From Micromonospora sonchi (lineage in GTDB: Bacteria > Actinomycetota > Actinomycetes > Mycobacteriales > Micromonosporaceae): a stretch of DNA of 64,000 nucleotides. The stretch is from assembly GCF_014646235.1 (NCBI RefSeq), contig NZ_BMNB01000002.1:1-64000 (forward strand), given 5' to 3'. A program made the position numbers and the translations under genes. Each line of letters starts with the position of its first letter. Position 1 is the first letter of the stretch. This document shows positions 1 to 64,000 of this stretch, in pieces. The notes below the pieces were generated by a model, which saw nothing but the letters and a program-made list of their open reading frames with translations, was not told the origin of the DNA and made no database searches.

Positions 1-2
1 AC

Positions 3-383
3 GAGCAGGTCGGTAACGCCAAGGCGATCATCGCCGCGACCAAGAAGACCGGCATGGACGAGCGTGCCGCCGTGGTCGCGATCGCCACCGCGTTCCAGGA
101 GTCGAAGCTGGAGAACCTGGGCCACCTGGGTGAGCGTAACGATCACGACTCGCAGGGCCTGTTCCAGCAGCGTCCGTCCAGCGGGTGGGGCACGGTCGAG
201 CAGATCACCGACCCGGAGTACTCGACCACCGCGTTCCTGAAGGGTCTGAAGCAGGTCGACGGGTGGCAGGACATGCCGCTGACCGTGGCCGCGCAGACGG
301 TGCAGGTGTCGGCGTACCCGGACCACTACGCCCAGTGGGAGCAGCAGGCCGCTGACCTGGTCGCCCAGCACTGGAACAGCTGA
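3..383 (+). CDS. C-terminal part of a secreted lysozyme-like/cell-wall protein (5' end outside window)
   Basis: Only the last 126 residues are present; the frame is open to the left edge. The visible part is a compact helical domain with a Glu in an A-F-Q-E-S context, followed by a G-L-F-Q-Q-R block and a Trp-rich end. I associate this layout with the lysozyme-like C-terminal domains of exported actinobacterial cell-wall proteins, where the Glu would be the catalytic acid. That assignment is inference; no signal peptide can be seen because the N-terminus is missing. A strong hairpin terminator follows 20 bases after the stop, so this is the last gene of its transcript. Confidence 0.6.
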   Translation, partial: EQVGNAKAIIAATKKTGMDERAAVVAIATAFQESKLENLGHLGERNDHDSQGLFQQRPSSGWGTVEQITDPEYSTTAFLKGLKQVDGWQDMPLTVAAQTVQVSAYPDHYAQWEQQAADLVAQHWNS

Positions 384-403
384 CCCCGGACCATCATCGA
401 ACT

Positions 404-431
404 GGCTGGCACCCCACCCGGGGTGCCAGCC
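404..431 (+). terminator. Perfect 12-bp stem terminator after the partial gene
   Basis: Arms GGCTGGCACCCC (404-415) and its exact complement (420-431) enclose a 4-base loop, 20 bases after the stop codon at 383. There is no long T tract, which is usual for high-GC actinobacterial terminators. Confidence 0.85.
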
Positions 432-484
432 GTTTCGGCGTCTGTCCCACCCGGGCGACATCGCGTGGCGCCTGCCGCTGCGGT

Positions 485-535
485 GTTAAGAAGGGGCCCT
501 TCCTCTACACCAGGCGTTAACAAGGGGCCCTTCCT
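485..535. repeat. Dispersed intergenic repeat, two AAGGGGCCCTT half-units
   Basis: Two near-identical 20-base units lie at 485-504 (GTTAAGAAGGGGCCCTTCCT) and 516-535 (GTTAACAAGGGGCCCTTCCT), differing at one position. Each is centred on a GGGGCCC near-palindrome. The spacer carries ACACC-A-GGCGTTAAC. The same arrangement recurs, on the other strand, at 22146-22196 after another gene. It lies in a 447-base gap (384-830) that holds no convincing gene. Confidence 0.75.
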
Positions 536-624
536 TCGGTTGGGTTTTGGTGAAGTGGGAACAAGGAGGGGTGTGGGTCGGTTGTACCGAGCGTCGGTGT
601 GATTCAGTGTCCCCGGGCCTCACC

Positions 625-630
625 TATAAC
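625..630 (+). promoter_or_regulatory. Possible -10 element (TATAAC) upstream of the formate dehydrogenase operon
   Basis: TATAAC differs from TATAAT at one position and stands out in this GC-rich gap. No good -35 match is visible at normal spacing, so the call is weak. Transcription from here would run through the hairpin at 709-740 before reaching fdhA. Confidence 0.3.
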
Positions 631-708
631 GCCTTCGCGGAATACCGTTCGGCTGGAGCCGCGTCGCGCCACTCGCCGAGAGGCGACCTGCACACCGACA
701 CCCACGTG

Positions 709-740
709 CCGCCCCCGGCCCGGTTTCGGGCCGGGGGCGG
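709..740 (+). terminator. Perfect 13-bp GC hairpin (terminator or attenuator) in the fdhA leader
   Basis: Arm CCGCCCCCGGCCC (709-721) pairs exactly with 728-740 around a 6-base loop. It sits 90 bases before the fdhA start and about 75-80 bases downstream of where the TATAAC promoter candidate would start transcription. No gene lies between 432 and 708, so it may end a short untranslated RNA or act as an attenuator for the selenoprotein operon. Confidence 0.6.
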
Positions 741-830
741 TATCGGTTGACGATCTGCCGCCCCGGCTCGCCGACTCGCCCCGGCTGTCCTATGGTCAAG
801 ACGGACAGCGCTGGGCGGGAGGTGTCGCAC

Positions 831-3800
831 GTGGGTCTGCGGAAGGTTCTGCTGGGATGGCCGGTCTACCGGCAGCTCACCGGCACCGACCCGCTGGGTC
901 GGGGTGCCGCGGCCCGGTCCGCCCGCTCCGCGGCGCTCACCGCCCGCACTGAGGATGCCGATCGGGTGGCCCGTTCCGTCTGCCCGTACTGCGCGGTCGG
1001 CTGCGGCCAGCGGGTGTTCGTCGCCGACGGCCAGGTCACCCAGATCGAGGGCGACCCCGACAGCCCGATCTCCCGGGGCCGGCTCTGCCCGAAGGGCTCG
1101 GCGAGCAAGAGCCTGGTCACCAGCCCGCTGCGGCAGACGAAGGTGCGTTACCGCCGGCCGTACGCCACCGACTGGGAGGACCTGGACCTGGAGACGGCGC
1201 TCGACATGATCGCCGACCGGGTGCTCGCCGCCCGCGCGCAGACCTGGGAGGACGTCGACGCGCAGGGCCGTCCACTGAACCGTACGCTGGGCATCTCCAG
1301 CCTCGGTGGGGCCACGCTGGACAACGAGGAGAACTACCTCATCAAGAAGTTGTTCACCGCGGCCGGCGCGCTCCAGATCGAGAACCAGGCGCGGATTTGA
1401 CACTCCGCCACCGTCCCCGGTCTGGGGGCCAGCTTCGGTCGCGGCGGCGCGACGATCTTCCAGCAGGACGTGGCCAACGCTGACGTCATCGTCATCCAGG
1501 GCTCCAACATGGCCGAGGCCCACCCGGTGGGCTTCCAGTGGGTGATGGAGGCGAAGCGGCGCGGGGCGAAGGTGTTCCACGTCGACCCGCGGTTCACCCG
1601 CACCAGCGCGCTGGCCGACGAGTACCTGCCGATCCGGGCCGGCACCGACATCGCGCTGCTCGGCGGGGTGGTCAACTACATCCTCAGCAACGAGCTGGAC
1701 TTCCGGGAGTACGTGTTGGCGTACACCAACGCGGCGACGCTCGTCAGCGAGGACTTCGTCGACGCCGAGGACGCCGAGGGCATCTTCTCCGGCTTCGACC
1801 CGCAGACCGGCAGCTACGTGCAGACCAGTTGGCAGTACGCCGGCCAGGAGGCCAGTTCGGGCAGCGGTCACACGGCCGCCGAGCGGGAGACCGCCGCCGG
1901 GCTGCTGCACGAGTCGCACGGCGCCCCGGTGGCCGGCGCCGTCGAGCGCGACGAGACGCTGCAACACCCGCGTTGCGTCTACCAGATCCTCAAGCGGCAC
2001 TTCGCCCGCTACACCCCGGAGATGGTGGAGCGGGTCTGCGGGGTGCCCCGGGAGAGGTTCCTGGAGCTGGCCCGGGCCTGGACGGAGAACTCGGGCCGCG
2101 ACCGCACCGGCTGCCTGATCTACTCGGTGGGCTGGACCCAGCACAGTGTCGGCGTGCAGTACATCCGCACCGGGGCGATCATCCAGTTGCTGCTGGGCAA
2201 CGTGGGTCGCCCGGGTGGTGGGGTGCTGGCGCTGCGTGGGCACGCCAGTATTCAGGGTTCGACCGACATCCCGACGCTGTTCAACCTGCTGCCGGGCTAT
2301 CTGCCGATGCCGCAGCACGACGCGCATCCCACGTTCGACGCGTGGGTGGAGAGCATCCGGCACCCGGGCCAGAAGGGTTTCTGGGGCAACGCGCGGTCCT
2401 TCGCGGTCAGCCTGCTCAAGGCGTACTGGGGCGAGGCGGCGACGCCGGACAACGACTTCTGCTACGGCTACCTGCCTCGGCTCACCGGCGACCACGGCAC
2501 CTATCAGCAGGTGCTCGACATGATCGACGGAAAGATCAAGGGTTACTTTCTGCTCGGCCAGAACCCGGCGGTCGGTTCGGCGCACGGGCGGGCGCAGCGG
2601 CTGGGGATGGCCAACCTGGACTGGTTGGTGGTCCGCGACCTTTTCATGATCGAGAGCGCGACGTTCTGGCAGCGCGGCCCCGAGGTCGCCACCGGCGAGA
2701 TCGTGCCGCAGGAGTGCCGCACCGAGGTGTTCTTCCTGCCCGCCGCCTCCCATGTGGAGAAGGAGGGCACGTTCACCCAGACGCAGCGGTTGTTGCAGTG
2801 GCGCGAGAAGGCGGTCGACCCGCCCGGCGACGCCCGCTCCGAGCTGTGGTTCTTCTACCACCTCGGGCGCAAGCTGCGGGAGAAGCTGGCCGGCTCGCCG
2901 CTGCCGCGCGACCGGGCGCTGCTCGACCTGACCTGGGACTATCCCACGCACGGTCCGCACGCCGAGCCCGACGCCGAGGCGGTGCTGCGCGAAATCAACG
3001 GGTACGACACCACCACCGGCCGCCCCCTCGCCGGGTTCGCCGAGGCCCGCGACGACGGCAGCACCGCCGTGGGCTGCTGGATCTACAGCGGGGTGTACGC
3101 CGACGGGGTGAACCAGGCGGCCCGCCGTCGTCCCGGGCAGGAGCAGGACTGGGTGGCCGCGGAGTGGGGTTGGGCGTGGCCGGCGAACCGGCGCACCCTC
3201 TACAACCGGGCCTCGGCCGATCCGCAGGGCCGGCCGTGGAGCGAACGCAAACGCTACGTGTGGTGGGACGCCGAGGCCGGGCGGTGGACCGGCCACGACG
3301 TGCCGGACTTCGAGGTGTCGAAACCGCCGTCGTACCGGCCGCCGCCGGATGCCGTGGGCCCGGCCGCGATCGCCGGCGACGACCCGTTCGTCATGCAGGC
3401 CGACGGCAAGGGTTGGCTGTACGCGCCCAGCGGGGTGCTGGACGGGCCGCTGCCCACCCACTACGAGCCGGTCGAGTCGCCGGTGCGTAACCCGCTCTAC
3501 GGCCAGCAGGCCAATCCGACCCGCAAGATGTACGCGCACCCGGTCAACGCCACCAACCCGAGCCCGCCGCAGGAGCACAGTCAGGTCTTCCCGTACGTGT
3601 TCACGGTCAGCCGACTCACCGAGCATCACACGGCGGGTGGGATGAGCCGTACCGTGGCGCCGTTGGCGGAGCTGCAACCGGAGATGTTCGTCGAGGTCTC
3701 CCCGGAGTTGGCCGTGCTGGTCGGGCTGAACCATCTCGGCTGGGCGCATCTGATCAGCTCCCGCGCGGTGATCGAGGCGAAGGTGCTGGTCACCGACCGG

Positions 3801-4124
3801 GTCGCTCCGCTGCGGGTGGAGGGCCGGGTGATCCACCAGGTGTGGCTGCCGTACCACTTCGGGTTCGAGGGGCTGGTCACCGGCGACTCGGCCAACGACC
3901 TGTTCGGCATCACCCTGGATCCGAACGTGCTGATCCAGGAGAGCAAGATCGGCACCTGTGACGTGCGGCCGGGCCGCCGGCCCACCGGGCCGGCGCTGCG
4001 CGAGCTGGTGTCGGACTACCGGGTCCGCGCCGGCGTCGTGCCGGGGGGCAACCCGCCGGCGGTCACCCCGGGCGTGTCGATCGAGACGACCGGGTCCACC
4101 GGCGAGGGAGAGGGGAATCGCTGA
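831..4124 (+). CDS. fdhA: Formate dehydrogenase catalytic subunit, selenocysteine- and molybdopterin-dependent (UGA 1398-1400 read as Sec)
   Basis: This is the formate-oxidising subunit, 1097 residues. The N-terminal [4Fe-4S] site has Cys51, Cys54, Cys58 and Cys86 (V-C-P-Y-C-A-V-G-C then L-C-P-K-G). A molybdopterin oxidoreductase domain follows, and a molydopterin-binding domain occupies the last ~170 residues. Codon 190 is UGA in the context N-Q-A-R-I-U-H-S, where FdnG-type enzymes carry selenocysteine as the Mo ligand. The frame is open on both sides and family-conserved. GTG at 831 is chosen because GGGAGG lies 8 bases upstream; an in-frame ATG at 792 lacks a ribosome site. The gene overlaps fdhB by one base. 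Naive annotation would split it into 747-1400 and 1470-4124. Confidence 0.95.
1398..1429 (+). other. Bacterial SECIS element directly after the UGA codon of fdhA
   Basis: After UGA (1398-1400), bases 1413-1418 (GTCCCC) pair with 1424-1429 (GGGGGC) around the loop GGTCT (1419-1423). The loop starts at the 19th base after UGA, and a U lies at position 17 counting from the U of UGA. Both match the E. coli fdhF SECIS as I remember it (GGUCU loop, critical bulged U17). The hairpin should bind the SelB encoded 6 kb downstream. Confidence 0.85.
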
Positions 4125-5059
4125 TGGTCGACCCGGAGAGCCGGTCGGGTTCGCCGGTGGCGTTCGACCCGGCCGCGGCGGCCGGCTGGGTCGACGCGCC
4201 GCCGCGGATGGGCTTCTTCACCGACACCAGCGTCTGCATCGGCTGCAAGGCGTGCGAGGTGGCCTGCAAGGAGTGGAACGGGGTGCCCGCCTCCGGGCTG
4301 GATCTGCTCGGCATGTCGTACGACAACACCGGCGCGCTGACCGCGAACTCGTGGCGGCACGTGGCCTTCGTCGAGCAGCCCCGCCCGTCGGGGGACGACT
4401 CGGCCGCGCCCGCCGGGGCGGGGTCGACCGAGTTCCTCGGCATGCCGGGCGCCGCGCCGCCGGGCCGTACCGGTAGTGCGCACGGGCGCAGCGACTTCCG
4501 CTGGCTGATGATGTCCGACGTGTGCAAGCACTGCACCCGGGCCGGCTGCCTGGATGTCTGCCCGACCGGCGCCCTGTTCCGCACCGAGTTCGGCACGGTG
4601 GTGGTGCAGGAGGACATCTGCAACGGCTGCGGCTACTGCGTGTCGGCCTGCCCGTACGGGGTCATCGACCGGCGGGCCGACGACGGTCGGGCCTGGAAGT
4701 GCACGCTGTGCTACGACCGGATCGGGGCCGGGATGACGCCGGCGTGCGCGCAGGCGTGCCCGACCGAGTCGATCCAGTACGGCCCGCTGGACGAGCTGCG
4801 CGATCGGGCCGCGGCCCGGGTGGCGACGCTGCACGAGCGGGGTGTGCCCGAGGCGCGGCTCTACGGCCACGACCCGAGCGACGGCGTCGGCGGCGACGGC
4901 GCGTTCTTCCTCCTGCTCGACGAGCCGGAGGTGTACGGCCTGCCACCGGATCCGCAGGTGCCGACCGGGGACCTGCCGCAGATGTGGCGGCGTGCCGGGT
5001 TGGCGGCGCTGGCCATGGCGGCCGGAGCGGTCGCCGCGTTCCTGGGCGGGCGGCGGTGA
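4124..5059 (+). CDS. fdhB: Formate dehydrogenase iron-sulfur (electron transfer) subunit
   Basis: The 311-residue protein passes electrons from FdhA to the membrane subunit. Four Cys clusters of ferredoxin type are visible: C-I-G-C-K-A-C-E-V-A-C near the N-terminus, then C-K-H-C...C-L-D-V-C-P, C-N-G-C-G-Y-C...C-P, and C-T-L-C...C-A-Q-A-C-P, giving four [4Fe-4S] sites. A short hydrophobic helix at the C-terminus (about residues 290-307) suggests a membrane anchor, as in FdnH. The ATG overlaps the fdhA stop (TGATG), with GAGGGGA upstream, so the two are translationally coupled. Confidence 0.93.
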   Translation: MVDPESRSGSPVAFDPAAAAGWVDAPPRMGFFTDTSVCIGCKACEVACKEWNGVPASGLDLLGMSYDNTGALTANSWRHVAFVEQPRPSGDDSAAPAGAGSTEFLGMPGAAPPGRTGSAHGRSDFRWLMMSDVCKHCTRAGCLDVCPTGALFRTEFGTVVVQEDICNGCGYCVSACPYGVIDRRADDGRAWKCTLCYDRIGAGMTPACAQACPTESIQYGPLDELRDRAAARVATLHERGVPEARLYGHDPSDGVGGDGAFFLLLDEPEVYGLPPDPQVPTGDLPQMWRRAGLAALAMAAGAVAAFLGGRR

Positions 5060-6216
5060 CCCCGCGCCGACCGCCGGTGGGCGAGCGGTTCCGCCGCTTC
5101 CGCGACCGGCTTCGCGCCGCGTCGGGCAACATCAGGGCTCCGAGCGACGACGCGCGCACCGCGCCCGGCACCGCCAGGCCTCCCAGCGACGACGCGCGCA
5201 CCGCGTCGGGCCGGCGCGGCGTCCCGCCGCCGGAGGCCGGTCGGCGCCGTGGGCGGGGCGGGGAGGAGCTCACGGTTCCGCCGGCGGAGTTCAGCTCGTA
5301 CTACGGCCGGCCGATCCTCAAGCCGCCGGTCTGGACCTGGGAGATCGCCGCCTACCTGTTCACCGGCGGCCTGGCCGCCGGCTCGTCGCTGCTGGCCGCC
5401 GGCGCGCAGCTCACCGGCCGGCCCGCGCTGCGCCGCGCCGGCCGCCTCACCGCGCTGGCCGGGGTCACCGCCAGCGGGGTGTTGCTGGTCAAGGACCTGG
5501 GCCGCCCGGAGCGGTTCCACCACATGCTGCGGGTGGCGAAGTTGACCTCGCCGATGTCGGTGGGCACCTGGATCCTGGCCGCGTACGGGCCGGCGGCCGG
5601 GCTCGCCGCGGTGGCCGAGGCGGCGCCGCTGCTGCCCGAGCGGGGTCCGCTGGGGGTGGCCCGTCGGATGCTGCCCCCGGTGGGGCGGGCCGCCGGGCTG
5701 GCCGCTGCGGGGATCGCGCCGGCCCTGGGCACCTACACGGCGGTGCTGCTGTCGGACACGGCGGTGCCGTCCTGGCACGCGGCGTACCCGGACCTGCCGT
5801 TGGTTTTCGCGGGCAGCGCCCTGGCCAGCGGCGCCGGGATGGGCCTGATCGCGGTGCCGCCGGCGCAGGCCGGTCCGGCGCGGCGGCTGGCGGTGGCCGG
5901 CGCCGGCCTGGAGTTGTTCGGCGCTCACCGGGTGCAGACCCGCCTCGGTCTGGTCGCCGAGCCGTACCGTGTCGGGCACGCCGGCCGGCTGCTGGCTGCC
6001 GGGCGGGCGTTGACCGTGGTGGGGGCGGTCGGCGCGCTGCTCGGTGCCCGCAGCCGGGTCGTCTCGGCGGCCTCCGGCGCCGCCCTGCTGGCCGCGTCGG
6101 TGGCCACCCGGTTCGGGGTGTTCCACGCCGGGGTCGCCTCGGCCCGGGATCCCCGGTACACGGTGCTTCCGCAGCGGGAGCGACTCCAGCGGCGGGCCGA
6201 CGAGCAGGACCGGTAG
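5056..6216 (+). CDS. fdhC: Formate dehydrogenase membrane subunit, NrfD/PsrC-like
   Basis: This is a 386-residue polytopic membrane protein of the NrfD type, which would pass electrons from FdhB to the quinone pool. The core starts around residue 77 with an F-S-S-Y-Y-G-R-P block and then holds about eight to nine hydrophobic segments. GTG at 5056 overlaps the fdhB stop (GTGA) and is preferred; GTG 5077 is an alternative. The charged N-terminal extension contains a tandem P-S-D-D-A-R-T-A repeat encoded by a 42-base period (identical 21-base cores at 5143-5163 and 5185-5205), which is unusual for the family and may be a lineage-specific insertion. Confidence 0.85.
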   Translation: MTPRRPPVGERFRRFRDRLRAASGNIRAPSDDARTAPGTARPPSDDARTASGRRGVPPPEAGRRRGRGGEELTVPPAEFSSYYGRPILKPPVWTWEIAAYLFTGGLAAGSSLLAAGAQLTGRPALRRAGRLTALAGVTASGVLLVKDLGRPERFHHMLRVAKLTSPMSVGTWILAAYGPAAGLAAVAEAAPLLPERGPLGVARRMLPPVGRAAGLAAAGIAPALGTYTAVLLSDTAVPSWHAAYPDLPLVFAGSALASGAGMGLIAVPPAQAGPARRLAVAGAGLELFGAHRVQTRLGLVAEPYRVGHAGRLLAAGRALTVVGAVGALLGARSRVVSAASGAALLAASVATRFGVFHAGVASARDPRYTVLPQRERLQRRADEQDR

Positions 6217-6265
6217 CGGGGACTCCGTCGCGCGTCCGTCCACCGGCTGTGATCAAATGCTCGGT

Positions 6266-6361
6266 GGAGGCGTTCAGGTGGCTGGTGCCCCTCCCGGTCT
6301 TCAACACCGGTGTGGTCCGGGACCCGGGCCAGGCGGGTTCGATTCCCGTCCGTCTCCGCCA
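6266..6361 (+). tRNA. selC: tRNA-Sec (anticodon TCA)
   Basis: The gene is 96 nt with an encoded CCA end and discriminator G. The acceptor GGAGGCG (6266-6272) pairs with CGTCTCC (6351-6357). The anticodon stem CCGGT/ACCGG (6294-6298, 6306-6310) encloses a 7-base loop with TCA at 6301-6303. The very long variable arm (about GGTCCGGG/CCCGGGCC) and the T arm with TTCGATT are typical of tRNA-Sec. It lies between the formate dehydrogenase operon and selA, and decodes UGA at codon 190 of fdhA. Confidence 0.96.
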
Positions 6362-6382
6362 ATGCTGCGAGGAGATGACCCG

Positions 6383-7687
6383 ATGGGCGACGGCCGCGCC
6401 GACCCGCGACGCCGGGTGCCGCGTACCGACGTGCTGCTGGCCGATCCGCGGCTGGCCACGGCCGCCGCGACGCTGGGCCGGGAGCGGGTCAAGGCCGCCG
6501 TGCGGCAGGCCCAGGACCGGGCCCGTCGCGGTGAGATCAACCCGGATGAGGTACGCGACGCGGTGCTGGCCGCGTTGCCGCCGGCCGTCCCGCGCGCGGT
6601 GCTCAACGCGACCGGGGTGCTGCTGCACACCAACCTCGGCCGGGCCGCGCTCTCCGAGGCGGCGGTGGCCGCGGTGGTCGCCGCCGCCGGCCACACCGAT
6701 GTCGAGCTGGACCTGGGCACCGGGCGGCGGGCCCGCCGCGGCCGCGACGCGCTGGCCGCCCTCGCCGCCGCCGTGCCGGGGGCCGAGGCGGTGCACGTGG
6801 TGAACAACGGCGCGGCGGCGCTGGTCCTCGCGGCCACCGCGCTCGCCGCCGACGCGGAGATCGTGGTCAGCCGGGGCGAGTTGGTGGAGATCGGTGACGG
6901 CTTCCGCCTGCCGGACCTGTTGGCCAGCACCGGCGCCCGGTTGCGGGAGGTCGGCACCACCAACCGCAGCACCCTGGCCGACTACGCCGCCGCGATCGGT
7001 GGCCGCACGGGTTTCGTGCTCAAGGTGCATCCGTCCAATTTCCGGGTCACCGGCTTCACCTCCTCGGTGCCGGTGCGGCGGCTGGCCGGGCTCGGCGTGC
7101 CGGTGGTCGTCGACATCGGCTCCGGGCTGCTCGCCCCCGATCCGGCGCTGCCCGACGAGCCGGACGCGGCGAGTGCCCTGGCGGCCGGGGCGGGCCTGGT
7201 CACCGCGAGCGGCGACAAGCTGCTCGGTGGCCCCCAGGCCGGGCTGCTGCTCGGCGACGCCGGGCTGGTCGAGCGGCTGCGCCGGCATCCGCTGGCCCGG
7301 GCGCTGCGGGTGGACAAGCTGACCCTGGCCGCCCTCGCGGCGACCCTCGGTGATCCGGCCACGCCCACCCGGTCCGCGCTGCACGCCGACCCGGCCGCGT
7401 TGCGGGCCCGCACCGAACGGCTGCGCGACGCCCTGGCGGGCGAGGGCCGCAAGGGCGAGGTGGTGCCGTCCGTGGCGGTGGTCGGCGGCGGTGGCGCTCC
7501 CGGGGTGGAGTTGGACTCGTGGGCGTTGAGCCTGCCCGAGCGGTACGCGTCGGCGCTGCGCGTCGGTGACCCGCCGGTGCTCGGGCGGGTGGCGCGCGGC
7601 CGGCTGCTGCTGGATCTGCGGTGCGTGCCGGAGCACGCCGACGAGCGCCTGCGCGCCGCCGTGCTGGCCGTGCCGGAGGACGACTGA
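6383..7687 (+). CDS. selA: L-seryl-tRNA(Sec) selenium transferase
   Basis: SelA is the PLP enzyme that converts Ser-tRNA(Sec) to Sec-tRNA(Sec) using selenophosphate. The 434-residue length is close to the family norm (about 460). The PLP lysine is Lys279 in S-G-D-K-L-L-G-G-P-Q-A-G. The conserved N-terminal block V-L-N-A-T-G-V-L-L-H-T-N-L-G-R is present. ATG 6383 follows GAGGAG at an 8-base spacing and lies 21 bases after tRNA-Sec, so the tRNA and selA may share a transcript. selB follows after 2 bases. SelD, which makes the selenium donor, must be encoded elsewhere. Confidence 0.95.
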   Translation: MGDGRADPRRRVPRTDVLLADPRLATAAATLGRERVKAAVRQAQDRARRGEINPDEVRDAVLAALPPAVPRAVLNATGVLLHTNLGRAALSEAAVAAVVAAAGHTDVELDLGTGRRARRGRDALAALAAAVPGAEAVHVVNNGAAALVLAATALAADAEIVVSRGELVEIGDGFRLPDLLASTGARLREVGTTNRSTLADYAAAIGGRTGFVLKVHPSNFRVTGFTSSVPVRRLAGLGVPVVVDIGSGLLAPDPALPDEPDAASALAAGAGLVTASGDKLLGGPQAGLLLGDAGLVERLRRHPLARALRVDKLTLAALAATLGDPATPTRSALHADPAALRARTERLRDALAGEGRKGEVVPSVAVVGGGGAPGVELDSWALSLPERYASALRVGDPPVLGRVARGRLLLDLRCVPEHADERLRAAVLAVPEDD

Positions 7688-7689
7688 AC

Positions 7690-9507
7690 ATGCTGGTGGT
7701 GGCCACCGCCGGGCACGTCGACCACGGCAAGTCCACGTTGGTGCGGGCGCTGACCGGGATGGAACCCGACCGGTGGGCCGAGGAACGCCGTCGGGGCATG
7801 ACCATCGACCTCGGGTTCGCCTGGACGCTGCTGCCCTCCGGCGTCACCGCCGCGTTCGTCGACGTGCCGGGGCATGAACGTTTCGTGCCGAACATGCTCG
7901 CCGGCGTCGGTCCGGTGCCCGCCGCGGTGGTGGTGGTCGCCGCCGACGAGGGCTGGATGCCGCAGTCCGCGGAGCACGTGGCCGCGCTGGACGCGCTCGG
8001 GGTGGCGTACGGCCTGCTGGTGGTGACCCGCGCGGACCTGGCCGACCCGCGGCCCGCACTGGCGCGGGCCCGCACGGAGTTGGCGGCGACCTCGCTGGGC
8101 GCGGTGGAGGCGGTGGCGGTCAGCGCCGTCACCGGCGCCGGCCTGCCGCAACTGCGGGCCGCGCTGGACCGGTTGGCCGCGCGACTGCCCGCCCCGGCGG
8201 TCGACGCCCCGGTGCGGCTCTGGATCGACCGCGGCTTCACTGTGCGCGGCAGCGGCACCGTGGTCACCGGCACCCTCGGCGCCGGCCGGCTGCGGGTCGA
8301 CGCCGAACTGGAGCTGGCCGGCACCGGCGAACCGGTCCGGGTGCGGGGCCTGCACTCCCTCGGCGAACCGTGCGTCGCGGTCGGGCCGGTGGCCCGGGTG
8401 GCGGTCAACCTGCGGGGGGTGGCCCGCGACCGGATCGCCCGAGGAGACGCCCTGCTCACCCCGGGACGGTTCCGGTCGACCGACCTGGTCGACGTGCGGC
8501 TGACCGGCGATCCGGTGGCCGACCTGCCGGCGACGCTGGTGCTGCACATCGGTTCGGCCGCGGTGCCGGTGCGGGTCCGCCCGCTGGGTGTGGACACTCT
8601 GCGGCTGCGGCTGAACCGTCCGCTGCCGTTGCTCGTCGGTGACCGGGCGTTGCTGCGCGACCCGGGCCGGCGCCACGTGGCCGGTGGCGTCACCGTGCTG
8701 GACGTGCTCCCGCCGCCGCTGCGGCGGCGGGGTGCCGCGGCGGCCCGCGCGGCGGTGCTGGCGACGGTGGACGGCCGCCCGGACCTGGCCGGCGAGCTGC
8801 GCCGCCGGGGCCTGGTGCGCTGCGGTGACCTGAGCCGCGCCGGTGTGCCGGTGACCGTCGCGCCGGTGGCGGGGGACTGGCTGGCCGATCCGGAGCACTG
8901 GCGGCGGCTGGGCGGCCGGCTCGTCGACGTCGTCACGCAGTACGCGCGGGCGCATCCGCTGGAGCCGGGCGTGCCGGTGGAGGTGCTGCGCCAGCGCCTC
9001 GACCTGCCCGACCGGGCGTTGGTGGAGGCGTTGGTGGCCACGCCGCTGCGGCTGGCCGCCGCCCGGGCCGGCGCCGACGCCGCGCCGGCGCTGCCCGAGC
9101 CGGTGGCGCGGGCGCTGGCCCTGGTCGGCGACGACTGGGCGGCCCATCCGTTCCGCGCGCCCGACGCCGACCGGCTGGCCGCCGTCGGGCTGGGCACCCG
9201 GGAGATCGGCGCCGCGGTCCGTGCCGGCGCGGTGCTGCGCCTGCCCGGCAACGTCCTGCTGGCGCCGGGTACGCCGCAGCGGGCAATGCGGGTGCTGGCC
9301 GGGCTGCCGCAGCCGTTCACGCTCAGCGCCGCCCGGCGGGCCCTGGACACCACCCGCCGGGTGGCGGTGCCGCTGTTGGAGCTGCTGGACCGGCAGGGCA
9401 GCACCCGCCGGCTGCCCGACGACGCCCGGGTGGTGGTGGGCCCGGCGGACGACCTGCCCGGTTGGGGCCAACCGCCGGCCGGCGGGCCGTCCGGCGACCT
9501 ACGGTGA
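7690..9507 (+). CDS. selB: Selenocysteine-specific elongation factor
   Basis: SelB is the GTPase that delivers Sec-tRNA(Sec) to the ribosome at UGA codons marked by a SECIS hairpin. The 605-residue protein has the P-loop G-H-V-D-H-G-K-S (8-15), the switch-II block D-V-P-G-H-E-R-F, and T-R-A-D in place of the usual N-K-x-D. EF-Tu-like domains 2-3 follow. The remaining ~250 residues form the winged-helix tail that binds the SECIS; it is Arg/Ala-rich here as in other high-GC SelB proteins. The start codon is 2 bases after the selA stop. Confidence 0.94.
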   Translation: MLVVATAGHVDHGKSTLVRALTGMEPDRWAEERRRGMTIDLGFAWTLLPSGVTAAFVDVPGHERFVPNMLAGVGPVPAAVVVVAADEGWMPQSAEHVAALDALGVAYGLLVVTRADLADPRPALARARTELAATSLGAVEAVAVSAVTGAGLPQLRAALDRLAARLPAPAVDAPVRLWIDRGFTVRGSGTVVTGTLGAGRLRVDAELELAGTGEPVRVRGLHSLGEPCVAVGPVARVAVNLRGVARDRIARGDALLTPGRFRSTDLVDVRLTGDPVADLPATLVLHIGSAAVPVRVRPLGVDTLRLRLNRPLPLLVGDRALLRDPGRRHVAGGVTVLDVLPPPLRRRGAAAARAAVLATVDGRPDLAGELRRRGLVRCGDLSRAGVPVTVAPVAGDWLADPEHWRRLGGRLVDVVTQYARAHPLEPGVPVEVLRQRLDLPDRALVEALVATPLRLAAARAGADAAPALPEPVARALALVGDDWAAHPFRAPDADRLAAVGLGTREIGAAVRAGAVLRLPGNVLLAPGTPQRAMRVLAGLPQPFTLSAARRALDTTRRVAVPLLELLDRQGSTRRLPDDARVVVGPADDLPGWGQPPAGGPSGDLR

Positions 9508-9511
9508 CGCC

Positions 9512-9709
9512 ATGGACCCTTCCGCGGTCTGGCGGGACAAGCAGCGCCGGTGGCGGATCGAGGCGTACCGCGCGCCGGACCTGCGGTTCGCCATCTTCGC
9601 CACCAACGGCACCACCGAGTCGGCGCCGTTGTGGTTGTTCGGTATGTCGGCGCTGGCCCGTTGGCTGATGAGCCACAAGGTGTCCCTCGACGATCTCGAG
9701 GTCGACTGA
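9512..9709 (+). CDS. Small conserved hypothetical protein, 65 aa
   Basis: The ATG at 9512 lies 5 bases after the selB stop, so it is probably read from the sel transcript. The product is soluble, with an N-terminal basic segment (W-R-D-K-Q-R-R-W), a central beta-like stretch and an acidic end (D-D-L-E-V-D). I do not recognise a domain. Its position suggests co-expression with selB, but nothing in the sequence ties it to selenium. Confidence 0.6.
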   Translation: MDPSAVWRDKQRRWRIEAYRAPDLRFAIFATNGTTESAPLWLFGMSALARWLMSHKVSLDDLEVD

Positions 9710-9781
9710 CCGTTCGCCCGGTCGGAGGACTTCGCGGCGCGCACCCGGCAGCGGGCCGCCGCGGGCCGTAGCGTGCGAGCT

Positions 9782-9967
9782 GTGAGGGACCGAGGCATCC
9801 GCAAATTCCTCGCGGCACTGGCCGGCCTCGCCGTGATCTACTTCGGCACCGCCGGCCGGTCGGCCGAGGAGGGCCGCGGGCTCTCCGGCGGGCTGGTGGT
9901 GCTGGCGCTGCTGGCCGCCCTGCTGGTGTGGCACCTGACCAGGCCCGGTGGCGACGCGGCGAAGTGA
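9782..9967 (+). CDS. Small membrane protein, about 61 aa
   Basis: The product has a basic N-terminus (R-D-R-G-I-R-K), a hydrophobic helix (A-A-L-A-G-L-A-V-I-Y-F), a short charged loop and a second helix (G-L-V-V-L-A-L-L-A-A-L-L-V-W). It is therefore probably a two-pass membrane peptide. GTG 9782 or GTG 9773 could be the start; neither has a clear ribosome site. Its function is unknown. Confidence 0.5.
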   Translation: MRDRGIRKFLAALAGLAVIYFGTAGRSAEEGRGLSGGLVVLALLAALLVWHLTRPGGDAAK

Positions 9968-9994
9968 CCGGGGCCGGGGCGGTGGTCGTGCCGG

Positions 9995-10642
9995 TCAGCG
10001 GGCGGCGACGCTGCGGCTGATCTGCCCGGCCGAATCCTGGCCGAGCGCCACCCGCACCAGCGCCGAGGCCAGCCGGCCGAAGTCCACCTCGTCGACCAGC
10101 CGGGCCAGCCGGTCCGGTGCGGGGGGTAGGCCGAGCCGCCGGGCGCCGGCGATCGCCCGCCGGTCGGCGTACGGGCGCAGCCGTGGCCAGACCGTCTGCA
10201 CCTCGCGCAGGAAGATGTCGGCGCCGGTGGGCCCGATGCCGGGGAACTCGGTGAGCAGCCGGCGCAACGCGGCCGGATCGTCGCCCGCCTCCCGGTGCAG
10301 TCGCCGCAGGTCACCGTGCCAGCGGTCGAGGCAGAGCCGGGCCCCGGTGCCGAGCATCGTCGCGGTCCGCTCGTCGTAGCGGCGGTAGTGGCCCCGGCCG
10401 AGCGCGTCCACCCGGTCCTGCCAGCTCGCCGCCTCCATCGCCTGCGGCGTGCGCTGGCCGGCGGCGAACAGTTCCCGCGCGGCGGCCACCGCTACCTGGG
10501 CCCGGATCCGGGTGCTCAGCAGGGTGACGAGCACCAGCAGCTGGTACAGCGGCGCCGGGCGGTCGGCCAGGGAGATGCCCGCCTCCTCGGCGTACGTGGG
10601 GCGGGTCAGCAGGACCCGTGCCATCTTCTGTTGGTCGCCCAT
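9995..10642 (-). CDS. HhH-GPD-like (endonuclease III-related) protein
   Basis: The 215-residue protein has the alpha-helical layout of the HhH-GPD DNA glycosylase superfamily. A helix-hairpin-helix is visible in L-T-E-F-P-G-I-G-P-T-G-A-D-I-F. The catalytic Lys of endonuclease III is not apparent in the hairpin and no FeS Cys cluster follows, so it may be a non-canonical or inactive relative. Two starts are possible: MGDQ at 10642 (chosen) or MARV at 10624. It is convergent with the sel operon and divergent from the gene at 10776. Confidence 0.6.
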   Translation of the reverse strand: MGDQQKMARVLLTRPTYAEEAGISLADRPAPLYQLLVLVTLLSTRIRAQVAVAAARELFAAGQRTPQAMEAASWQDRVDALGRGHYRRYDERTATMLGTGARLCLDRWHGDLRRLHREAGDDPAALRRLLTEFPGIGPTGADIFLREVQTVWPRLRPYADRRAIAGARRLGLPPAPDRLARLVDEVDFGRLASALVRVALGQDSAGQISRSVAAR

Positions 10643-10775
10643 CGTCGGGGTGTACCCGCACCTGATCCGGCTAGCCCTGATCGGGTGCGGGTATGCCGGC
10701 CACGGCGAGGGGTAAGCCGGGGTGGAGAGGCGGGCGCCGCGCCGGGCGGCGCACCGGCGGCGAAGGGAGACGACC

Positions 10776-10982
10776 GTGACGAACCCGCAGCAGGAGGAGT
10801 TCCGGCGCAACAATCTCGGTGGCACCAGCCAGGACAACAAGGGGCCCGGCCCGTCGGGTCATCCCCGCAACCGTGGCTCGTCGTCGGGCGACGCGGGCCG
10901 CCCGGTGCCGCGCGGTCAGCTGTCGCCGTACGGTCCGGCGGGTGAGCCGGTGGCCGACGACGACAGCGATCGACGCGGCTAG
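10776..10982 (+). CDS. Small disordered hypothetical protein, 68 aa
   Basis: GTG at 10776 follows AAGGGAGA at a good spacing. The product is rich in Asn, Gln, Gly, Pro and Ser with no hydrophobic core, and ends with an acidic patch (D-D-D-S-D-R-R-G). It overlaps the end of the convergent gene at 10979 by 4 bases. I recognise no domain. Confidence 0.5.
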   Translation: MTNPQQEEFRRNNLGGTSQDNKGPGPSGHPRNRGSSSGDAGRPVPRGQLSPYGPAGEPVADDDSDRRG

Positions 10983-11455
10983 CGCCGGTCCGGGCCCGAC
11001 GGCCGCAGCCGGTTCCAGGTGGCTGCGGCCGTCAGCCCGTACGCCAGGTGCGGAACGAGGTCGGTGACCCAGTCCGCGCGGCGCCAGGTGCGGGGGTCGG
11101 TGACGCCGAGCAGCGTCAGCGACCCGTCGGCGAGCGTCATCGCCCCACCGCCGAGCAGCGCGGCGGCCCGCAGCAGCGGTTGCCGCCGCCCGCGCGCCAC
11201 CGCCACGAAGCCGACCGCCGCCGCCAGGCCCGCGCCGTAGCCCATCAACGCGCCGAGCCCGGAACGGCGGGCCGCCGCCGCCTCGCTCGGGCCCAGGTTC
11301 AGGCGGAGCGCGTCGGCCGCCTTCCCGGCGCTCTCCTCCGGCGTCTGGCTGGCCGGACGGGCCCGCACCACCATGTCCAGGTAGGTGAGGATGTTGAGGG
11401 CGGTGCTGCCCACCGCTCCGACGACGAGCCCGTCGGCGAGGTCGGCCTTGTTCAC
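10979..11455 (-). CDS. Conserved hypothetical membrane protein, 158 aa
   Basis: About four hydrophobic segments are visible, including one in the first 30 residues (G-L-V-V-G-A-V-G-S-T-A-L-N-I-L) and others in the second half. GTG 11455 overlaps the stop of the upstream gene (GTGA), so the two are coupled. No enzymatic motif is visible and the function is unknown. Confidence 0.65.
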   Translation of the reverse strand: MNKADLADGLVVGAVGSTALNILTYLDMVVRARPASQTPEESAGKAADALRLNLGPSEAAAARRSGLGALMGYGAGLAAAVGFVAVARGRRQPLLRAAALLGGGAMTLADGSLTLLGVTDPRTWRRADWVTDLVPHLAYGLTAAATWNRLRPSGPDRR

Positions 11456-11664
11456 TTCGGGTCACCCGGTTCGCGGTTGCCCTTGGGCCCGTAGGTGCGT
11501 TCGCCCCGCACGACGCCGCGTTGACCCCGCTCCTCCTGCAGCAGCCGGTTGGCGGCCTCGTCGGCCAGCTTGTCCGGTGCGTGCCGACCCGAGTTGTCGA
11601 TCGCGTTGCGGATGCGGGCCCGCTGCTTGTCGTAGGACTTGCTGCCCGGTCGTGGTCCTGGCAT
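11452..11664 (-). CDS. Small basic conserved protein, 70 aa
   Basis: The product is Arg/Lys-rich, helical and soluble (S-Y-D-K-Q-R-A-R-I-R-N-A-I then L-A-D-E-A-A-N-R-L-L-Q). Short actinobacterial proteins of this look are sometimes labelled plasmid-stabilisation-like, but nothing here supports a toxin-antitoxin role. It is the first gene of a two-gene - strand unit with the membrane protein at 10979. The 165-base gap to 11830 holds the divergent promoters. Confidence 0.6.
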   Translation of the reverse strand: MPGPRPGSKSYDKQRARIRNAIDNSGRHAPDKLADEAANRLLQEERGQRGVVRGERTYGPKGNREPGDPK

Positions 11665-11829
11665 CGCTGTCTCCTCTGGTGTGCGCTGGTGCCGTTACGC
11701 GGCTCGTCTACCCGCCTGGACCGGTGCCAACCCCGCTTCGCCGGCTACCCGGGCGTATGCGATGTCGGTACTCTGGCGCCCTCTCCGTATGATGCTTGCC
11801 CCAGAGCAAGTAAATTTCGGAGGATGGTC

Positions 11830-12999
11830 ATGGCGGATGCGCCCACCGGGGTCTCCCGCGCCCTGCGCGAGGCCCCGCCCGACCGGGTGGTCGAGGCCGC
11901 CGACCGGGCCATCCGGTCCGTCCTGGGCGCGTCGGGCACCGTCGTGTTCGTCGCCGACTACCGGATCAGCGGGCTCTGGCCGGTGCTCGACTCTCGGCAG
12001 CCCGGCGCCGGCGACCAGGCTCTGGCCCACCGCTGTTTCAGCAGTCAGCAGCCCGTGCGGGAGTCCGACGAGGACGGTCGGTGCCGGCTCTTCCTGCCGG
12101 TGTCGGTGTGGGGCGAACGGCTGGGTGTGCTGATGGTCGAGCTGCCCGAGGCCCCCGGTGACGAGATGGTACGTCGGGCGACGGACATCGCCGGCGAGGT
12201 CGCCCTGGCGCTGCGCGCCGCCGACCGGGAAACCGACCGGTACCGGCGGGCCCGCCGCCGGGAGCGGTTGAGCATGGCCGCCGAGCTGCAGTGGGAGCTG
12301 CTGCCGGGGCGCAGCGTCAGCCACGGCGCCTTCCACCTGGCGGGGCAGCTCGAACCGGCGTACACGGTGGGCGGTGACCACTTCGACTGGTCGTTGGACG
12401 ACAACCGGCTCACCGTCACCGTGCTCAACGGTGACGGCGTCGGGCTGGCCGCGGCGCTGCTGACGGCGGTGGCGGTGAACGCGATGCGCAACGCCCGCCG
12501 CTCCGGCGGGTCCCTCGTCGAACAGGCCGAGCTGGCCTCCGACACCGTCTACTACCAGCATCGCGGGCACCGGCACGTGGCCACCGTGCTGCTCGAACTG
12601 GACTGCGACACCGGGCGGGTGCGGGCGGTGGACGCGGGTTCGCCGCACGTGATGCGGGTGCGTGGCGGGACCGTCTCCCGGGTGGAGCTGGAGCAGCAAC
12701 TGCCGCTGGGCATGTTCGCCGAGACCCGCTACGACCTGCAGGAGTTCGACCTGGATCCGGGGGATCGGCTGTTCGTGGTCTCCGACGGGGTGTGGGGCGC
12801 CGACCCCACCGGCCGGGAGAGCTACGGCGAACGGGCGATGGCCCGGTCGATGCGGGCCACCCGGTTGCAGCCGCCGACCGAGGCGGTCGGCACGGTGATG
12901 CGCGAGTTGCAGGCCTTCCACGCGGACGTCGACCTGCGCGACGAGGCGGTCGTGGTCTGCCTGGACTGGCGTGGACCCGCCGGTTGGGCGGACCAGTGA
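11830..12999 (+). CDS. PP2C/SpoIIE-family serine phosphatase with N-terminal GAF-like domain
   Basis: The 389-residue soluble protein has an N-terminal ~140-residue GAF-like sensor region, a short coiled linker (Y-R-R-A-R-R-R-E-R-L), then a SpoIIE-type phosphatase domain. Metal-site signatures are G-G-D-H-F-D-W and G-D-G-V-G, and later D-R-L-F-V-V-S-D-G-V-W. Such proteins usually act on anti-sigma-factor antagonists, but no partner is adjacent. ATG 11830 is chosen because GGAGG (11819-11823) lies 6 bases upstream; ATG 11824 is too close to it. Confidence 0.85.
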   Translation: MADAPTGVSRALREAPPDRVVEAADRAIRSVLGASGTVVFVADYRISGLWPVLDSRQPGAGDQALAHRCFSSQQPVRESDEDGRCRLFLPVSVWGERLGVLMVELPEAPGDEMVRRATDIAGEVALALRAADRETDRYRRARRRERLSMAAELQWELLPGRSVSHGAFHLAGQLEPAYTVGGDHFDWSLDDNRLTVTVLNGDGVGLAAALLTAVAVNAMRNARRSGGSLVEQAELASDTVYYQHRGHRHVATVLLELDCDTGRVRAVDAGSPHVMRVRGGTVSRVELEQQLPLGMFAETRYDLQEFDLDPGDRLFVVSDGVWGADPTGRESYGERAMARSMRATRLQPPTEAVGTVMRELQAFHADVDLRDEAVVVCLDWRGPAGWADQ

Positions 13000-13290
13000 C
13001 GAACGACGAACCCATCATCCTAGGATGCGCTGGTGGTGGTGACGCCACCCACCCCGGTCACGGCACACCACGAGGCACGCCACCGCTGGGGCAGCCGAAG
13101 CCCCGCCAGGGCCCGATATAGTGGCAGCGCATCCGGCCGGCCGGTGATCATCGACCGGGAGCGGCAGGGCCAGGGGAGGTCCCGGATCGGGATCGCAGGG
13201 GGCGCCGGCATCAGTCGGCCCGACAGCGCGTACGACGCAGCACGGCGCAACCAACGCCGCGGTGCGCGAGCGTGCCGCGGAGGAGGTTCG

Positions 13291-13929
13291 GTGTCGCGTC
13301 GGCCCGCTCGGGCGGAGCAACCACAGGCCCCCGGCACCGCGGCAGAGCCCTCCGCCGACCGGGTGCTGACCCTGCCGAATGTGATCAGCTTCCTGCGCCT
13401 GCTGGGCGTGCCACTCTTTCTGTACCTGTTCCTCGTCGCCCGCGCCGACGTGGCCGCGATCGTGGTGCTGGCCGTCGGCGGCACCAGCGACTGGGTGGAC
13501 GGCTGGATCGCCCGTCGGCTGCGGCAGGTCAGCCGCCTCGGCGAGCTGCTCGACCCGCTCGCCGACCGGCTCTACATCCTCGCGACCCTGATCGCCTTCA
13601 CGGCCCGCGAGGTGGTGCCCTGGCAGTTCACCGCGGCCCTGCTGGCCCGGGAGGTGCTGCTGCTCGGTTCGCTGGCGGTGCTGCGTCGGCACGGCTACGG
13701 TCCGCCGCCGGTGCACTATGTCGGCAAGACGGCCACGTTCCTGCTGCTGGCGGCGTTTCCGCTGCTGCTGCTGGGCGCGGCGGTGCCGGCCACGACCGCG
13801 GTCGCCGACGCGATGGGCTGGGCCCTGGCCTGGTGGGGTCTGGTGCTCTACTGGGTGGCCGGGGCGCTCTACGTGATCCAGGCCCGCCAGCTGGTGCGGG
13901 CGGTACGCGGTCGAGGGGCGACGGTATGA
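13291..13929 (+). CDS. CDP-alcohol phosphatidyltransferase (PgsA2-like)
   Basis: This 212-residue integral membrane enzyme transfers a phosphatidyl group from CDP-diacylglycerol to an alcohol. The diagnostic motif D-x2-D-G-x2-A-R-x8-G-x3-D-x3-D is present (D-W-V-D-G-W-I-A-R-R ... G-E-L-L-D-P-L-A-D-R). Several transmembrane helices follow. GTG 13291 is preceded by GGAGGAGG. The position just upstream of DUF881-DUF1290-DUF881-gcvH-garA matches the M. tuberculosis order beginning with pgsA2 (Rv1822). It overlaps the next gene by 4 bases. Confidence 0.87.
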   Translation: MSRRPARAEQPQAPGTAAEPSADRVLTLPNVISFLRLLGVPLFLYLFLVARADVAAIVVLAVGGTSDWVDGWIARRLRQVSRLGELLDPLADRLYILATLIAFTAREVVPWQFTAALLAREVLLLGSLAVLRRHGYGPPPVHYVGKTATFLLLAAFPLLLLGAAVPATTAVADAMGWALAWWGLVLYWVAGALYVIQARQLVRAVRGRGATV

Positions 13930-14858
13930 GCGAGCGCGGCGTGGTGAATGACGAGCAGGGCGAGGGACGGCGCGGCGGCCGGGGGTTCAGCGCGGATTTC
14001 CTCACCGAGTTGTTCCGCAATCCGTTGGATCCGGGTTACGCCGACGCGGCGCTGCGGCGGGCACAGCGGGGGCAGCCGGGGCGGGCGGGCTGGTCGGTGA
14101 GTCCGGTCAGCCTCGTGATTGTCGTGCTGCTCGGCTTCCTGTTCGCGGTGGCGTATCGGCAGACCATGGCCGAGGAGCCGGGGCGGGCGCAGGCCCGGTC
14201 GGGGTTGGTGGCGCAGATCCAGCAGCGGCAGGGTGAGACCGACGAGTTGTCCATCCGGGCCGACGCGCTGCGCGAGGAGGTCAACCGGCAGCGGGAGGCG
14301 GCGCTGGGCGGTTCGGGCGCGGCGCGGTTGCGCAACCTGGAGGCCAGCACCGGCCTCGGTAAGGTGCGCGGTGACGGTGTGGTGGTGCGGTTGGCGGACG
14401 CTCCGCCCGGTCAGCAGCCGCTCAGTGGCGCCAAGGTCGGTCCGCCGCAGGTGCTTTACAGCGACCTGCAGGGGGTGGCCAACGACCTGTGGGGGGCCGG
14501 GGCGGAGGCGATCGCGATCAACGGGCAGCGGTTGACGGCGACCTCGACGATTCGTAACGCGGGTCAGGCGATCCTGGTGGACTTCCGGCCGGTGACCGGG
14601 CCGTACGAGGTGTCGGCGATCGGTCCGGGTGCGATGCGTAAGCGCTACGAGGGCAGCGGCAGTGCGTTGACGATGCGCAAGGTCGCGCAGGATACGGGGT
14701 TGTCGTTCGAGGTGCGTGACGCCGAGGACCTCACCCTGCCGGCGGCGCCGGAGCCGCAGCTACGCTACGCGCAGCCTGCGGTGAGCACGTCGCCGTCGGG
14801 TGCTGACGAGTTGTCCGGCTCGGGTTCGTCTCCCAGTCCCTCCGGAGGTGGTCGATGA
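13926..14858 (+). CDS. DUF881 membrane-anchored protein (first copy)
   Basis: The 310-residue protein has one transmembrane helix near residues 58-75 (V-S-L-V-I-V-V-L-L-G-F-L), then a coiled-coil region rich in Q, E and R, then the DUF881 domain with G-V-V-V-R-L-A-D and A-E-A-I-A-I-N-G-Q-R. The C-terminus is a low-complexity Ser/Pro tail. It overlaps pgsA and the next gene by ATGA. Equivalent to Rv1823 by position. DUF881 proteins are near-universal beside division genes; the biochemical role is unknown. Confidence 0.85.
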   Translation: MSERGVVNDEQGEGRRGGRGFSADFLTELFRNPLDPGYADAALRRAQRGQPGRAGWSVSPVSLVIVVLLGFLFAVAYRQTMAEEPGRAQARSGLVAQIQQRQGETDELSIRADALREEVNRQREAALGGSGAARLRNLEASTGLGKVRGDGVVVRLADAPPGQQPLSGAKVGPPQVLYSDLQGVANDLWGAGAEAIAINGQRLTATSTIRNAGQAILVDFRPVTGPYEVSAIGPGAMRKRYEGSGSALTMRKVAQDTGLSFEVRDAEDLTLPAAPEPQLRYAQPAVSTSPSGADELSGSGSSPSPSGGGR

Positions 14859-15187
14859 TCGCGGTGCTGGCGCTGCTGGCCGGTGTGCTGTTGGGTCTGT
14901 GGCTGGATCCCACGGTGCCTTCGGCGTTGCAGCCGTACCTGCCGATCGCGGTGGTGGCGGCGCTGGACGCGGTGTTCGGTGGGGTTCGGGCGAAGCTGGA
15001 TCGGATTTTCGACGACAAGCAGTTCGTGGTGTCGTTCATCTCGAACGTGCTGGTGGCGGCGCTGATCGTGTATCTGGGTGACCAGCTGGGGGTGGGTGGG
15101 CAGTTGTCCACCGGGGTGGTGGTCGTGCTGGGTGTGCGTATCTTCGGCAACGTGGCGGCGATCCGCCGGCACCTGTTCCGGGCGTAG
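14855..15187 (+). CDS. sbp: Small basic protein (DUF1290)
   Basis: The 110-residue membrane protein has three hydrophobic segments and the conserved block A-L-D-A-V-F-G-G-V-R-A-K-L-D. This is the Sbp/DUF1290 family that sits between the two DUF881 genes in Actinobacteria and Bacilli. ATG 14855 overlaps the upstream stop. Equivalent to Rv1824 by gene order; it probably acts near the division machinery (inference). Confidence 0.85.
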   Translation: MIAVLALLAGVLLGLWLDPTVPSALQPYLPIAVVAALDAVFGGVRAKLDRIFDDKQFVVSFISNVLVAALIVYLGDQLGVGGQLSTGVVVVLGVRIFGNVAAIRRHLFRA

Positions 15188-15196
15188 GTTTGTGGC

Positions 15197-16162
15197 GTGA
15201 GTGACGAGCACACCGAGACGGGTACGGGGTGGCCGCGGCCGGCGGGTCCGGCGCGGCCGGGTGGTCCGGCGGGTGAGCCGGATCCTCGGCCGGATGCCCC
15301 GGACCCGGACGAGTTGAGTCCGTTGTCGCCGACGGAGCGGCCGGCGGCAGGTGACGAGCCGTCGGCCGAGCCCGGCTCGGCCGACCCACCCTCCGCCGAT
15401 CCGGTCGAGGGTGGGTCGGATGCCGCGTCCGCGGGTGGGTCTTCCGCGTCCGCCGGGGGGCCGTGGCGGCGGCTCAGTCCGGCCGCGGTGATGATCGGTG
15501 TGTTGCTGGTGCTGCTGGGTTTCACGCTGGCGGTGCAGTTGAAGACGACGTCGACGGATCCGTCGATGGCGACTGCGCGGCAGGAGGATCTGGTCCGCAT
15601 TCTCTACGACCTGGATGCGCGGGAGATGCGGCTGCGGCAGGACATCGCGGCGTTGGAGGAGAGTCAGCGGCAGTTGCGTTCGGGTGAGCAGGGCCGTCAG
15701 GCGGCCCTGGAGGAGGCGACGCGGCGGGCGGACGAGTTGGGGATCCTGGCGGGTACGTTGCCGGCGCGGGGGTCGGGTCTGGCGGTGCGGTTCGAGGCGG
15801 GGTCGAAGTCGATCTCGGCGGTTCGGGTGTTGGACGCGGTGCAGGAGTTGCGGGGGGCCGGCGCGGAGGCGATGCAGATCTCCGGTGGTGATCGGGCGTC
15901 GGTGCGGATCGTGGCGTCGACGTACTTCCTGGACGGGCCGGGCGGGTCGTTGATCGTGGACGGGCGTCCGTTGACCGGGCCGTTCACGATCACGGTGATC
16001 GGGGATGCGGCGACGATGCGTACGGCGCTGAACATTCCTGGCGGGGTGGTCGCGGAAGTGGCGCGCGACGGCGGTAACGTGATCGTTGAGGATCGTGAGG
16101 TTGCCGAGGTTTCGGCGCTGCACACGCCGAGCAGGCTGGAACACGCCCGCCCGGTCGGTTAG
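15197..16162 (+). CDS. DUF881 membrane-anchored protein (second copy)
   Basis: The 321-residue protein starts with a long Pro/Gly/Ala/Asp-rich cytoplasmic tail of about 90 residues. One transmembrane helix follows (V-M-I-G-V-L-L-V-L-L-G-F-T-L-A), then a coiled coil (D-I-A-A-L-E-E-S-Q-R-Q-L-R) and the DUF881 domain. It is paralogous to the gene at 13926, keeping the A-E-A-M-Q-I-S-G and F-L-D-G-P-G-G-S blocks. GTG at 15197. Equivalent to Rv1825 by order. Confidence 0.85.
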   Translation: MSDEHTETGTGWPRPAGPARPGGPAGEPDPRPDAPDPDELSPLSPTERPAAGDEPSAEPGSADPPSADPVEGGSDAASAGGSSASAGGPWRRLSPAAVMIGVLLVLLGFTLAVQLKTTSTDPSMATARQEDLVRILYDLDAREMRLRQDIAALEESQRQLRSGEQGRQAALEEATRRADELGILAGTLPARGSGLAVRFEAGSKSISAVRVLDAVQELRGAGAEAMQISGGDRASVRIVASTYFLDGPGGSLIVDGRPLTGPFTITVIGDAATMRTALNIPGGVVAEVARDGGNVIVEDREVAEVSALHTPSRLEHARPVG

Positions 16163-16216
16163 GTCGGTGGGGGCCGGCACCGGTTGGTCCGGTGTCGCGA
16201 CGGATGAGGACTTCTG

Positions 16217-16597
16217 GTGACTCCTGAGGATCTGCGTTACACCGCCGAGCACGAGTGGGTGGTCGCTGCCGAGGGCGGTGCGGTGCGGGTCGGTATCACC
16301 CATTTCGCGCAGGACGCTCTTGGCGACATCGTGTATGTGCAGTTGCCGGAGGCGGGCGTGGAGGTCGCGGCCGGTGAGTCGTTGGGTGAGATCGAGTCGA
16401 CCAAGAGCGTGTCGGAGATCTACGCCCCGGTGGGCGGTAGGGTGTCGGCGCGTAACGAGGTGTTGACGGACACCCCGGAGGTGGTCAACTCGGATCCGTA
16501 CGGGTCGGGTTGGCTGGTGGAGATTGTTCCGGCGGATCCGGCGTCGCTTGACGGGTTGCTGGATGCTGCGGCGTACCGCGAGTTGACCGAGAGCTGA
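16217..16597 (+). CDS. gcvH: Glycine cleavage system H protein
   Basis: GcvH (126 residues) carries the lipoyl arm that shuttles the aminomethyl group between the P, T and L proteins. The lipoylation lysine is Lys63 in E-S-T-K-S-V-S-E. The N-terminal Y-T-x-E-H-E-W block is typical. GTG at 16217. The decarboxylase gcvP lies 6 kb downstream; gcvT is not in the window. The gene is conserved beside garA, whose product controls 2-oxoglutarate metabolism. Confidence 0.95.
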   Translation: MTPEDLRYTAEHEWVVAAEGGAVRVGITHFAQDALGDIVYVQLPEAGVEVAAGESLGEIESTKSVSEIYAPVGGRVSARNEVLTDTPEVVNSDPYGSGWLVEIVPADPASLDGLLDAAAYRELTES

Positions 16598-16813
16598 ACG
16601 TTTTTCTGTGCCGGCGGTGGTGTTGTGCCGCGCGTCCGGTTGCCCTGTTTTTCGGCGCTGGCTAGGCTCGCCCAGTCGACCGAGAACCCATTTGTTGCGC
16701 GTCGCGGACAGCCTTTCGAGGCGTGGCAGAGCCAGCCGCCGGGTGGATTAGCGCCCGGCGGCCAGATCCGCCGTCTTTCGACGCCGACCGAAACAGATCC
16801 GTGAGGTGGTCCC

Positions 16814-17266
16814 ATGACTCGCCCAGGCGACGAGTTCCCCCCGCTCGACGTCACGTCGACGCTCAATCTCGGTTCGCTCGACGAAGCGTTGGAGGGGCCG
16901 GACACCGATGTGGTGCCGAGCCGGATGTCCGGTTCGCTGCCGCCGGGGATGGCGCTGCTGGTGGTGCGTCGCGGTCCGAACGCGGGTGCCCGGTTCCTGC
17001 TGGATCACGATGTGACGACCAGTGGGCGGCACCCGGACAGTGACATTTTCCTCGATGACGTGACGGTGTCGCGCCGGCACGCCGAGTTCCATCGGGACGG
17101 CGGGACGTTCACGGTGCGGGACGTGGGCAGCCTGAACGGTACGTATGTGAACCGGGAGCGGGTCGAGGCGGCGACGTTGAGCAACGGTGACGAGGTGCAG
17201 ATCGGCAAGTTCCGGGTGGTGTTCATCGCCGGTCCGCGCCCGGAGGGGGAGGCCGGCCGGGGGTGA
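16814..17266 (+). CDS. garA: FHA-domain regulator of 2-oxoglutarate metabolism (GarA/OdhI)
   Basis: The 150-residue protein has an N-terminal flexible tail with a T-S-T motif (Thr14, Thr16), which is the kind of site phosphorylated by PknB/PknG in this family. The FHA domain follows with S-G-R-H-P-x-S-D, S-R-R-H-A-E-F and G-S-L-N-G-T-Y-V-N. In relatives the unphosphorylated form inhibits 2-oxoglutarate dehydrogenase and glutamate dehydrogenase and activates glutamate synthase. ATG 16814 follows GAGGTGG. Its stop overlaps the next start (GTGA). Confidence 0.9.
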   Translation: MTRPGDEFPPLDVTSTLNLGSLDEALEGPDTDVVPSRMSGSLPPGMALLVVRRGPNAGARFLLDHDVTTSGRHPDSDIFLDDVTVSRRHAEFHRDGGTFTVRDVGSLNGTYVNRERVEAATLSNGDEVQIGKFRVVFIAGPRPEGEAGRG

Positions 17267-18012
17267 ACGAGCCTGCGGCCTCCACGCCGTCCGGGGCGGG
17301 TCGTGCCCACGCGTTGATGAGCATCGGTGAGGTGCTGTCTCAGCTGCGGACGGATTTTCCCGACGTGACGATTTCGAAGTTGCGGTTTCTTGAGGCTGAG
17401 GGCCTGGTGGAGCCGCAGCGGACGGCGGCGGGTTATCGGAAGTACGGCTGGGACGATGTGGCGCGGCTGCGGTTCGTGCTGACTGCGCAGCGGGATCAGT
17501 ATCTGCCGTTGCGGGTGATTCGCGAGCAGTTGGCGCAGTGGGATGCCTCGGGTGAGGTGCCGGAGCGGTCTCGGCCGGCGTTGGTGGCGGTGGGGCCCGA
17601 TGGTGAGGTGCCGGGGCGTGCCGCGCCGGTGCAGTCTGCTCAGGTGCGCCTGGACCGCACGGAGCTGCTGGCGCGTAGTGGGTTGGATTCCTCGACGTTG
17701 GGGGAGTTGGAGCGGCTCGGGCTGGTGGTGTCGGATCCGCCGGGCTGGTACGACGGTGACGCGTTGATCATCGCGGGGGCGGTGGCGGGTTTGGCGGCGT
17801 ACGGGTTCCAGCCGCGGCATCTGCGGGGTTATCGAACGTCGGCGGACCGGGAGATCGGTTTGTTCGCGCAGTTGGTGGCGCCGTTGGCGCGGCAGAGTGA
17901 TCCGGCGGCGCGGGCGCGGGCGGCGGAGGCGGCGCGGGAGTTGGTGGCCTTGTCGCAGCAGTTGCACGCGGCGTTGGTGCGGGTGGGGTTGCGCTCGACG
18001 CTGGGTCGGTGA
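17263..18012 (+). CDS. ftsR: MerR-family transcription regulator (FtsR/Rv1828-like)
   Basis: The 249-residue regulator has an N-terminal MerR winged helix (I-S-K-L-R-F-L-E-A-E-G-L-V-E-P then a helix starting Y-R-K-Y) and a second helical effector domain. Actinobacterial orthologues beside garA (Rv1828, corynebacterial FtsR) activate ftsZ. The coding frame overlaps garA by 4 bases, so they are translationally coupled. Confidence 0.85.
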   Translation: MNEPAASTPSGAGRAHALMSIGEVLSQLRTDFPDVTISKLRFLEAEGLVEPQRTAAGYRKYGWDDVARLRFVLTAQRDQYLPLRVIREQLAQWDASGEVPERSRPALVAVGPDGEVPGRAAPVQSAQVRLDRTELLARSGLDSSTLGELERLGLVVSDPPGWYDGDALIIAGAVAGLAAYGFQPRHLRGYRTSADREIGLFAQLVAPLARQSDPAARARAAEAARELVALSQQLHAALVRVGLRSTLGR

Positions 18013-18187
18013 GGTGTCGCGTTGGGCCCGGTGGGTGTGGTGGCGCGTGCCGTAGGCTTGGCGGGGTATCCCCGGTCTTGGCGCGGGCGTCGGGTGCGGG
18101 AAGCGCATGGTACGGCCGTGTCGCGGTCCGTGTACCGTGCAGGGAAGGGCGCGGTGCGGCGCAGGTGACAACGACACGGAGGCGGCG

Positions 18188-18652
18188 GTGCGCGAGCTGA
18201 GCGTGGTCGGGGTTCGGGTGGAGCTGCCCAGTAACCAGCCGATCGTCCTGCTCAGGGAGGTCGAGGGTGACCGCTATCTGCCGATCTGGATCGGCGCGGT
18301 CGAGGCGACGGCGATCGCTTACGAGCAGCAGGGTGTCAAGCCGGCCCGGCCGTTGACCCACGATCTTCTGCGGGATGTGTTGGCGGCGTTGAAGGCGCCG
18401 TTGCAGGCGGTGGAGATCACTGAGCTGAAAGAGAATGTCTTCTTCGCTGATTTGTTGATCGGTGACGGGCTGCGGGTGTCGGCTCGGCCCAGTGATTCGA
18501 TCGCGTTGGCGTTGCGGGTCGGTGCGCCGATTCGTTGTGCCGAGCAGGTCCTCAGTGAGGCGGGGATTGTGATTCCCGATGAGCAGGAGGACGAGGTGGA
18601 GAAGTTCCGGGAGTTCCTGGAGCAGGTGAGTCCGGAGGATTTCGCCGGTTGA
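18188..18652 (+). CDS. Bifunctional nuclease family protein (DUF151)
   Basis: The 154-residue protein has the DUF151 signatures L-P-I-W-I-G-x-x-E-A-x-A-I and R-P-S-D-S-I-A-L-A-L-R. Family members have been reported to have RNase/DNase activity, but the role in this cluster is unknown. GTG at 18188 follows a GGAGG-like stretch. The Rv1829 orthologue occupies the same place in mycobacteria. Confidence 0.85.
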   Translation: MRELSVVGVRVELPSNQPIVLLREVEGDRYLPIWIGAVEATAIAYEQQGVKPARPLTHDLLRDVLAALKAPLQAVEITELKENVFFADLLIGDGLRVSARPSDSIALALRVGAPIRCAEQVLSEAGIVIPDEQEDEVEKFREFLEQVSPEDFAG

Positions 18653-18853
18653 CCCTGGTGGTCCGGGGTGTTGGGCGGGCTTTTCGCGCCGGGGTGTGAC
18701 TCTCGGTGATGGTGATGATCGTCGCTGTCGATGCGCGGCGTGTCGCGATGGTTTCTCCGTGGTAGCGCTGGGCGGTCGCTATAGGGTTGCCGTGTCGAGG
18801 GGTGCGCGTCCCGGAAACGACGTGTCCACCGCACTGACGGGGAGGTTGTCCGG

Positions 18854-19438
18854 ATGCACGAGCCGCGAGAATTCGATCGGGTCACCGGGCTGGACGAGTC
18901 GGGTGGGTTGCCCGGGTCGGCAACTGACGGTGACGGTGCGGTGGGGTACCGGGGTGTGACGGCGTGCCACGCGGTGGGGATCAGCTATCGGCAGTTGGAT
19001 TACTGGGCGCGGACGGCGTTGGTGGTGCCGAGTGTGCGGGACGCGTCGGGTTCGGGCACGCAGCGGTTGTATTCGTTTCGGGACCTGGTGGTGTTGAAGG
19101 TCGTGAAGCGATTGTTGGACGCCGGGGTGTCGTTGCAGAACATCCGTAAGGCGATTGAGGCGTTGCGGTCGCGTGGGGTGGAGGATCTGGCGGGCATCAC
19201 GTTGATCTCCGACGGGACGACGGTGTATGAGTGTCGTTCTCCGGAGGAGGTGGTCGACCTGTTGCAGGGCGGCCAGGGGGTGTTCGGCATCGCGATCGGT
19301 GGCGCGTTCAAGGAGATTCAGGGTTCGTTGTCGCATCTGCCGGCGGAGCCGGTGGGGGTGGTGGCGGAGCCGGAGCCGCAGGAGTTGCCGGTGGGCGACG
19401 AGTTGGCGGCGCGGCGGGCGCGGCGGCGGGCGGGCTGA
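18854..19438 (+). CDS. MerR-family transcription regulator (Rv1830-like)
   Basis: The 194-residue protein has a MerR-like helix-turn-helix (Y-R-Q-L-D-Y-W-A-R-T-A-L-V and Q-R-L-Y-S-F-R-D-L-V-V-L-K) and a C-terminal ~80-residue domain ending in a basic tail. ATG 18854 is preceded by GGGGAGG. It is the second MerR gene of the garA cluster. Confidence 0.85.
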   Translation: MHEPREFDRVTGLDESGGLPGSATDGDGAVGYRGVTACHAVGISYRQLDYWARTALVVPSVRDASGSGTQRLYSFRDLVVLKVVKRLLDAGVSLQNIRKAIEALRSRGVEDLAGITLISDGTTVYECRSPEEVVDLLQGGQGVFGIAIGGAFKEIQGSLSHLPAEPVGVVAEPEPQELPVGDELAARRARRRAG

Positions 19439-19854
19439 GGGGCGTTCCGGCCCGGGGGATGGCGGTGCGGGGTCGCCTTGTGAGTATTTTCTGGTTACCG
19501 AGTGTTGCTGTTTCGTGGTGCGCGGTGTCGGCTTCGGGTGGTTGTTCGGGTGTGGGGCTTTTGGCGCAGGTCCCCTCGCGTGTCGAGGGGCGGATGCGGG
19601 GCGGTGGTTGTTCCCGCGGGCCAGCACCGAAATGACGTTCTGTGAGTGCAGCGTGACACGCGACATGTCCATTTGTCACTCTTCGTGGTTGATAATCGTC
19701 ATGATTCCGATAGGCCGGCGCTGCCGGATCCGATGCGACACGCTATCGTCCGTCACGGTCTGCCGGATGTCGTCGGCGTGTGTTCGACGGCGCCGGTTGA
19801 CCGACGCCCCTCCGCGCCGATGTCGCGCGTACCCTCCGTGGGAAGGAAACGACC
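19439..19854. other. 416-base gap without a gene
   Basis: No reading frame here has convincing codon use. A 7-bp perfect hairpin CCCCTCG/CGAGGGG occupies 19572-19590 with a 5-base loop. It might end the garA-merR transcript, but it is too short to call. The promoter of the globin pair must lie in the right part, which is locally AT-richer around 19660-19710. Confidence 0.5.
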
Positions 19855-20253
19855 GTGACGGTTGTCGAAGAGACCGCCCCCACCTCGCACTACGAGCGCA
19901 TCGGTGGCGCCGGTGCGGTGAAGGCCGCTGTCGAGTTGTTCTACGACCGGGTGCTGGCCGACCCGGAGTTGGCCGGCTACTTCGCCGAGGTGGAGATGGC
20001 GGGGCAGCGCCGGCACCTGGCGCAGATGCTGACGGTGGTGCTCGGTGGCCCGAACGGGTACACCGGCCGTGACCTGGCTGCGGCGCATCAGCCGCTGAAC
20101 ATCTCGGTGGCGCACTACGTCCAGGTGGGTCAGCACCTGACGGCGACGTTGACGCAGCTGGGTGTGCCGGGCGACATCATCACCGACGTGCAGGCGGTGC
20201 TGGCGCAGGTGCAGGACCAGGTGGTGGCCGGCGGAGACCGGGCGGGCGCTTGA
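19855..20253 (+). CDS. glbN: Group I truncated haemoglobin
   Basis: The 132-residue 2-on-2 globin has Tyr30 (B10) in E-L-F-Y-D-R-V-L and the proximal His78 in A-A-A-H-Q-P-L-N-I-S, the signature of group I (HbN). Such proteins bind O2 and can detoxify nitric oxide in the cytoplasm. GTG 19855 starts the frame. The stop overlaps the start of the flavohaemoprotein, so the two haem proteins are made together. Confidence 0.92.
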   Translation: MTVVEETAPTSHYERIGGAGAVKAAVELFYDRVLADPELAGYFAEVEMAGQRRHLAQMLTVVLGGPNGYTGRDLAAAHQPLNISVAHYVQVGQHLTATLTQLGVPGDIITDVQAVLAQVQDQVVAGGDRAGA

Positions 20254-21434
20254 GCGTGGACGTTCCCCGGCTCAAGCAGAGCTGGTCCCTGGTCGCCGCG
20301 CACGGTGACCAGGTGCCGCTCTACTTCTACTCCACACTGTTCCTGGCCTATCCCGAGGTCCGGCAGATGTTCCCGACCAACATGGCGGGCCAGCGGGACC
20401 GGCTGGTCACCGCGCTCGGTCACATCGTGTCCAACGTGGATCAGATGGACCGGCTGGTGGGTTTCCTGCGGGATCTCGGTGCCGACCACCGCAAGTTCGC
20501 GGTGCGGGCGGAGCACTACCCGGCGGTCGGGGAGGCGTTGCTGGCGACGCTGCGGCACTTCCTCGGCGACCAGTGGACCGACGAGCTGGCGCGGGACTGG
20601 ACGGCGGCGTACGGGCTGGTGGCGAAGGTGATGACCGAGGCGGCGCAGGAGGCTGAGGCGGTGCACCCGCCGTGGTGGGTGGCCGAGATCATCGGCCACG
20701 AGCGGCGGGCCTTCGACGTGGCGGTGTTGACGGTGCGTCCGCAGTACCTGCTGCCGTTCACCGCGGGCCAGTCGATCGGGGTGTCGCATCCGGCGACGCG
20801 GGCGTGGCGGTACTACTCGCCGGCGAACGCGCCGCGGCAGGACGGCACGCTGGAGCTGCATGTGCGCGCGGCGCCGGGCGGCGCGGTGTCGTCGCGGCTG
20901 GTGTACGGGTGCGCGGTGGGTGACCAGCTTCATCTGGCGGCGCCGGTGGGCGACCGGTTGACGTTGCGGCCGGCCGGGTCGGCGGATCTGCTGCTGCTGG
21001 CCTCGGGCACCGGCTTGGCGCCGTTGAAGGCGGTGGCGGAGCAGGTGGCCGCCGAGGGGTCGCAGCGTCGGGTCGACCTGTACGTGGGGGCGCGTTCCCG
21101 CAGCGAGTTCTACGACAGCGACGCGCTGGACAAGCTCGCCGTGGCGTACCCCTGGTTGACGGTGACCCAGGTGGTGGGGTCGGACCTGACTCGGCCGGGG
21201 GAGCTGGTGCACCCGGTGGACCGGGCGTTGGCCGACGGTGACTGGCGGTCCCGGCACGTGTTCGTCTGTGGTTCCGACGACATGGTGTCGCATGCGGTGG
21301 CGACCCTGACCCGGTCCGGCTACCACGCCGGGCAGCTGCACCACGAGGGTTTGGGTCAGCACTGGTACGGCCCGGCCTGGCGGACGGCGATGGACCGCCC
21401 GTCGGTTTCCGATGATTCCGGGGGTGCCCGGTGA
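20250..21434 (+). CDS. Flavohaemoprotein (globin plus FAD/NAD reductase; NO dioxygenase-like)
   Basis: The 394-residue protein has a globin domain (residues ~1-135) with Tyr27 in the B10 position and proximal His80. A ferredoxin-reductase-like domain follows with an R-x-Y-S flavin motif (W-R-Y-Y-S-P-A) and a nucleotide loop (L-A-S-G-T-G-L-A-P). Members oxidise NO to nitrate or reduce the globin partner. The start is TTG 20250, overlapping the glbN stop, or GTG 20256 in the same frame. Confidence 0.88.
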   Translation: MSVDVPRLKQSWSLVAAHGDQVPLYFYSTLFLAYPEVRQMFPTNMAGQRDRLVTALGHIVSNVDQMDRLVGFLRDLGADHRKFAVRAEHYPAVGEALLATLRHFLGDQWTDELARDWTAAYGLVAKVMTEAAQEAEAVHPPWWVAEIIGHERRAFDVAVLTVRPQYLLPFTAGQSIGVSHPATRAWRYYSPANAPRQDGTLELHVRAAPGGAVSSRLVYGCAVGDQLHLAAPVGDRLTLRPAGSADLLLLASGTGLAPLKAVAEQVAAEGSQRRVDLYVGARSRSEFYDSDALDKLAVAYPWLTVTQVVGSDLTRPGELVHPVDRALADGDWRSRHVFVCGSDDMVSHAVATLTRSGYHAGQLHHEGLGQHWYGPAWRTAMDRPSVSDDSGGAR

Positions 21435-21468
21435 GTGGACGGCGTAGCCCGAAGGGAGGGTCGGTGCG

Positions 21469-22137
21469 GTGAACGCGACCCCGATCAGCAGGTACGACGG
21501 CACACATGTCGCCGGTGGTGTGCAGGTGCGGATGACTCCCGACCGGGTTCGGCGGTGGGAGTTCGGGTCGGCGTCGTTCACCCGGCGCGGCTACGACCAG
21601 GCCGACGTGGACCGGTTCCGCATGCAGGTGGCCGACGAGCTGGATCTGCTGGCGACGCAGGTGGCGAATCTGCGGGCGGAGAACGAGCGGCTGGGCGACC
21701 ACGTGGAGCTGCACCGGCACGGGGTGATCCCGAGTTCGGGGCCGGCGGCGAAGGCGCCGGCGGCCAAGGAGGTCAATCTGCTGTCGGCCGCGCAGCGGGA
21801 GGCCGAGCAGATCATCGCGCAGGCGCACGACTACGCGCGGCGGGTCGCCGAGTACGCCCGGACCCAGTACGAGAGTTACGTGCGGGCGGCGGTGGAGGAG
21901 GCCCGGCAGGAGGCGGAGCGGGCGGTGCAGGAGTATCGCGCGTCGGCCGGTGCGACGTTCGACGACGGGGTGGCCGCGCGGGAGGCGCTGCGGATCTACG
22001 GCGAGATGATGATCTCGCACATGCAGGCGGCGGCGCGGCATCTCGACGACGGCAGCGCGCAGCTGGCCCGCGCGATGGAACGCATCGCCGGCCCGGCGAT
22101 GGTGGCCGGCACGGCGCCGCGACACCAACAGCGCTGA
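21469..22137 (+). CDS. DivIVA-domain coiled-coil protein
   Basis: The 222-residue protein has a DivIVA-like N-terminal segment (F-T-R-R-G-Y-D-Q-A-D-V-D-R-F). A long coiled coil follows, rich in Glu, Ala and Arg (Q-R-E-A-E-Q-I-I-A-Q-A and E-A-R-Q-E-A-E-R-A), then a helical C-terminus. DivIVA-type proteins mark poles and septa in actinobacteria, but this one is shorter than Wag31. GTG at 21469. A strong hairpin follows the stop, so it ends the transcript. Confidence 0.75.
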   Translation: MNATPISRYDGTHVAGGVQVRMTPDRVRRWEFGSASFTRRGYDQADVDRFRMQVADELDLLATQVANLRAENERLGDHVELHRHGVIPSSGPAAKAPAAKEVNLLSAAQREAEQIIAQAHDYARRVAEYARTQYESYVRAAVEEARQEAERAVQEYRASAGATFDDGVAAREALRIYGEMMISHMQAAARHLDDGSAQLARAMERIAGPAMVAGTAPRHQQR

Positions 22138-22145
22138 GACCGATG

Positions 22146-22196
22146 GTGCGCAAGGGCCCCTTGTCAACGCCGGGTGTGCAGGGGGCCCTTGCGCAC
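22146..22196 (+). terminator. 15-bp hairpin terminator built from the AAGGGGCCCTT repeat
   Basis: Arm GTGCGCAAGGGCCCC (22146-22160) pairs perfectly with 22182-22196 around a 21-base loop. Read on the other strand, the loop and inner arms match the repeat at 485-535 (ACACC-GGCGTT-ACAAGGGGCCCTT). A family repeat is therefore used here as the terminator of the DivIVA-like gene. Confidence 0.8.
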
Positions 22197-22260
22197 GTCG
22201 GCGGCGGTGGGGGTTCGCGGCGGGTGGGCGGGGACGCTGGTAGCGTTGATCGCGCCGGTA

Positions 22261-22383
22261 GCACCCACGTGGGAGAGACCGCCTGGCGGTAGCCGGGGCG
22301 GCGCCGAAGGGGCAAATCCTCCCCGGAACCTCTCAGGCAGAAGGACCGCGTCGGGGAAGGCACTGTGGAGCGCCCGTGGGTGC
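22261..22383 (+). promoter_or_regulatory. Glycine riboswitch upstream of gcvP
   Basis: The conserved GGGAGAG (22271-22277), CCGAAGGGGCAA (22304-22315) and CTCTCAGGCAGAAGGAC (22330-22346) blocks of a glycine aptamer are present. An outer stem GCACCCACG (22261-22269) pairs with CGTGGGTGC (22375-22383) and encloses the aptamer. The downstream copy of a tandem pair is missing; only a GGCACTGTGGAG remnant-like segment remains. Glycine binding should turn on the glycine-degrading gcvP that follows. Confidence 0.9.
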
Positions 22384-22435
22384 GACAGAGGGGGAGGGCC
22401 GACCTGTCGACCCCACCCCCGCAGGAGCGCCGCCC

Positions 22436-25258
22436 ATGACCGCAGAGCAGTTCGCCGACCGGCACATCAGCCCCGGACCGGATGACGAGCGCCACATGCT
22501 GGACACCGTCGGGTACGCCTCGATCGACGAGTTGATGGACGCGGCGATTCCCGAGGTGATCCGCTGGCACGGCCGGTTGGACCTGCCGGAGCCGGCCGGT
22601 GAGCGGGAGACCTTGGCCGAGTTGCGGGCCCTGGCCGCCCGCAACACCGTGGCCGTGTCGATGATCGGCCTGGGTTACCACGGTACGCACACCCCGGCGG
22701 TGATCCGCCGTAACGTGCTGGAGAGCCCGGCCTGGTACACGGCGTACACGCCGTACCAGCCGGAGATCAGTCAGGGCCGGTTGGAGGCGCTGCTGAACTT
22801 CCAGACGATGGTGTCGGATCTGACCGGCCTGGCCACGGCCAACGCGTCGATGCTCGACGAGGGCACCGCGGCGGCTGAGGCGATGGCCCTGGCGCGGCGG
22901 GCGTCGAAGAGCACGAGCCGGGTGTATGTCGTGGACGCGGACACCCTGCCGCAGACCATCGCGGTGATCAGCGGGCGGGCCGAGCCGCTCGGTATCGAGG
23001 TGCGGGTGCTGGACGTGGATCGGGACGAGTTGCCGGCGGAGTTCTTCGGCCTGCACCTGCAGTACCCGGGGGCGTCGGGGGCGGTCCGGGACCACAGCCG
23101 GCTGGTGGCGGCGGCGCACGCCGTCGGCGCCCTGGTGGCCGTCGCGGCGGACCTGTTGGCGTTGGCGTTGCTGCGTCCGCCCGGTGAGGTCGGCGCCGAC
23201 ATCGCGGCCGGCACCACCCAGCGGTTCGGGGTGCCGATGGGCTTCGGTGGGCCGCACGCCGGCTACCTGGCGGTGCGCTCGGGGTTGGAGCGGATGCTGC
23301 CCGGCCGGCTGGTCGGCGTGTCCCGCGACGCGGCCGGCGACCCGGCGTACCGGTTGGCGTTGCAGACCCGTGAGCAGCACATCCGGCGGGAGAAGGCGAC
23401 CAGCAACATCTGCACCGCGCAGGTGCTGCTGGCGGTGATGGCCGGCATGTACGCGGTGTATCACGGCCCGGACGGGCTGCGGGCGATCGCGGCGCGTACC
23501 CACCGCATGGCGGCGCGGCTGGCGGCGGGGTTGCGCGCCGGCGGTGTGACCGTCGCGGACGTGGCGTTCTTCGACACGGTGACGGCGACGGTGCCGGGGC
23601 GGGCGGCCGACGTGGTCGCGGCGGCCGCGCGGGGCGGGGTCAACCTGCGGCTGGTCGACGCCGACCGGGTGGGGATCTCCTGCGACGAGACCACCACGGC
23701 CGCGCACCTGGCGGCGGTGTGGGCGGCGTTCGACGTGCCGCGCTTCGACGGCGCGGCGGTCGCCGAGCTGCCGGCGGCGCTGGCGCGCACGTCGGACTTC
23801 CTCACCCACCCGGTGTTCCGCACCCACCATTCGGAGACGGCGATGCTGCGGTACCTGCGGCGGCTGGCCGACGCCGACTACGCCCTGGACCGGGGCATGA
23901 TTCCGCTCGGGTCGTGCACGATGAAGCTGAACGCCACCACCGAGATGGAGCCGGTGAGCTGGGCCGAGTTCGCCGACATCCATCCCTTCGCCCCGGCCGA
24001 GCAGACCGCCGGCTACCGGGAGCTGATCGCCGGGTTGGAGGGGTGGCTGGCGGAGGTGACCGGCTACGACGCGGTCAGTGTGCAGCCCAACGCCGGTTCG
24101 CAGGGGGAGCTGGCCGGGTTGTTGGCGATCCGCGCCTACCACCGCAGCCGGGGGCAGGGCCACCGGGACGTGTGTCTGATCCCGTCGTCGGCGCACGGCA
24201 CCAACGCCGCCAGCGCGGTGATGGCCGGCATGCGGGTGGTCGTGGTCGGCTGCGACGCCGACGGCAACGTCGACCTGGTCGACCTCGACGCGAAGATCGA
24301 CCGGCATCGGGACACCCTCGCCGCGATCATGGTGACGTACCCGTCGACGCACGGGGTGTACGAGACGGGCATCGCGTCGCTGTGCGCGAAGGTGCACGAC
24401 GCGGGCGGGCAGGTGTACGTCGACGGGGCGAACCTCAACGCCCTGGTCGGGTTCGCCAAGCCGGGCCGGTTCGGGGCCGACGTGTCGCACCTGAACCTGC
24501 ACAAGACGTTCTGCATTCCGCACGGCGGCGGCGGGCCGGGGGTGGGTCCGGTGGCGGTGCGGGCGCATCTGGCGCCGTTTCTGCCCGGCGACCCGGCCGG
24601 GACGCCGGTCGGGGGCCGGCCGGCGATCTCGGCGGCCCGCTACGGGTCGGCGGGGATCCTGCCGATCCCGTGGGCGTACCTGCGGATGATGGGCGCCGAC
24701 GGACTGACCCGGGCCACCGGGGTGGCGGTGCTGGCGGCCAACTACGTGGCGACGCGGCTGCGGCCGTACTTCCCGGTGTTGTACGCGGGCAACAAGGGTC
24801 TGGTGGCCCACGAGTGCGTCCTGGACCTGCGGCCGTTGACGAAGGCGACCGGGGTGAGCGTGGACGACGTGGCCAAGCGGCTGATCGACTACGGGTTCCA
24901 CGCGCCGACGATGTCGTTCCCGGTGGCGGGCACGTTGATGGTGGAGCCGACCGAGAGCGAGGACCTGACCGAGCTGGACCGGTTCTGCGACGCGATGATC
25001 GCCATCCGGGCGGAGATCGACAAGGTGGGTTCGGGCCAGTGGCCGGCCGGGGACAACCCCCTCGCCAACGCGCCGCACACGGCGGCGATGCTGGCCGGTG
25101 ACCAGTGGCCGCACCCGTACCCGCGGTCGGTGGGTGGCTACCCGCCCGGGGTGCGGCGGGCGGGGAAGTACTGGCCGCCGGTGCGCCGCGTCGACGGCGG
25201 GTACGGCGACCGGAACCTGGTGTGCTCGTGCCCGGCGCCGCAGGCGTACGAGAGCTGA
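22436..25258 (+). CDS. gcvP: Glycine dehydrogenase (decarboxylating), glycine cleavage P protein
   Basis: The 940-residue PLP enzyme decarboxylates glycine and passes the aminomethyl group to GcvH. The PLP lysine is Lys690 in [14 protein letters not shown]. Both homologous halves of the fused bacterial form are present. ATG 22436 follows GCAGGAG at 8 bases; a GTG at 22376 lies inside the riboswitch outer stem and is rejected. The last ~60 residues include the conserved R-x-V-D-x-x-Y-G-D-R-N-L. Controlled by the glycine riboswitch just upstream. Confidence 0.95.
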
Positions 25259-25346
25259 CCGGGCGCGTCGGGCCACCCCGCCGACCTGGGCGTCGGCCCC
25301 CCAGGGGCGGGGACTAGCCTGGGCGACGCGGGGAAAGTCGTGCCGG

Positions 25347-25547
25347 TCAGGCGGCGAGGGCGTGTCGGGCGGGGCCGCGGTGCGGTGCGATGCTGCTGCC
25401 GTCGGGCAGCAGCTCGCCGGTGTCCTCGAAGACGATGACCCCGTTGCAGAGCAGGCTCCAGCCCTGCTCAGGGAAGCAGGCGATGATCCTGGCTGCTTCC
25501 CGGTCGGTGGCTTCGGCGGAGGGGCAGACGGGTTGATGCTGGCACAT
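25347..25547 (-). CDS. DUF5999 small protein, 66 aa
   Basis: The protein begins M-C-Q-H-Q-P-V-C-P-S-A-E and contains G-W-S-L-L-C-N-G-V and F-E-D-T-G-E-L-L-P-D-G. This is the pattern of the short Streptomyces/Micromonospora family I know as DUF5999. The start at 25547 (M-C-Q-H) matches family starts better than the upstream ATG at 25580. The three Cys suggest metal or redox chemistry, but the function is unknown. Confidence 0.75.
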   Translation of the reverse strand: MCQHQPVCPSAEATDREAARIIACFPEQGWSLLCNGVIVFEDTGELLPDGSSIAPHRGPARHALAA

Positions 25548-25670
25548 CGGGTTCTCCGGACTGTGGGGGTACTGTGTCATGGTTCACATGACCAGTGACG
25601 CACAGTACCAAGCGCGGGCGCGCCGCATCGAGCAGGCATCCGCGTGGTATATGGGAAATCCGCTGAACGG

Positions 25671-26885
25671 ATGAGCAGGAATCCCCCATACGGCGTGGAA
25701 ACGCTCCCAGGGATGCTGGTCGATCCTCCCGCCACACCTGCCGCCTGCCGCGGCCGGCTCGTCGAACGCGCCCGCTGGCAGTGGCGCCCCACCGACGGCG
25801 GCGACCCCGCCGCCCACACCGAAGCGTTCCTCGCCGCCCACGGCCTCCCCCTGCACGACCTCGCCCACCCCACCACCGGCCACCACCCCGACGGCGTCTG
25901 CGGCGCCGCCCTCTACCTCTCCGCCGCCGCCGGCGCCCTGCTCACCGGCGCCCCCACCGGCGCCCCCAACCCCACCGACCTACCCGAAGTCGCCGTCGTC
26001 GTCTACGCCCACACCGACCCCCCACCCCGGCCACACCACCACCCACCCACGCCCTGGTCACACACCCCGTGGACGGAAAGCTGGACCCCCCGCCAACACG
26101 CCGACGCCGTCACCGCCGTCCGCGACGCCATCGGCCGCGGCGACATCTACCAGGCCAACCTCGTCGGCCACGCCGCCGCCACCTACACCGGCGACCCCCT
26201 ACCCGCCCTGACCCGCCTCGCCCACCTACCCGGCGCCCGCTACGGCGGCGTCCTCACCGGCCCCGACTGGGCCATCGGCTGCGCCAGCCCCGAAACCCTC
26301 ATCGAACTGCGCCACGGCACCCTGACCACCCGCCCCATCAAAGGCACCCGCCCCGCCACCACCACCGGCCGCGTCGACCTGCTCACCTCCGCCAAGGAAC
26401 GCGCCGAACACATCATGATCGTCGACCTGGAACGCAACGACCTCGCCCGCGTCGCCGCCACCGGCACCGTCCGCGTCGACGACCTGTTCGCCGTACGCCG
26501 CTGGTGCGACCTGTGGCAGGCCGAATCCACCATCCGCGCCCAGGTCGCCGACGGCCTCGGCCTGGCCGACCTGCTCCGCGCCGTCTGCCCCGGCGGATCC
26601 GTCACCGGCGCCCCGAAACTCGCCGCCCTGAACCACATCGCCGCCCTCGAACCCGCCGGCCGCGGCGCCAGCATGGGCGCCCTCGGCTGGATCGGCCCCA
26701 ACCACCTCGACCTCGGACTCACCATCCGCACCGCCGCCGTGGACACCACCACCCTGCACGTCTGGGCCGGCGGCGGCATCACCTGGGACAGCGACCCCGA
26801 CGCCGAAGTCGCCGAAGCCGCCGCCAAAACCGCCCCCGTACGCGCCGCCCTCGCCCCCACCACCCCCCACACCCACGACCGATAA
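25671..26885 (+). CDS. pabB: Chorismate-binding enzyme, aminodeoxychorismate synthase component I-like
   Basis: The 404-residue protein has the chorismate-utilising core: P-I-K-G-T-R-P, E-H-I-M-I-V-D-L-E-R-N-D-L and C-P-G-G-S-V-T-G-A-P-K. The likely product is 4-amino-4-deoxychorismate for folate synthesis, but anthranilate-type function cannot be excluded. The N-terminal half is short and divergent. No amidotransferase or lyase gene is adjacent. The coding strand is strikingly C-rich compared with the G-rich gcvP just upstream. Confidence 0.8.
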   Translation: MSRNPPYGVETLPGMLVDPPATPAACRGRLVERARWQWRPTDGGDPAAHTEAFLAAHGLPLHDLAHPTTGHHPDGVCGAALYLSAAAGALLTGAPTGAPNPTDLPEVAVVVYAHTDPPPRPHHHPPTPWSHTPWTESWTPRQHADAVTAVRDAIGRGDIYQANLVGHAAATYTGDPLPALTRLAHLPGARYGGVLTGPDWAIGCASPETLIELRHGTLTTRPIKGTRPATTTGRVDLLTSAKERAEHIMIVDLERNDLARVAATGTVRVDDLFAVRRWCDLWQAESTIRAQVADGLGLADLLRAVCPGGSVTGAPKLAALNHIAALEPAGRGASMGALGWIGPNHLDLGLTIRTAAVDTTTLHVWAGGGITWDSDPDAEVAEAAAKTAPVRAALAPTTPHTHDR

Positions 26886-26895
26886 CCTTGCCGCC

Positions 26896-27402
26896 ATGAC
26901 GATGCGCGACATCCGAATCATCGGCGACCCGGTGCTGCGCACCCCCTGCGAGCCGATCACCAGCTTCGACACCGAACTACGCGCCCTGGTCACCGACCTG
27001 ATGGACACCCTGCTCGGCGCACCCGGCCGCGCCGGCGTCGCCGCACCCCAGATCGGCGTCAGCGCCCAGGTCTTCGTCTACGACGCCGACGGCCACCGCG
27101 GCCACCTCATCAACCCCACCCTGGAACTGTCCACCGAACTCCAACACGACGACGAAGGCTGCCTGTCCATCCCCGGCCTGTACTTCCCCACCCCCCGCGC
27201 CCTGCACGCCACCGCCCACGGCGTCGACCAGCACGGCGATCCACTCACCATCACCGGCAGCGGATTCCTCGCCCGCGCCCTGCAACACGAGACCGACCAC
27301 CTACGCGGCCGCCTGTACGTCGACACCCTGCGCGGAGACACCCGCCGCCGCGCCCTGCGCGAGATCCGCGCCGGCCGCTACAGCTCACCCCGACGCGCCT
27401 GA
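26896..27402 (+). CDS. def: Peptide deformylase
   Basis: The 168-residue metalloenzyme removes the formyl group from nascent proteins. The three motifs are G-V-A-A-P-Q-I-G (47-54), E-G-C-L-S (87-91, Cys89) and H-E-T-D-H (131-135), which supply the metal ligands and catalytic Glu. It lies 10 bases after pabB and shares its C-rich coding strand. ATG 26896 or ATG 26902 could start it. Confidence 0.93.
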   Translation: MTMRDIRIIGDPVLRTPCEPITSFDTELRALVTDLMDTLLGAPGRAGVAAPQIGVSAQVFVYDADGHRGHLINPTLELSTELQHDDEGCLSIPGLYFPTPRALHATAHGVDQHGDPLTITGSGFLARALQHETDHLRGRLYVDTLRGDTRRRALREIRAGRYSSPRRA

Positions 27403-27419
27403 CCACACCCTCACCGGCC

Positions 27420-27575
27420 GGTCGCCGTCAGGGTGAACTCCCCGTACTCGGTGTCCCGTACGACGTGCTCGCGTGGACCGCCGAGTGGTACTTGCGGCCC
27501 GAGACGCTGGAGGCCGCGAACGCCGCGGTGGTCAACTATCACCACCGGCTGCCGCTGACCCAAGCGTTCGGTTGA
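27420..27575 (+). pseudogene. Short transposase-like fragment (possible Tn3-type remnant)
   Basis: An open stretch of 51 codons ending in TGA contains D-V-L-A-W-T-A-E-W-Y-L-R-P-E-T-L then A-A-V-V-N-Y-H-H-R-L-P-L. This resembles, as far as I can recall, a central part of Tn3-family transposases. It has no start and no flanking similarity, so it can only be a remnant. The rest of 27403-27708 holds two strong hairpins. Confidence 0.35.
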
Positions 27576-27600
27576 CGGGCCCGTATCGGGCCCGCGTTAG

Positions 27601-27635
27601 CGATCGTCAAGAAACGTTGGTTTTCTTGACGATCG
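27601..27635. terminator. 14-bp perfect hairpin between def and the - strand operon
   Basis: CGATCGTCAAGAAA (27601-27614) pairs with 27622-27635 around a 7-base loop. It could end transcripts from either side, or be the end of a lost mobile element. Confidence 0.6.
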
Positions 27636-27649
27636 CGGCTGTCGCCGGC

Positions 27650-27688
27650 AGGGGGCGACTCCCGGCGGTGGTCCGAGAGTCGCCCCCT
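27650..27688. terminator. 12-bp hairpin terminator at the end of the ABC exporter operon
   Basis: AGGGGGCGACTC (27650-27661) pairs exactly with 27677-27688 around a 15-base loop. It ends 20 bases beyond the permease stop on the - strand. Confidence 0.7.
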
Positions 27689-27708
27689 GGAGGATCGTTT
27701 GAGTGCTT

Positions 27709-30162
27709 TCAGTTCGTTCTGCGGGTGAGTGGTGGTTGGCCTCGGGTGAGGAGTCCGGTGAGGAGTGTGGTGAGTGCTGGTGGTGCGGCGGCGATGAGGA
27801 GGAGGGCGAGCCAGGGGGTGTGCCAGTGTGCGTTGGTGCTGTAGCTGATGTAGGCGGCTGCGGGTCCGATGCCGGCGAGTAGGCCGAGGATTGCGCCGAG
27901 TCCGGCGATGAGGGCGCTCTGCGTGGCGGTGATCCGTCGGCGGGTTCGGGGTGTGGCGCCGACTGCGGTCATGGTGGCCAGGTCGGGGCGTAGTTCGACG
28001 GATGCCAGTCCAACGGCGACGGTGCTGGCGACGAGCGTGACCAGGGCGCTGACCGCGGCTAGTAGGTAGAACATCGTGGTGGTTTCTTGCGCGGGTGCTG
28101 ACGCCTGCGTCGCTTCGGCGGTAATCGGCTGCTCGCGTGGCTCGCGAGCGTTGAGTTGGGCGCGGAGCAGGACGCCGTTCGCGTCGGTCAACTCCTCGTT
28201 TCGCGGTTGACGGGAGGGGTCGATCACGGCCGCTTGGGTCGTGACGTTCAGGTTGAGCCTCTTCGCCGTTGCAGGCGAGATCACCAAGCCGGGCAGCTGC
28301 GGATAGTACTCCCTGTGGGCGGCAAGAAGCGCGGGCAGGGACGGCAGGGGCTTTTCATCCTTTCTCAGCGTGATGTGCGTGTCGGAGATCAGAGTGTCGT
28401 TGAAGACGACCGCACCGCCGTCAGCGAGGATGTGCAGTTCCCTTGCGTTGGCAGGCCGGCCGGTTACCAGCTGCACTATTTCAGCCCCGCCGACAGCAAC
28501 CGTGCGCTGTTGCATAGCGGCGATCAGCGTGGGGTCTGCGCCGCCATCGGGCGGGACGGCTGTTACCCATATGCCGGCGTCCGTGGCCGTTCGTAGGGTG
28601 ACGGTATCCCGGGTCGGCAGGGCCGCGGTGAAGCGGCGAAGGCCGTCCTCGCCGAGCAGCCGGACGGTTTACGCCTCCAGCCGAATCTGGCCGGGGCGGG
28701 TGGGGTGTTGCGTGGCTGGCGCGTGGCTGCGGGCTGTGCCCACGATTGCGAGGGAGACGCTGCCGGCGGTCGCGGCGGTGACCGCCGCGACCGCCGCCGC
28801 TGTGCGCAGCCGGTGTCGTGCGCCGTGGCGCAGTGCCAGCCGGCCCGGCATGGGCAGCGCGGCGGCGACGCGGCCGGTGAGCCGGACGAGGGCGGGAGTG
28901 CAGGCCACCACACCGAGTAGCTGCGTGACAGCGCCGAGGGCGAGGAGTTCGGCGCGGCCCTCGGGGTTGCCCGCAAGCACGAGGACTCCCGTGCCGGCAA
29001 CCAGAAGGATCATGCCGGCCACCAAGGCGGCAAGGTCGAGGCGGGATCGAGTTCGCTGACCTCCCAGGTCAGCACGGACCGGTCCGTGGCCGGCGGTGCG
29101 GGCGGGGAGCAGAGCCGCGAGGGCCCCGACCGTTGTGGTCACCGCCGCCACCCCTGCAATGCTTGGAAAGGGTATGGAGACGTCGATCAAGGGATGGTCG
29201 GCAATCGCCTCGATGAGCGGTCCGGCCAGTGTGAACGTCAAAAGGCCCGCGCCGGCCCCGGCGATGGCCGCTGCCGTGCCCAGGAGCAGTCCACTCGCCA
29301 GGACGATCCGCCTGACCTGGCGCCCAGTGCCCCCTACCGCAGCGATCATGGCCAGGTCCCGCCGCTGCCTGCGGGCACCGACCACGAACGCCGCACCTGC
29401 GAGCAGCACGACCTGCGCCCCGGCGAAGGTCGTGACGAGCAGAATCGCGGCAGCCTCCACCGCCTTCTCCGCGGCAGTCGGCCCTTCGCGATACGTATAG
29501 CTGAAGCCGCCTGACTCCAAGCCGCCTGGCTGCGGGGGTGACCAGCTCTGCCCGGCCGGAAGTTTCACCAGCAGCTTTGCGCGCGCGCCCGACAAGGGGG
29601 CCTCGGCGGAGACAAGCAACCCCGCCTGACGCAGGGAACGGCTCCAGTCGACGACGCCCACCACGGTCAGACTCCGTTGCGGCATGCCGGCAACCACCTC
29701 ATCGCCGGGCCGGACATCAAGCTCACGAGCGAGCGTGTGGGTCACCGCAACCTCCGCCGCTCCCTGCGGAGCACGGCCAGCTCGCAACACATACCGGCCC
29801 CGATTGATCGGATTCTCGAGGTCGGTCGCCTCGTACTCGAGCGCGGCCAGCCCTGCGGGTCCGGCGACGACAGTGCGTCCCTGCGTCAGCGGCACCGACC
29901 GGCTAGCCGACGGCAGACTTGTCCGAGCCGCGTCACCGTCGTCGACGATCAGGTCGGCCTGCCCCATGCGGAAGCTCAACTCTTGAGCAGAGGTGCCGCT
30001 CAGGTTGGCCCAACTCATCACCAGGACCGTGGCGGCGTAAGCGGGCAGAAACAACATCATAAAGATCAATATGCTGCGTCCGCGGTGGCGGACCGTCGAA
30101 CGGCGGGCAACCCGCAGCGCGGCACGCCAGGAACCGACGAACTCGCCGGCGGTCCGGGTCAC
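27709..30162 (-). pseudogene. ABC exporter permease (FtsX/MacB-type) interrupted by one in-frame TAA
   Basis: A single reading frame runs from GTG 30162 to the stop at 27709, about 816 codons, as expected for an FtsX-type permease with two domains. It is broken only by TAA at 28669-28671. Translation on both sides joins without a shift (G-Q-I-R-L-E-A then stop then T-V-R-L-L-G-E-D). N-terminal and several C-terminal membrane segments are visible on each side. It is either a recent pseudogene, a read-through gene or a base-calling error. It overlaps the ATPase gene by 4 bases. Confidence 0.8.
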
Positions 30163-30881
30163 GCGGTCCTCCCGAGCAGCTGCTCCGGGGTCTGCCTCGG
30201 CCCGGTGGCGTCAACCAGTCTGCCGTCGCGCAGGAAGATCGTCCGGTCGGCCCACCCGGCGTAGCGCGGCTCATGGGTGACGAGCACCCCGGCAGCGCCG
30301 GCATCGATCCGGGCCCGCAACACCTCCAACACAGCGAGACTCGTGCGCGAGTCCAAGGCACCGGTGGGCTCGTCCGCCAAGACCAGCCGCCGCTGCCCCA
30401 CCAACGCGCGGGCGATCGCGATCCTCTGCTGCTGACCTCCGGAGAGCTGATCAGGGAAGCGGCCCGCCATATCGGCCAAACCCACCTCGGCTAACGCGGC
30501 GATCGCTTCCCGCCGCGCCGCCCGCGTGCCTACCCCGGCCAACTCGCGCGGCAAAGCGACGTTCTCCGCCGCGGTCAGGTCGGTAACCAGGTTGTAGTCC
30601 TGAAAGACGTACCCGACGCGATCCCTGCGCAGCCGGGCCAACGCCGCTGCGTCCAAGGCGCCGAGTTCGACATCCTCCATGAACACCGCCCCCGACGTCG
30701 GTGCGTCAAGCCCACCGGCCAACGCCAACAGCGTCGACTTCCCAGACCCCGAAGGACCCATCACGGCAACCAACTCGCCGGCGGCCACCTCGAAACTCAC
30801 CTCGGCCAGAGCGTGAACCGTCTGCTCGCCACTGCCGTAGGCCCGGCTGACCCCCGCGAAACGCAACACCGCCGCACTCAC
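30159..30881 (-). CDS. ABC transporter ATP-binding protein (LolD/MacB type)
   Basis: The 240-residue ATPase has Walker A G-P-S-G-S-G-K-S-T, the Q-loop F-Q-D-Y-N-L, the signature L-S-G-G-Q-Q-Q-R and Walker B L-V-L-A-D-E-P-T-G-A-L-D. It pairs with the FtsX-type permease downstream (GTGA overlap) and is coupled to the PadR gene upstream. The arrangement suggests a PadR-regulated efflux system for a toxic compound or peptide. Confidence 0.93.
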   Translation of the reverse strand: MSAAVLRFAGVSRAYGSGEQTVHALAEVSFEVAAGELVAVMGPSGSGKSTLLALAGGLDAPTSGAVFMEDVELGALDAAALARLRRDRVGYVFQDYNLVTDLTAAENVALPRELAGVGTRAARREAIAALAEVGLADMAGRFPDQLSGGQQQRIAIARALVGQRRLVLADEPTGALDSRTSLAVLEVLRARIDAGAAGVLVTHEPRYAGWADRTIFLRDGRLVDATGPRQTPEQLLGRTA

Positions 30882-31483
30882 CGGCCACTCACCTCGACCT
30901 CCGTGCAGTGCTGATCCGCCAGCGCTGGCGTCTTCAATGGCGTCCGGCCACGGCCAGGTCGCGCCCGCCGCAGCACAGTCGCCTCGACGTGGTCCAGCCA
31001 GCGAACCTCACTCTCCAGCGTGAAGATCAGATGATCAACAAGCAGCAGCCAGGCCACATCGTCGCTCTCGTCGGCCTGGCGACGCAGGTCGGTGTAATCA
31101 CGCATCTGCCGCATCGACTCAGCCCGCTGCACCTGAACCACCGCCGCTACGTCCACGCCAGGCGCGACCGCCGCCATCGCCAACTTGATCGCCAGTTCGC
31201 TGCGCGGACGATCGGTGTCGGTCACCGGCGTGCCGAACCAACTCGCCAACGCCTCCCGCCCCTGATCGGTGATGGCGAAAACCTCGCGCCCGTCGGCATT
31301 GCTGCCGATCGGCGCCACGTAACCATCGCGGGCAAGCCGGTCAAGCGTCGTGTACACCTGCCCCACGTTCAACGCCCAACTTCCACTGGTGTGAGCATCG
31401 AACTCGCTCTTCAACTGATAGCCGTACTTCGGGCCATCCGCGAAGACCGCCAACAGCCCCCAGCGCACCGCGTTTCTCTGCAT
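30878..31483 (-). CDS. PadR-family transcription repressor
   Basis: The 201-residue protein has the PadR winged helix (W-G-L-L-A-V-F-A-D-G-P-K-Y-G-Y-Q-L then G-Q-V-Y-T-T-L-D-R-L) and a C-terminal helical dimerisation domain. It is the first gene of the three-gene exporter operon, as is common for PadR/ABC sets. Two tandem palindromes lie immediately upstream of its ATG and are the likely autoregulatory operators. Confidence 0.9.
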   Translation of the reverse strand: MQRNAVRWGLLAVFADGPKYGYQLKSEFDAHTSGSWALNVGQVYTTLDRLARDGYVAPIGSNADGREVFAITDQGREALASWFGTPVTDTDRPRSELAIKLAMAAVAPGVDVAAVVQVQRAESMRQMRDYTDLRRQADESDDVAWLLLVDHLIFTLESEVRWLDHVEATVLRRARPGRGRTPLKTPALADQHCTEVEVSGR

Positions 31484-31490
31484 GGCGGCA

Positions 31491-31520
31491 ACTTACCAGG
31501 TAACTACTTACTGAGTAAGT
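31491..31520. promoter_or_regulatory. Tandem palindromes, likely PadR operators
   Basis: Two 15-base sites lie end to end just upstream of the PadR start at 31483. ACTTACTGAGTAAGT (31506-31520) is a perfect 7-1-7 palindrome. ACTTACCAGGTAACT (31491-31505) is the same shape with one mismatch. Position and symmetry fit repression of the exporter operon by its own PadR. Confidence 0.65.
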
Positions 31521-31732
31521 CGCCACCAAGGTGGCGACGAGGGCCTGCCGCCCGCGGGGCCGAACAGAGCCTCACGCTCTAACTGGTCAGCAGGGAGCGC
31601 GTCATCGAGTAACCCCGTCGGATGGCAGGAGCAGGAATCGGATCACTCGCCGAGCCCTCGCCTGTCAACACGGCCGGCAGCGGCCAACCGCTAATCGTTG
31701 GTTTTTCGCTGGAAGCTACATCCGCCGCTCAT

Positions 31733-32024
31733 CCGCGACCTCGGCGTCCCGACCGTCCCGGGCCGCCTCGCAGCGCTCCCACCAGCTCGTACTTCAGGCT
31801 CCGGCACCGGTCGTCGCTCAGGCTCTGGGCTTCCGATACCACACCACCCAACGACACCACGCCGCCGCCGGTGGTACCTGGTACCGCTACAGCCCGTCAT
31901 GACGATCTACCCAGGAGATCTCTTCCCGAGGTGGCTGCTCGCGGCTCTCCACAGCAGCGGCAACGAACCCCTTCGTCACTGCTGGTGAAGGCGCTCGGCG
32001 TCCGCCCACATACTGATTTGCCGA
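31733..32024 (+). repeat. Repeat A, copy 1, containing a decayed integrase C-terminus
   Basis: About 290 bases match 41496-41786 at roughly 85% identity by eye. The first part encodes D-L-G-V-P-T-V-P-G-R-L-A-A-L. After a one-base frameshift the frame continues from 31783 with Q-L-V-L-Q-A-P-A-P-V-V-A-Q-A-L-G-F and then T-W-Y-R-Y-S-P-S, with stop at 31900-31902. The A-P-V-V-A-Q-A-L-G-F ... W-x-R-Y ending is the C-terminus of a zinc-ribbon tyrosine-recombinase family I know from Actinobacteria. The 31521-31732 stretch before it holds no gene I can support. Confidence 0.7.
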
Positions 32025-32058
32025 AAGAGTGCAACCGGCCTGCGCGGTTCACCGGCCA

Positions 32059-32409
32059 TCAAGGATGGCTCTCGATCGTGGACGAGCGCATGCTGTAATC
32101 GCGCTCGACCGTGGCCACTCGTACGCGGTAGTCCTGGTACCAGGCCTCGCGGCCACGTCGCTGAGCCACCAGATGCGCAGCCACCTGCTTCCAGCCGCGT
32201 GCCGCCTGCTGATCCGCCCAGTAGGACACCGTGATCCCGAGGCTATCCCGCGCCGACTCGATGCCGAGGAATCCCGGTTGGTCCTTAGCGAGGGCTTCCA
32301 TGGACGCCCCCATCGCCGCATATCCGTGGTCGCCGTCGGTGCGAGTAGACGTGAAGATCACGGCAACGTATGGGGGCTGCGGGGTGTCAGCAAAGGGTTG
32401 GTTGGACAT
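32059..32409 (-). CDS. Antibiotic biosynthesis monooxygenase (ABM)-domain protein
   Basis: The 116-residue protein has the ABM dimeric alpha-beta-barrel pattern: Y-V-A-V-I-F-T-S-T-R, a helix, then F-L-G-I-E-S-A-R and I-T-V-S-Y-W-A-D. Such small proteins act as monooxygenases or as stress-related haem-binding proteins; the substrate is unknown. It lies between repeats A and B, with no operon partner. Confidence 0.75.
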   Translation of the reverse strand: MSNQPFADTPQPPYVAVIFTSTRTDGDHGYAAMGASMEALAKDQPGFLGIESARDSLGITVSYWADQQAARGWKQVAAHLVAQRRGREAWYQDYRVRVATVERDYSMRSSTIESHP

Positions 32410-32482
32410 TGATCAAGGATGACATGCGCCGTTCGTGCCCGAGGTTGTGGGCGTCCTCAACTGCCGCTGACATGGCGCGCCA

Positions 32483-32663
32483 GTCGTCCGGGCGCCCTCA
32501 CGGTCAGTACGGCATCCAGATCGCCCGCCGTGTCATCAGACGAAGATCGTGGATCAGATCTCGCCGCCAGCACCATGCTCCGTGTGACTCACCGTGATTG
32601 CGGACGAGCCATGAACGCGAATACAAGGCAGTTGGATTACGCGACCCTGCCAGTCGGCCGGGC
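32483..32663. repeat. Repeat B, copy 1
   Basis: About 180 bases match 42473-42656 at roughly 90% by eye, including GTGACTCACCGTGATTGCGG and GAATACAA-GCAGTTGGATTAC, and end with GACCCTGCCAGTCGG. A shorter partial copy lies at 41441-41492. The right edge cuts into an acetyltransferase fragment. An 18-base tag (CTGCCGCTGACATGGCGC, 32461-32478) that recurs at 41298-41315 lies just before it. Confidence 0.7.
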
Positions 32664-32890
32664 CGGACGCGTCGTCACGTTCCCCAACGCCGCCACCCGA
32701 TAAGCGGGGGATACACGTGCACCCCGGCCACCGCCACCAGCAGGTCACCGTCGCGGATGCCCGCGTACCGGCCGGTGTCCACCATCCGCGCGTCGAACCA
32801 GTTACCCGGATACGCCACCGCGTACAGCTCACGCAACCGCGGCAGATCCGCCCGACCCAGCAGCACCCCGGCCGGTTCACACGTCGGCAA
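32664..32890 (-). pseudogene. GNAT acetyltransferase fragment truncated at both ends
   Basis: The frame contains L-L-G-R-A-D-L-P-R-L-R-E-L-Y-A-V-A-Y-P-G-N-W-F and L-V-A-V-A-G-V-H-V-Y, typical of the middle of a GNAT acetyltransferase. A one-base loss then shifts it, and the correct continuation Y-R-V-A-A-L-G-N-V-T-T is found in the next frame before repeat B begins. The N-terminal ~90 residues and the acetyl-CoA site are missing. Confidence 0.7.
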
Positions 32891-32899
32891 CCGGCAGGC

Positions 32900-33679
32900 T
32901 CACCCGGCCAACCACTGGTCGTAGCCGAGCTTGCCCACCAGAGCGAACACCACCACCAGCAGCACCACCCGCACGAACCCGGACCCGCGCCGCAACGCCA
33001 TCCGCGCCCCCACCATCGCCCCGACGATGTTGCACACCGCCATCGCCGCGCCCAACAGCCACCACACGTGCCCGGTCACCGCGAACACCACCAACGCACC
33101 CGCGTTCGTGCCCGCGTTGATCACCTTCGCCATCGCCGAACCGTGCAGGAAATCCGCACCCAGCAACGCCGTGAACGCCACCACCAGAAACGTGCCCGTC
33201 CCGGGCCCGATCAACCCGTCGTACGTGGCGATACCCACCCCGGCCACCAGCACCGCCACCACCACCCGCACCCGGGTCCTCCGCTGCGGCACCGCCACCG
33301 TGCCCAACCGCGGCCGCAACACCACGAACAACGCCACCGACACCAGCACCACCAGCACCACCGGCCGGTACGCCTCCGGCGGCACCGCACCCGCCAACGC
33401 CGCACCCAACCCCGCGCAGACCACCGCCAACGCCGCCGCCGGCCCCACCACGGCCCAGTCCAACGTCGTACGACGGGCGTACGTCAGCGCCGCAGTCGAG
33501 GTACCCGCGATCGCCGCCAACTTGTTCGTGCCCAACGCGGTGGCCGGCGGCATCCCCGGCGCCGCCACCAACAACGCCGGCAACAACAGCAACCCACCAC
33601 CACCCACCACGGCGTCCACCCAGCCGGCCAGGGCAGCGGCGGTGAGCAGGATCGCGACAGTCACCGCATCCAGTTCCAC
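32900..33679 (-). CDS. TauE/SafE (TSUP) family membrane permease
   Basis: The 259-residue protein has about eight transmembrane helices and the family blocks G-W-V-D-A-V-V-G-G-G-G-L, A-L-G-T-N-K-L-A and G-x-I-G-P-G-T-G-T-F. TSUP proteins move sulfite, organosulfonates or related anions. GTG 33679 is chosen because GGAAGAA precedes it; TTG 33688 is an alternative. The coding strand is G-rich. Confidence 0.85.
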   Translation of the reverse strand: MELDAVTVAILLTAAALAGWVDAVVGGGGLLLLPALLVAAPGMPPATALGTNKLAAIAGTSTAALTYARRTTLDWAVVGPAAALAVVCAGLGAALAGAVPPEAYRPVVLVVLVSVALFVVLRPRLGTVAVPQRRTRVRVVVAVLVAGVGIATYDGLIGPGTGTFLVVAFTALLGADFLHGSAMAKVINAGTNAGALVVFAVTGHVWWLLGAAMAVCNIVGAMVGARMALRRGSGFVRVVLLVVVFALVGKLGYDQWLAG

Positions 33680-33876
33680 GGGCGGCAATTCTTCCCACCC
33701 CGCCCCACCCGACGCGGCCCGCTGTGGCCAGCCTCACCGACCACCCACCAGGTCACCCGCCGCGACGGCCCCGCACCCACACCCCCACCGCGCCCATCGC
33801 CACGAAAAGCAACATGGAGCAGAGTAACGCCCGCAGCATCGGGCAACTGTCCCACACGTGTCGTTAGGGTGACAGC

Positions 33877-34656
33877 GTGCGCCTGGCCACGTTCAACCTG
33901 CTGCACGGCCGGTCCCTGACCGACGGCCTGGTCGACCCCGCCCGGCTCACCACCGCCGTGGCCGCCCTCGACGCCGACGTGCTGGCCCTGCAGGAAGTCG
34001 ACCGCGACCAGTCCCGCAGCGGCAACCTCGACCTCACCGCCGTCGCCGCCCAAGCCCTGCACGCCACCGAACACCGCTTCGCCGCCGCCGTGGTCGGCAC
34101 CCCCGGCGAAACCTTCCGCCCACTGACCCACGACGACGACGGCCACGGCGAACCCTGCTACGGCATCGGCCTGGTCACCCGCCACCGCGTCACCGCCTGG
34201 CGCGTCACCCGACTGCGACCCGCCCCACTACGCTCCCCGGTCTACGTACCCGGCCCCGGCGGCGGACTCGTCCTGCTGCGCGACGAACCCCGCGTCGTCC
34301 TCGCCGCCGTCCTGGACACCCCACACGGCCCGGTCACCGTCGCCGCCACCCACCTGTCCTTCGTCCCCGGCTGGAACGCCCACCAACTACGCCAGGTCGT
34401 CCGCGCCCTACGGCTGCTGCCCGCCCCCCGCATCCTGCTCGGCGACCTCAACCTGCCCGCCTGGGCCACCCGCGCCATCTCCGGCTGGCGACTGCTCGGC
34501 CGCCGCCCCACCTACCCGGCCGGACAACCCCGCGTCCAACTCGACCACATCATCGCCGACCGACACGGCTTCGACCGCCTACCCCCGGTCACCGCCGTGC
34601 AGACCCCCCTGTCCACCATCTCCGACCACCGCCCCCTGCTGGTCGACCTCGGCTGA
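33877..34656 (+). CDS. Endonuclease/exonuclease/phosphatase family hydrolase
   Basis: The 259-residue protein carries the EEP metal-dependent phosphodiesterase motifs: A-T-F-N-L-L-H-G at the N-terminus, A-L-Q-E-V-D-R (catalytic Glu), L-G-D-L-N-L-P and a C-terminal S-D-H-R-P-L-L. Substrates range from nucleic acids to phosphoinositides, so specificity cannot be read here. GTG 33877. Divergent from the TauE-like gene. Confidence 0.88.
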   Translation: MRLATFNLLHGRSLTDGLVDPARLTTAVAALDADVLALQEVDRDQSRSGNLDLTAVAAQALHATEHRFAAAVVGTPGETFRPLTHDDDGHGEPCYGIGLVTRHRVTAWRVTRLRPAPLRSPVYVPGPGGGLVLLRDEPRVVLAAVLDTPHGPVTVAATHLSFVPGWNAHQLRQVVRALRLLPAPRILLGDLNLPAWATRAISGWRLLGRRPTYPAGQPRVQLDHIIADRHGFDRLPPVTAVQTPLSTISDHRPLLVDLG

Positions 34657-34698
34657 GGCCAGGGCGGACCTCGTCGAATCAGCGCGGTCGTGCACCGC

Positions 34699-34905
34699 CT
34701 ACGCGACGCGGCGTACAGGGCGCAGCAGAGTGAGGGCCCGGAGAGCATCCGCGCGGGAAATCGGCTGGTCGTCATCGGCTTGCATGGTGAGCACGATCTC
34801 GATGGCTTGGCGGATCCAGGCGGTCTTGGTGACGCCGGCGGCCTCGGCCGCCGCAGCCACCGACTCGTCGAGTTCTGCCGGTAGGCGCAGCGATCGCACG
34901 ACCAT
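34699..34905 (-). CDS. Ribbon-helix-helix (Arc-type) DNA-binding protein, 68 aa
   Basis: The sequence V-V-R-S-L-R-L-P-A-E-L-D-E-S-V followed by T-K-T-A-W-I-R-Q-A-I-E is a classic ribbon-helix-helix antitoxin-like domain. No toxin gene is adjacent, so it may be a stand-alone regulator or an orphan antitoxin. The WYL gene lies upstream on the same strand. Confidence 0.7.
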   Translation of the reverse strand: MVVRSLRLPAELDESVAAAAEAAGVTKTAWIRQAIEIVLTMQADDDQPISRADALRALTLLRPVRRVA

Positions 34906-34948
34906 GATCTCCGAGCCGCGCGGCGGGAGTGCGCCCAGCAGTTCGTCT

Positions 34949-35935
34949 TCACGCTCCGGCGCTGGCGGCGCGTTGTCCCGGTGCTCGCTCTGCGGCTGCT
35001 GCGAGCTGGTCGGCCAGGTTCTTCAGGGCCTGCCGTAGTTCGTCGGGTCGGTGGATGGTGAAGGGCCATTCCAGGGAGGCGAGCAGGTGGGCCATTCCGT
35101 CCAGGCGCTCTGCCCTTGCGCGCATCAAGACACCGCCGGTGTCTGCGGTGAGTGTCACGGCGGAGCGGGGCAGTCGGCGGGCGACGTCGTCCAGCGGGCC
35201 GTGGATGAGAACCTCGACGTCCCAGCGGTAGGGCACTTGAGCCAGTGCCGAGGTCAGGTGGGTGACGGGGTCGAAGTCGTCGGGGGCGGTGAAGGTCTGC
35301 GTGCGGGTCGTGACTGATGCGATGCGGTCGATACGGAAGGTCCGTAGGCTGTCGTGCCGGTGGTCGCGGCCGACGGCGTACCAGCGGCCGCGATGGAAGA
35401 CGACGCCGTAGGGATCGAGGTCACGTTCGGTCTGGTCCTGGTGCCAGGACAGGTAGCTGATGCCGACGGTGGTGCGGGCGCGCGACGCCTGGGCCAGGGC
35501 CAACAGCACACTCGTCTCGGGTGCCTGTGCGGTCACCGCGTTCGTCGTGAAGGACAAGGTCTCTCGCATGGCGGCCAGCGGCTCCCGCAGGCTGTGCGGC
35601 AGGACGCGTTCGATCTTGGCCAGTGCGCCCGAATTCGCGGGGATGGTCATGCTCATGCCCAGCCGCTCAGCGGCAAGCAGGCCCACAACGACGGCGAGGG
35701 CCTCGTCGTTGGTGAGCACCAAGGGTGGCATCCGGTAGCCGCGGGCCAGGCGGTAGCCGCCGTGGCGTCCTCGTTCGGCCTCCACCGGGATGCCAAGTTC
35801 GCGCAGGTGCGCGGCGTACCGGCGCACGGTGCGGACGTCGGTGCCGAGCCGATCGGCCAGCTCGGAGCCGGGAATCCGCGTGTGCGACTGGAGGAGTTCC
35901 AGCAGGGTCAATACGCGGGTGAGGGGATGCGACAT
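34949..35935 (-). CDS. WYL-domain transcription regulator (DeoR/YafY type)
   Basis: The 328-residue protein has an N-terminal winged helix (R-V-L-T-L-L-E-L-L-Q, D-V-R-T-V-R-R-Y) and a C-terminal WYL sensor domain (F-H-R-G-R-W-Y-A-V-G-R-D-H-R-H). It is divergent from the alpha/beta hydrolase at 36017 with only 81 bases between them, which suggests it controls that gene. Confidence 0.88.
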   Translation of the reverse strand: MSHPLTRVLTLLELLQSHTRIPGSELADRLGTDVRTVRRYAAHLRELGIPVEAERGRHGGYRLARGYRMPPLVLTNDEALAVVVGLLAAERLGMSMTIPANSGALAKIERVLPHSLREPLAAMRETLSFTTNAVTAQAPETSVLLALAQASRARTTVGISYLSWHQDQTERDLDPYGVVFHRGRWYAVGRDHRHDSLRTFRIDRIASVTTRTQTFTAPDDFDPVTHLTSALAQVPYRWDVEVLIHGPLDDVARRLPRSAVTLTADTGGVLMRARAERLDGMAHLLASLEWPFTIHRPDELRQALKNLADQLAAAAERAPGQRAASAGA

Positions 35936-36016
35936 GGATCACTCGACCATTTCAGGGCGGAACTTGTCCTGTATTGATCCTACGCTTGCGGCGGCACGTC
36001 ACTTCAGGGAGATCAC

Positions 36017-36751
36017 ATGGCTACCTTCGTACTCGTTCCCGGCGCCTGGCTCGGCGCGTGGGCCTGGGAAGACACCACGCAGGCCCTGCGTGAGCGGGGG
36101 CATACGGCGCTGCCGCTGACGCTGACCGGTCTCGGCGAGTACGCCGACCGGGGCACCCCGCAGACGGACCTGGAAACCCATATCGCGGACATCACCGACT
36201 TCGTCGAGCAACGCGATCTGCGCGACGTCACTTTGGTCGCCCACAGCTACGCAGCTGCTCCCGTCACCGGGGCCGCCGGGCGCCTTGGCGATCGACTGGA
36301 GCGTGTGGTCTACGTGGACAGCGCCCCGTTCGCCGCTGGCATGTGCATGCTTGACCTCATGCCACCCGAGGCTGTCGACCAGCTGCGCCAGCAGGTAGCA
36401 GAGTTCGGCGACGGGTGGCGGCTGCCGATGCCGCCCGTTGACGTCCTGGGCTTGTCCAGCAGCCTCTACGGACTCGACGAGAACAAGCGGGGGCTTCTGC
36501 GCGAAGGTGCCACCTCCCAGCCGTTCGGCACCTTCGAGCAGCGGCTCGCCGGCCCGGCCGAACCCAGCCCAGACGTCGACCGCGTCCTGGTCGCTTGCAA
36601 CGACTTCAAGAACCTGCTGGACGCCGGGGTGCCGACGTTGGCGTTCCTCAACCAGCCGCCGTGGCGGCGTTTCGACCTGTCGACGGGGCATTGGCCTATG
36701 TTGTCGGCGCCAGCCGAACTCGCACACGTTCTCGGCTCGGCCGTCTCCTGA
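36017..36751 (+). CDS. Alpha/beta-hydrolase fold enzyme
   Basis: The 244-residue enzyme has the P-G-A-W-L-G-A-W-A-W oxyanion block, the nucleophile Ser77 in A-H-S-Y-A, and His at about 225 in S-T-G-H-W-P-M. It resembles small esterases of the salicylate-binding/methylesterase type, but the substrate is not clear. ATG 36017 has AGGGAG upstream. It is divergent from the WYL regulator. Confidence 0.85.
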   Translation: MATFVLVPGAWLGAWAWEDTTQALRERGHTALPLTLTGLGEYADRGTPQTDLETHIADITDFVEQRDLRDVTLVAHSYAAAPVTGAAGRLGDRLERVVYVDSAPFAAGMCMLDLMPPEAVDQLRQQVAEFGDGWRLPMPPVDVLGLSSSLYGLDENKRGLLREGATSQPFGTFEQRLAGPAEPSPDVDRVLVACNDFKNLLDAGVPTLAFLNQPPWRRFDLSTGHWPMLSAPAELAHVLGSAVS

Positions 36752-36767
36752 CGGCGCAGAGCAGCAG

Positions 36768-37285
36768 ATGCACCCGATGCTTCCGGGACGAACCCGAGCC
36801 ACGGCAGCCGATGTTGCCCCGCGCAAAGCCGTCGCCAGCGACGTCCCGGTGCCGGTGGACCCGGCCACGGTCCGGCCGCGACGAGCCCGTGTGCGACCGG
36901 ATTGACTACGCCCCGAGGACCAGGCTCCGATCTGCACCAGCTACACAGGCTTCTCCACCTCCTACGCCTGCATCCGGTGCGGGCAGGAAAGCAGACTGCA
37001 CGCCGGCCGTCGCTGCACCCGTTGTACCTTCGCCCGGCGCGTCGCGGAACTCCTCGACAGCTGGCACCGCTGGCCGAGCTGCTGACCAGCATGGACAACC
37101 CGCTCTCCGGCCTGGCTTGGGTTTCGTCCCGGCACGGCCACCCGACCCGGCGTCCTGCTGCGCCTCGGCGACCCACCGAACCGGTCCCCGAACCGGTCGC
37201 CGAGCTCACGATCACCCCGCTCATGGAGGCCCCGACCCAGCCGGCCAACCGACATCCTGGCGTTACGCAGAGTCAGCTTCGTTGA
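36768..37285 (+). pseudogene. Decayed N-terminal half of a zinc-ribbon integrase
   Basis: From ATG 36768 the frame reads R-T-R-A-T-A-A-D-V-A-P-R-K-A and V-P-V-D-P-A-T-V, then a TGA at 36903-36905. Past it in the same frame come C-T-S-Y-T-G-F-S-T-S-Y-A-C-I-R-C-G and C-T-R-C-T-F-A-R-R-V-A-E-L-L. The Cys pairs are the zinc ribbon of an actinobacterial integrase family. The frame then stops and continues, shifted, as P-L-A-E-L-L-T-S-M-D-N-P-L-S-G-L-A-W. The matching C-terminus is at 41496-41786. The 36752-37355 gap holds nothing else. Confidence 0.65.
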
Positions 37286-37355
37286 TCTTCATGAGCGAAT
37301 ACGCGATAGATCGTTTACATGACCCTGCCAGTCGTCTCTGGCGGGCCTCGTGGCG

Positions 37356-38099
37356 CTATCGCTGCTGCTCGAGCCACTGGTCGAAGGTGGTCGGCGTGAT
37401 GCGGGCACCCTCGCCCGGCAGCAGCACGTCACCGGCCATCGCCGGACCGAACAGCGCCGACCAGGTCGGCACGAGCGTGACCGCGCGGCCGCGCGCGGAG
37501 TTGGTGCGTCGGGCCATGTCCACCAGGTCCTGCGGTTCCGGACCGGCGATGTCGGCGTAACGCCCCTGGGGCTCGCCGGTGGCGATTTCGGCGAGGATGT
37601 CGGCCACGTCCGCGGGCGCGATCGGCTGCACGAGCAGCGGGGCGATGGTGGCGACCCCGTCCCGCTCGGTCCAACTGGTCACCATCGCGGCGAAGTCGTG
37701 GAACTGGGTGGCCGGGACGATCGTCCACGGCACCGGCCCGGCGGCCACGAGGCGCTCCTGCTCCCGCTTGCCCGCGTAGTGCGCGTTGCCCTCGACGCGA
37801 TGGACCCCGGTGATGGAAAGCAGCACGTGGTGCCGGACTCCGGCCCGCTGCTCGGCCGCCAGGAGGTTGCGCGTGGTGGTGCCGAAGTACGCCACCGTCT
37901 CTGCCGGGTCGGCCGCCGTGCTGTTGGTGACGTCGACGACGGCCGCGACGCCGGTCAGGACGTCGTCGAGGCCGTCACCGGTGGACAGGTCCACTCCGTG
38001 GGAGCGGCTGATCCGCACGACGTGGTGCCCGTCTCGTTCGAGGGCGGTGACGGTGAGGGTCCCGATGTTCCCGGTCGCGCCGGCAACTGCGATCCGCAT
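37356..38099 (-). CDS. NmrA-like NAD(P)-binding protein
   Basis: The 247-residue protein starts M-R-I-A-V-A-G-A-T-G-N-I-G, a Rossmann glycine motif of atypical SDR/NmrA proteins. ATG 38099 is chosen because GAGGAGA precedes it. It is divergent from an RsrR-like Rrf2 regulator, an arrangement known from Streptomyces, where NmrA and the redox sensor sit back to back. It probably senses or reduces via NAD(P)H. Confidence 0.85.
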   Translation of the reverse strand: MRIAVAGATGNIGTLTVTALERDGHHVVRISRSHGVDLSTGDGLDDVLTGVAAVVDVTNSTAADPAETVAYFGTTTRNLLAAEQRAGVRHHVLLSITGVHRVEGNAHYAGKREQERLVAAGPVPWTIVPATQFHDFAAMVTSWTERDGVATIAPLLVQPIAPADVADILAEIATGEPQGRYADIAGPEPQDLVDMARRTNSARGRAVTLVPTWSALFGPAMAGDVLLPGEGARITPTTFDQWLEQQR

Positions 38100-38139
38100 G
38101 ATGATCTCTCCTCTGACGTTGTCGCCGGCGACGGTATCA

Positions 38140-38156
38140 TGGACTAAACGGGTCCA
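38140..38156. promoter_or_regulatory. Candidate operator between the NmrA and Rrf2 genes
   Basis: TGGAC (38140-38144) and GTCCA (38152-38156) form a short inverted repeat with a 7-base spacer in the 82-base divergent gap. The arms are only 5 bp, so it is tentative. Confidence 0.3.
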
Positions 38157-38181
38157 CAATGTCTGCGATAGAATCGGCGGC

Positions 38182-38655
38182 GTGAAGCTGCCTGTGAGTA
38201 CCGAATGGGTCCTGCACTGCGCCACCACGCTGGCGCAGCTCGAACCCGGAACCACCGCGTCAACGGCCCAGCTCGCGCAGTACTACGACCTCCCGCCGGC
38301 CTACCTCGCCAAGCAGCTCAAGGCGCTCGTCAAAGCCGGCGTGCTCGCCGCCACCACCGGCCCCAAGGGAGGATTCCGGCTCGCCCGGCCCACCACCGAC
38401 ATCACCCTGCTGCAGATCGTCGAGGCCGTCGACGGCGCGTCCCCGCCCTACGAGTGCCGCGAGATCCGCCAACAGGGGCGGGGCGCGCTACCCCCCGAGG
38501 ACTGCCGCGACACCTGCATCCTGGCCGAGAAGATGGCCGACGCGCACCAGGCGTGGCGCCGCAGCCTCGCCGACGTCGCCCTCGCCGACGTCCTCACCGC
38601 GCTGCCCCCGACCGCACCGGCCCGCACCCGATCCCGCCTGGCAAGCATCCGCTGA
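38182..38655 (+). CDS. Rrf2-family redox regulator, RsrR-like
   Basis: The 157-residue regulator starts V-K-L-P-V-S-T-E-W-V-L-H, giving Glu8 and His12, the N-terminal cluster ligands I recall for the Streptomyces RsrR [2Fe-2S] protein. Cys92, Cys108 and Cys112 provide the cysteine side. The Rrf2 winged helix (L-P-P-A-Y-L-A-K-Q-L-K-A-L) and the G-P-K-G-G-F-R-L wing are present. It is divergent from the NmrA gene it probably controls. GTG at 38182. Confidence 0.88.
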   Translation: MKLPVSTEWVLHCATTLAQLEPGTTASTAQLAQYYDLPPAYLAKQLKALVKAGVLAATTGPKGGFRLARPTTDITLLQIVEAVDGASPPYECREIRQQGRGALPPEDCRDTCILAEKMADAHQAWRRSLADVALADVLTALPPTAPARTRSRLASIR

Positions 38656-38660
38656 CACCT

Positions 38661-38678
38661 GCGGCGGACACCCGCCGC
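38661..38678 (+). terminator. Short GC hairpin after the Rrf2 gene
   Basis: GCGGCGG (38661-38667) pairs with CCGCCGC (38672-38678) around a 4-base loop, 5 bases after the stop. Confidence 0.5.
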
Positions 38679-38740
38679 CCCACCGGGGCCGCCCGTAGCT
38701 TCCAGCTCAAGCGGCGCTCAGACCCGAAGGACACAGGATC

Positions 38741-39271
38741 CTACAAGTCAGTCTCTCCCTGGTTCAGGGGATTGCCAGGCGAGTAGTCGCCGAGGCTGGT
38801 GAGCAGTTTGCGCAGCAATCCGGCGAGATGTTCCTGGTCGCCGCCGCTCAGTTCATTGAGCAGCTTCGCCTCCAGGTCGACATGGGCGACGACGACGTCG
38901 TCGATCAGCTTGCGGCCGCGCTCGGTCAGCGTGATCAGCACGCTGCGCCGATTGGAGGGATCGACCTCGCGGGTCACCAGGCCTCTGGCAACGAGGCGGT
39001 CGATCCGGTTGGTGATCGCTCCAGAGGTGACCATCGCCGACTCGACCAACTGCCCTGCGGTGAGCTGATACGGAGGCCCGGACCGGCGCAGCGTGCCCAG
39101 TACGTCGAATTCCCATAGTTGCAGGTCATGTGCGGCGAAGTTGGCACGAAGCTCACGCTCGAGTAGCCGGGAGGCGCGCTGGATCCGGGCCACCACGCCC
39201 ATCGGGGTGGGGTCGATATCGGGCCGCTCGGTCCGCCACTGATTCAGCCGCCAGTCGACGTTGTCCTCCAC
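38741..39271 (-). CDS. MarR-family transcription regulator
   Basis: The 176-residue protein has the MarR winged helix (L-T-A-G-Q-L-V-E-S-A-M-V-T-S-G-A-I-T-N-R and D-P-S-N-R-R-S-V-L-I-T-L-T) with flanking dimer helices. GTG 39271 is preferred because GGAGGC lies about 9 bases upstream; TTG 39298 is the longer option. It is divergent from a DMT exporter with a 21-bp palindrome in the gap, so it likely represses itself and the exporter. Confidence 0.88.
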   Translation of the reverse strand: MEDNVDWRLNQWRTERPDIDPTPMGVVARIQRASRLLERELRANFAAHDLQLWEFDVLGTLRRSGPPYQLTAGQLVESAMVTSGAITNRIDRLVARGLVTREVDPSNRRSVLITLTERGRKLIDDVVVAHVDLEAKLLNELSGGDQEHLAGLLRKLLTSLGDYSPGNPLNQGETDL

Positions 39272-39296
39272 CAGCCTGCCGCCTCCAGAATCTCTC

Positions 39297-39317
39297 AACG
39301 TGAAACTGTTTGACGCT
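39297..39317. promoter_or_regulatory. Degenerate second MarR operator
   Basis: AACGTGAAAC, a central T, then GTTTGACGCT matches the perfect site at 39343-39363 in 8 of 10 arm pairs. It lies just upstream of the preferred MarR start. Confidence 0.5.
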
Positions 39318-39342
39318 AGCCTAACAGACGCCTACTCTCGCC

Positions 39343-39363
39343 AACGTTGAACAGTTCAACGTT
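39343..39363. promoter_or_regulatory. Perfect 10-1-10 palindrome, likely MarR operator
   Basis: Arms AACGTTGAAC and GTTCAACGTT flank one A, 11 bases before the exporter ATG at 39375. Its length and position fit a MarR dimer site that blocks the EamA-SDR transcript. The ribosome site AAGGAGA lies right after it. Confidence 0.75.
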
Positions 39364-39374
39364 AAGGAGATTGG

Positions 39375-40319
39375 ATGGCACAGGCCCCGAGCCGGCCGGA
39401 CGCGGGCAACGCGTCCGTGCCCGGCAGCACCCTGGGACTGACCGCGCTGACCGCGACCGCGCCGATCAGCTGGGGCACCACATACCTGGTCACCACCGAG
39501 TTCCTCCCACCCGGCTACCCGATAGTGTCCACTGTGATCCGCGCGCTGCCGGCGGGGCTGATCCTGCTCGCCGTCACGCGCAACCTGCCGCGCGGCCAAT
39601 GGCTGTGGCGCTCGCTGCTGCTCGGCACCCTCAACATCGGCGCGTTCAACGCGCTACTGTTCGTCGCCGCCTATCGATTGCCGGGCGGCGTCGCGGCGAC
39701 CCTCGTCGCCGTCCAGCCGTTGTTCGTCGCTGGCCTGGCGTACCTGCTGCTCAGCGAGGAGCCCACGCGCTGGCGGGTCGGCTGGGGCCTGGTCGGCGTC
39801 GTGGGCGTCGGCTTGATCGTCCTGCGCGGCCAGATCTCCTTCGACCTGGTCGGCGTCCTGGCCGGCATTGCCGCTGCCGGCGTGATGGCCAGCGGGATCG
39901 TCCTGACCAAACGTTGGGGACGTCCAGCGGGCGCCGGCGCAGCGACCATCGCCGGCTGGCAGCTCACCCTCGGCGGTCTCGTGCTCGTCCCGCTCGCGCT
40001 CAGCTTCGAGGGACTCCCGCCCGCACTGGATCACCGTGCGATCGGCGGCTACGCGTGGCTATCGGTTGTGGGCGCCCTGCTTTCGTACGTCGCCTGGTTC
40101 CACGGCATCGGCAGGCTGCCCGTGGTCGCCATGTCGTTCCTCGCCCTGCTCTCACCCGCAGTCGCCACGATCCTGGGCTGGCTGTTCCTCGATGAGTCGC
40201 TGACGCCCTGGCAGGGCCTCGGGTTCGTGCTCGCGCTGACCACCATCGCCGCCGCGCAACTGACTCCGGATGCCATCCGCAACCTGGTCCGCATCCCCAC
40301 CACCACCAAGGGAGCATGA
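39375..40319 (+). CDS. EamA/DMT-family transporter
   Basis: The 314-residue inner-membrane protein has about ten hydrophobic helices and two repeated EamA halves (T-A-P-I-S-W-G-T-T-Y-L-V-T at the start; A-P-I-S-W-G is a typical first-helix block). Such proteins export metabolites or drugs. AAGGAGATTGG precedes the ATG. It overlaps the SDR gene by ATGA and is controlled by the divergent MarR. Confidence 0.9.
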   Translation: MAQAPSRPDAGNASVPGSTLGLTALTATAPISWGTTYLVTTEFLPPGYPIVSTVIRALPAGLILLAVTRNLPRGQWLWRSLLLGTLNIGAFNALLFVAAYRLPGGVAATLVAVQPLFVAGLAYLLLSEEPTRWRVGWGLVGVVGVGLIVLRGQISFDLVGVLAGIAAAGVMASGIVLTKRWGRPAGAGAATIAGWQLTLGGLVLVPLALSFEGLPPALDHRAIGGYAWLSVVGALLSYVAWFHGIGRLPVVAMSFLALLSPAVATILGWLFLDESLTPWQGLGFVLALTTIAAAQLTPDAIRNLVRIPTTTKGA

Positions 40320-41206
40320 ACGTGTCACGCACCGTGCTAATCACCGGAGCCACCGGAACCGTGTCCACCGCGCTGCTGAAGGCGCTGAAGGGCGCCGATG
40401 TAAACCTTCGCGCTCTCGTCCGCGAAGAGTCCAAAGCCGACGGCCCACACCAGCAGGGCGTCGAGGTCTTCGTCGGCGACCTCGATGACGCTCGCTCACT
40501 GCCTCCCGCCTTCGAGGGCGTGCAGGACGCCTGGCTGCTCACCCCGAACGGCCCGCGCGCTCCGGAGCACAACATGAACGCCGTGTGGGCTGCACGCCAG
40601 GCCGGTGTGGAGCGCATCGTGCGCTTGTCCGTCGTCGGCGCGGCACACGACGCGCCGAATCGCAGCGGCAGGCTGCACGCGCTGTCCGACCGGGAGACCG
40701 AACGGTGCGGCATGCGCTGGACGATCCTGCGCCCGCACTGGTTCATGCAGAACCTGCTGAACGAGGCGGGCGACATCGCCGCCACCGGCACATTCTCGCT
40801 GAACATGGCCTCGGCGCGGATCGGCATGATCGACGTACGCGACATCGCCGAGTGCGCTGCCCGCGTGCTCCTCGACGACCCGGATCGCCACCACGGCCAG
40901 ACGTACACCCTCACCGGCCCACGCTCGCTGACGTTCGACAAGGTCGCCGACCAACTGAGTCTCGCTCTCGACAGGTCCATCACGTACCTGCCGGTCAGCG
41001 ACGACGCCAAGCGCAAGACACTGCTCGACTACCGCGTCCCGACATGGATCATCAACATGCTCGAGGAGTACGCGCAGGCGTATGCCTCCGGCTGGGGAGA
41101 CTTCACCACCGACACGGTCGCCGACCTTCTCGGCCACCCCCCGCGCGACATCGCCGACTTCATCCGCGACCACGCCGCAGCGTTCACCTCAGCCGACGAC
41201 CACTGA
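40316..41206 (+). CDS. NAD(P)H-binding atypical SDR (NmrA/QOR2-like)
   Basis: The 296-residue protein has the Rossmann motif T-G-A-T-G-T-V-S and a C-terminal substrate-binding region (L-P-V-S-D-D-A-K-R-K-T-L). It is the family of quinone-oxidoreductase-like proteins. Translation is coupled to the exporter (ATGA), so export and reduction of one compound may go together (inference). GTG 40322 is an alternative start. Confidence 0.87.
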   Translation: MNVSRTVLITGATGTVSTALLKALKGADVNLRALVREESKADGPHQQGVEVFVGDLDDARSLPPAFEGVQDAWLLTPNGPRAPEHNMNAVWAARQAGVERIVRLSVVGAAHDAPNRSGRLHALSDRETERCGMRWTILRPHWFMQNLLNEAGDIAATGTFSLNMASARIGMIDVRDIAECAARVLLDDPDRHHGQTYTLTGPRSLTFDKVADQLSLALDRSITYLPVSDDAKRKTLLDYRVPTWIINMLEEYAQAYASGWGDFTTDTVADLLGHPPRDIADFIRDHAAAFTSADDH

Positions 41207-41241
41207 AACCGAGATCCAGGCGAGACAACTCCGATCCGAGC

Positions 41242-41278
41242 GCGACCCCGCCACCGTCCCCACAGGTTGCGGGGTCGC
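41242..41278 (+). terminator. 10-bp hairpin ending the EamA-SDR operon
   Basis: GCGACCCCGC (41242-41251) pairs exactly with GCGGGGTCGC (41269-41278) around a 17-base loop, 36 bases after the stop. Confidence 0.7.
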
Positions 41279-41440
41279 CTCCGGTGAACGTCCGCTTCTG
41301 CCGCTGACATGGCGCACCGACAGCTCAGTTGCCATCACCGTTGGTAAGTCACCCTCGCCGCTACCCGCCCGGCCGGGCCATCCTCGTGGCCGCAGATCGG
41401 CGCCAGCGTCAGGGAGTTGGCGTTATTCAACGTGGCTGCC

Positions 41441-41492
41441 GGATCAGCCATGAACACGAATACGAGACAGTTGGATTACGCGACCCTGCCAG
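41441..41492. repeat. Partial third copy of repeat B
   Basis: About 52 bases match the right end of repeat B (ATGAACACGAATACGAGACA, GTTGGATTACGCGACCCTG then CCAG) at roughly 88%. Repeat A copy 2 begins 3 bases later, so the two families are adjacent here. The 41316-41440 stretch before it shows nothing recognisable. Confidence 0.6.
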
Positions 41493-41495
41493 CCT

Positions 41496-41786
41496 TCCGC
41501 GACCTCGGCATCCCGACCGTCCCAGGCCGCCTCGCAGCGCTCCGCTAGCTCGTACTTCAGGCTCCGGCACCGGTCGTAGCTCAGGCTCAGGTCTTTCACC
41601 ACGACACCACCCAACGACACCACGCCGGCAGTGGCACCTGAAACCGCTACAGCCCGTCATGACGAGCCACCCAGGAGACCCCTTCCCGGGATGGCCCGCT
41701 CGCGGCTCTCCGCAGCAGCGGCAACGAACCCCTTCGTCACTGCTGGTGAAGCCGCTCGGCGCCCGCTGACATACTGATTTGGCCGA
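41496..41786 (+). repeat. Repeat A, copy 2, containing a decayed integrase C-terminus
   Basis: The copy matches 31733-32024. Here the frame stays open across the join lost in copy 1: D-L-G-I-P-T-V-P-G-R-L-A-A-L-R, a TAG, then L-V-L-Q-A-P-A-P-V-V-A-Q-A, then H-H-D-T-T-Q-R-H-H-A. It is interrupted by TAG and later TGA, so it is a pseudogene. The two copies together show the ancestral frame. Confidence 0.7.
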
Positions 41787-41867
41787 GTTGAGGGCGGTCG
41801 GCGGCTGAGTGGAAGAGACGGCATTCACGGGCAGCTTCTCGAGCGATGTATGTGGAAACTGGCAGCG

Positions 41868-41896
41868 GGAGCCGGGCCGGTATGACCCGGCTCCCT
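41868..41896 (-). terminator. 10-bp hairpin after the epoxide hydrolase remnant
   Basis: GGGAGCCGGG (41868-41877) pairs with CCCGGCTCCC (41887-41896) around a 9-base loop, just downstream of the stop at 41903 on the - strand. Confidence 0.7.
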
Positions 41897-41902
41897 TGCT
41901 GA

Positions 41903-42472
41903 TCAGTACGGGCGGAGCGACGTGAAGAACTGCGTCAGTTCGCCGGCGAGCAGGTCCGGTTCCTCCAGCGGCATGAAGTGACCGCCCCTACCTGGCTCGC
42001 TCCAGTGCCGGATATCGGTGCAGGCGCGTTCGGCGATCTCGCGGGGAAAGTTGGCATACGAGGGCTCGGCGCTCACCGTGAACGCGGCGGGCACGGTGAT
42101 GTCCGGTCGTGGGCTGTTGTGGTCGAAGTCGAAGTACTGCCGGAACGACGAGCCGAGGGCGCCGCTGGTCCAGTACAGGGTGATGGTCGTGAGCAGGGTG
42201 GCCCTGTCGAAACGGCTTTCCAGGTCCCCGTGGTTGTCGCTCCAGTCTCGGTACTTGTCGACGAGCCAGGCGGCCAGTCCGGCTGGAGAGCCGGCCAGTG
42301 CCGCGGCGATGGTGTCCGGTCGGGTGCCCATGATGGCGCTGTAGCTGCCATCGGTCTCGTCGTATGCCGCGTCGGCGTCCAGGAATGCCTGCTCGGCGGG
42401 CGACATCGGGTGGGAGTCGAAGCTGGCCGGGAACGGTGGGTGGATCATGTGAATGCCGGCTACCTGCTCGGG
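41903..42472 (-). pseudogene. Epoxide hydrolase, N-terminal part missing
   Basis: The frame reads G-I-H-M-I-H-P-P-F-P-A-S-F-D, S-Y-S-A-I-M-G-T-R-P-D-T, then F-P-R-E-I-A-E-R-A-C-T-D-I and W-S-E-P-G-R-G-G-H-F-M-P-L-E-E-P. This is the C-terminal half of an epoxide-hydrolase-type alpha/beta hydrolase with its catalytic His (G-G-H-F). It starts abruptly at repeat B, so the nucleophile-bearing N-terminal part (~190 residues) is lost. An ATG at 42448 gives an open 181-residue frame, but the product would lack the active site. Confidence 0.75.
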
Positions 42473-42656
42473 GTCATCCGGGCGCCCTCATGGTCGGTAC
42501 GGCATTCAGATCGCCCGCTGCGTCACAGACGATGATCGTGGATGCAGATCTCGCCGCCAACACCATGCTCCGTGTGACTCACCGTGATTGCGGACGAGCC
42601 ATGAACGCGAATACAAGACAGTTGGATTACCCGACCCTGCCAGTCGGACGGCCCGG
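42473..42656. repeat. Repeat B, copy 2
   Basis: The copy matches 32483-32663. Its left edge truncates the epoxide hydrolase gene. Its right edge overlaps the 3' end of the tyrosine recombinase gene, so the last ~7 residues of that protein are encoded inside the repeat. Confidence 0.7.
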
Positions 42657-43649
42657 CTGACCACGCACCAACCCCACCAACGCCCGGTTCGTGCGATTGG
42701 CCCGCACCGCCTCCCGCTGCTGACCCGCGGTCACCTCGATGTAGTTCTGCGACGACGCCAACGACGCGTGCCCCAACAACCGCATGATCTCCGCCGCACC
42801 GGCGCCGTCCTCGGCCAACCGCGTCGCGAACGTGTGCCGCAACGCGTGCAACCGCGCCCCACGCGGCACCCGGTCGCCGATACCGGCCCGCCGGTAGCAG
42901 GACTCCACCAGATACTGCAGACCGCCCCGACGCAACGGCTCACCGTGCCGGTCCACCAGCAGCGGCGAATCCGGCCGCACCGTACGCGAACCGAACCGCC
43001 TCCGGCGACTGTCCAGATAGTCCGCCAGCACCGCGTCCAGGTCCGGCTCCACCGGCATCATCCGGGGCCGCCCACCCTTGCCCGACACCTCGAGCCGCCG
43101 CTCGCCGGGCCGGCCCGCGAGCGAACCGACCCGCAGCGCCAGCAGCTCCGACAGCCGCAGGCCGGCGCAGAGCGCCAGGGCCAGCACCGCCACGTCCCGC
43201 TCCGGCCACGGATCACGCTGCCGGCCCTCGCCGCGCGCGGCCGAGGCGAGCAGCCGCTCCGGAGTGTCCTCACCGCGCAACGGCTTGGGCTCAGGGAGCG
43301 GGGCCCGGGGACGGCCCACCCCCGGCATCGGATTGCCCGTCACCACCTGCTCGGCCACCAGGAAGGAGAAGAAGCCGTTCCAGGTCGACCAGGCCCGCCC
43401 CACCGAGGCAGCGGCCCGGTCGGTGGCGAACCGGGCGAAGGCCGCCCGCAGGAGTCGGGGGGAGAGCGCGCCGATCCGAAGATCGTCGAGGGGGAGGGGA
43501 GGGGTGGCCAACTCCGCGGCGAGGGCGGCCACGGTGCTCAGATCACGCCGGTACGCGGCCTGGGTGTGGGGGGAGGGCTTGCGGGTGGCTCGCGCGGTCA
43601 GGAAGTCCTCGATCAGCGCGACGACCGCCTTATCCGGTTTGTCATGCAT
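42627..43649 (-). CDS. Tyrosine recombinase (XerC/D-like integrase)
   Basis: The 340-residue recombinase has an N-terminal core-binding SAM-like domain (~10-105) and a complete catalytic set: Arg165 (C-A-G-L-R-L-S-E), Lys191, His268-x-x-Arg271 (H-A-L-R-H-T), His294 (L-L-G-H-A-S) and Tyr303 (Q-N-Y-I-E-V). It appears intact. ATG 43649 is chosen; longer in-frame starts run across a palindrome. The C-terminal tail (R-P-T-G-R-V-G) derives from repeat B. A dif-like site lies 0.7 kb upstream of its start, so it may be the chromosomal Xer recombinase or an element integrase acting there. Confidence 0.88.
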   Translation of the reverse strand: MHDKPDKAVVALIEDFLTARATRKPSPHTQAAYRRDLSTVAALAAELATPPLPLDDLRIGALSPRLLRAAFARFATDRAAASVGRAWSTWNGFFSFLVAEQVVTGNPMPGVGRPRAPLPEPKPLRGEDTPERLLASAARGEGRQRDPWPERDVAVLALALCAGLRLSELLALRVGSLAGRPGERRLEVSGKGGRPRMMPVEPDLDAVLADYLDSRRRRFGSRTVRPDSPLLVDRHGEPLRRGGLQYLVESCYRRAGIGDRVPRGARLHALRHTFATRLAEDGAGAAEIMRLLGHASLASSQNYIEVTAGQQREAVRANRTNRALVGLVRGQPGRPTGRVG

Positions 43650-43665
43650 AAGGCATATTATGCAT
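43644..43665. promoter_or_regulatory. Palindrome with Xer-site geometry over the recombinase start codon
   Basis: ATGCATAA (43644-43651) and TTATGCAT (43658-43665) flank a 6-base spacer GGCATA. The inner ATAA-6-TTAT core is the same as in the dif-like site at 44344. It could be the recombination site or the autoregulatory operator of the recombinase; the ATG lies inside the left arm. Confidence 0.5.
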
Positions 43666-43758
43666 GATTCTCGCGTCTGGCGCTGCCTTCGGTGCGGGGG
43701 AGAAGTGTCGGTGGCCGGTTCTAAAGTGGCCTCACCTGTCGAGCGATGGAGGCACACC

Positions 43759-44319
43759 ATGACGACCCTGCCCGGGCGGCCGAACACGGCGCTGCTCGTT
43801 GTCGACGTTCAGCAGGGAGTGGTCGCCGGCGCCCACGACCGCGACGGCGTGATCGCCAACATCAACACCCTGGTGGCCAAGGCCCGCGCCGAGAAGGTGC
43901 CCGTCATCTGGGTGCAGCACTCCGACGACGACCTCCCGCAGGGCAGCCCGGACTGGCAGTACGTTTTCGAGTTGGTCCGCCGCGACACCGAGCCGCTGGT
44001 GCACAAGCGCTACGGCGACTCCTTCGAGCAGACCGACCTGGAGGCGGTGCTGGCCGAGCACCGCGTCGGCCGGCTGGTCGTCACCGGCGCCCAGACCGAC
44101 ATGTGCATCCGCTCGACCCTGCACGGCGCGCTGGTGCGCGGCTACGACGCCACGCTGGTCACCGACGCGCACACCACCGAGGACCTCAGCGCGTACGGCG
44201 CGCCGCCTCCGCACCAGGTGATCGCGCACACCAACCTGTACTGGCGCTTCCAGTCCGCGCCCGGACGACAGGCCGGCACCGTGCGGACGGTGGAGGTCGA
44301 ATTCGCCGTGGCCGGCTGA
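43759..44319 (+). CDS. Isochorismatase-like cysteine hydrolase
   Basis: The 186-residue enzyme has the catalytic triad Asp16 (V-V-D-V-Q-Q-G), Lys83 (H-K-R-Y-G-D-S-F) and Cys116 (Q-T-D-M-C-I-R). The family includes nicotinamidases and other amidases; the substrate is not clear. ATG 43759 follows GATGGAGG. It lies between the two Xer-like sites. Confidence 0.9.
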   Translation: MTTLPGRPNTALLVVDVQQGVVAGAHDRDGVIANINTLVAKARAEKVPVIWVQHSDDDLPQGSPDWQYVFELVRRDTEPLVHKRYGDSFEQTDLEAVLAEHRVGRLVVTGAQTDMCIRSTLHGALVRGYDATLVTDAHTTEDLSAYGAPPPHQVIAHTNLYWRFQSAPGRQAGTVRTVEVEFAVAG

Positions 44320-44343
44320 CCGGGGAGACCCGATCCACCGCCA

Positions 44344-44371
44344 ACTTTACATAATGTGGATTATCGAATCC
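44344..44371. other. dif-like Xer recombination site
   Basis: Left arm ACTTTACATAA (44344-44354), central TGTGGA and right arm TTATCGAATCC (44361-44371) match the reverse of the actinobacterial dif consensus as I recall it (ACTTGACATAA arm, TGTNBA centre, TTATCGG... arm). The XerD-type arm matches 10 of 11, the centre fits fully and the inner XerC-type arm matches 6 of 11, with all arm mismatches there in the outer five bases. It lies 24 bases after the isochorismatase-like gene. Confidence 0.65.
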
Positions 44372-44395
44372 GGATCACGAGGCGTCCCGCAGCGA

Positions 44396-44685
44396 TCAGA
44401 AGGACTGCTGGGCCGACGGTGCGCTGTGCTCGTTGACCGCCGCGACCAGTTCGTTGAACATGACCTCGTACGCCTCGCTGAGGTGTTCCACCAGTTCGTG
44501 CGGCAGAAGGTCGGTTGTCCAGACCAACGTCGCCGTCCCCTCGGCGTCCGTCAGCACCTGCATCTCGGCCTGGTGGTGCTCCGCCCCCGGGACCCCAGGT
44601 ATCGCGTAGACGGCTAGCGCTCGAGGAAGTCCCACGCCACGTCCGCCGTCACCGTCAGCTTCGCCTCGCGATAGATGGTTGCCAT
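44396..44685 (-). pseudogene. SRPBCC/START-domain protein with an internal deletion
   Basis: The start M-A-T-I-Y-R-E-A-K-L-T-V-T-A-D-V-A-W-D-F (from ATG 44685) is a typical SRPBCC N-terminus. It runs into a TAG after 23 codons. The C-terminal part continues in another frame (G-A-E-H-H-Q-A-E-M-Q-V-L, T-A-T-L-V-W-T-T-D-L-L-P) to the stop at 44396. About 50 central residues are missing. Confidence 0.7.
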
Positions 44686-44821
44686 CCGTCCCCACCTGGT
44701 TGGTCGGTCCAGCTGTCGGTCTGGCCGCCAACCATCGCATGTTCGGCGCTGAATGGGCAACGACGCCAGATTCGTCGCGGTCACTCCCCTCCCCTCGCGA
44801 GGCGAAGTTCACTCTCCACAA

Positions 44822-44855
44822 CCGATGGGCCCGGTCGGAGGACCGGGCCCATCGG
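44822..44855 (-). terminator. Perfect 15-bp hairpin terminator
   Basis: CCGATGGGCCCGGTC (44822-44836) pairs exactly with 44841-44855 around GGAG. It follows the sigma-factor partner gene that ends at 44920 on the - strand. The rest of 44686-44919 holds nothing else. Confidence 0.85.
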
Positions 44856-44919
44856 CGATAGCTACGGCGTCGCCAGCGGCTGCCCACCACGGTTACCGAC
44901 CAAGCTTCCGGCAAGCTGC

Positions 44920-46320
44920 TCAACCCGTGATTCGGGTGTTCGGGGTGGTGCCTGGCAGTCCGCCGGTGTTGGTTTCGAAGGCGGGGATGGGAGTGCTCGC
45001 GAGTGCGGTCCCGTCGGCGGCGTGGGCGGTGACGGTTGCGGGCTTGGTTGGCGGGACGGTGGTGGTGCCGGAGCCGGCTGTGCCGAGGGTGACCGGGGTC
45101 GAGGTGCCGTCCAGGGCCGTGACGGTGGCGGTGGCCGCGCCCGGTGGGGCTACCACGATGACGCGGTCGGTCCGGGTGTCCCTGCCTTCGACGCGCATCC
45201 GCCAGGCGATGGGGCGTTGTTCGGCGCCGTCGGCGGGCAGCAGCAGCCGCAGGTCGGTTCGCCAGCCGGTGCTGTCGCCGTGCATGGCGTAGGCGATGAC
45301 GCCACCGTCTCGGGGTTGGATCGTGAACAGCGCGGCGGGTTTGTCGTTGATGGTGCCGCACCAGCGTACGCGGATCGTGATGTCGCGGGCGGACAGCCGG
45401 CTGTCCTCCAACGCGAATTCGACGAAGCGGGAGAGGATGGCCTGGTCGATAGCGGGTCCTTGGGTGTGGCGGAGGGCGGCGGTGAGCATGTCGTCGGTCG
45501 GCTCGTGGCTGGTGCCCGGTCCGGTCCAGCTGCCGTGGATGGGGCCTTCGTAGATGACGGTGTCGTCGTTGCTGACCAGAGTGGTGAGCGCGGGTCCCCC
45601 GACGAGTGTGGTCGGCGGCACCTCGGCGACGCCGATGCCGGTGCCGGCCGATGAGGAAAGTTGGTGGCTCGCCACGACGCCCTTCGGGGAGTAGCCGGAG
45701 AAGGCGCTGATGGTCACGGTGGAACCGGCGGGTCCGATGACCACCGCAGCGCCGCCGTTGTTCGCGTCGCTTTCCATCCAGGTGACCACCCGGGCGTCGG
45801 CGGTTTCGTTTCCGCCCTGTTCCATCTGGTCCGACTCGGCGCCGGGCGGACCGGTGTACCAGATGAGCGTGGAGCTGGTGATGACGCCCAGGCGCAGGGG
45901 GACGAAGACCAGCGCGACCCGTCGGCCGGGGATGTCGTCGGCGTACACGATTCGGATCGCGTCGCGGTCGGTGACTCTCCACCACCCCTGCGGGTCCTGC
46001 AGGTCTGTGACCTGCCTGCGTAAGCCGTCCAGCCAGGTGTGATCGGCGGCGAGGGCGCCGCGGGTGGGGCCGTCGGCCAGTGGTGACGGCGATGAGGCGA
46101 CGGCTATGCCGGGAAGCCACCCGGGCAGGGGTATCAGGTTGGTCTGAACGCCGACGGCGGCGGCCAGGATTCCGGCGATCACGCCGACGCGGACCCGGCG
46201 TGCGCGGCGGTGCACCTTCTCTTGCTGGGCGAAACGTGGCCACGGGTCCGCCGCCACGGCCAGCGTGTCGGCTTCGGCGCGGAGGGTTTCGCCGAGCGTT
46301 GTTTCGATGTCTGCGGTCAT
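44920..46320 (-). CDS. Membrane protein encoded with a SigE-family sigma factor
   Basis: The 466-residue protein has a ~40-residue cytoplasmic N-terminus, one transmembrane helix at about residues 43-65 (V-G-V-I-A-G-I-L-A-A-A-V-G-V) and a large exported part rich in beta strands. Its ATG (46320) overlaps the sigma gene stop. Position and topology suggest an anti-sigma or sensor partner, but no zinc-ASF motif is visible. Confidence 0.7.
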   Translation of the reverse strand: MTADIETTLGETLRAEADTLAVAADPWPRFAQQEKVHRRARRVRVGVIAGILAAAVGVQTNLIPLPGWLPGIAVASSPSPLADGPTRGALAADHTWLDGLRRQVTDLQDPQGWWRVTDRDAIRIVYADDIPGRRVALVFVPLRLGVITSSTLIWYTGPPGAESDQMEQGGNETADARVVTWMESDANNGGAAVVIGPAGSTVTISAFSGYSPKGVVASHQLSSSAGTGIGVAEVPPTTLVGGPALTTLVSNDDTVIYEGPIHGSWTGPGTSHEPTDDMLTAALRHTQGPAIDQAILSRFVEFALEDSRLSARDITIRVRWCGTINDKPAALFTIQPRDGGVIAYAMHGDSTGWRTDLRLLLPADGAEQRPIAWRMRVEGRDTRTDRVIVVAPPGAATATVTALDGTSTPVTLGTAGSGTTTVPPTKPATVTAHAADGTALASTPIPAFETNTGGLPGTTPNTRITG

Positions 46321-46844
46321 GCTGGGTCCTCCTGCAGGCTTGTCCCGATGAGCGTGGACGGTGGCTTCAGGTCGGCTCGCAGTCGGGCGAGCCCGCGCGA
46401 GGCCTGGCTTTTGACCGTTCCGGTCGAGCAGCCGAGGACCTGGGCGATGTCCGTCTCGCTGAGGTCCTCGAAGTAGCGGAGGACGAGCACGGCTCGCATC
46501 CTCGGCGGCAGGCGTCGCAGCGCCCCCAGTAGGTGGTGTCTGTTCTCGGCCCGGTGGTAGGCGTCCGGTGCCGTGATGGCGTCGGCTTCGAGAAGGGGTA
46601 CCTCGACTGTTCGGCGGCGTCGCCGCCACGAGACCGCGGTGTTGACCATGACCCGGCGGACGTAGACGCCGGGTGCGTCCTTGCGGAGGACGCGGCCCCA
46701 CCGCCGGTGGGTTTTTTCCAAGGCCGACTGCACCAGGTCCTCGGCGGCGCCGCGGTCTCCGGTCAGCAGGTAGGCCGTGCGGGTCAACGGCCCCCACTGT
46801 TCCACCACGAATTCGCGAAACCGTTCCTCGTCCTCACCCGGCAT
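46317..46844 (-). CDS. SigE-family ECF RNA polymerase sigma factor
   Basis: The 175-residue sigma factor has region 2 (R-T-A-Y-L-L-T-G-D-R-G-A-A-E-D-L-V-Q) and region 4 (L-S-E-T-D-I-A-Q-V-L-G-C-S-T-G-T-V-K-S), the actinobacterial SigE70 pattern. It is translationally coupled to the membrane partner gene (ATGA). Confidence 0.92.
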   Translation of the reverse strand: MPGEDEERFREFVVEQWGPLTRTAYLLTGDRGAAEDLVQSALEKTHRRWGRVLRKDAPGVYVRRVMVNTAVSWRRRRRTVEVPLLEADAITAPDAYHRAENRHHLLGALRRLPPRMRAVLVLRYFEDLSETDIAQVLGCSTGTVKSQASRGLARLRADLKPPSTLIGTSLQEDPA

Positions 46845-46949
46845 GACTGGTCCACATCGTCGACCACACTGTTGCTTGCATGGCAGGTAAGACGCTGCCT
46901 GGTGGGCGACAGGTTGAGCGGCGCGGTGAAGAATCTCGTGGCGGCCCGC

Positions 46950-47729
46950 TCAGGCGCCCTGGCCCTGGTTCTGCATGAGGCCGCCGTCGATGAAGTACGT
47001 CGAGCCGGTCACGTAGTCGGCGTCGGCGCTGGCGAGGAAGACCGCCAGTTTGGCGATCTCGGTGGGCTGCGCGGCGCGTTTGAAGGGGATGCTCTGCACC
47101 TGCTCCTCGAGGTAGGCCGGGTCGTCGATGGCGCGTTGGTTGAACGGGGTGAGCACCATGCCGGGGCCGATGTTGTTGACGTTCAGGTGCATGGGTGCGA
47201 CTTCCAGGGCGAGGCTCTTGGCGAATTCCAGCAGGGCGCCCTTGCTGGTGTCGTAGTCCGCGCCGCCGGCTCGGGCGACCTCCTGGTGGATCGACGTGAT
47301 GTTGATGATTTTTCCGTTGCCGCCCTGGTCGCGGCGGTGTCGTACGAAGCGTCGGGAGCAGAAGAACGCGCCGTAGACGTTGGTGCGGATGGCCCGGTCC
47401 CAGGTGGCGGTGTCCAGGTCGGCCACGGGGGTGCCGGAGGCGTCCACGCCGGCGTTGTTCATGAGGATGTCGAGCGCGCCGAAGGCGTTGAGCGCCTCGT
47501 CGAACATCGCCTCGACCTGGTGTTCGACGCTGATGTCGCCCTGCACCACGACGGCTCGGCGGCCGGCGCGTTCCACTTCGGCCCTGGTGTGGTCGGCGCC
47601 GGCGTGGTCGTGCAGGTAGTGCACCACGACGTCGGCGCCTTCCCGGCTGAACTCGATGGCGGTGGCCTGTCCGATTCCGGAGTCGGAGCCGGTGATCAGG
47701 GCGGTTTTTCCGGCGAGGCGTCCGGTCAT
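46950..47729 (-). CDS. Short-chain dehydrogenase/reductase (glucose-dehydrogenase-like)
   Basis: The 259-residue enzyme has T-G-S-D-S-G-I-G (13-20), N-N-A-G, and the Ser-Tyr-Lys set (I-T-S-I-H, D-Y-D-T-S-K-G). The start ATG 47729 overlaps the stop of the GH15 gene, so the pair is one unit. Confidence 0.9.
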   Translation of the reverse strand: MTGRLAGKTALITGSDSGIGQATAIEFSREGADVVVHYLHDHAGADHTRAEVERAGRRAVVVQGDISVEHQVEAMFDEALNAFGALDILMNNAGVDASGTPVADLDTATWDRAIRTNVYGAFFCSRRFVRHRRDQGGNGKIINITSIHQEVARAGGADYDTSKGALLEFAKSLALEVAPMHLNVNNIGPGMVLTPFNQRAIDDPAYLEEQVQSIPFKRAAQPTEIAKLAVFLASADADYVTGSTYFIDGGLMQNQGQGA

Positions 47730-49576
47730 GAGGGTGCTCCTTCCGTGCGACCCGTACCGGCCGGCACGGGGTGTCGCGGTCGGCCCGCGGTGGCCCGCCG
47801 CTCGGCGGCTTCGGTGAGCTGACCGGCGGCGTTGATCAGCCCGATGTGGGAGAAGGCCTGCGGGAAGTTGCCGAGTTGTTCCCCGGTGGCGGGGTCGATC
47901 TGTTCGGCGAAGAGGCCCAGGTCGTTGACCTGGGCGGCGAGCTGGCGGAACAGTGCCTCGGCGCGGTCCACCTCGCCGGCCAGCGCGAGGCAGCTGACCA
48001 GCCAGAAGGAGCAGATGACGAAGCCGGCGGGGTCGTCGTTCCAGCGGCGCAGCAGGCCGTGGTGGGACAGTTCGCGTTCGACGACGTCGATCGTGGAGCG
48101 CATTTGCGGGTCGTCGGCGGGCAGGAAGCCGACCAGCGGCATGAGCAGCACGGAGGCGTCCAGTTCGGCGGAGCCGAAGGCTCCGGTGAAGGCGCCCAGG
48201 CGCTCGTTCCAGCCCTGGCTGAGCACGGTCTGACGGACCTCGTCGCGGGCGGTGGTCCAGCGGGCCAGGTCGGTGCGGTCGCCGAGCCGGGTGCCGAAGC
48301 GGGTCGCCCGGTCCAGTGCGGTCCAGCACTGCACCTTGGAGGAGACGTAGTGGCGTTCGGCGTCGCGGGCCTCCCACATGCCGGCGTCCGGTCGGTGCCA
48401 GTTCAGCGCCGCCTCGTTGGCGAGGTCGTGCAGCAGTTGCCGTACGTCGGGGGCCATGGGGTCGAGGTAGTGGCGCATCAGCCAGGCCGCGTCGAGGACC
48501 TCGCCGAGTACGTCGTTCTGGCGTTGTTTCCAGGCGTCGTTGCCGACGGTGACGGGTCGGCTGTCGGCGTATCCGCGTAGGTGGTGGAGGTGGTGTTCGG
48601 TGAGGTCCCGTTCGCCCTGCACGCCGTACATGATCGGGACGGGATTGTCGCTGATGCGGCCGGTGGCGTGGGCGACCCAGGTGAACTGTCGGGTGGCCTC
48701 GTCGGGGCAGGCGGCGCGCCAGAGGGCCTGGAGGGTGAGGCTGAAGTCGCGTACCCAGACGTAGCGGTAGTCGTAGTTGCGGCCGGCGCCGGGTTTCTCG
48801 GGCAGGGAGGTGGTGGCGGCGGCGACGATGGCGCCGCTGGGCTGGTAGGTCATGCCTTGGAGGATGATGGCGCTGCGGCGGACCTGGTCGGCGAAGAGGC
48901 CGCGGTACTGATCGCGGTGCAGGTCGGCCCAGGAGCGCCAGCCGGTGATGGTGTCGGCGATGGCCTGGTCGGCGTCGGGCAGGGCGGGTGGGTCGGCGTC
49001 GTAGGTCGGTGCGTGGCCGAGGGTGAAGCGGTAGGTTTCGGCGGCTCGGACGGTGAAGGTGGCGGTGGCGTTGCCCTGGTCGCTGGTCAGCGGGATGTCG
49101 GCGCGCAGGCTGAGCCGGCAGGCGCCGGCGCTGGCGTCGATGGTGCCGTGGTGTTCGGTCAGGTAGGCGGTCACCTGTCCGTATTCGAAGCGTGGCCGGT
49201 AGTCGAGGCGGATCGGGACCGTTCCGGTGAGTCCTTCGACGACCCGGGCCAGTACTCGGGGTGAGTGCAGGCCGATGTCGTGGCCGCGGGCGCCGGGTTC
49301 GAGGGCGAGGGCGTCGGTCAGTGCGACGCTGCCGTTGGCGGTGGTGAAGACGGTACGCAGGACGAGGGTGTCTTCGAGGTAGGACCGTTCGGCGGTGAAG
49401 GGTTCTTCGGGTTGGATGGACCAGTGGCCGGCGTGTTCGTCGAGCAGTCGGGCGAAGACTGAGGGGTCGTCGAAGCGCGGCGGGCACCACCAGTTGACGG
49501 AGCCGGCGCGGTCGACCAGGGCTGCGCTGCGTCCGTCGGCGAGGAAGCCGTGTGCGGCGATGCGTGCGCTGTCCAC
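47726..49576 (-). CDS. Glycoside hydrolase family 15 (glucoamylase/trehalase-like)
   Basis: The 616-residue protein starts with the GH15 N-terminal beta domain (H-G-F-L-A-D-G-R-S-A-A-L-V, G-S-V-N-W-W-C-P-P-R-F). The (alpha/alpha)6 barrel follows (N-Y-D-Y-R-Y-V-W-V-R-D and W-E-A-R-D, the latter supplying the likely catalytic Glu). No signal peptide is visible, so it is cytoplasmic. Relatives hydrolyse trehalose or malto-oligosaccharides. It is coupled to the SDR gene. GTG at 49576. Confidence 0.9.
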   Translation of the reverse strand: MDSARIAAHGFLADGRSAALVDRAGSVNWWCPPRFDDPSVFARLLDEHAGHWSIQPEEPFTAERSYLEDTLVLRTVFTTANGSVALTDALALEPGARGHDIGLHSPRVLARVVEGLTGTVPIRLDYRPRFEYGQVTAYLTEHHGTIDASAGACRLSLRADIPLTSDQGNATATFTVRAAETYRFTLGHAPTYDADPPALPDADQAIADTITGWRSWADLHRDQYRGLFADQVRRSAIILQGMTYQPSGAIVAAATTSLPEKPGAGRNYDYRYVWVRDFSLTLQALWRAACPDEATRQFTWVAHATGRISDNPVPIMYGVQGERDLTEHHLHHLRGYADSRPVTVGNDAWKQRQNDVLGEVLDAAWLMRHYLDPMAPDVRQLLHDLANEAALNWHRPDAGMWEARDAERHYVSSKVQCWTALDRATRFGTRLGDRTDLARWTTARDEVRQTVLSQGWNERLGAFTGAFGSAELDASVLLMPLVGFLPADDPQMRSTIDVVERELSHHGLLRRWNDDPAGFVICSFWLVSCLALAGEVDRAEALFRQLAAQVNDLGLFAEQIDPATGEQLGNFPQAFSHIGLINAAGQLTEAAERRATAGRPRHPVPAGTGRTEGAPS

Positions 49577-49650
49577 GGCGGCGGTTACCCGCCGGGGCGG
49601 GTGGCATGCCTGGGTGGGTCAGCTGGGTGGGTGGTGGGGGGGCGTGGTGG

Positions 49651-50379
49651 TCAGAGGCCGCCGCCGACGCGGAGGATGGCGCCGGTGGTGTAGGAGGCGT
49701 CGGGGCTGAGGAGCCAGGCGATGGCGGCGGCGACCTCGTCGGGTTCGCCGGGGCGGCCGAGTGGGATGCGGCTGGCGGCGCGGTCGGGTCGGTCGGGTTG
49801 GCCGGAGAGGGCGTGGATGTCGGTGCGGATGATGCCGGGGGCGACGGCGTTGACGCGGATGCCGTGGGGGGCGAGTTCCTTGGCCAGGCCGATGGTGAGG
49901 GCGTCGGTGGCGGCTTTGACGGCGGCGTAGTGGACGTACTCCCCTGGGCTGCCGAGGGTGGCGGCGGCGGAGGAGATGTTGACGATGGCGGCGCCGTGGG
50001 TCATGCGGCGGGCGGCCTGTTGGGCGCAGAGGATGTAGCCGATGAGGTTGACGTCGACGACGTGGCGCAGGTCGTCGGGGTCGAGGTCGGTGAAGGGGCC
50101 GATGGGGCTGGTGATGCCGGCGTTGTTGACCAGGCCGGTGATGGGGCCGAGTTGGGCGGCGGCGTCGAACAGGGCGGTGACCTGGTTGGGGTCGCGGGTG
50201 TCGGCGGGTACGGCGACGGCGCGTACGCCGGTGGCGCGTAGTTCGGCGGTGATGGTGTCGGCGGTGTGGTGGTCGCGGCGGTAGCCGAGGGCGAGGTGGT
50301 GGCCGGCGTGGGCGAGGCGGCGGGCGGTGGCGGCGCCGATGCCGCGGCTGCCGCCGGTGATGACGGTGACGGGTGTCAT
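49651..50379 (-). CDS. Short-chain dehydrogenase/reductase (FabG-like)
   Basis: The 242-residue NAD(P)-dependent reductase has T-G-G-S-R-G-I-G (8-15), N-N-A-G-I and Y-A-A-V-K with the upstream S of I-S-S-A-A. It resembles 3-oxoacyl-ACP reductases, but substrate specificity is open. It is monocistronic. Confidence 0.9.
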   Translation of the reverse strand: MTPVTVITGGSRGIGAATARRLAHAGHHLALGYRRDHHTADTITAELRATGVRAVAVPADTRDPNQVTALFDAAAQLGPITGLVNNAGITSPIGPFTDLDPDDLRHVVDVNLIGYILCAQQAARRMTHGAAIVNISSAAATLGSPGEYVHYAAVKAATDALTIGLAKELAPHGIRVNAVAPGIIRTDIHALSGQPDRPDRAASRIPLGRPGEPDEVAAAIAWLLSPDASYTTGAILRVGGGL

Positions 50380-50512
50380 TGGTCCTCTCCCCTGGCTCGG
50401 CCGGTGTGGGCGACGTTACCGGCGGGGGTGGTGGGGCTGATCTTCGGGTTGTCGCCGGCGGCTGGTATCAAGGCAGACGTCTGAACACGTGTACGAGGAA
50501 AGAGGTTGTGCG

Positions 50513-51202
50513 ATGGGTGCCGCTGGGCAGGGTTTGTCCGATGAGGAGGTAGGCGGTATCCGGGAGGCGTTGGCCGCGGGCCGCAAGCCGAAGGTGGTGT
50601 TCACGGCGACGGCGGGGCAGATCGTCGGGCAGTTGGGTCAGGTGGTCGAGTTGACGGATCCGGCGGTGTCCGACGAGTTCGTGGTGGTGCGGTTCGGGCG
50701 TGACGAGTTGCCCTTCTCCCCTGCTGATGTGGCGGTGGCGCCGAAGGGTGCGGGGCGTCGGCCGGTGGAGTCGAAGGTGGAGCCGCCGGCGGCCGAGCCG
50801 GTGGTGGCCGGGCCGGAGTTTGTGTTGGACCAGGTGCCGCAGCCGCGGCGGGAGGAGCGGGAGGAGCCGAAGGTGGAGGCGGTGGAGGCAAAGCCGGCGC
50901 GGCGGGCGGTGAAGGTGGCGAAGCCGAAGGGGCCGGCGGGGCTGACGGTGACGTTGGCGTACGCCGATGGTGAGTGGACGGTGGCGGCGCAGCAGGGCGC
51001 CAAGGTGTTGGCCAAGCCGTACGTGCTCAAGCCGGCGGAGGCGCTGCGGATGGTGGCGTTGGTGGACGTGCCGGGGGTGCAGGAGGCGGTGGAGCAGATC
51101 CTGACGACGGAGCGGTCGGAGGCTGAGCGGCAGGCGGAGAAGTTGCGTGCCGAGTTGGCGGAGATCGAGGCCCGGTTGGCGGAGTTGCGCGAGGCGGGTT
51201 GA
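50513..51202 (+). CDS. Conserved hypothetical protein with coiled-coil tail (possible DUF6319)
   Basis: The 229-residue protein starts with L-S-D-E-E-V-G-G-I-R-E-A-L-A-A-G-R-K-P and ends in a coiled coil rich in Glu, Ala, Arg and Leu. A Pro/Glu/Val-rich linker sits between. ATG 50513 is chosen over GTG 50489 because of AAGAGG upstream. The family name is tentative. Confidence 0.65.
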   Translation: MGAAGQGLSDEEVGGIREALAAGRKPKVVFTATAGQIVGQLGQVVELTDPAVSDEFVVVRFGRDELPFSPADVAVAPKGAGRRPVESKVEPPAAEPVVAGPEFVLDQVPQPRREEREEPKVEAVEAKPARRAVKVAKPKGPAGLTVTLAYADGEWTVAAQQGAKVLAKPYVLKPAEALRMVALVDVPGVQEAVEQILTTERSEAERQAEKLRAELAEIEARLAELREAG

Positions 51203-51303
51203 CCGGTGGTGGGGTGTCGGCCGGCCTGGGCGGTTGCCCGGGCCGGCCGACGCCGTTGCTGGTGGTTCGGGGCGGGCCGGAACTGCGCTGGGTGAGGAGC
51301 CGG

Positions 51304-52479
51304 TCAGAAGGAGTCGAGGGCTTGGGCGGGTGGGCCGGCGGCGAGCAGGTCCAGGGCGCTCGGGTCCGGTGTGGTGTGTCGCAGCAGCCCGGTTTCGGTG
51401 AGGGTGCGGGCGGTGGCGGTGCCGGTGTAGAGCTGGGCGAAGCCGCGCACGGTCAGGTGCAGGTCCGCATCGGCGGTGACGCGGCGCAGGTGGGCGTTTC
51501 CGTCGGCGACGGTGAATTGCCAGGTGCCGGTGTTCCAGTCGGCGAGGTCGTCGGTGAGGGTGAAGGTGACCGTGCCGTGGGTGTGGGCGGGCCAGCCTCG
51601 GGTTTCGACGGCGCGGACGACGTCGACGGGCCGGTGCATCCAGACGTCGCGTTCGTGTTCGCGGGCGAGTTCGAGGGGCAGGTGGGCGCAGATGGCGTCG
51701 CCGGGCAGCGGGGTGACGCGCAGTGTCGGGGTGACGCTGTGCCAGCTGGCCAGGACGCCGACGAGGGCGCGGGCGGCGTCGGCGTTGGTGGCGAGGATGT
51801 CTTCGACGGTGAGCACGGCGTCGGGGCGGTAGCCGCGGCCGCGGTCCCAGCCGGCGTAGCCGATCAGGTGGCCGTCGTGTTCGACGAGGGTGAGCCCGTC
51901 GTAGGGCAGTTCGCCGCCGGTGTCGAAGCGGGGGTGGGTGCGGGTGAGCAGGCCGTTGCGGTGCCGGGTGACGCGTTGGTGCAGGTCGGCGACGGCGGGC
52001 AGGTCGGTGGGGGTGCCGGCGCGTACGGTCAGGTGTGGTTGCGGGCGGTGTCGGGGCAGCGCGGCGGTGGGCAGGTCGAGGGTGCGCAGCTGGCCGGTGA
52101 TCTCCCAGCCGCAGGCCCGGTATGGGGCGGATGTGCTGGGAAAGAGGGAGCTGATGGCGGCGCCGCGGTCGTGGGCGCCGTGCAGCAGCGTACGTAGTAG
52201 GGCGCGGGCGACGCCGGTGCCGCGGGCTTCGGGGGCGACGGCGACGCCGGCGACGTCGGCGGCGGGTACGGCGCGGCCGGTCCACCACTGGTCGTGGTGC
52301 AGGTCGACGGCTTTGCCGACGAGGTGTCCGGCGGAGTCGAAGGCGCCGTAGACGGTGCGGCCGGGGGCGGGGGTGGTGGCCTGCGGTGAGGGTTGTGGGT
52401 CGGAGCCGAAGGCGAGCCGGCCGAGGTGCCAGGCGGCGGTGAGTTCGTCGGGGTGGAGTTCGCGGACGGTGGGTTGCAC
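51304..52479 (-). CDS. Eis-like GNAT N-acetyltransferase
   Basis: The 391-residue protein has a GNAT domain with the acetyl-CoA loop V-A-V-A-P-E-A-R-G-T-G-V-A, a second GNAT-like domain and a C-terminal SCP2-like domain ending D-S-F, the three-part Eis arrangement. Eis enzymes acetylate aminoglycosides or protein lysines. GTG at 52479. Confidence 0.87.
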   Translation of the reverse strand: MQPTVRELHPDELTAAWHLGRLAFGSDPQPSPQATTPAPGRTVYGAFDSAGHLVGKAVDLHHDQWWTGRAVPAADVAGVAVAPEARGTGVARALLRTLLHGAHDRGAAISSLFPSTSAPYRACGWEITGQLRTLDLPTAALPRHRPQPHLTVRAGTPTDLPAVADLHQRVTRHRNGLLTRTHPRFDTGGELPYDGLTLVEHDGHLIGYAGWDRGRGYRPDAVLTVEDILATNADAARALVGVLASWHSVTPTLRVTPLPGDAICAHLPLELAREHERDVWMHRPVDVVRAVETRGWPAHTHGTVTFTLTDDLADWNTGTWQFTVADGNAHLRRVTADADLHLTVRGFAQLYTGTATARTLTETGLLRHTTPDPSALDLLAAGPPAQALDSF

Positions 52480-52524
52480 GCGCCCGACGATAGCCGCGCC
52501 GGCGAGGCTGTCGAGGGGTTTTGT

Positions 52525-52571
52525 CGGCCCCGCCGGGACGGGGTGGGTGTGGCGGATGGCCGGCGGGGCCG
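52525..52571 (-). terminator. 12-bp hairpin downstream of the OsmC gene
   Basis: CGGCCCCGCCGG (52525-52536) pairs exactly with 52560-52571, with a 23-base loop. Confidence 0.6.
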
Positions 52572-52577
52572 GGCCGG

Positions 52578-53051
52578 TCAGGTGGTGACGGTGGTGGGTT
52601 CGTGGCGGACGGGAAAGTTGACGGAGTTGGCGATGAAGCAGACGTGGTGGGCGTCGTCGTGCAGGGCGGTGGCGGTGTCGATGGTGGTGGGGTCGGCGAC
52701 GGTGACCCGGGGGCGTAGGACGACTTCGGTGAAGTGGCCGCTGCCGGTGGCGTCGGTGGTCATGGTGCCGGTGGCGTCGTCGACGTAGTCGGTGACGACG
52801 ATGCCGTTGTCGGCGCAGAGGTGCAGGTAGGCCAGCAGGTGGCACTGGGACAGCGCGGCGAGCAGGAGTTGTTCGGGGTTCCAGCGGGTCCGGTCGCCGC
52901 GGAAGGTGGGGTCGGAGCTGCCGGGGATGGGTGGGCGGCCGTCGGTGGTGATGTCGTGGTCGCGGTGGTAGTCGCGGTAGCCGCTGGTGCCGGTGCCGAG
53001 GTTGCCGGTCCAGGTGACGGTGGTGGCGTAGGTGTGGGTGTGCAGGCGCAT
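52578..53051 (-). CDS. OsmC-family peroxiredoxin-like protein
   Basis: The 157-residue protein has the OsmC active-site cysteines in L-S-Q-C-H-L-L-A-Y-L and H-H-V-C-F-I-A-N-S-V. It should reduce organic hydroperoxides in the cytoplasm. ATG at 53051; a terminator separates it from cydB. Confidence 0.88.
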   Translation of the reverse strand: MRLHTHTYATTVTWTGNLGTGTSGYRDYHRDHDITTDGRPPIPGSSDPTFRGDRTRWNPEQLLLAALSQCHLLAYLHLCADNGIVVTDYVDDATGTMTTDATGSGHFTEVVLRPRVTVADPTTIDTATALHDDAHHVCFIANSVNFPVRHEPTTVTT

Positions 53052-53065
53052 CAGGTGATGGTGCC

Positions 53066-53099
53066 CGATCGGGCCGGGGTGTGTTTGCCGGCCCGATCG
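53066..53099 (-). terminator. 12-bp hairpin terminator of the cydAB operon
   Basis: CGATCGGGCCGG (53066-53077) pairs exactly with 53088-53099 around a 10-base loop, 5 bases beyond the cydB stop on the - strand. Confidence 0.75.
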
Positions 53100-53104
53100 T
53101 CGGG

Positions 53105-54103
53105 TCACTGTTGGGGGATGTGGGTGACGCCGATGCGTTTGCGGAAGACCCAGTAGGTCCAGCCCTGGTAGGCCAGCACGATCGGAGTGAAGATCACCGC
53201 CACCCAGGTCATGATCTTCAGGGTGTAGGGGGTGGAGGCGGCGTTGGTGGCGGTCAGGGTGCCGGCGGGGTCCAGCGTGGAGGGCAGCACGTTGGGGAAC
53301 AGCGCGGCGAACAGGGTCGCCACGGCCAGGGCGATCGCTACGGCGGTGCCGGTGAAGGCCCAGCCTTCGCGGCGTACCTTGGCGGCGGCGAGCCCGCCGA
53401 GCAGGGCGAGGGCGGCGCCGGCGGCGAGCACGATGGCGGCGGCGCTGGAGCGGATGGTCAGGGTCCAGGCGAGGAAGGCCACGGCGAGCACGGCGGTGGC
53501 CGCGCCGAGGCGGACCGCGAGGGCGGCGGCGCGGTCGCGGATGTCGCCGAGGGTCTTGAGGGCGATGAACACGGCGCCGTGGGTGGCGAACAGTGCCGCG
53601 GTGGTGGCGCCGCCGAGCAGGGCGTACGGGTTGAGCAGGTTGAGCAGGCCGCCGACGTATTCGTGGTCGGCGGACAGGGGTACGCCGCGCAGGATGTTGG
53701 CGAAGGCGACGCCCCACAGGATCGCGGGGATGAGGGAGCCGTAGAAGATGGCCTTGTCCCAGCGGCGTTTCCAGGTGGGCTCGGGGCGCTTGTGGCGGTA
53801 CTCGAAGGCGACGCCGCGGGCGATCAGCGCGAGCAGGATGAGCAGCAGGGGCAGGTAGAAGCCGGAGAAGAGGGTGGCGTACCACTCGGGGAAGGCGGCG
53901 AACATGGCGCCGCCGGCGGTGATGAGCCAGACCTCGTTGCCGTCCCAGACCGGCCCGATGGTGTTGATCATGACGCGGCGTTCGCGGTCGTCGCGGCCGA
54001 GGACGGGCAGCAGCATGCCGACGCCGAAGTCGAAGCCCTCGAGGATGAAGTAGCCGGTGAACAGCACGGCGACGAGGAGAAACCAGATGGTGGTCAGTTC
54101 CAC
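53105..54103 (-). CDS. cydB: Cytochrome bd ubiquinol oxidase subunit II
   Basis: The 332-residue membrane protein has about eight to nine helices and the family start L-T-T-I-W-F-L-L-V-A-V-L-F-T-G-Y-F. It partners CydA in the high-affinity terminal oxidase. It lies 15 bases after cydA. GTG at 54103. No cydCD follows. Confidence 0.93.
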   Translation of the reverse strand: MELTTIWFLLVAVLFTGYFILEGFDFGVGMLLPVLGRDDRERRVMINTIGPVWDGNEVWLITAGGAMFAAFPEWYATLFSGFYLPLLLILLALIARGVAFEYRHKRPEPTWKRRWDKAIFYGSLIPAILWGVAFANILRGVPLSADHEYVGGLLNLLNPYALLGGATTAALFATHGAVFIALKTLGDIRDRAAALAVRLGAATAVLAVAFLAWTLTIRSSAAAIVLAAGAALALLGGLAAAKVRREGWAFTGTAVAIALAVATLFAALFPNVLPSTLDPAGTLTATNAASTPYTLKIMTWVAVIFTPIVLAYQGWTYWVFRKRIGVTHIPQQ

Positions 54104-54118
54104 GGTGGGTGCTCCGGG

Positions 54119-55558
54119 TCAGTAGGCGAAGGCGAGCGGGCGCTCGGCGTCGTCGGTGTCGTCGGGTTCGGGGGTGGGCGTGACGTCGGGTACGCCGGCC
54201 TTGGCGTAGCGGACCAGTAGTTTCACCTCGATGACGGCGAGGATGGCGTAGATGAGGGTGAAGGCGGTGAAGCTGGTGAGGACCTCGGCGAGGGAGACGC
54301 TGCGGGAGACGCCGTCGCGGGTGAGCATCTCGCCGAAGACGATCCAGGGTTGGCGGCCCATCTCGGTGAAGATCCAGCCGAAGGAGTTGGCCAGCAGCGG
54401 CAGGATGGGCATGGCCAGGCCGGCGCGCAGCAGCCATTTGCTGTTCGGCACGGCGCGGCCGCGGCGTTGGGTCCAGAGCACGAGCAGGGCGATGGCGGCG
54501 GCGGCGAGCCCGAATCCGATCATGAAGCGGAAGCTCCAGTAGGTGACCGGGATGATGGGGGTGTAGCTGCCGGGGCCGTACTGGGCGCTGTAGAGGGCCT
54601 GGAGGTCGTTGATGCCGTGCACGGTGCCGTCGGGGTCGCCGGTGCCGAGGTAGGACAGCAGGTAGGGGATCTTGATGGCGAACAGTTCGCGGCTGCCGTC
54701 GAGGCTGCCGATGGTGAGTACGGAGAAGGGGGCGGGGCTCTCGGTGTGGTAGAGGCCCTCGGCGGCGGCCATCTTCATCGGCTGCACCTCGGTCATGATC
54801 TTGCCTTGGATGTCGCCGGTGATGACGACGGCTGCGGTGGCGGCCAGGGTGACCCAGGCGCCGAACTTCGCGGCGAACCGGTAGGCGGGGGTGTCGGCGC
54901 TGTCGCGGTTGCGGATCAGGTGCCACAGGGCGACCGCCACCAGCAGGGATCCGGCGACGAGGAAGGCGCCGGCGATGGTGTGCGGGAAGGTGATCAGGGC
55001 GACCTCGTTGGTGAGCACGGCGACGAAGTCGGTCAGTTCGGCGCGGCCGGTGTCGGGGTTGTAGCGGTAGCCGACGGGGTTCTGCATGAACGAGTTGGCG
55101 GCGAGGATGAAGTACGCCGAGAGGTTGGTGCCGATGGCGGCGGCCCAGATGGTGGCCAGGTGCACGCGTTTGGGCAGCCGGTCCCAGCCGAAGATCCACA
55201 GGCCGATGAAGGTGGATTCGAGGAAGAAGGCGACCAGGGCCTCGATGGCCAGGGGTGCGCCGAAGATGTCGCCGACGAAGCGGGAGTAGTCGCTCCAGTT
55301 CATGCCGAACTGGAACTCCTGCACGATGCCGGTGACCACGCCCATGGCGAAGTTGATCAGGAAGAGTTTGCCGTAGAACCTGGTGAGTTTGAGGTATTTC
55401 TTGTTCCCGGTGCGGTGCCAGAGGGTCTGCAGGATGGCGACCAGGACGGACAGGCCGATGGTCAGCGGTACGAAGAGAAAGTGGTAGACGGTGGTGACAC
55501 CGAACTGCCAGCGGGCGACGTCCAACGCGTCCACCTGCGACCCCCAGGCTGCACTCAT
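54119..55558 (-). CDS. cydA: Cytochrome bd ubiquinol oxidase subunit I
   Basis: The 479-residue subunit carries haem ligands His26 (in V-Y-H-F-L) and a His in F-P-H-T-I-A-G, E-S-T-F-I-G-L-W with a conserved Glu, and the G-W-x5-G-R-Q-P-W quinol/haem block. The Q-loop is short. ATG 55558 is the first codon and sits inside a palindrome, with TAGCAT about 20 bases upstream on the coding strand. The leader is therefore very short or absent. Confidence 0.95.
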   Translation of the reverse strand: MSAAWGSQVDALDVARWQFGVTTVYHFLFVPLTIGLSVLVAILQTLWHRTGNKKYLKLTRFYGKLFLINFAMGVVTGIVQEFQFGMNWSDYSRFVGDIFGAPLAIEALVAFFLESTFIGLWIFGWDRLPKRVHLATIWAAAIGTNLSAYFILAANSFMQNPVGYRYNPDTGRAELTDFVAVLTNEVALITFPHTIAGAFLVAGSLLVAVALWHLIRNRDSADTPAYRFAAKFGAWVTLAATAAVVITGDIQGKIMTEVQPMKMAAAEGLYHTESPAPFSVLTIGSLDGSRELFAIKIPYLLSYLGTGDPDGTVHGINDLQALYSAQYGPGSYTPIIPVTYWSFRFMIGFGLAAAAIALLVLWTQRRGRAVPNSKWLLRAGLAMPILPLLANSFGWIFTEMGRQPWIVFGEMLTRDGVSRSVSLAEVLTSFTAFTLIYAILAVIEVKLLVRYAKAGVPDVTPTPEPDDTDDAERPLAFAY

Positions 55559-55574
55559 ACTACAAGACGTAGTA
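55558..55574. promoter_or_regulatory. TACTAC-N5-GTAGTA palindrome over the cydA start, BlaI-like operator
   Basis: TACTAC (55558-55563) and GTAGTA (55569-55574) flank AAGAC. It resembles the BlaI/MecI operator (TACTAC...GTAGTA), and its left edge overlaps the cydA ATG. No blaI gene lies in the window, so the regulator would act in trans. Confidence 0.55.
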
Positions 55575-55710
55575 AATGCTACCGGGTGTCGTAGAGGGTT
55601 CGGCAGGGGCGTGCGGCCCGAACCCTCCCGGGACCAATGACCCTGCTCACCTCTGCCGCTCGGCCCGCCCCCGCCACCGGCGACGCCGGACGTGCGACCA
55701 TGATCGGCTG

Positions 55711-56490
55711 ATGGACGCCGCCCACTCCCCCTGGCGATCGCCGCTGATCTGGCGCGCCGCGCAGCTGCTCGCCCACCTCGTGGTGAGGCTGCTGGCCCGG
55801 CTGGAGGTCACCGGCGACATCCCCGCGCGGCTACGCGGCGGGCCGCTGATCCTGGCCGCCAACCACATCAGCCCGTTCGACCCGATCGTGCTCACCGCCG
55901 CCTGCCGGGTCCGCCGGATCGCGCCCCGGATCATGGCCACCGGCGGGCTGTTCCGCGCTCCGGTGATCGGCGTCGCCATGCGCGCCGCCGGGCACATCCG
56001 CGTGGACCGGGGCACCAGCGGCGTACGCCGGGCCCTGGACGACGCCGCCGCGGCGGCCGCCGCCGGCGCGGCGATCCTGATCTACCCCGAAGGTCGCATC
56101 GGTCTGGACCCGGGCCTGTGGCCCGAACGCGGCAAGACCGGCACCGCCCGGCTCGCCCTGGCCTGCGGCGCCCCGGTCATCCCGGTCGCCCAGTGGGGCA
56201 GCCACGAGGTGCTGCCCTACCGGGCGCCCAGGGGGCTGCCGGGTGGGATCGCCCGCGCGCTGCTGCGCCGCCCGACGGTGCGGGTGCACTTCGGCGACCC
56301 GGTGGCGCTGGCCGACCTGACCCACGGCGATCCCGGCGCGGCCCGGCGGGCCACCGACCGGATCATCGACGCCCTCACCGACACCCTCGCCCCGCTGCGG
56401 CCGAACGAACCCGACCTGCCCCGGCATGTCGACCCGGGACGCCCCGTCGACACCAGCCGCTCGCACCGACGCCGTCCGGCCCCCGGCTGA
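55711..56490 (+). CDS. 1-acyl-sn-glycerol-3-phosphate acyltransferase-like (PlsC)
   Basis: The 259-residue acyltransferase has the N-H-x4-D motif at His52-Asp57 (A-N-H-I-S-P-F-D) and a Y-P-E-G-R-I-G block. It should make phosphatidate from lysophosphatidate at the membrane. The C-terminus is an Arg/Pro-rich tail. ATG 55711. Confidence 0.87.
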   Translation: MDAAHSPWRSPLIWRAAQLLAHLVVRLLARLEVTGDIPARLRGGPLILAANHISPFDPIVLTAACRVRRIAPRIMATGGLFRAPVIGVAMRAAGHIRVDRGTSGVRRALDDAAAAAAAGAAILIYPEGRIGLDPGLWPERGKTGTARLALACGAPVIPVAQWGSHEVLPYRAPRGLPGGIARALLRRPTVRVHFGDPVALADLTHGDPGAARRATDRIIDALTDTLAPLRPNEPDLPRHVDPGRPVDTSRSHRRRPAPG

Positions 56491-56533
56491 CCCGTCCGGC
56501 CTCTGGATGGGTGGGTGGGCCCGGTGGTGTTGG

Positions 56534-57508
56534 TCAGGGCAGCGGCTCGCCACGGGCGGTCAACCACAGCTCGTACCACTGCTCGTGGGTCAGCTCCGGT
56601 GCGCGGCGCACCGCGTCGCCGCAGGCGCGGATGCGTTCGGGTCGGGCGGTGCCGATCACCGGCGCGATCCGGGCCGGGTGCCGCTGCAACCACCACAGCA
56701 CGATCGCCTCCGGCGTGGTGCCGTGGCGCTGCGCGAGCGCGGCGACGTGCTCGGCTGTGGCGTGGTCCGCCGCGCTCTGCGGGGCGCCGGTGAAGCGCCC
56801 GCCGGCCAGCGGCCCCCACGCCTGCAGCCCGACCCGGTGGCGCCGGCAGTGCTCGAGCGTGCCGAGGGGAAACCCGGGAGTCTCGGACTCCCGGGTGTTC
56901 ACCAGCACGCCCGCCTCCAGCCAGTCCCGATGGGCCAGGCTCAGCTGGAGCTGGTTGACCACCAGCGGCAGGTCGAGGTGCGCCTGCAGGTGGGCCACCT
57001 GGGCGGCGGCCATGTTCGAGACCCCGACGTGGCGCACCAGGCCCTGCCGGTGCAGCGCGGCCAGCGCCTGCGCGACCTCCTCAGGGTCGGCCAGCGGATC
57101 CGGCCGGTGCAGCAGCAGCACGTCGATCACGTCGGTCCGCAGCCGGGTCAGGCTCTGCTCGACGCTGCGCACGATGTGCGCGGCGCGCAGGTCGTAGTAG
57201 CCCGGTGCGGTGCCGTCGGGCAGGTGAATGCCGCACTTGGTCTGCAGCAGGATGCGCGAGCGCAGTCCCGGCGTACGGGCGAGGACCTCGCCGAAGACGG
57301 CCTCGGACTTGCCGTTGCGGTAGATGTCGGCGTGGTCGAACGCGGTGATGCCGATCTCCAGGGCCGCCTCGATGGCCGCCTGCGCGGCGTCGATCTCCCG
57401 CGGGCCGTAGGGCTGCGTGTCCCACGTCCCGCCCAGCCCCATGCATCCGTAGACCAGCCGGTGTGTGCGGATGTCGGCTGCGGTGGTGATCTGCTGCTGA
57501 CCGTTCAC
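56534..57508 (-). CDS. Aldo/keto reductase
   Basis: The 324-residue TIM-barrel NADPH reductase has the tetrad Asp58, Tyr63 (F-D-H-A-D-I-Y), Lys91 (L-Q-T-K-C-G) and the His of L-L-H-R-P-D. GTG 57508 is preferred; an upstream GTG 57574 would add 22 unlikely residues. Its substrate is unknown. Confidence 0.88.
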   Translation of the reverse strand: MNGQQQITTAADIRTHRLVYGCMGLGGTWDTQPYGPREIDAAQAAIEAALEIGITAFDHADIYRNGKSEAVFGEVLARTPGLRSRILLQTKCGIHLPDGTAPGYYDLRAAHIVRSVEQSLTRLRTDVIDVLLLHRPDPLADPEEVAQALAALHRQGLVRHVGVSNMAAAQVAHLQAHLDLPLVVNQLQLSLAHRDWLEAGVLVNTRESETPGFPLGTLEHCRRHRVGLQAWGPLAGGRFTGAPQSAADHATAEHVAALAQRHGTTPEAIVLWWLQRHPARIAPVIGTARPERIRACGDAVRRAPELTHEQWYELWLTARGEPLP

Positions 57509-57619
57509 CAGACCTGGATAGCACAGCACGTCGTGGCCGCTGGTCGCGGGCGACCGGGTCGGGTGGCGCGTCACGTCCCGGCCACCGGCGGTTCAGCGGG
57601 GCCGGGCATACTGCGCTGC

Positions 57620-58387
57620 GTGTCGACCGGCTACACCTACCTGGACTCCCCCGCCCCGTTGGCGTTCGCGCACCGCGGCGGCGCCGCTGACGGCGACGAG
57701 AACACCACGGCCGCCTTCGCCCGCGCGGTCGACCTGGGGTACCGGTACGTGGAGACCGACGTGCACGCCACCGCCGACGGGGTGGCGGTGGTGGTCCACG
57801 ACGACACCCTCGACCGGCTCACCGGGCAACGGGGGCGCGTGGCCGCGCTGCGCTGGGCCGACCTGGCCACCGTACGCGTCGGCGGCGCCGCCGCGGTGCC
57901 CCGCCTCGACGAGGTGCTCCACGCGTGGCCGCAGGTGCGGTTCAACATCGACGTCAAGTCCGACCCGGCGGTGACGCCGACGGTGGCCACCCTCGACCGG
58001 GCCGGCGCGGGTGACCGGGTGCTGCTGGCCTCGTTCAGCGACAACCGGTTGACCCGGCTGCGGGCGATGACCGGCGGGCGGGTGGCCACGAGCCTCGGGG
58101 TGCGCGGGGTGGCCCGGCTGCGGTGGGCCTCGCTGACCGGCCGGCCGGTGCGGCTGCCGCGGTCGGTGGTGGCCGCGCAGGTGCCGGTGCGCTACGGCCG
58201 GCTGCCGGTGGTGGACCGCCGCTTCCTGCGGATGGCGCACCGGCTGGGGTTGCAGGTGCACGTCTGGACGATCGACGAACCCACCGAGATGCACGAGTTA
58301 CTTGATCTCGGGGTTGATGGCATCATGACCGACCACGTCGGCGTGCTGCGCGACGTCTACCGCAGCCGCGGCCACTGGGCCGCCTGA
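57620..58387 (+). CDS. Glycerophosphodiester phosphodiesterase
   Basis: The 255-residue protein has the catalytic H-R-G (His18, Arg19), V-E-T-D-V-H (Glu45, Asp47) and H-D-D-T-L (His60) motifs of the GDPD family, which cleave glycerophosphodiesters to glycerol-3-phosphate. No signal peptide is visible. GTG 57620. It is followed after 24 bases by an MFS gene on the same strand. Confidence 0.92.
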   Translation: MSTGYTYLDSPAPLAFAHRGGAADGDENTTAAFARAVDLGYRYVETDVHATADGVAVVVHDDTLDRLTGQRGRVAALRWADLATVRVGGAAAVPRLDEVLHAWPQVRFNIDVKSDPAVTPTVATLDRAGAGDRVLLASFSDNRLTRLRAMTGGRVATSLGVRGVARLRWASLTGRPVRLPRSVVAAQVPVRYGRLPVVDRRFLRMAHRLGLQVHVWTIDEPTEMHELLDLGVDGIMTDHVGVLRDVYRSRGHWAA

Positions 58388-58411
58388 ACACCTGAGGGCA
58401 AAGGACCCCAC

Positions 58412-59806
58412 ATGGCCGAGACGGTGACCCCTGCCGCGCAGGACGACATCCCACCGCCCACCAGCACGCGCCGCGAGCGCACCGGCTGGTACTTCTACGA
58501 CTGGGCCAACTCGGCCTTCCAGACCACCGTCATCACCGTGTTCCTCGGGCCGTTCCTGACCAGCGTCGCCAAGGTCGCCGCCGGGTGCGCGCCGGGCGGC
58601 GACTGCGACGGGTACGTCTACCCGCTGGGCATCAAGGTGGCCCCGGGTTCGTACTTCCCGTACCTGATCACGTTGTCGGTGCTGCTGACGGTCTTCGTGC
58701 TGCCGGTGGTCGGGGCCATCGCAGACCGGTCGATGCACAAGAAGCGGCTGCTGGCCGGCACCGCGTTCACCGGCGCGTTCGCCACCATCGCGATGATCTT
58801 CGTGACCGGTGACAGGTACCTGCTCGGCGGCGCGTTGTTCCTCGTCGCCAACATCGCCTTCGGTGCGGCGATCGTGGTGTACAACTCGTTCCTGCCGCAG
58901 CTGGGTGGGCCGGACGAACGCGACGGCATCTCCAGCCGCGGCTGGGCGCTGGGCTACCTCGGTGGCGGTCTGCTGCTGGCGTTGAACCTCGTCGCGGTGC
59001 AGTCGTTCGACAACGGCACCCCCGAGCGCACCCTGGACCTGGCCCGCTGGTCCATCGTCTCGGCCGGTCTGTGGTGGGCGGCGTTCACCCTGGTGCCGCT
59101 GCGCTGGCTGCGGGAGCACCCCACCGCGGCGGCGCTTGCCGCCGGTGGTCGCGGCAACGTGCTGACCGACGGGTTCCGGCAGCTCGGTCGCACCCTACGG
59201 GAGGTCAGGGCGTACCCGTTGACGCTGTTCTTCCTGCTGGCGTTCCTGGTCTACAACGACGGCATCCAGACCGTCATCACCCTGGCCAGCGTGTACGGCA
59301 TCGAGGAACTGCGGCTGGAGCAGAGCACCCTGATCGTGACGATCCTGCTGGTGCAGTTCCTGGCCTTCGGCGGGGCGTTGGGGCTCGGCGCATTGGCGGC
59401 ACGCATCGGCGCCTGGAAGACGGTACTGCTGAGCCTGGTGCTGTGGACCGTGGTGATCCTCGGCGCGTTCTGGCTGCCCGCCGAGGCGCCGCTGCCGTTC
59501 ATGATCCTCGGCGCGGCCATCGGCCTGGTCCTGGGCGGCAGTCAGGCGTTGAGCCGGTCGCTGTTCAGCCAGCTGATCCCGGCCGGCAAGGAGGGCGAGT
59601 ACTACGGCTTCTACGAGATCAGCGACAAGGGCACCAGCTGGCTCGGGCCGCTGGCGTTCGGCCTGGTGTTCCAGCTCACCAACTCCTACCGGGTGGGCCT
59701 GGTCTCGCTGCTGATCTTCTTCGTGGTCGGTTTCGTGCTGCTGCTGGCGGTGCCGATGCGTCGGGCCATCGTCGCGGCCGGCAACACTCCGCCGCGGGTG
59801 CTGTGA
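58412..59806 (+). CDS. MFS transporter, UMF1/Atg22-like
   Basis: The 464-residue protein has about twelve transmembrane helices and the family start W-Y-F-Y-D-W-A-N-S-A-F-Q-T-T. UMF1 proteins export small metabolites such as amino acids. ATG 58412 lies 24 bases after the GDPD gene, so the two are probably co-transcribed. Confidence 0.9.
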   Translation: MAETVTPAAQDDIPPPTSTRRERTGWYFYDWANSAFQTTVITVFLGPFLTSVAKVAAGCAPGGDCDGYVYPLGIKVAPGSYFPYLITLSVLLTVFVLPVVGAIADRSMHKKRLLAGTAFTGAFATIAMIFVTGDRYLLGGALFLVANIAFGAAIVVYNSFLPQLGGPDERDGISSRGWALGYLGGGLLLALNLVAVQSFDNGTPERTLDLARWSIVSAGLWWAAFTLVPLRWLREHPTAAALAAGGRGNVLTDGFRQLGRTLREVRAYPLTLFFLLAFLVYNDGIQTVITLASVYGIEELRLEQSTLIVTILLVQFLAFGGALGLGALAARIGAWKTVLLSLVLWTVVILGAFWLPAEAPLPFMILGAAIGLVLGGSQALSRSLFSQLIPAGKEGEYYGFYEISDKGTSWLGPLAFGLVFQLTNSYRVGLVSLLIFFVVGFVLLLAVPMRRAIVAAGNTPPRVL

Positions 59807-59849
59807 CCCGCACCGGCCGCCTGGTGATGATCGGCTAGGCTGCCCGTCC

Positions 59850-60584
59850 GTGACCACCGCCGACGACGCCACCCCGACCTGCCCGGCCCGACCGTTGCGG
59901 GCCGGGCCGGGCGACAACCCGGTCGGGTGCGTCGTCGCCCGGGGTGTGGACGGCCGGCCGGCGCACGCGGCCGCGTTGCGGTTCTACTGGGGTCCGATGG
60001 ACTGCGGCAAGTCCACGATGGCCCTGCAGATGAATTACAACCACTCCCGGCAGGGACGTCGGGGGCTGGTCACCACCCGCATCGACCGCTCCCTCGGCCC
60101 GCAGGTCACCACCCGCATCGGGCTGGCCCACGAGGCGATCGAGGTCACCGACGAGGTGGACCTGCGGGACCTGGTGCGCGACGCGTGGGCCGACGGCGTA
60201 CGGGTGGACTACCTGATCTGCGACGAGGCCAGTTTCTACTCGGTGCAGCACGTGGAGCAGATGGCCGAGCTGGTCGACAGCTACGACGTGGACGTGTACG
60301 CCTTCGGCCTGGCCACCGACTTCCGGTCCTGCCTGTTCCCCGCCGCGCAGCGGCTGTTCGAACTCGCCGACTCGGTGGCCCGGATCCAGGTCGAGGTGCT
60401 GTGCTGGTGCGGCCGGGAGGGTCTGCTCAACGCCCGCGTCGCGGGTGGGCGGGTGGTCCGTGAGGGCGAGCAGGTGGTCATCGGCGACACCGTCGACACC
60501 GGCGAGGTGCGCTACCAGGTGCTCTGCCGGCGGCACCACCGCGCCGGCGACCTCGGCCCGCGCCCGGCCGTCGTGCAGGGCTGA
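59850..60584 (+). CDS. tdk: Thymidine kinase-like enzyme
   Basis: The 244-residue protein has the P-loop G-P-M-D-C-G-K-S-T (48-56), the D-E-A-S-F block and two Cys near the end (C-W-C-G and V-L-C-R-R-H-H), the usual type II thymidine kinase layout. A ~40-residue N-terminal extension is unusual. GTG 59850. Confidence 0.85.
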   Translation: MTTADDATPTCPARPLRAGPGDNPVGCVVARGVDGRPAHAAALRFYWGPMDCGKSTMALQMNYNHSRQGRRGLVTTRIDRSLGPQVTTRIGLAHEAIEVTDEVDLRDLVRDAWADGVRVDYLICDEASFYSVQHVEQMAELVDSYDVDVYAFGLATDFRSCLFPAAQRLFELADSVARIQVEVLCWCGREGLLNARVAGGRVVREGEQVVIGDTVDTGEVRYQVLCRRHHRAGDLGPRPAVVQG

Positions 60585-60615
60585 GCGGGGCGGACCTCGA
60601 TCCGGTGCGCGACGG

Positions 60616-62088
60616 TCACCAGCGCAGCCCGAGCGTGCTGACGAAGGAGTGCAGCTGCTCGGCGATGACCTGGTGGTCGCGCTGCGACGGATGCCAGTGG
60701 CAGCCGAGCAGGTCCAGGCCGGTGTCGCCGTAGGCGAGGTGTCGTACCCGGTCGTCTCCCCGGCTGTTGCGTTCCCGGACGATCTGCCGGGTGGCGTCGC
60801 CCAGCGCGGTGGTGTCGGACATGTGGGCGGAGAGCACCACGATGACCGCGGTGGCGCCGTAGCGGGCGCGCAGCAGGTCGAGGAAACCGTGGTAGGCGGT
60901 GCGGTACGCGGCGATCAGGCTGTCCGGTGTCCAGGGCTCGCCGGAGTTGATGGCGGTGGAGAAGTCGTTGATCCCCAGACCCACCACGATCAGCTGCGGC
61001 CGCCAGTCGGCGGGCACCGGCCAGCGGTCGCCGTCGACGGCCAGCAGGGCGCGCTCGTAGTAGGTGCGGTAGCTGGTGCCGGGTTCACCGCCGTTGTAGT
61101 TGCGGACCATGCCGCGGCCGGAGAACGCGTTGATCTGGTAGTCGGCGTTGAGTCGTTTGGCGGTGAGGGCGCCGAAACTCGTGTCCGCGTTGGTGGTGCG
61201 GTTGACCTCGTCGCCGGAGCAGTCGCGGGTGGTGGACGTGTTGCCGTAGCCGGCGGTGTGCGAGTCGCCGATGAACTCGATCTGGCGGGTGCGGGCGGCG
61301 GGCTTGGCCAGCACGGCGCCGCCGGGCCCGGCGACGAAGCCACCGAAGGTGGCGGTGGCCCAGGGGCTCTCGTTGCGTTTGACCAGGCGCACGGTGTGCA
61401 CGGCGTCGGTGAGGTTGTTGACCCAGTGGGTGCCGGCGGCCGGATTCACCAGGGTGGCCGTGGTGACGCCGTCGACCTGGATGTCGTAGTCGCTGTTGGG
61501 GTCGTCGAGCACGACACCGACCCCGGTGCCGCGGATCCGGCCCTCGAAGTAGACGCCCGGCCAGCTGAACCGGGCGGCGTCGGCGGCGATCCTGACCCGG
61601 CCGGCGGTGTGCGCCCCGGCGATTCCGCCGGGTGGCGGGATCGTCGGTGGCACGGTGGTGGGTGGGGTCGGTGGCGGCGTGACCGTGCCGGTGCAGGCCA
61701 CACCGTTGAGGGTGAAGGCGGTGACGATGGGGTTGGCGCCCGACCAGGTGCCGAGGAAACCGATCGTGGTGAAGCCGTTGGTGGCCAGGGAGCCGTTCCA
61801 GGACATGCTGGTGGCCGTCACCTGGCGGCCGGACTGGCGCCAGGTGGCGTTCCAGCCCTGGGTGAGTCGCTGGCCGGCGGAGGCGAACTCGAAGCCGAGT
61901 GACCATCCGGTGACCCGGTCACCCAGGTTGGTGATGGTGACCTCGGCCTGGAATCCGCCCTGCCACTGGCTGGCCACGGTGTAGTCGACGCGGCAGCCGA
62001 CGGCCGCGAGCGCCGCCCGGGGCGCGGCCACCGCCGCGAGCCCGACTGTCACCGTGCCGGCCGCCAGGACGGCGACGATCCGCCTCAT
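60616..62088 (-). CDS. Secreted SGNH/GDSL esterase with N-terminal cellulose-binding (CBM2) domain
   Basis: The 490-residue protein has a signal peptide (M-R-R-I-V-A-V-L-A-A-G...A-L-A), a CBM2 domain (V-D-Y-T-V-A-S-Q-W-Q-G-G-F, W-x-x-T-W-R-Q), a Pro/Thr linker and a CE2-like domain with the nucleophile in E-F-I-G-D-S-H-T and the Asp/His of W-H-P-S. It probably removes acetyl groups from plant polysaccharides. ATG 62088 follows GGAGGG at a short spacing. Confidence 0.9.
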   Translation of the reverse strand: MRRIVAVLAAGTVTVGLAAVAAPRAALAAVGCRVDYTVASQWQGGFQAEVTITNLGDRVTGWSLGFEFASAGQRLTQGWNATWRQSGRQVTATSMSWNGSLATNGFTTIGFLGTWSGANPIVTAFTLNGVACTGTVTPPPTPPTTVPPTIPPPGGIAGAHTAGRVRIAADAARFSWPGVYFEGRIRGTGVGVVLDDPNSDYDIQVDGVTTATLVNPAAGTHWVNNLTDAVHTVRLVKRNESPWATATFGGFVAGPGGAVLAKPAARTRQIEFIGDSHTAGYGNTSTTRDCSGDEVNRTTNADTSFGALTAKRLNADYQINAFSGRGMVRNYNGGEPGTSYRTYYERALLAVDGDRWPVPADWRPQLIVVGLGINDFSTAINSGEPWTPDSLIAAYRTAYHGFLDLLRARYGATAVIVVLSAHMSDTTALGDATRQIVRERNSRGDDRVRHLAYGDTGLDLLGCHWHPSQRDHQVIAEQLHSFVSTLGLRW

Positions 62089-62334
62089 CAACCCTCCGAA
62101 CATCGAAGCATCTAGATTGAATGTCTTCAGTCTCGAAGCGTGCTGGTGGAATGTCAATCATGGGCGAGGCCCCTTCGGGCGAAGGATGCCGGTCGCCCGC
62201 GCCGCGCCGGTGGCGTCGAGTCACATAACGAAACGATCACTGCCGCGAACCTTTTCCGAGGGTCCGCCGCTCCTGATGCATGACGACACCGACCGCGGGC
62301 CCGTCCCGGCTCGTGAACAGCGGGGGTACGACGG

Positions 62335-64000
62335 ATGAGGCTCGCGTTGCGACGCGCCCGTGGCACGAAGGGGCTGCTGCTCGCGGCGGCCGGGGCGGCA
62401 CTGGTGGCGACGGTGGCCCTCACCGGCCTGGCCGCGTACAGCCGGGACGTGGTCGACTCCGGCACCCGCAGCGTGCTGGCGGCGGCCACCGCCGAGGAAC
62501 GGTCGATCCTCGTGCGCGCCTCGGCCGGACGTACCGCCGAGGCGTTGCGGGAGCGCGACGGCGCGCTGCGGCAGCAGGTGGAGGTCGACCTGGACGGGCT
62601 GCCGGCCCGGGTCAGCGCCGCCGGATACGCGGCCGGCCGGCAGTTGCGGGGCGACACCGGCGACGCCGTCGCCGACCGAACCGGCACCATCTACGCCTCG
62701 GTGATGTTCCTCGACGACCTGCCCGCGCACGGCCAGCTCACCGCCGGCGCCTGGCCGCAGGCCGGCGCGGCCCAGCCGCAGACCGCCCTGGCCGCGGCCG
62801 CCGCGGCGACCCTAGGGGTGGAGGTCGGCGACCGGATACCGATCACCGACGGGCTCACCGAGCGGATCACCGAGGTGACCGTGGTGGGGGTGTTCACCCC
62901 CGTGGACCCGGACGACCCGTACTGGCGGCTCGCGCCGGAGACGGCGACCGGTTCGATGCCGCAGGCGGCCACCTACGGCCCGATGACCGTGCACCGCGAC
63001 GACTTCGTCACCCACTTCCTGGCCAACGCCTCCGCCGGCTGGCTGGTCGAACCCGACCTGTCCGGGATCAGCACCACCAGCGCGCTGGACCAGCTGGCCG
63101 AGGTCGCCACCCGGATCGTCACCGCCACCCCGGCGGCGGCCGGTCTCGGTGACTCCGCGGTCGCCACCAGCAGCCTCGCCGAACTGGTGCCGCGGTTGCA
63201 GCAGGCCACCCTCGTCGGCCGGTCCGCGTTGATCACCCCGATGCTGCTGGTGGTGGTGCTCGGCGGGTACGCGTTGCTGCTGGTCGCCATCCTGCTCACC
63301 GAGCACCGCCGCGGCGAGACCGCGCTGCTGCGGGCCCGGGGCGCCGCCCGCTGGCAGTTGGCCGGGCTGACCGCCCGGGAGGCCACCCTGGTCGTCCTGC
63401 CCGCCGCCGTCCTGGCCCCGCCGGTCGTCGCCGAGGTGCTCGGGTTCGCCCACCGGCTGTCCGGGCTCGCCACGGTTGCGCTGCGTCCGGATGTCTCGCC
63501 CGACTCGATGGTGTGGCTGGTGGCCGGGGCCACGGCCGCCGGCTGCGCGCTGGCGATGATCGGGCCGAGCCTGCGCCGTGGCGACAGCTACGTCGCCGAC
63601 CTGGCCAGCCGGTCCCGACCGAGCCGGCGGGGCATGGTGCAGCGGGCCGGGCTGGATGTGGTGCTGGTCGGCCTGGCCCTGCTGGCCTGGTACCAGCTCA
63701 GCCGCTACTCCTCACCGCTGTCGCGATCCCGCGGCGGCGAGCTGGGCGTCGACCCCCTGCTGGCCGCCGCACCGACGTTGGGGGTGCTGGCCGGGGCGGT
63801 GCTCGCCCTGCGGCTGCTGCCCCCGCTGGTCCGGCTCGCCGAACGCTGGCTGGACCGTAAACCGTGGACCGCCGTCATGCTCGGCACCTGGCAGGCCGGC
63901 CGGCGGCCGCACGCCGGGCCGGTGCTGCTGCTCGCCCTCGCCGTCGCGGTCGGCACCCTGGCCTGGTCGCTCGCCAGCACCTCGCGGCGTTCGCTGGACG
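62335..64000 (+). CDS. FtsX-like ABC transporter permease, N-terminal part (3' end outside window)
   Basis: The frame stays open from ATG 62335 to the right edge, at least 555 codons. It has an N-terminal membrane helix (L-L-L-A-A-A-G-A-A-L-V-A-T-V-A-L), a large periplasmic region of about 270 residues, then FtsX-type helices (M-L-L-V-V-V-L-G-G-Y-A-L-L, A-L-L-R-A-R-G-A-A). No stop is present. It would pair with an ABC ATPase outside the window. Confidence 0.85.
   Translation, partial: MRLALRRARGTKGLLLAAAGAALVATVALTGLAAYSRDVVDSGTRSVLAAATAEERSILVRASAGRTAEALRERDGALRQQVEVDLDGLPARVSAAGYAAGRQLRGDTGDAVADRTGTIYASVMFLDDLPAHGQLTAGAWPQAGAAQPQTALAAAAAATLGVEVGDRIPITDGLTERITEVTVVGVFTPVDPDDPYWRLAPETATGSMPQAATYGPMTVHRDDFVTHFLANASAGWLVEPDLSGISTTSALDQLAEVATRIVTATPAAAGLGDSAVATSSLAELVPRLQQATLVGRSALITPMLLVVVLGGYALLLVAILLTEHRRGETALLRARGAARWQLAGLTAREATLVVLPAAVLAPPVVAEVLGFAHRLSGLATVALRPDVSPDSMVWLVAGATAAGCALAMIGPSLRRGDSYVADLASRSRPSRRGMVQRAGLDVVLVGLALLAWYQLSRYSSPLSRSRGGELGVDPLLAAAPTLGVLAGAVLALRLLPPLVRLAERWLDRKPWTAVMLGTWQAGRRPHAGPVLLLALAVAVGTLAWSLASTSRRSLD

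Follow-up and report, generated by a model that had tools for sequence, protein, structure and literature searches.

Within the 64,000-nt stretch of Micromonospora sonchi DNA analysed here (the window), a 28-bp site resembling a Xer recombination site lies close to a gene for a tyrosine recombinase. This raises the question whether the site is the dif of the chromosome or the scar of an element that exploits the Xer system, and what the recombinase beside it might do. The site is laid out as follows:

44344-44371, minus strand: chromosomal dif, with the XerC arm at 44361-44371, the centre at 44355-44360 and the XerD arm at 44344-44354

As given on the forward strand, the 28-mer reads ACTTTACATAATGTGGATTATCGAATCC, and on the minus strand the dif is GGATTCGATAA-TCCACA-TTATGTAAAGT. 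Compared with the dif reported for Frankia alni, CACGCCGATAA-TGCACA-TTATGTCAAGT (Kono et al., 2011, PMC3025954), the XerD arm agrees in 10 of 11 positions, the inner XerC arm in 6 of 6, the outer XerC arm in 0 of 5 and the centre in 5 of 6. The arms are as the original prediction had described them, whereas the "full fit" it had claimed for the centre does not hold against F. alni. A search for the 28-mer in the whole 6.59 Mb assembly gave a single match at up to three mismatches (reversed control, 0), and the dif core pattern with the same tolerance matched the window once, compared to a mean of 0.01 per shuffle in 100 shuffles. A degenerate dif pattern occurs in 157 of 160 Micromonospora genomes, with one match each and none for the reversed control. 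The three genomes without it (G083, G131, and G182) also lack the recombinase and the second site described below, and for all of these absences an assembly gap and a loss cannot be told apart.

The distance between dif and dnaA amounts to 0.419-0.498 of the chromosome in all 39 complete genomes of the genus (median 0.487), while among 16 other genomes it is at least 0.476 in 15 and 0.384 in G359; many of the genome lengths behind these fractions are rounded to 0.1 Mb. With one site per genome that lies opposite dnaA, the suggestion of a chromosome terminus site is well founded. Since the assembly of the strain itself consists of 101 contigs, the terminus position of its own dif is taken by analogy from the complete relatives. 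The genome also encodes a XerC- and a XerD-like protein (C8 and C39), which belong to separate supported clades. With its 28 bp, its 11-6-11 build and its arms that fit the consensus of the lineage, the site at 44344-44371 is an ordinary chromosomal dif, unique in its genome, at which, by analogy, XerC and XerD presumably recombine at the replication terminus. It resembles the XerCD/dif sites of Actinobacteria in length, terminus position and single copy and is in itself no different from them, the outer XerC arm being a lineage variant: because 20 of 37 genus genomes fit the whole 28-mer within three mismatches, this arm is typical of the genus and not hybrid. While such a dif is routine, the module linked to it is not. 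Its features, together with one gene in between, are:

42627..43649, minus strand: dif-linked Xer-type tyrosine recombinase, 340 aa from the likely ATG inside site2 (PF00589, E=1.6e-21)
43641..43668, minus strand: site2, a near-palindromic 11-6-11 site, ATCATGCATAA-TATGCC-TTATGCATGAC, with 0 matches in 100 window shuffles
43759..44319, plus strand: isochorismatase-family hydrolase between site2 and dif (PF00857, E=9.8e-34)

That an intact tyrosine recombinase lies 0.7 kb away had been noted before and is confirmed here, while the second Xer-type site and the conservation of the pair had been missed. The ORF of the recombinase spans 42627-43787 on the minus strand, and translation from the ATG at 43649 gives 340 aa; this ATG is the likely start, because the residues upstream of it are broken by stops in many relatives. 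Named relatives of the protein with up to 90% identity are from Micromonospora. The hydrolase, in turn, is not part of the module: its ORF finds counterparts in no more than 5 of 11 family regions and in one of nine regions from f15 (taken as Pseudonocardiaceae, inferred from named matches, 15 genomes of which were fetched); these counts are upper bounds, as the searched ORF also runs antisense to the recombinase. As a neighbour of dif, no other ORF of the window comes close to the recombinase in the number of regions; the presence of the recombinase in the regions from other genera is by construction, since these were centred on it.

Compared with the established models, the recombinase scores best, yet poorly, against XerC (TIGR02224; 155.7 bits, cut-off 335), while it reaches 131.6 bits against XerD (TIGR02225; cut-off 330) and 60.8 bits against the XerS model (cut-off 267). 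It stays below the XerC and XerD equivalog cut-offs and falls into a separate clade. It is the clade that decides, since the XerC and XerD proteins of these genomes score below the cut-offs as well: the strain's own XerD-like C39 reaches 311.8 bits and its XerC-like C8 257.4 bits (XerD model), both being encoded on other contigs. In a tree of 86 rows, calculated by a quick method with SH-aLRT as the only support, XerC (96), XerD (99), a fourth recombinase (99), and the dif-linked recombinase together with its plasmid relatives (99) form separate clades; XerC and XerD of other genomes were labelled by best identity to the strain's own two proteins, and the tree held no XerS or XerH rows. The clade of the dif-linked recombinase sits on a long branch, and as long branches meet in this tree we are unsure about the order of the clades. 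Judged from its sequence, the recombinase constitutes a third Xer-type clade, apart from the XerC and XerD encoded elsewhere. Its residues R165, K191, H268, R271, H294, and Y303, which we take to be catalytic from their roles in the family, are invariant in sets of 19 and 43 sequences. Among 406 pairs from 29 genus sequences, omega has a median of 0.21 and a maximum of 0.37, pointing to purifying selection. An AlphaFold2 model was obtained with pLDDT 87 and pTM 0.71; because the whole-chain TM-scores against the folds of XerA, XerH, lambda Int, Cre, and XerD are only about 0.4-0.6, the predicted domain arrangement is uncertain.

The recombinase is strongly linked to dif. A match (E<=1e-40) is present in 153 of 160 genus genomes, one in each except for two partial matches in G014. 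The lists used for linkage comprise 150 of the 157 dif matches and 150 recombinase matches, and among the 143 listed genomes with both, the two share one contig in 141. Here their distance is 200-3074 bp (median 584; not more than 1.5 kb in 138/141), and dif is always found on the 5' side of the gene, 136 times in the usual relative orientation and five times flipped. The five genomes with the flipped dif (G093, G084, G067, G112, and G157; L272-L276) all have TTACCC as site2 centre, which points to a single rearrangement in an ancestor that they share.

Beyond the genus, 267 of 354 family genomes from 20 of 44 genera contain a match at E<=1e-30. Among 27 recombinase-bearing genomes of the other family genera, dif lies within 1 kb in 22 (a weaker site in G349) and at 2.5-9.7 kb in four, while none was found in G257; in the g30 and g24 genomes examined, dif is present and a recombinase ortholog was not found. 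A search of the order revealed a match at E<=1e-28 in 125 of 397 genomes. In f15, dif is situated 0.5-2.2 kb upstream in 9 of 15 genomes, with no dif within 8 kb in the other six. The six recombinase orthologs away from dif (L185, L186, and L189-L192) are without the symmetric site as well, and five of them form a clade of their own in the tree, as if in f15 site and dif linkage had been lost or gained together. Furthermore, the best 80 of 479 relatives by protein similarity were taken as a named set, of which 60 loci were scanned after 20 non-actinobacterial ones had been dropped. Of these loci, 36/60 have a strong dif at no more than 5 kb and 30/60 at no more than 2.5 kb; it is upstream in 35 of the 36 (controls: reversed dif pattern 0; single-base shuffles 0, 0, and 1). 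The linked loci include Micromonospora, Plantactinospora, Couchioplanes, Actinoplanes, Lentzea, Kutzneria, Amycolatopsis, Nocardiopsis, Kribbella, Actinokineospora, and Kineococcus. Outlying among the 36 are two Rhodococcus loci, R. oryzae and R. triatomae, where dif is distant (about -4.4 and -4.8 kb), and Mycobacterium lehmannii, where it is on the other side (+1.7 kb); these three may be plasmid-borne or due to chance. In the nine Acidimicrobiia loci of the named set, this pattern found no dif, and site2 is absent too. The trio of dif, symmetric site, and recombinase recurs in Pseudonocardiales, Nocardiopsis, and Kribbella.

At up to two mismatches the pattern of the second site, site2, matches in 154 of 160 genus genomes, once per strand or once overall, as a single near-palindrome gives; G090 has a second, weak place. 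Besides the three genomes without dif, it is missing from G028 and G142, where contigs are apparently broken, and from G161, where one base is lost. Site2 places are listed for 77 genomes, 74 of which also have a listed recombinase, and in 73 of these 74 the site lies at the 5' end of the gene. In the exceptional genome (G110, L269) it precedes an apparently frameshifted recombinase and its right arm is altered to TTATGTACGAA, possibly through joint decay of gene and site or through a sequencing error. A strict site2 near the start was detected at 45/48 genus, 22/27 family, 6/15 f15, 4/5 f8/f9, and 4/7 plasmid loci, with a predicted background of 0.005-0.008 per zone (calculated from how often the site occurs in other parts of the f15, family, and genus loci) and no far matches seen in the plasmid or f8/f9 loci. 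With a 700-bp zone, f15 has the site at 8 of the 9 loci linked to dif and at none of the 6 others. In the named set it occurs at 31/60 loci, at 25 of them together with dif and in 24 of these 25 between dif and the gene.

Across orders, the arms of site2 stay near TTCATGCATAA/TTATGCATGAA while the 6-bp centre varies freely, as is expected of a tyrosine-recombinase site. Changes in one arm are compensated in the other across a wide set: for changes present on both sides, 32 chosen sites gave 36 cells against 16.9 in shuffles, a value reached by 0 of 500 shuffles, most of these sites having been found with a palindrome filter that is partly the source of the stronger signal. For 28 Micromonosporaceae sites obtained without this filter, 15 cells stand against 10.0, reached by 14 of 500 shuffles according to one figure and by 25 of 500 according to a second, so that the arm covariation suggested there is modest. 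A specificity residue was considered and rejected, as no amino-acid position was found that cleanly separates the TGCATAA-type from the TGGATAA-type sites.

We interpret gene and site as a self-contained single-recombinase resolution module of the XerS/difSL or XerH/difH kind that is kept beside the classical dif, and give this reading a probability of roughly 0.55; its activity we infer from conservation, dif linkage, site architecture, intact catalytic residues, and selection. The recombinase would bind both near-identical site2 arms as a homodimer, two copies of the site, on sister chromosomes or in a chromosome dimer, would synapse upon meeting at the septum close to dif, and the joined chromosomes would be resolved by strand exchange within the 6-bp centre. 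The module could then serve as a second or backup terminus resolution, built like the multimer-resolution cassettes of plasmids, and its placement at dif might exploit the septal DNA pump, while in Micromonosporaceae the occupancy of site2 may in addition repress the recombinase gene (autoregulation). More tentatively, and at somewhat less than even odds, many Actinomycetes, namely Micromonosporales, Pseudonocardiales, Nocardiopsis, and Kribbella, might possess two independent resolution systems side by side at the terminus, the second of which, of plasmid type and mostly within 0.2-3 kb of dif, would have sister chromosomes as its substrate, at the septum or close to it.

XerS/difSL and XerH/difH each comprise one recombinase and an inverted-repeat dif-like site with a 6-bp centre at the terminus (Carnoy and Roten, 2009, PMC2731167), the site being usually near the gene (PMC2731167, PMC9765430). 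In anatomy the module is alike, as it combines one Xer-type recombinase with intact catalytic residues and a nearby dif-like site with a 6-bp centre at the terminus; the arms of the extra site are, in contrast to those systems, almost symmetric here. The organisms with XerS or XerH have a single Xer recombinase, whereas here the classical dif, XerC, and XerD are found in the same genome, and the module is not the sole dimer-resolution system. Nor is the protein an ortholog of either: its score against the XerS model is low, and XerH is only distantly related in sequence and fold (17-19% identity in Foldseek alignments). Because XerC and XerD are present too, a second system is not obviously needed, which counts against the module, as do the 29/60 named loci without site2, the 24/60 without a strong dif within 5 kb, the 6/15 f15 recombinases that are off dif and lack the site, the g30 and g24 genomes with a dif and no ortholog, and the 3/7 plasmid relatives without a clear site.

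Cre/loxP and XerCD/cer are plasmid multimer-resolution cassettes, the former with its own recombinase gene. The likeness to them lies in a recombination core site of the kind that resolves multimers and in the site upstream of plasmid relatives of the recombinase; the module here differs in being chromosomal, kept through the genus, and located beside dif. In a plasmid collection 497 records match the recombinase, all below 60% identity. Seven relatives were examined with 2.5 kb on each side of the gene, and the clear 11-6-11 sites upstream of four of them lie at distances of 40, 46, 49, and 640 bp to the annotated start, while among the other three L153 has an imperfect site and two have none. 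In Mycobacterium kansasii pMK12478 the arms are CTCATGCATAA/TTATGCATGAA, nearly those of Micromonospora. A plasmid-sized contig of 191 kb (G468:C1, L195) carries a recombinase relative with site2 as well as a dif-like GCGCCAGATAA-CATCCG-TTATGTCAAGT 0.8 kb downstream.

An adjacent third recombinase finds no mention in the available part of Kono et al. (2011, PMC3025954), and in the titles and opening lines of abstracts of the open-licence literature none beside dif was recognisable for actinobacteria. A second Xer module that is conserved at the terminus therefore appears to be undescribed and new in the open-licence literature searched. If active, it would place two Xer systems at one terminus, as opposed to the usual split among organisms into XerCD and single-recombinase systems, and chromosomes of several orders would have retained a resolution cassette of plasmid type. 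An active module would also lend itself to testing why a place at dif is important and would offer a compact recombinase/site pair distinct from XerCD/dif. Furthermore, the module accounts for a gene that is easily taken for a phage integrase.

One might argue instead that site2 is only an operator, through which the protein controls its own leaderless promoter, while a recombination target, if there is any, lies elsewhere. For Micromonosporaceae a pure operator role is conceivable, because the site overlaps the likely promoter and start codon: it mostly starts 19 bp before the ATG and extends across it, so that the right arm holds the likely ATG of the recombinase gene, and a -10-like TAATAT can be read in its middle, which makes a promoter putative. 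The single copy per genome would fit an operator as well. However, the distance between site and gene varies outside this family, which fits a recombination site better than a mere operator: the site is found 62-691 bp from the start in f15, 399-502 bp before the protein match in Nocardiopsis, and on pMK12478 640 bp from the recombinase gene, in front of another gene. The exact 11-6-11 Xer geometry, the inner ATAA/TTAT bases, the free centre, and the location at dif likewise speak against the operator, which we consider unlikely on balance.

Alternatively, a plasmid or another element with a resolution cassette of its own might have inserted itself at dif or close by in an ancestral chromosome, the cassette now persisting as a fossil or domesticated relic with no role for the chromosome. 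Such an origin could be read from the best 20 of the 497 plasmid matches, which are mycobacterial apart from one Prescottella plasmid and show 35-40% identity, and Xer-exploiting elements are known to target dif (PMC9765430). Signs of purifying selection and invariant catalytic residues are not what a relic would be expected to show, however, nor is its near-universal presence in the genus with linkage to dif over several orders, and we regard this scenario as improbable.

Still more doubtful is that the recombinase works on dif directly, joining XerC and XerD as a third partner, with site2 being secondary. The tight linkage to dif would suit such a partner, as would the inner ATAA/TTAT half-sites common to dif and site2. 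Yet the outer arms of the two sites differ, and the arms of dif retain the classical asymmetry that suits two different recombinases. Moreover, the seven plasmid stretches contain no strong dif (one weak match, in L154), and four of them nevertheless have the symmetric site.

That the dif carries a hybrid arm left behind by an integrated Xer-exploiting element, as the original prediction had proposed and as the difference of 5/5 outer XerC bases from the Frankia reference might suggest, is hardly credible, because the same arm occurs throughout the genus and the window holds neither a second copy nor an XerD half-site. An IMEX attachment site would require the far end of the element to carry another dif or half-site; elsewhere in the window, no XerD half-site (up to two mismatches) and no XerD arm plus centre (up to four mismatches) was found. 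Consequently, the claim that the site closes an accessory zone (27.4-44.4 kb) finds no support, since neither a second dif-like core nor an XerD half-site bounds this zone. XerC half matches with two mismatches occur at 46584 and 55214, on the opposite side of dif from the zone.

A phage-borne element was rejected as well. The symmetric-site pattern, restricted to exact arms TCATGCATAA/TTATGCATGA, has 0 matches in viral contigs, and the phage relatives of the recombinase are distant (74 records, all below 60% identity and none covering 80% of the query). The dif pattern matches three viral contigs from IMG/VR (L362, L363, and L364), each of which contains the dif-linked recombinase and a site2 at its very end. 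These look like host flank that was called prophage, the chromosomal recombinase having probably been mistaken for a prophage integrase.

Two further observations were made in passing. A fourth Xer-like tyrosine recombinase is encoded just beyond the window (G000:C2:70595-71428), and in 19 other family genomes it lies about 2-64 kb from dif, with 70-95% identity in 18 of the 19 and 39% in G326; these 20 regions (L248-L267), including that of the strain itself, were chosen for a known second match near dif. No dif-like site is present at its start in the 20 regions, bar a palindrome at -190 in L264, and the gene also occurs in G260, a genome without the dif-linked recombinase. Finally, ARAGORN predicts a selenocysteine tRNA at positions 6266-6361 of the window.
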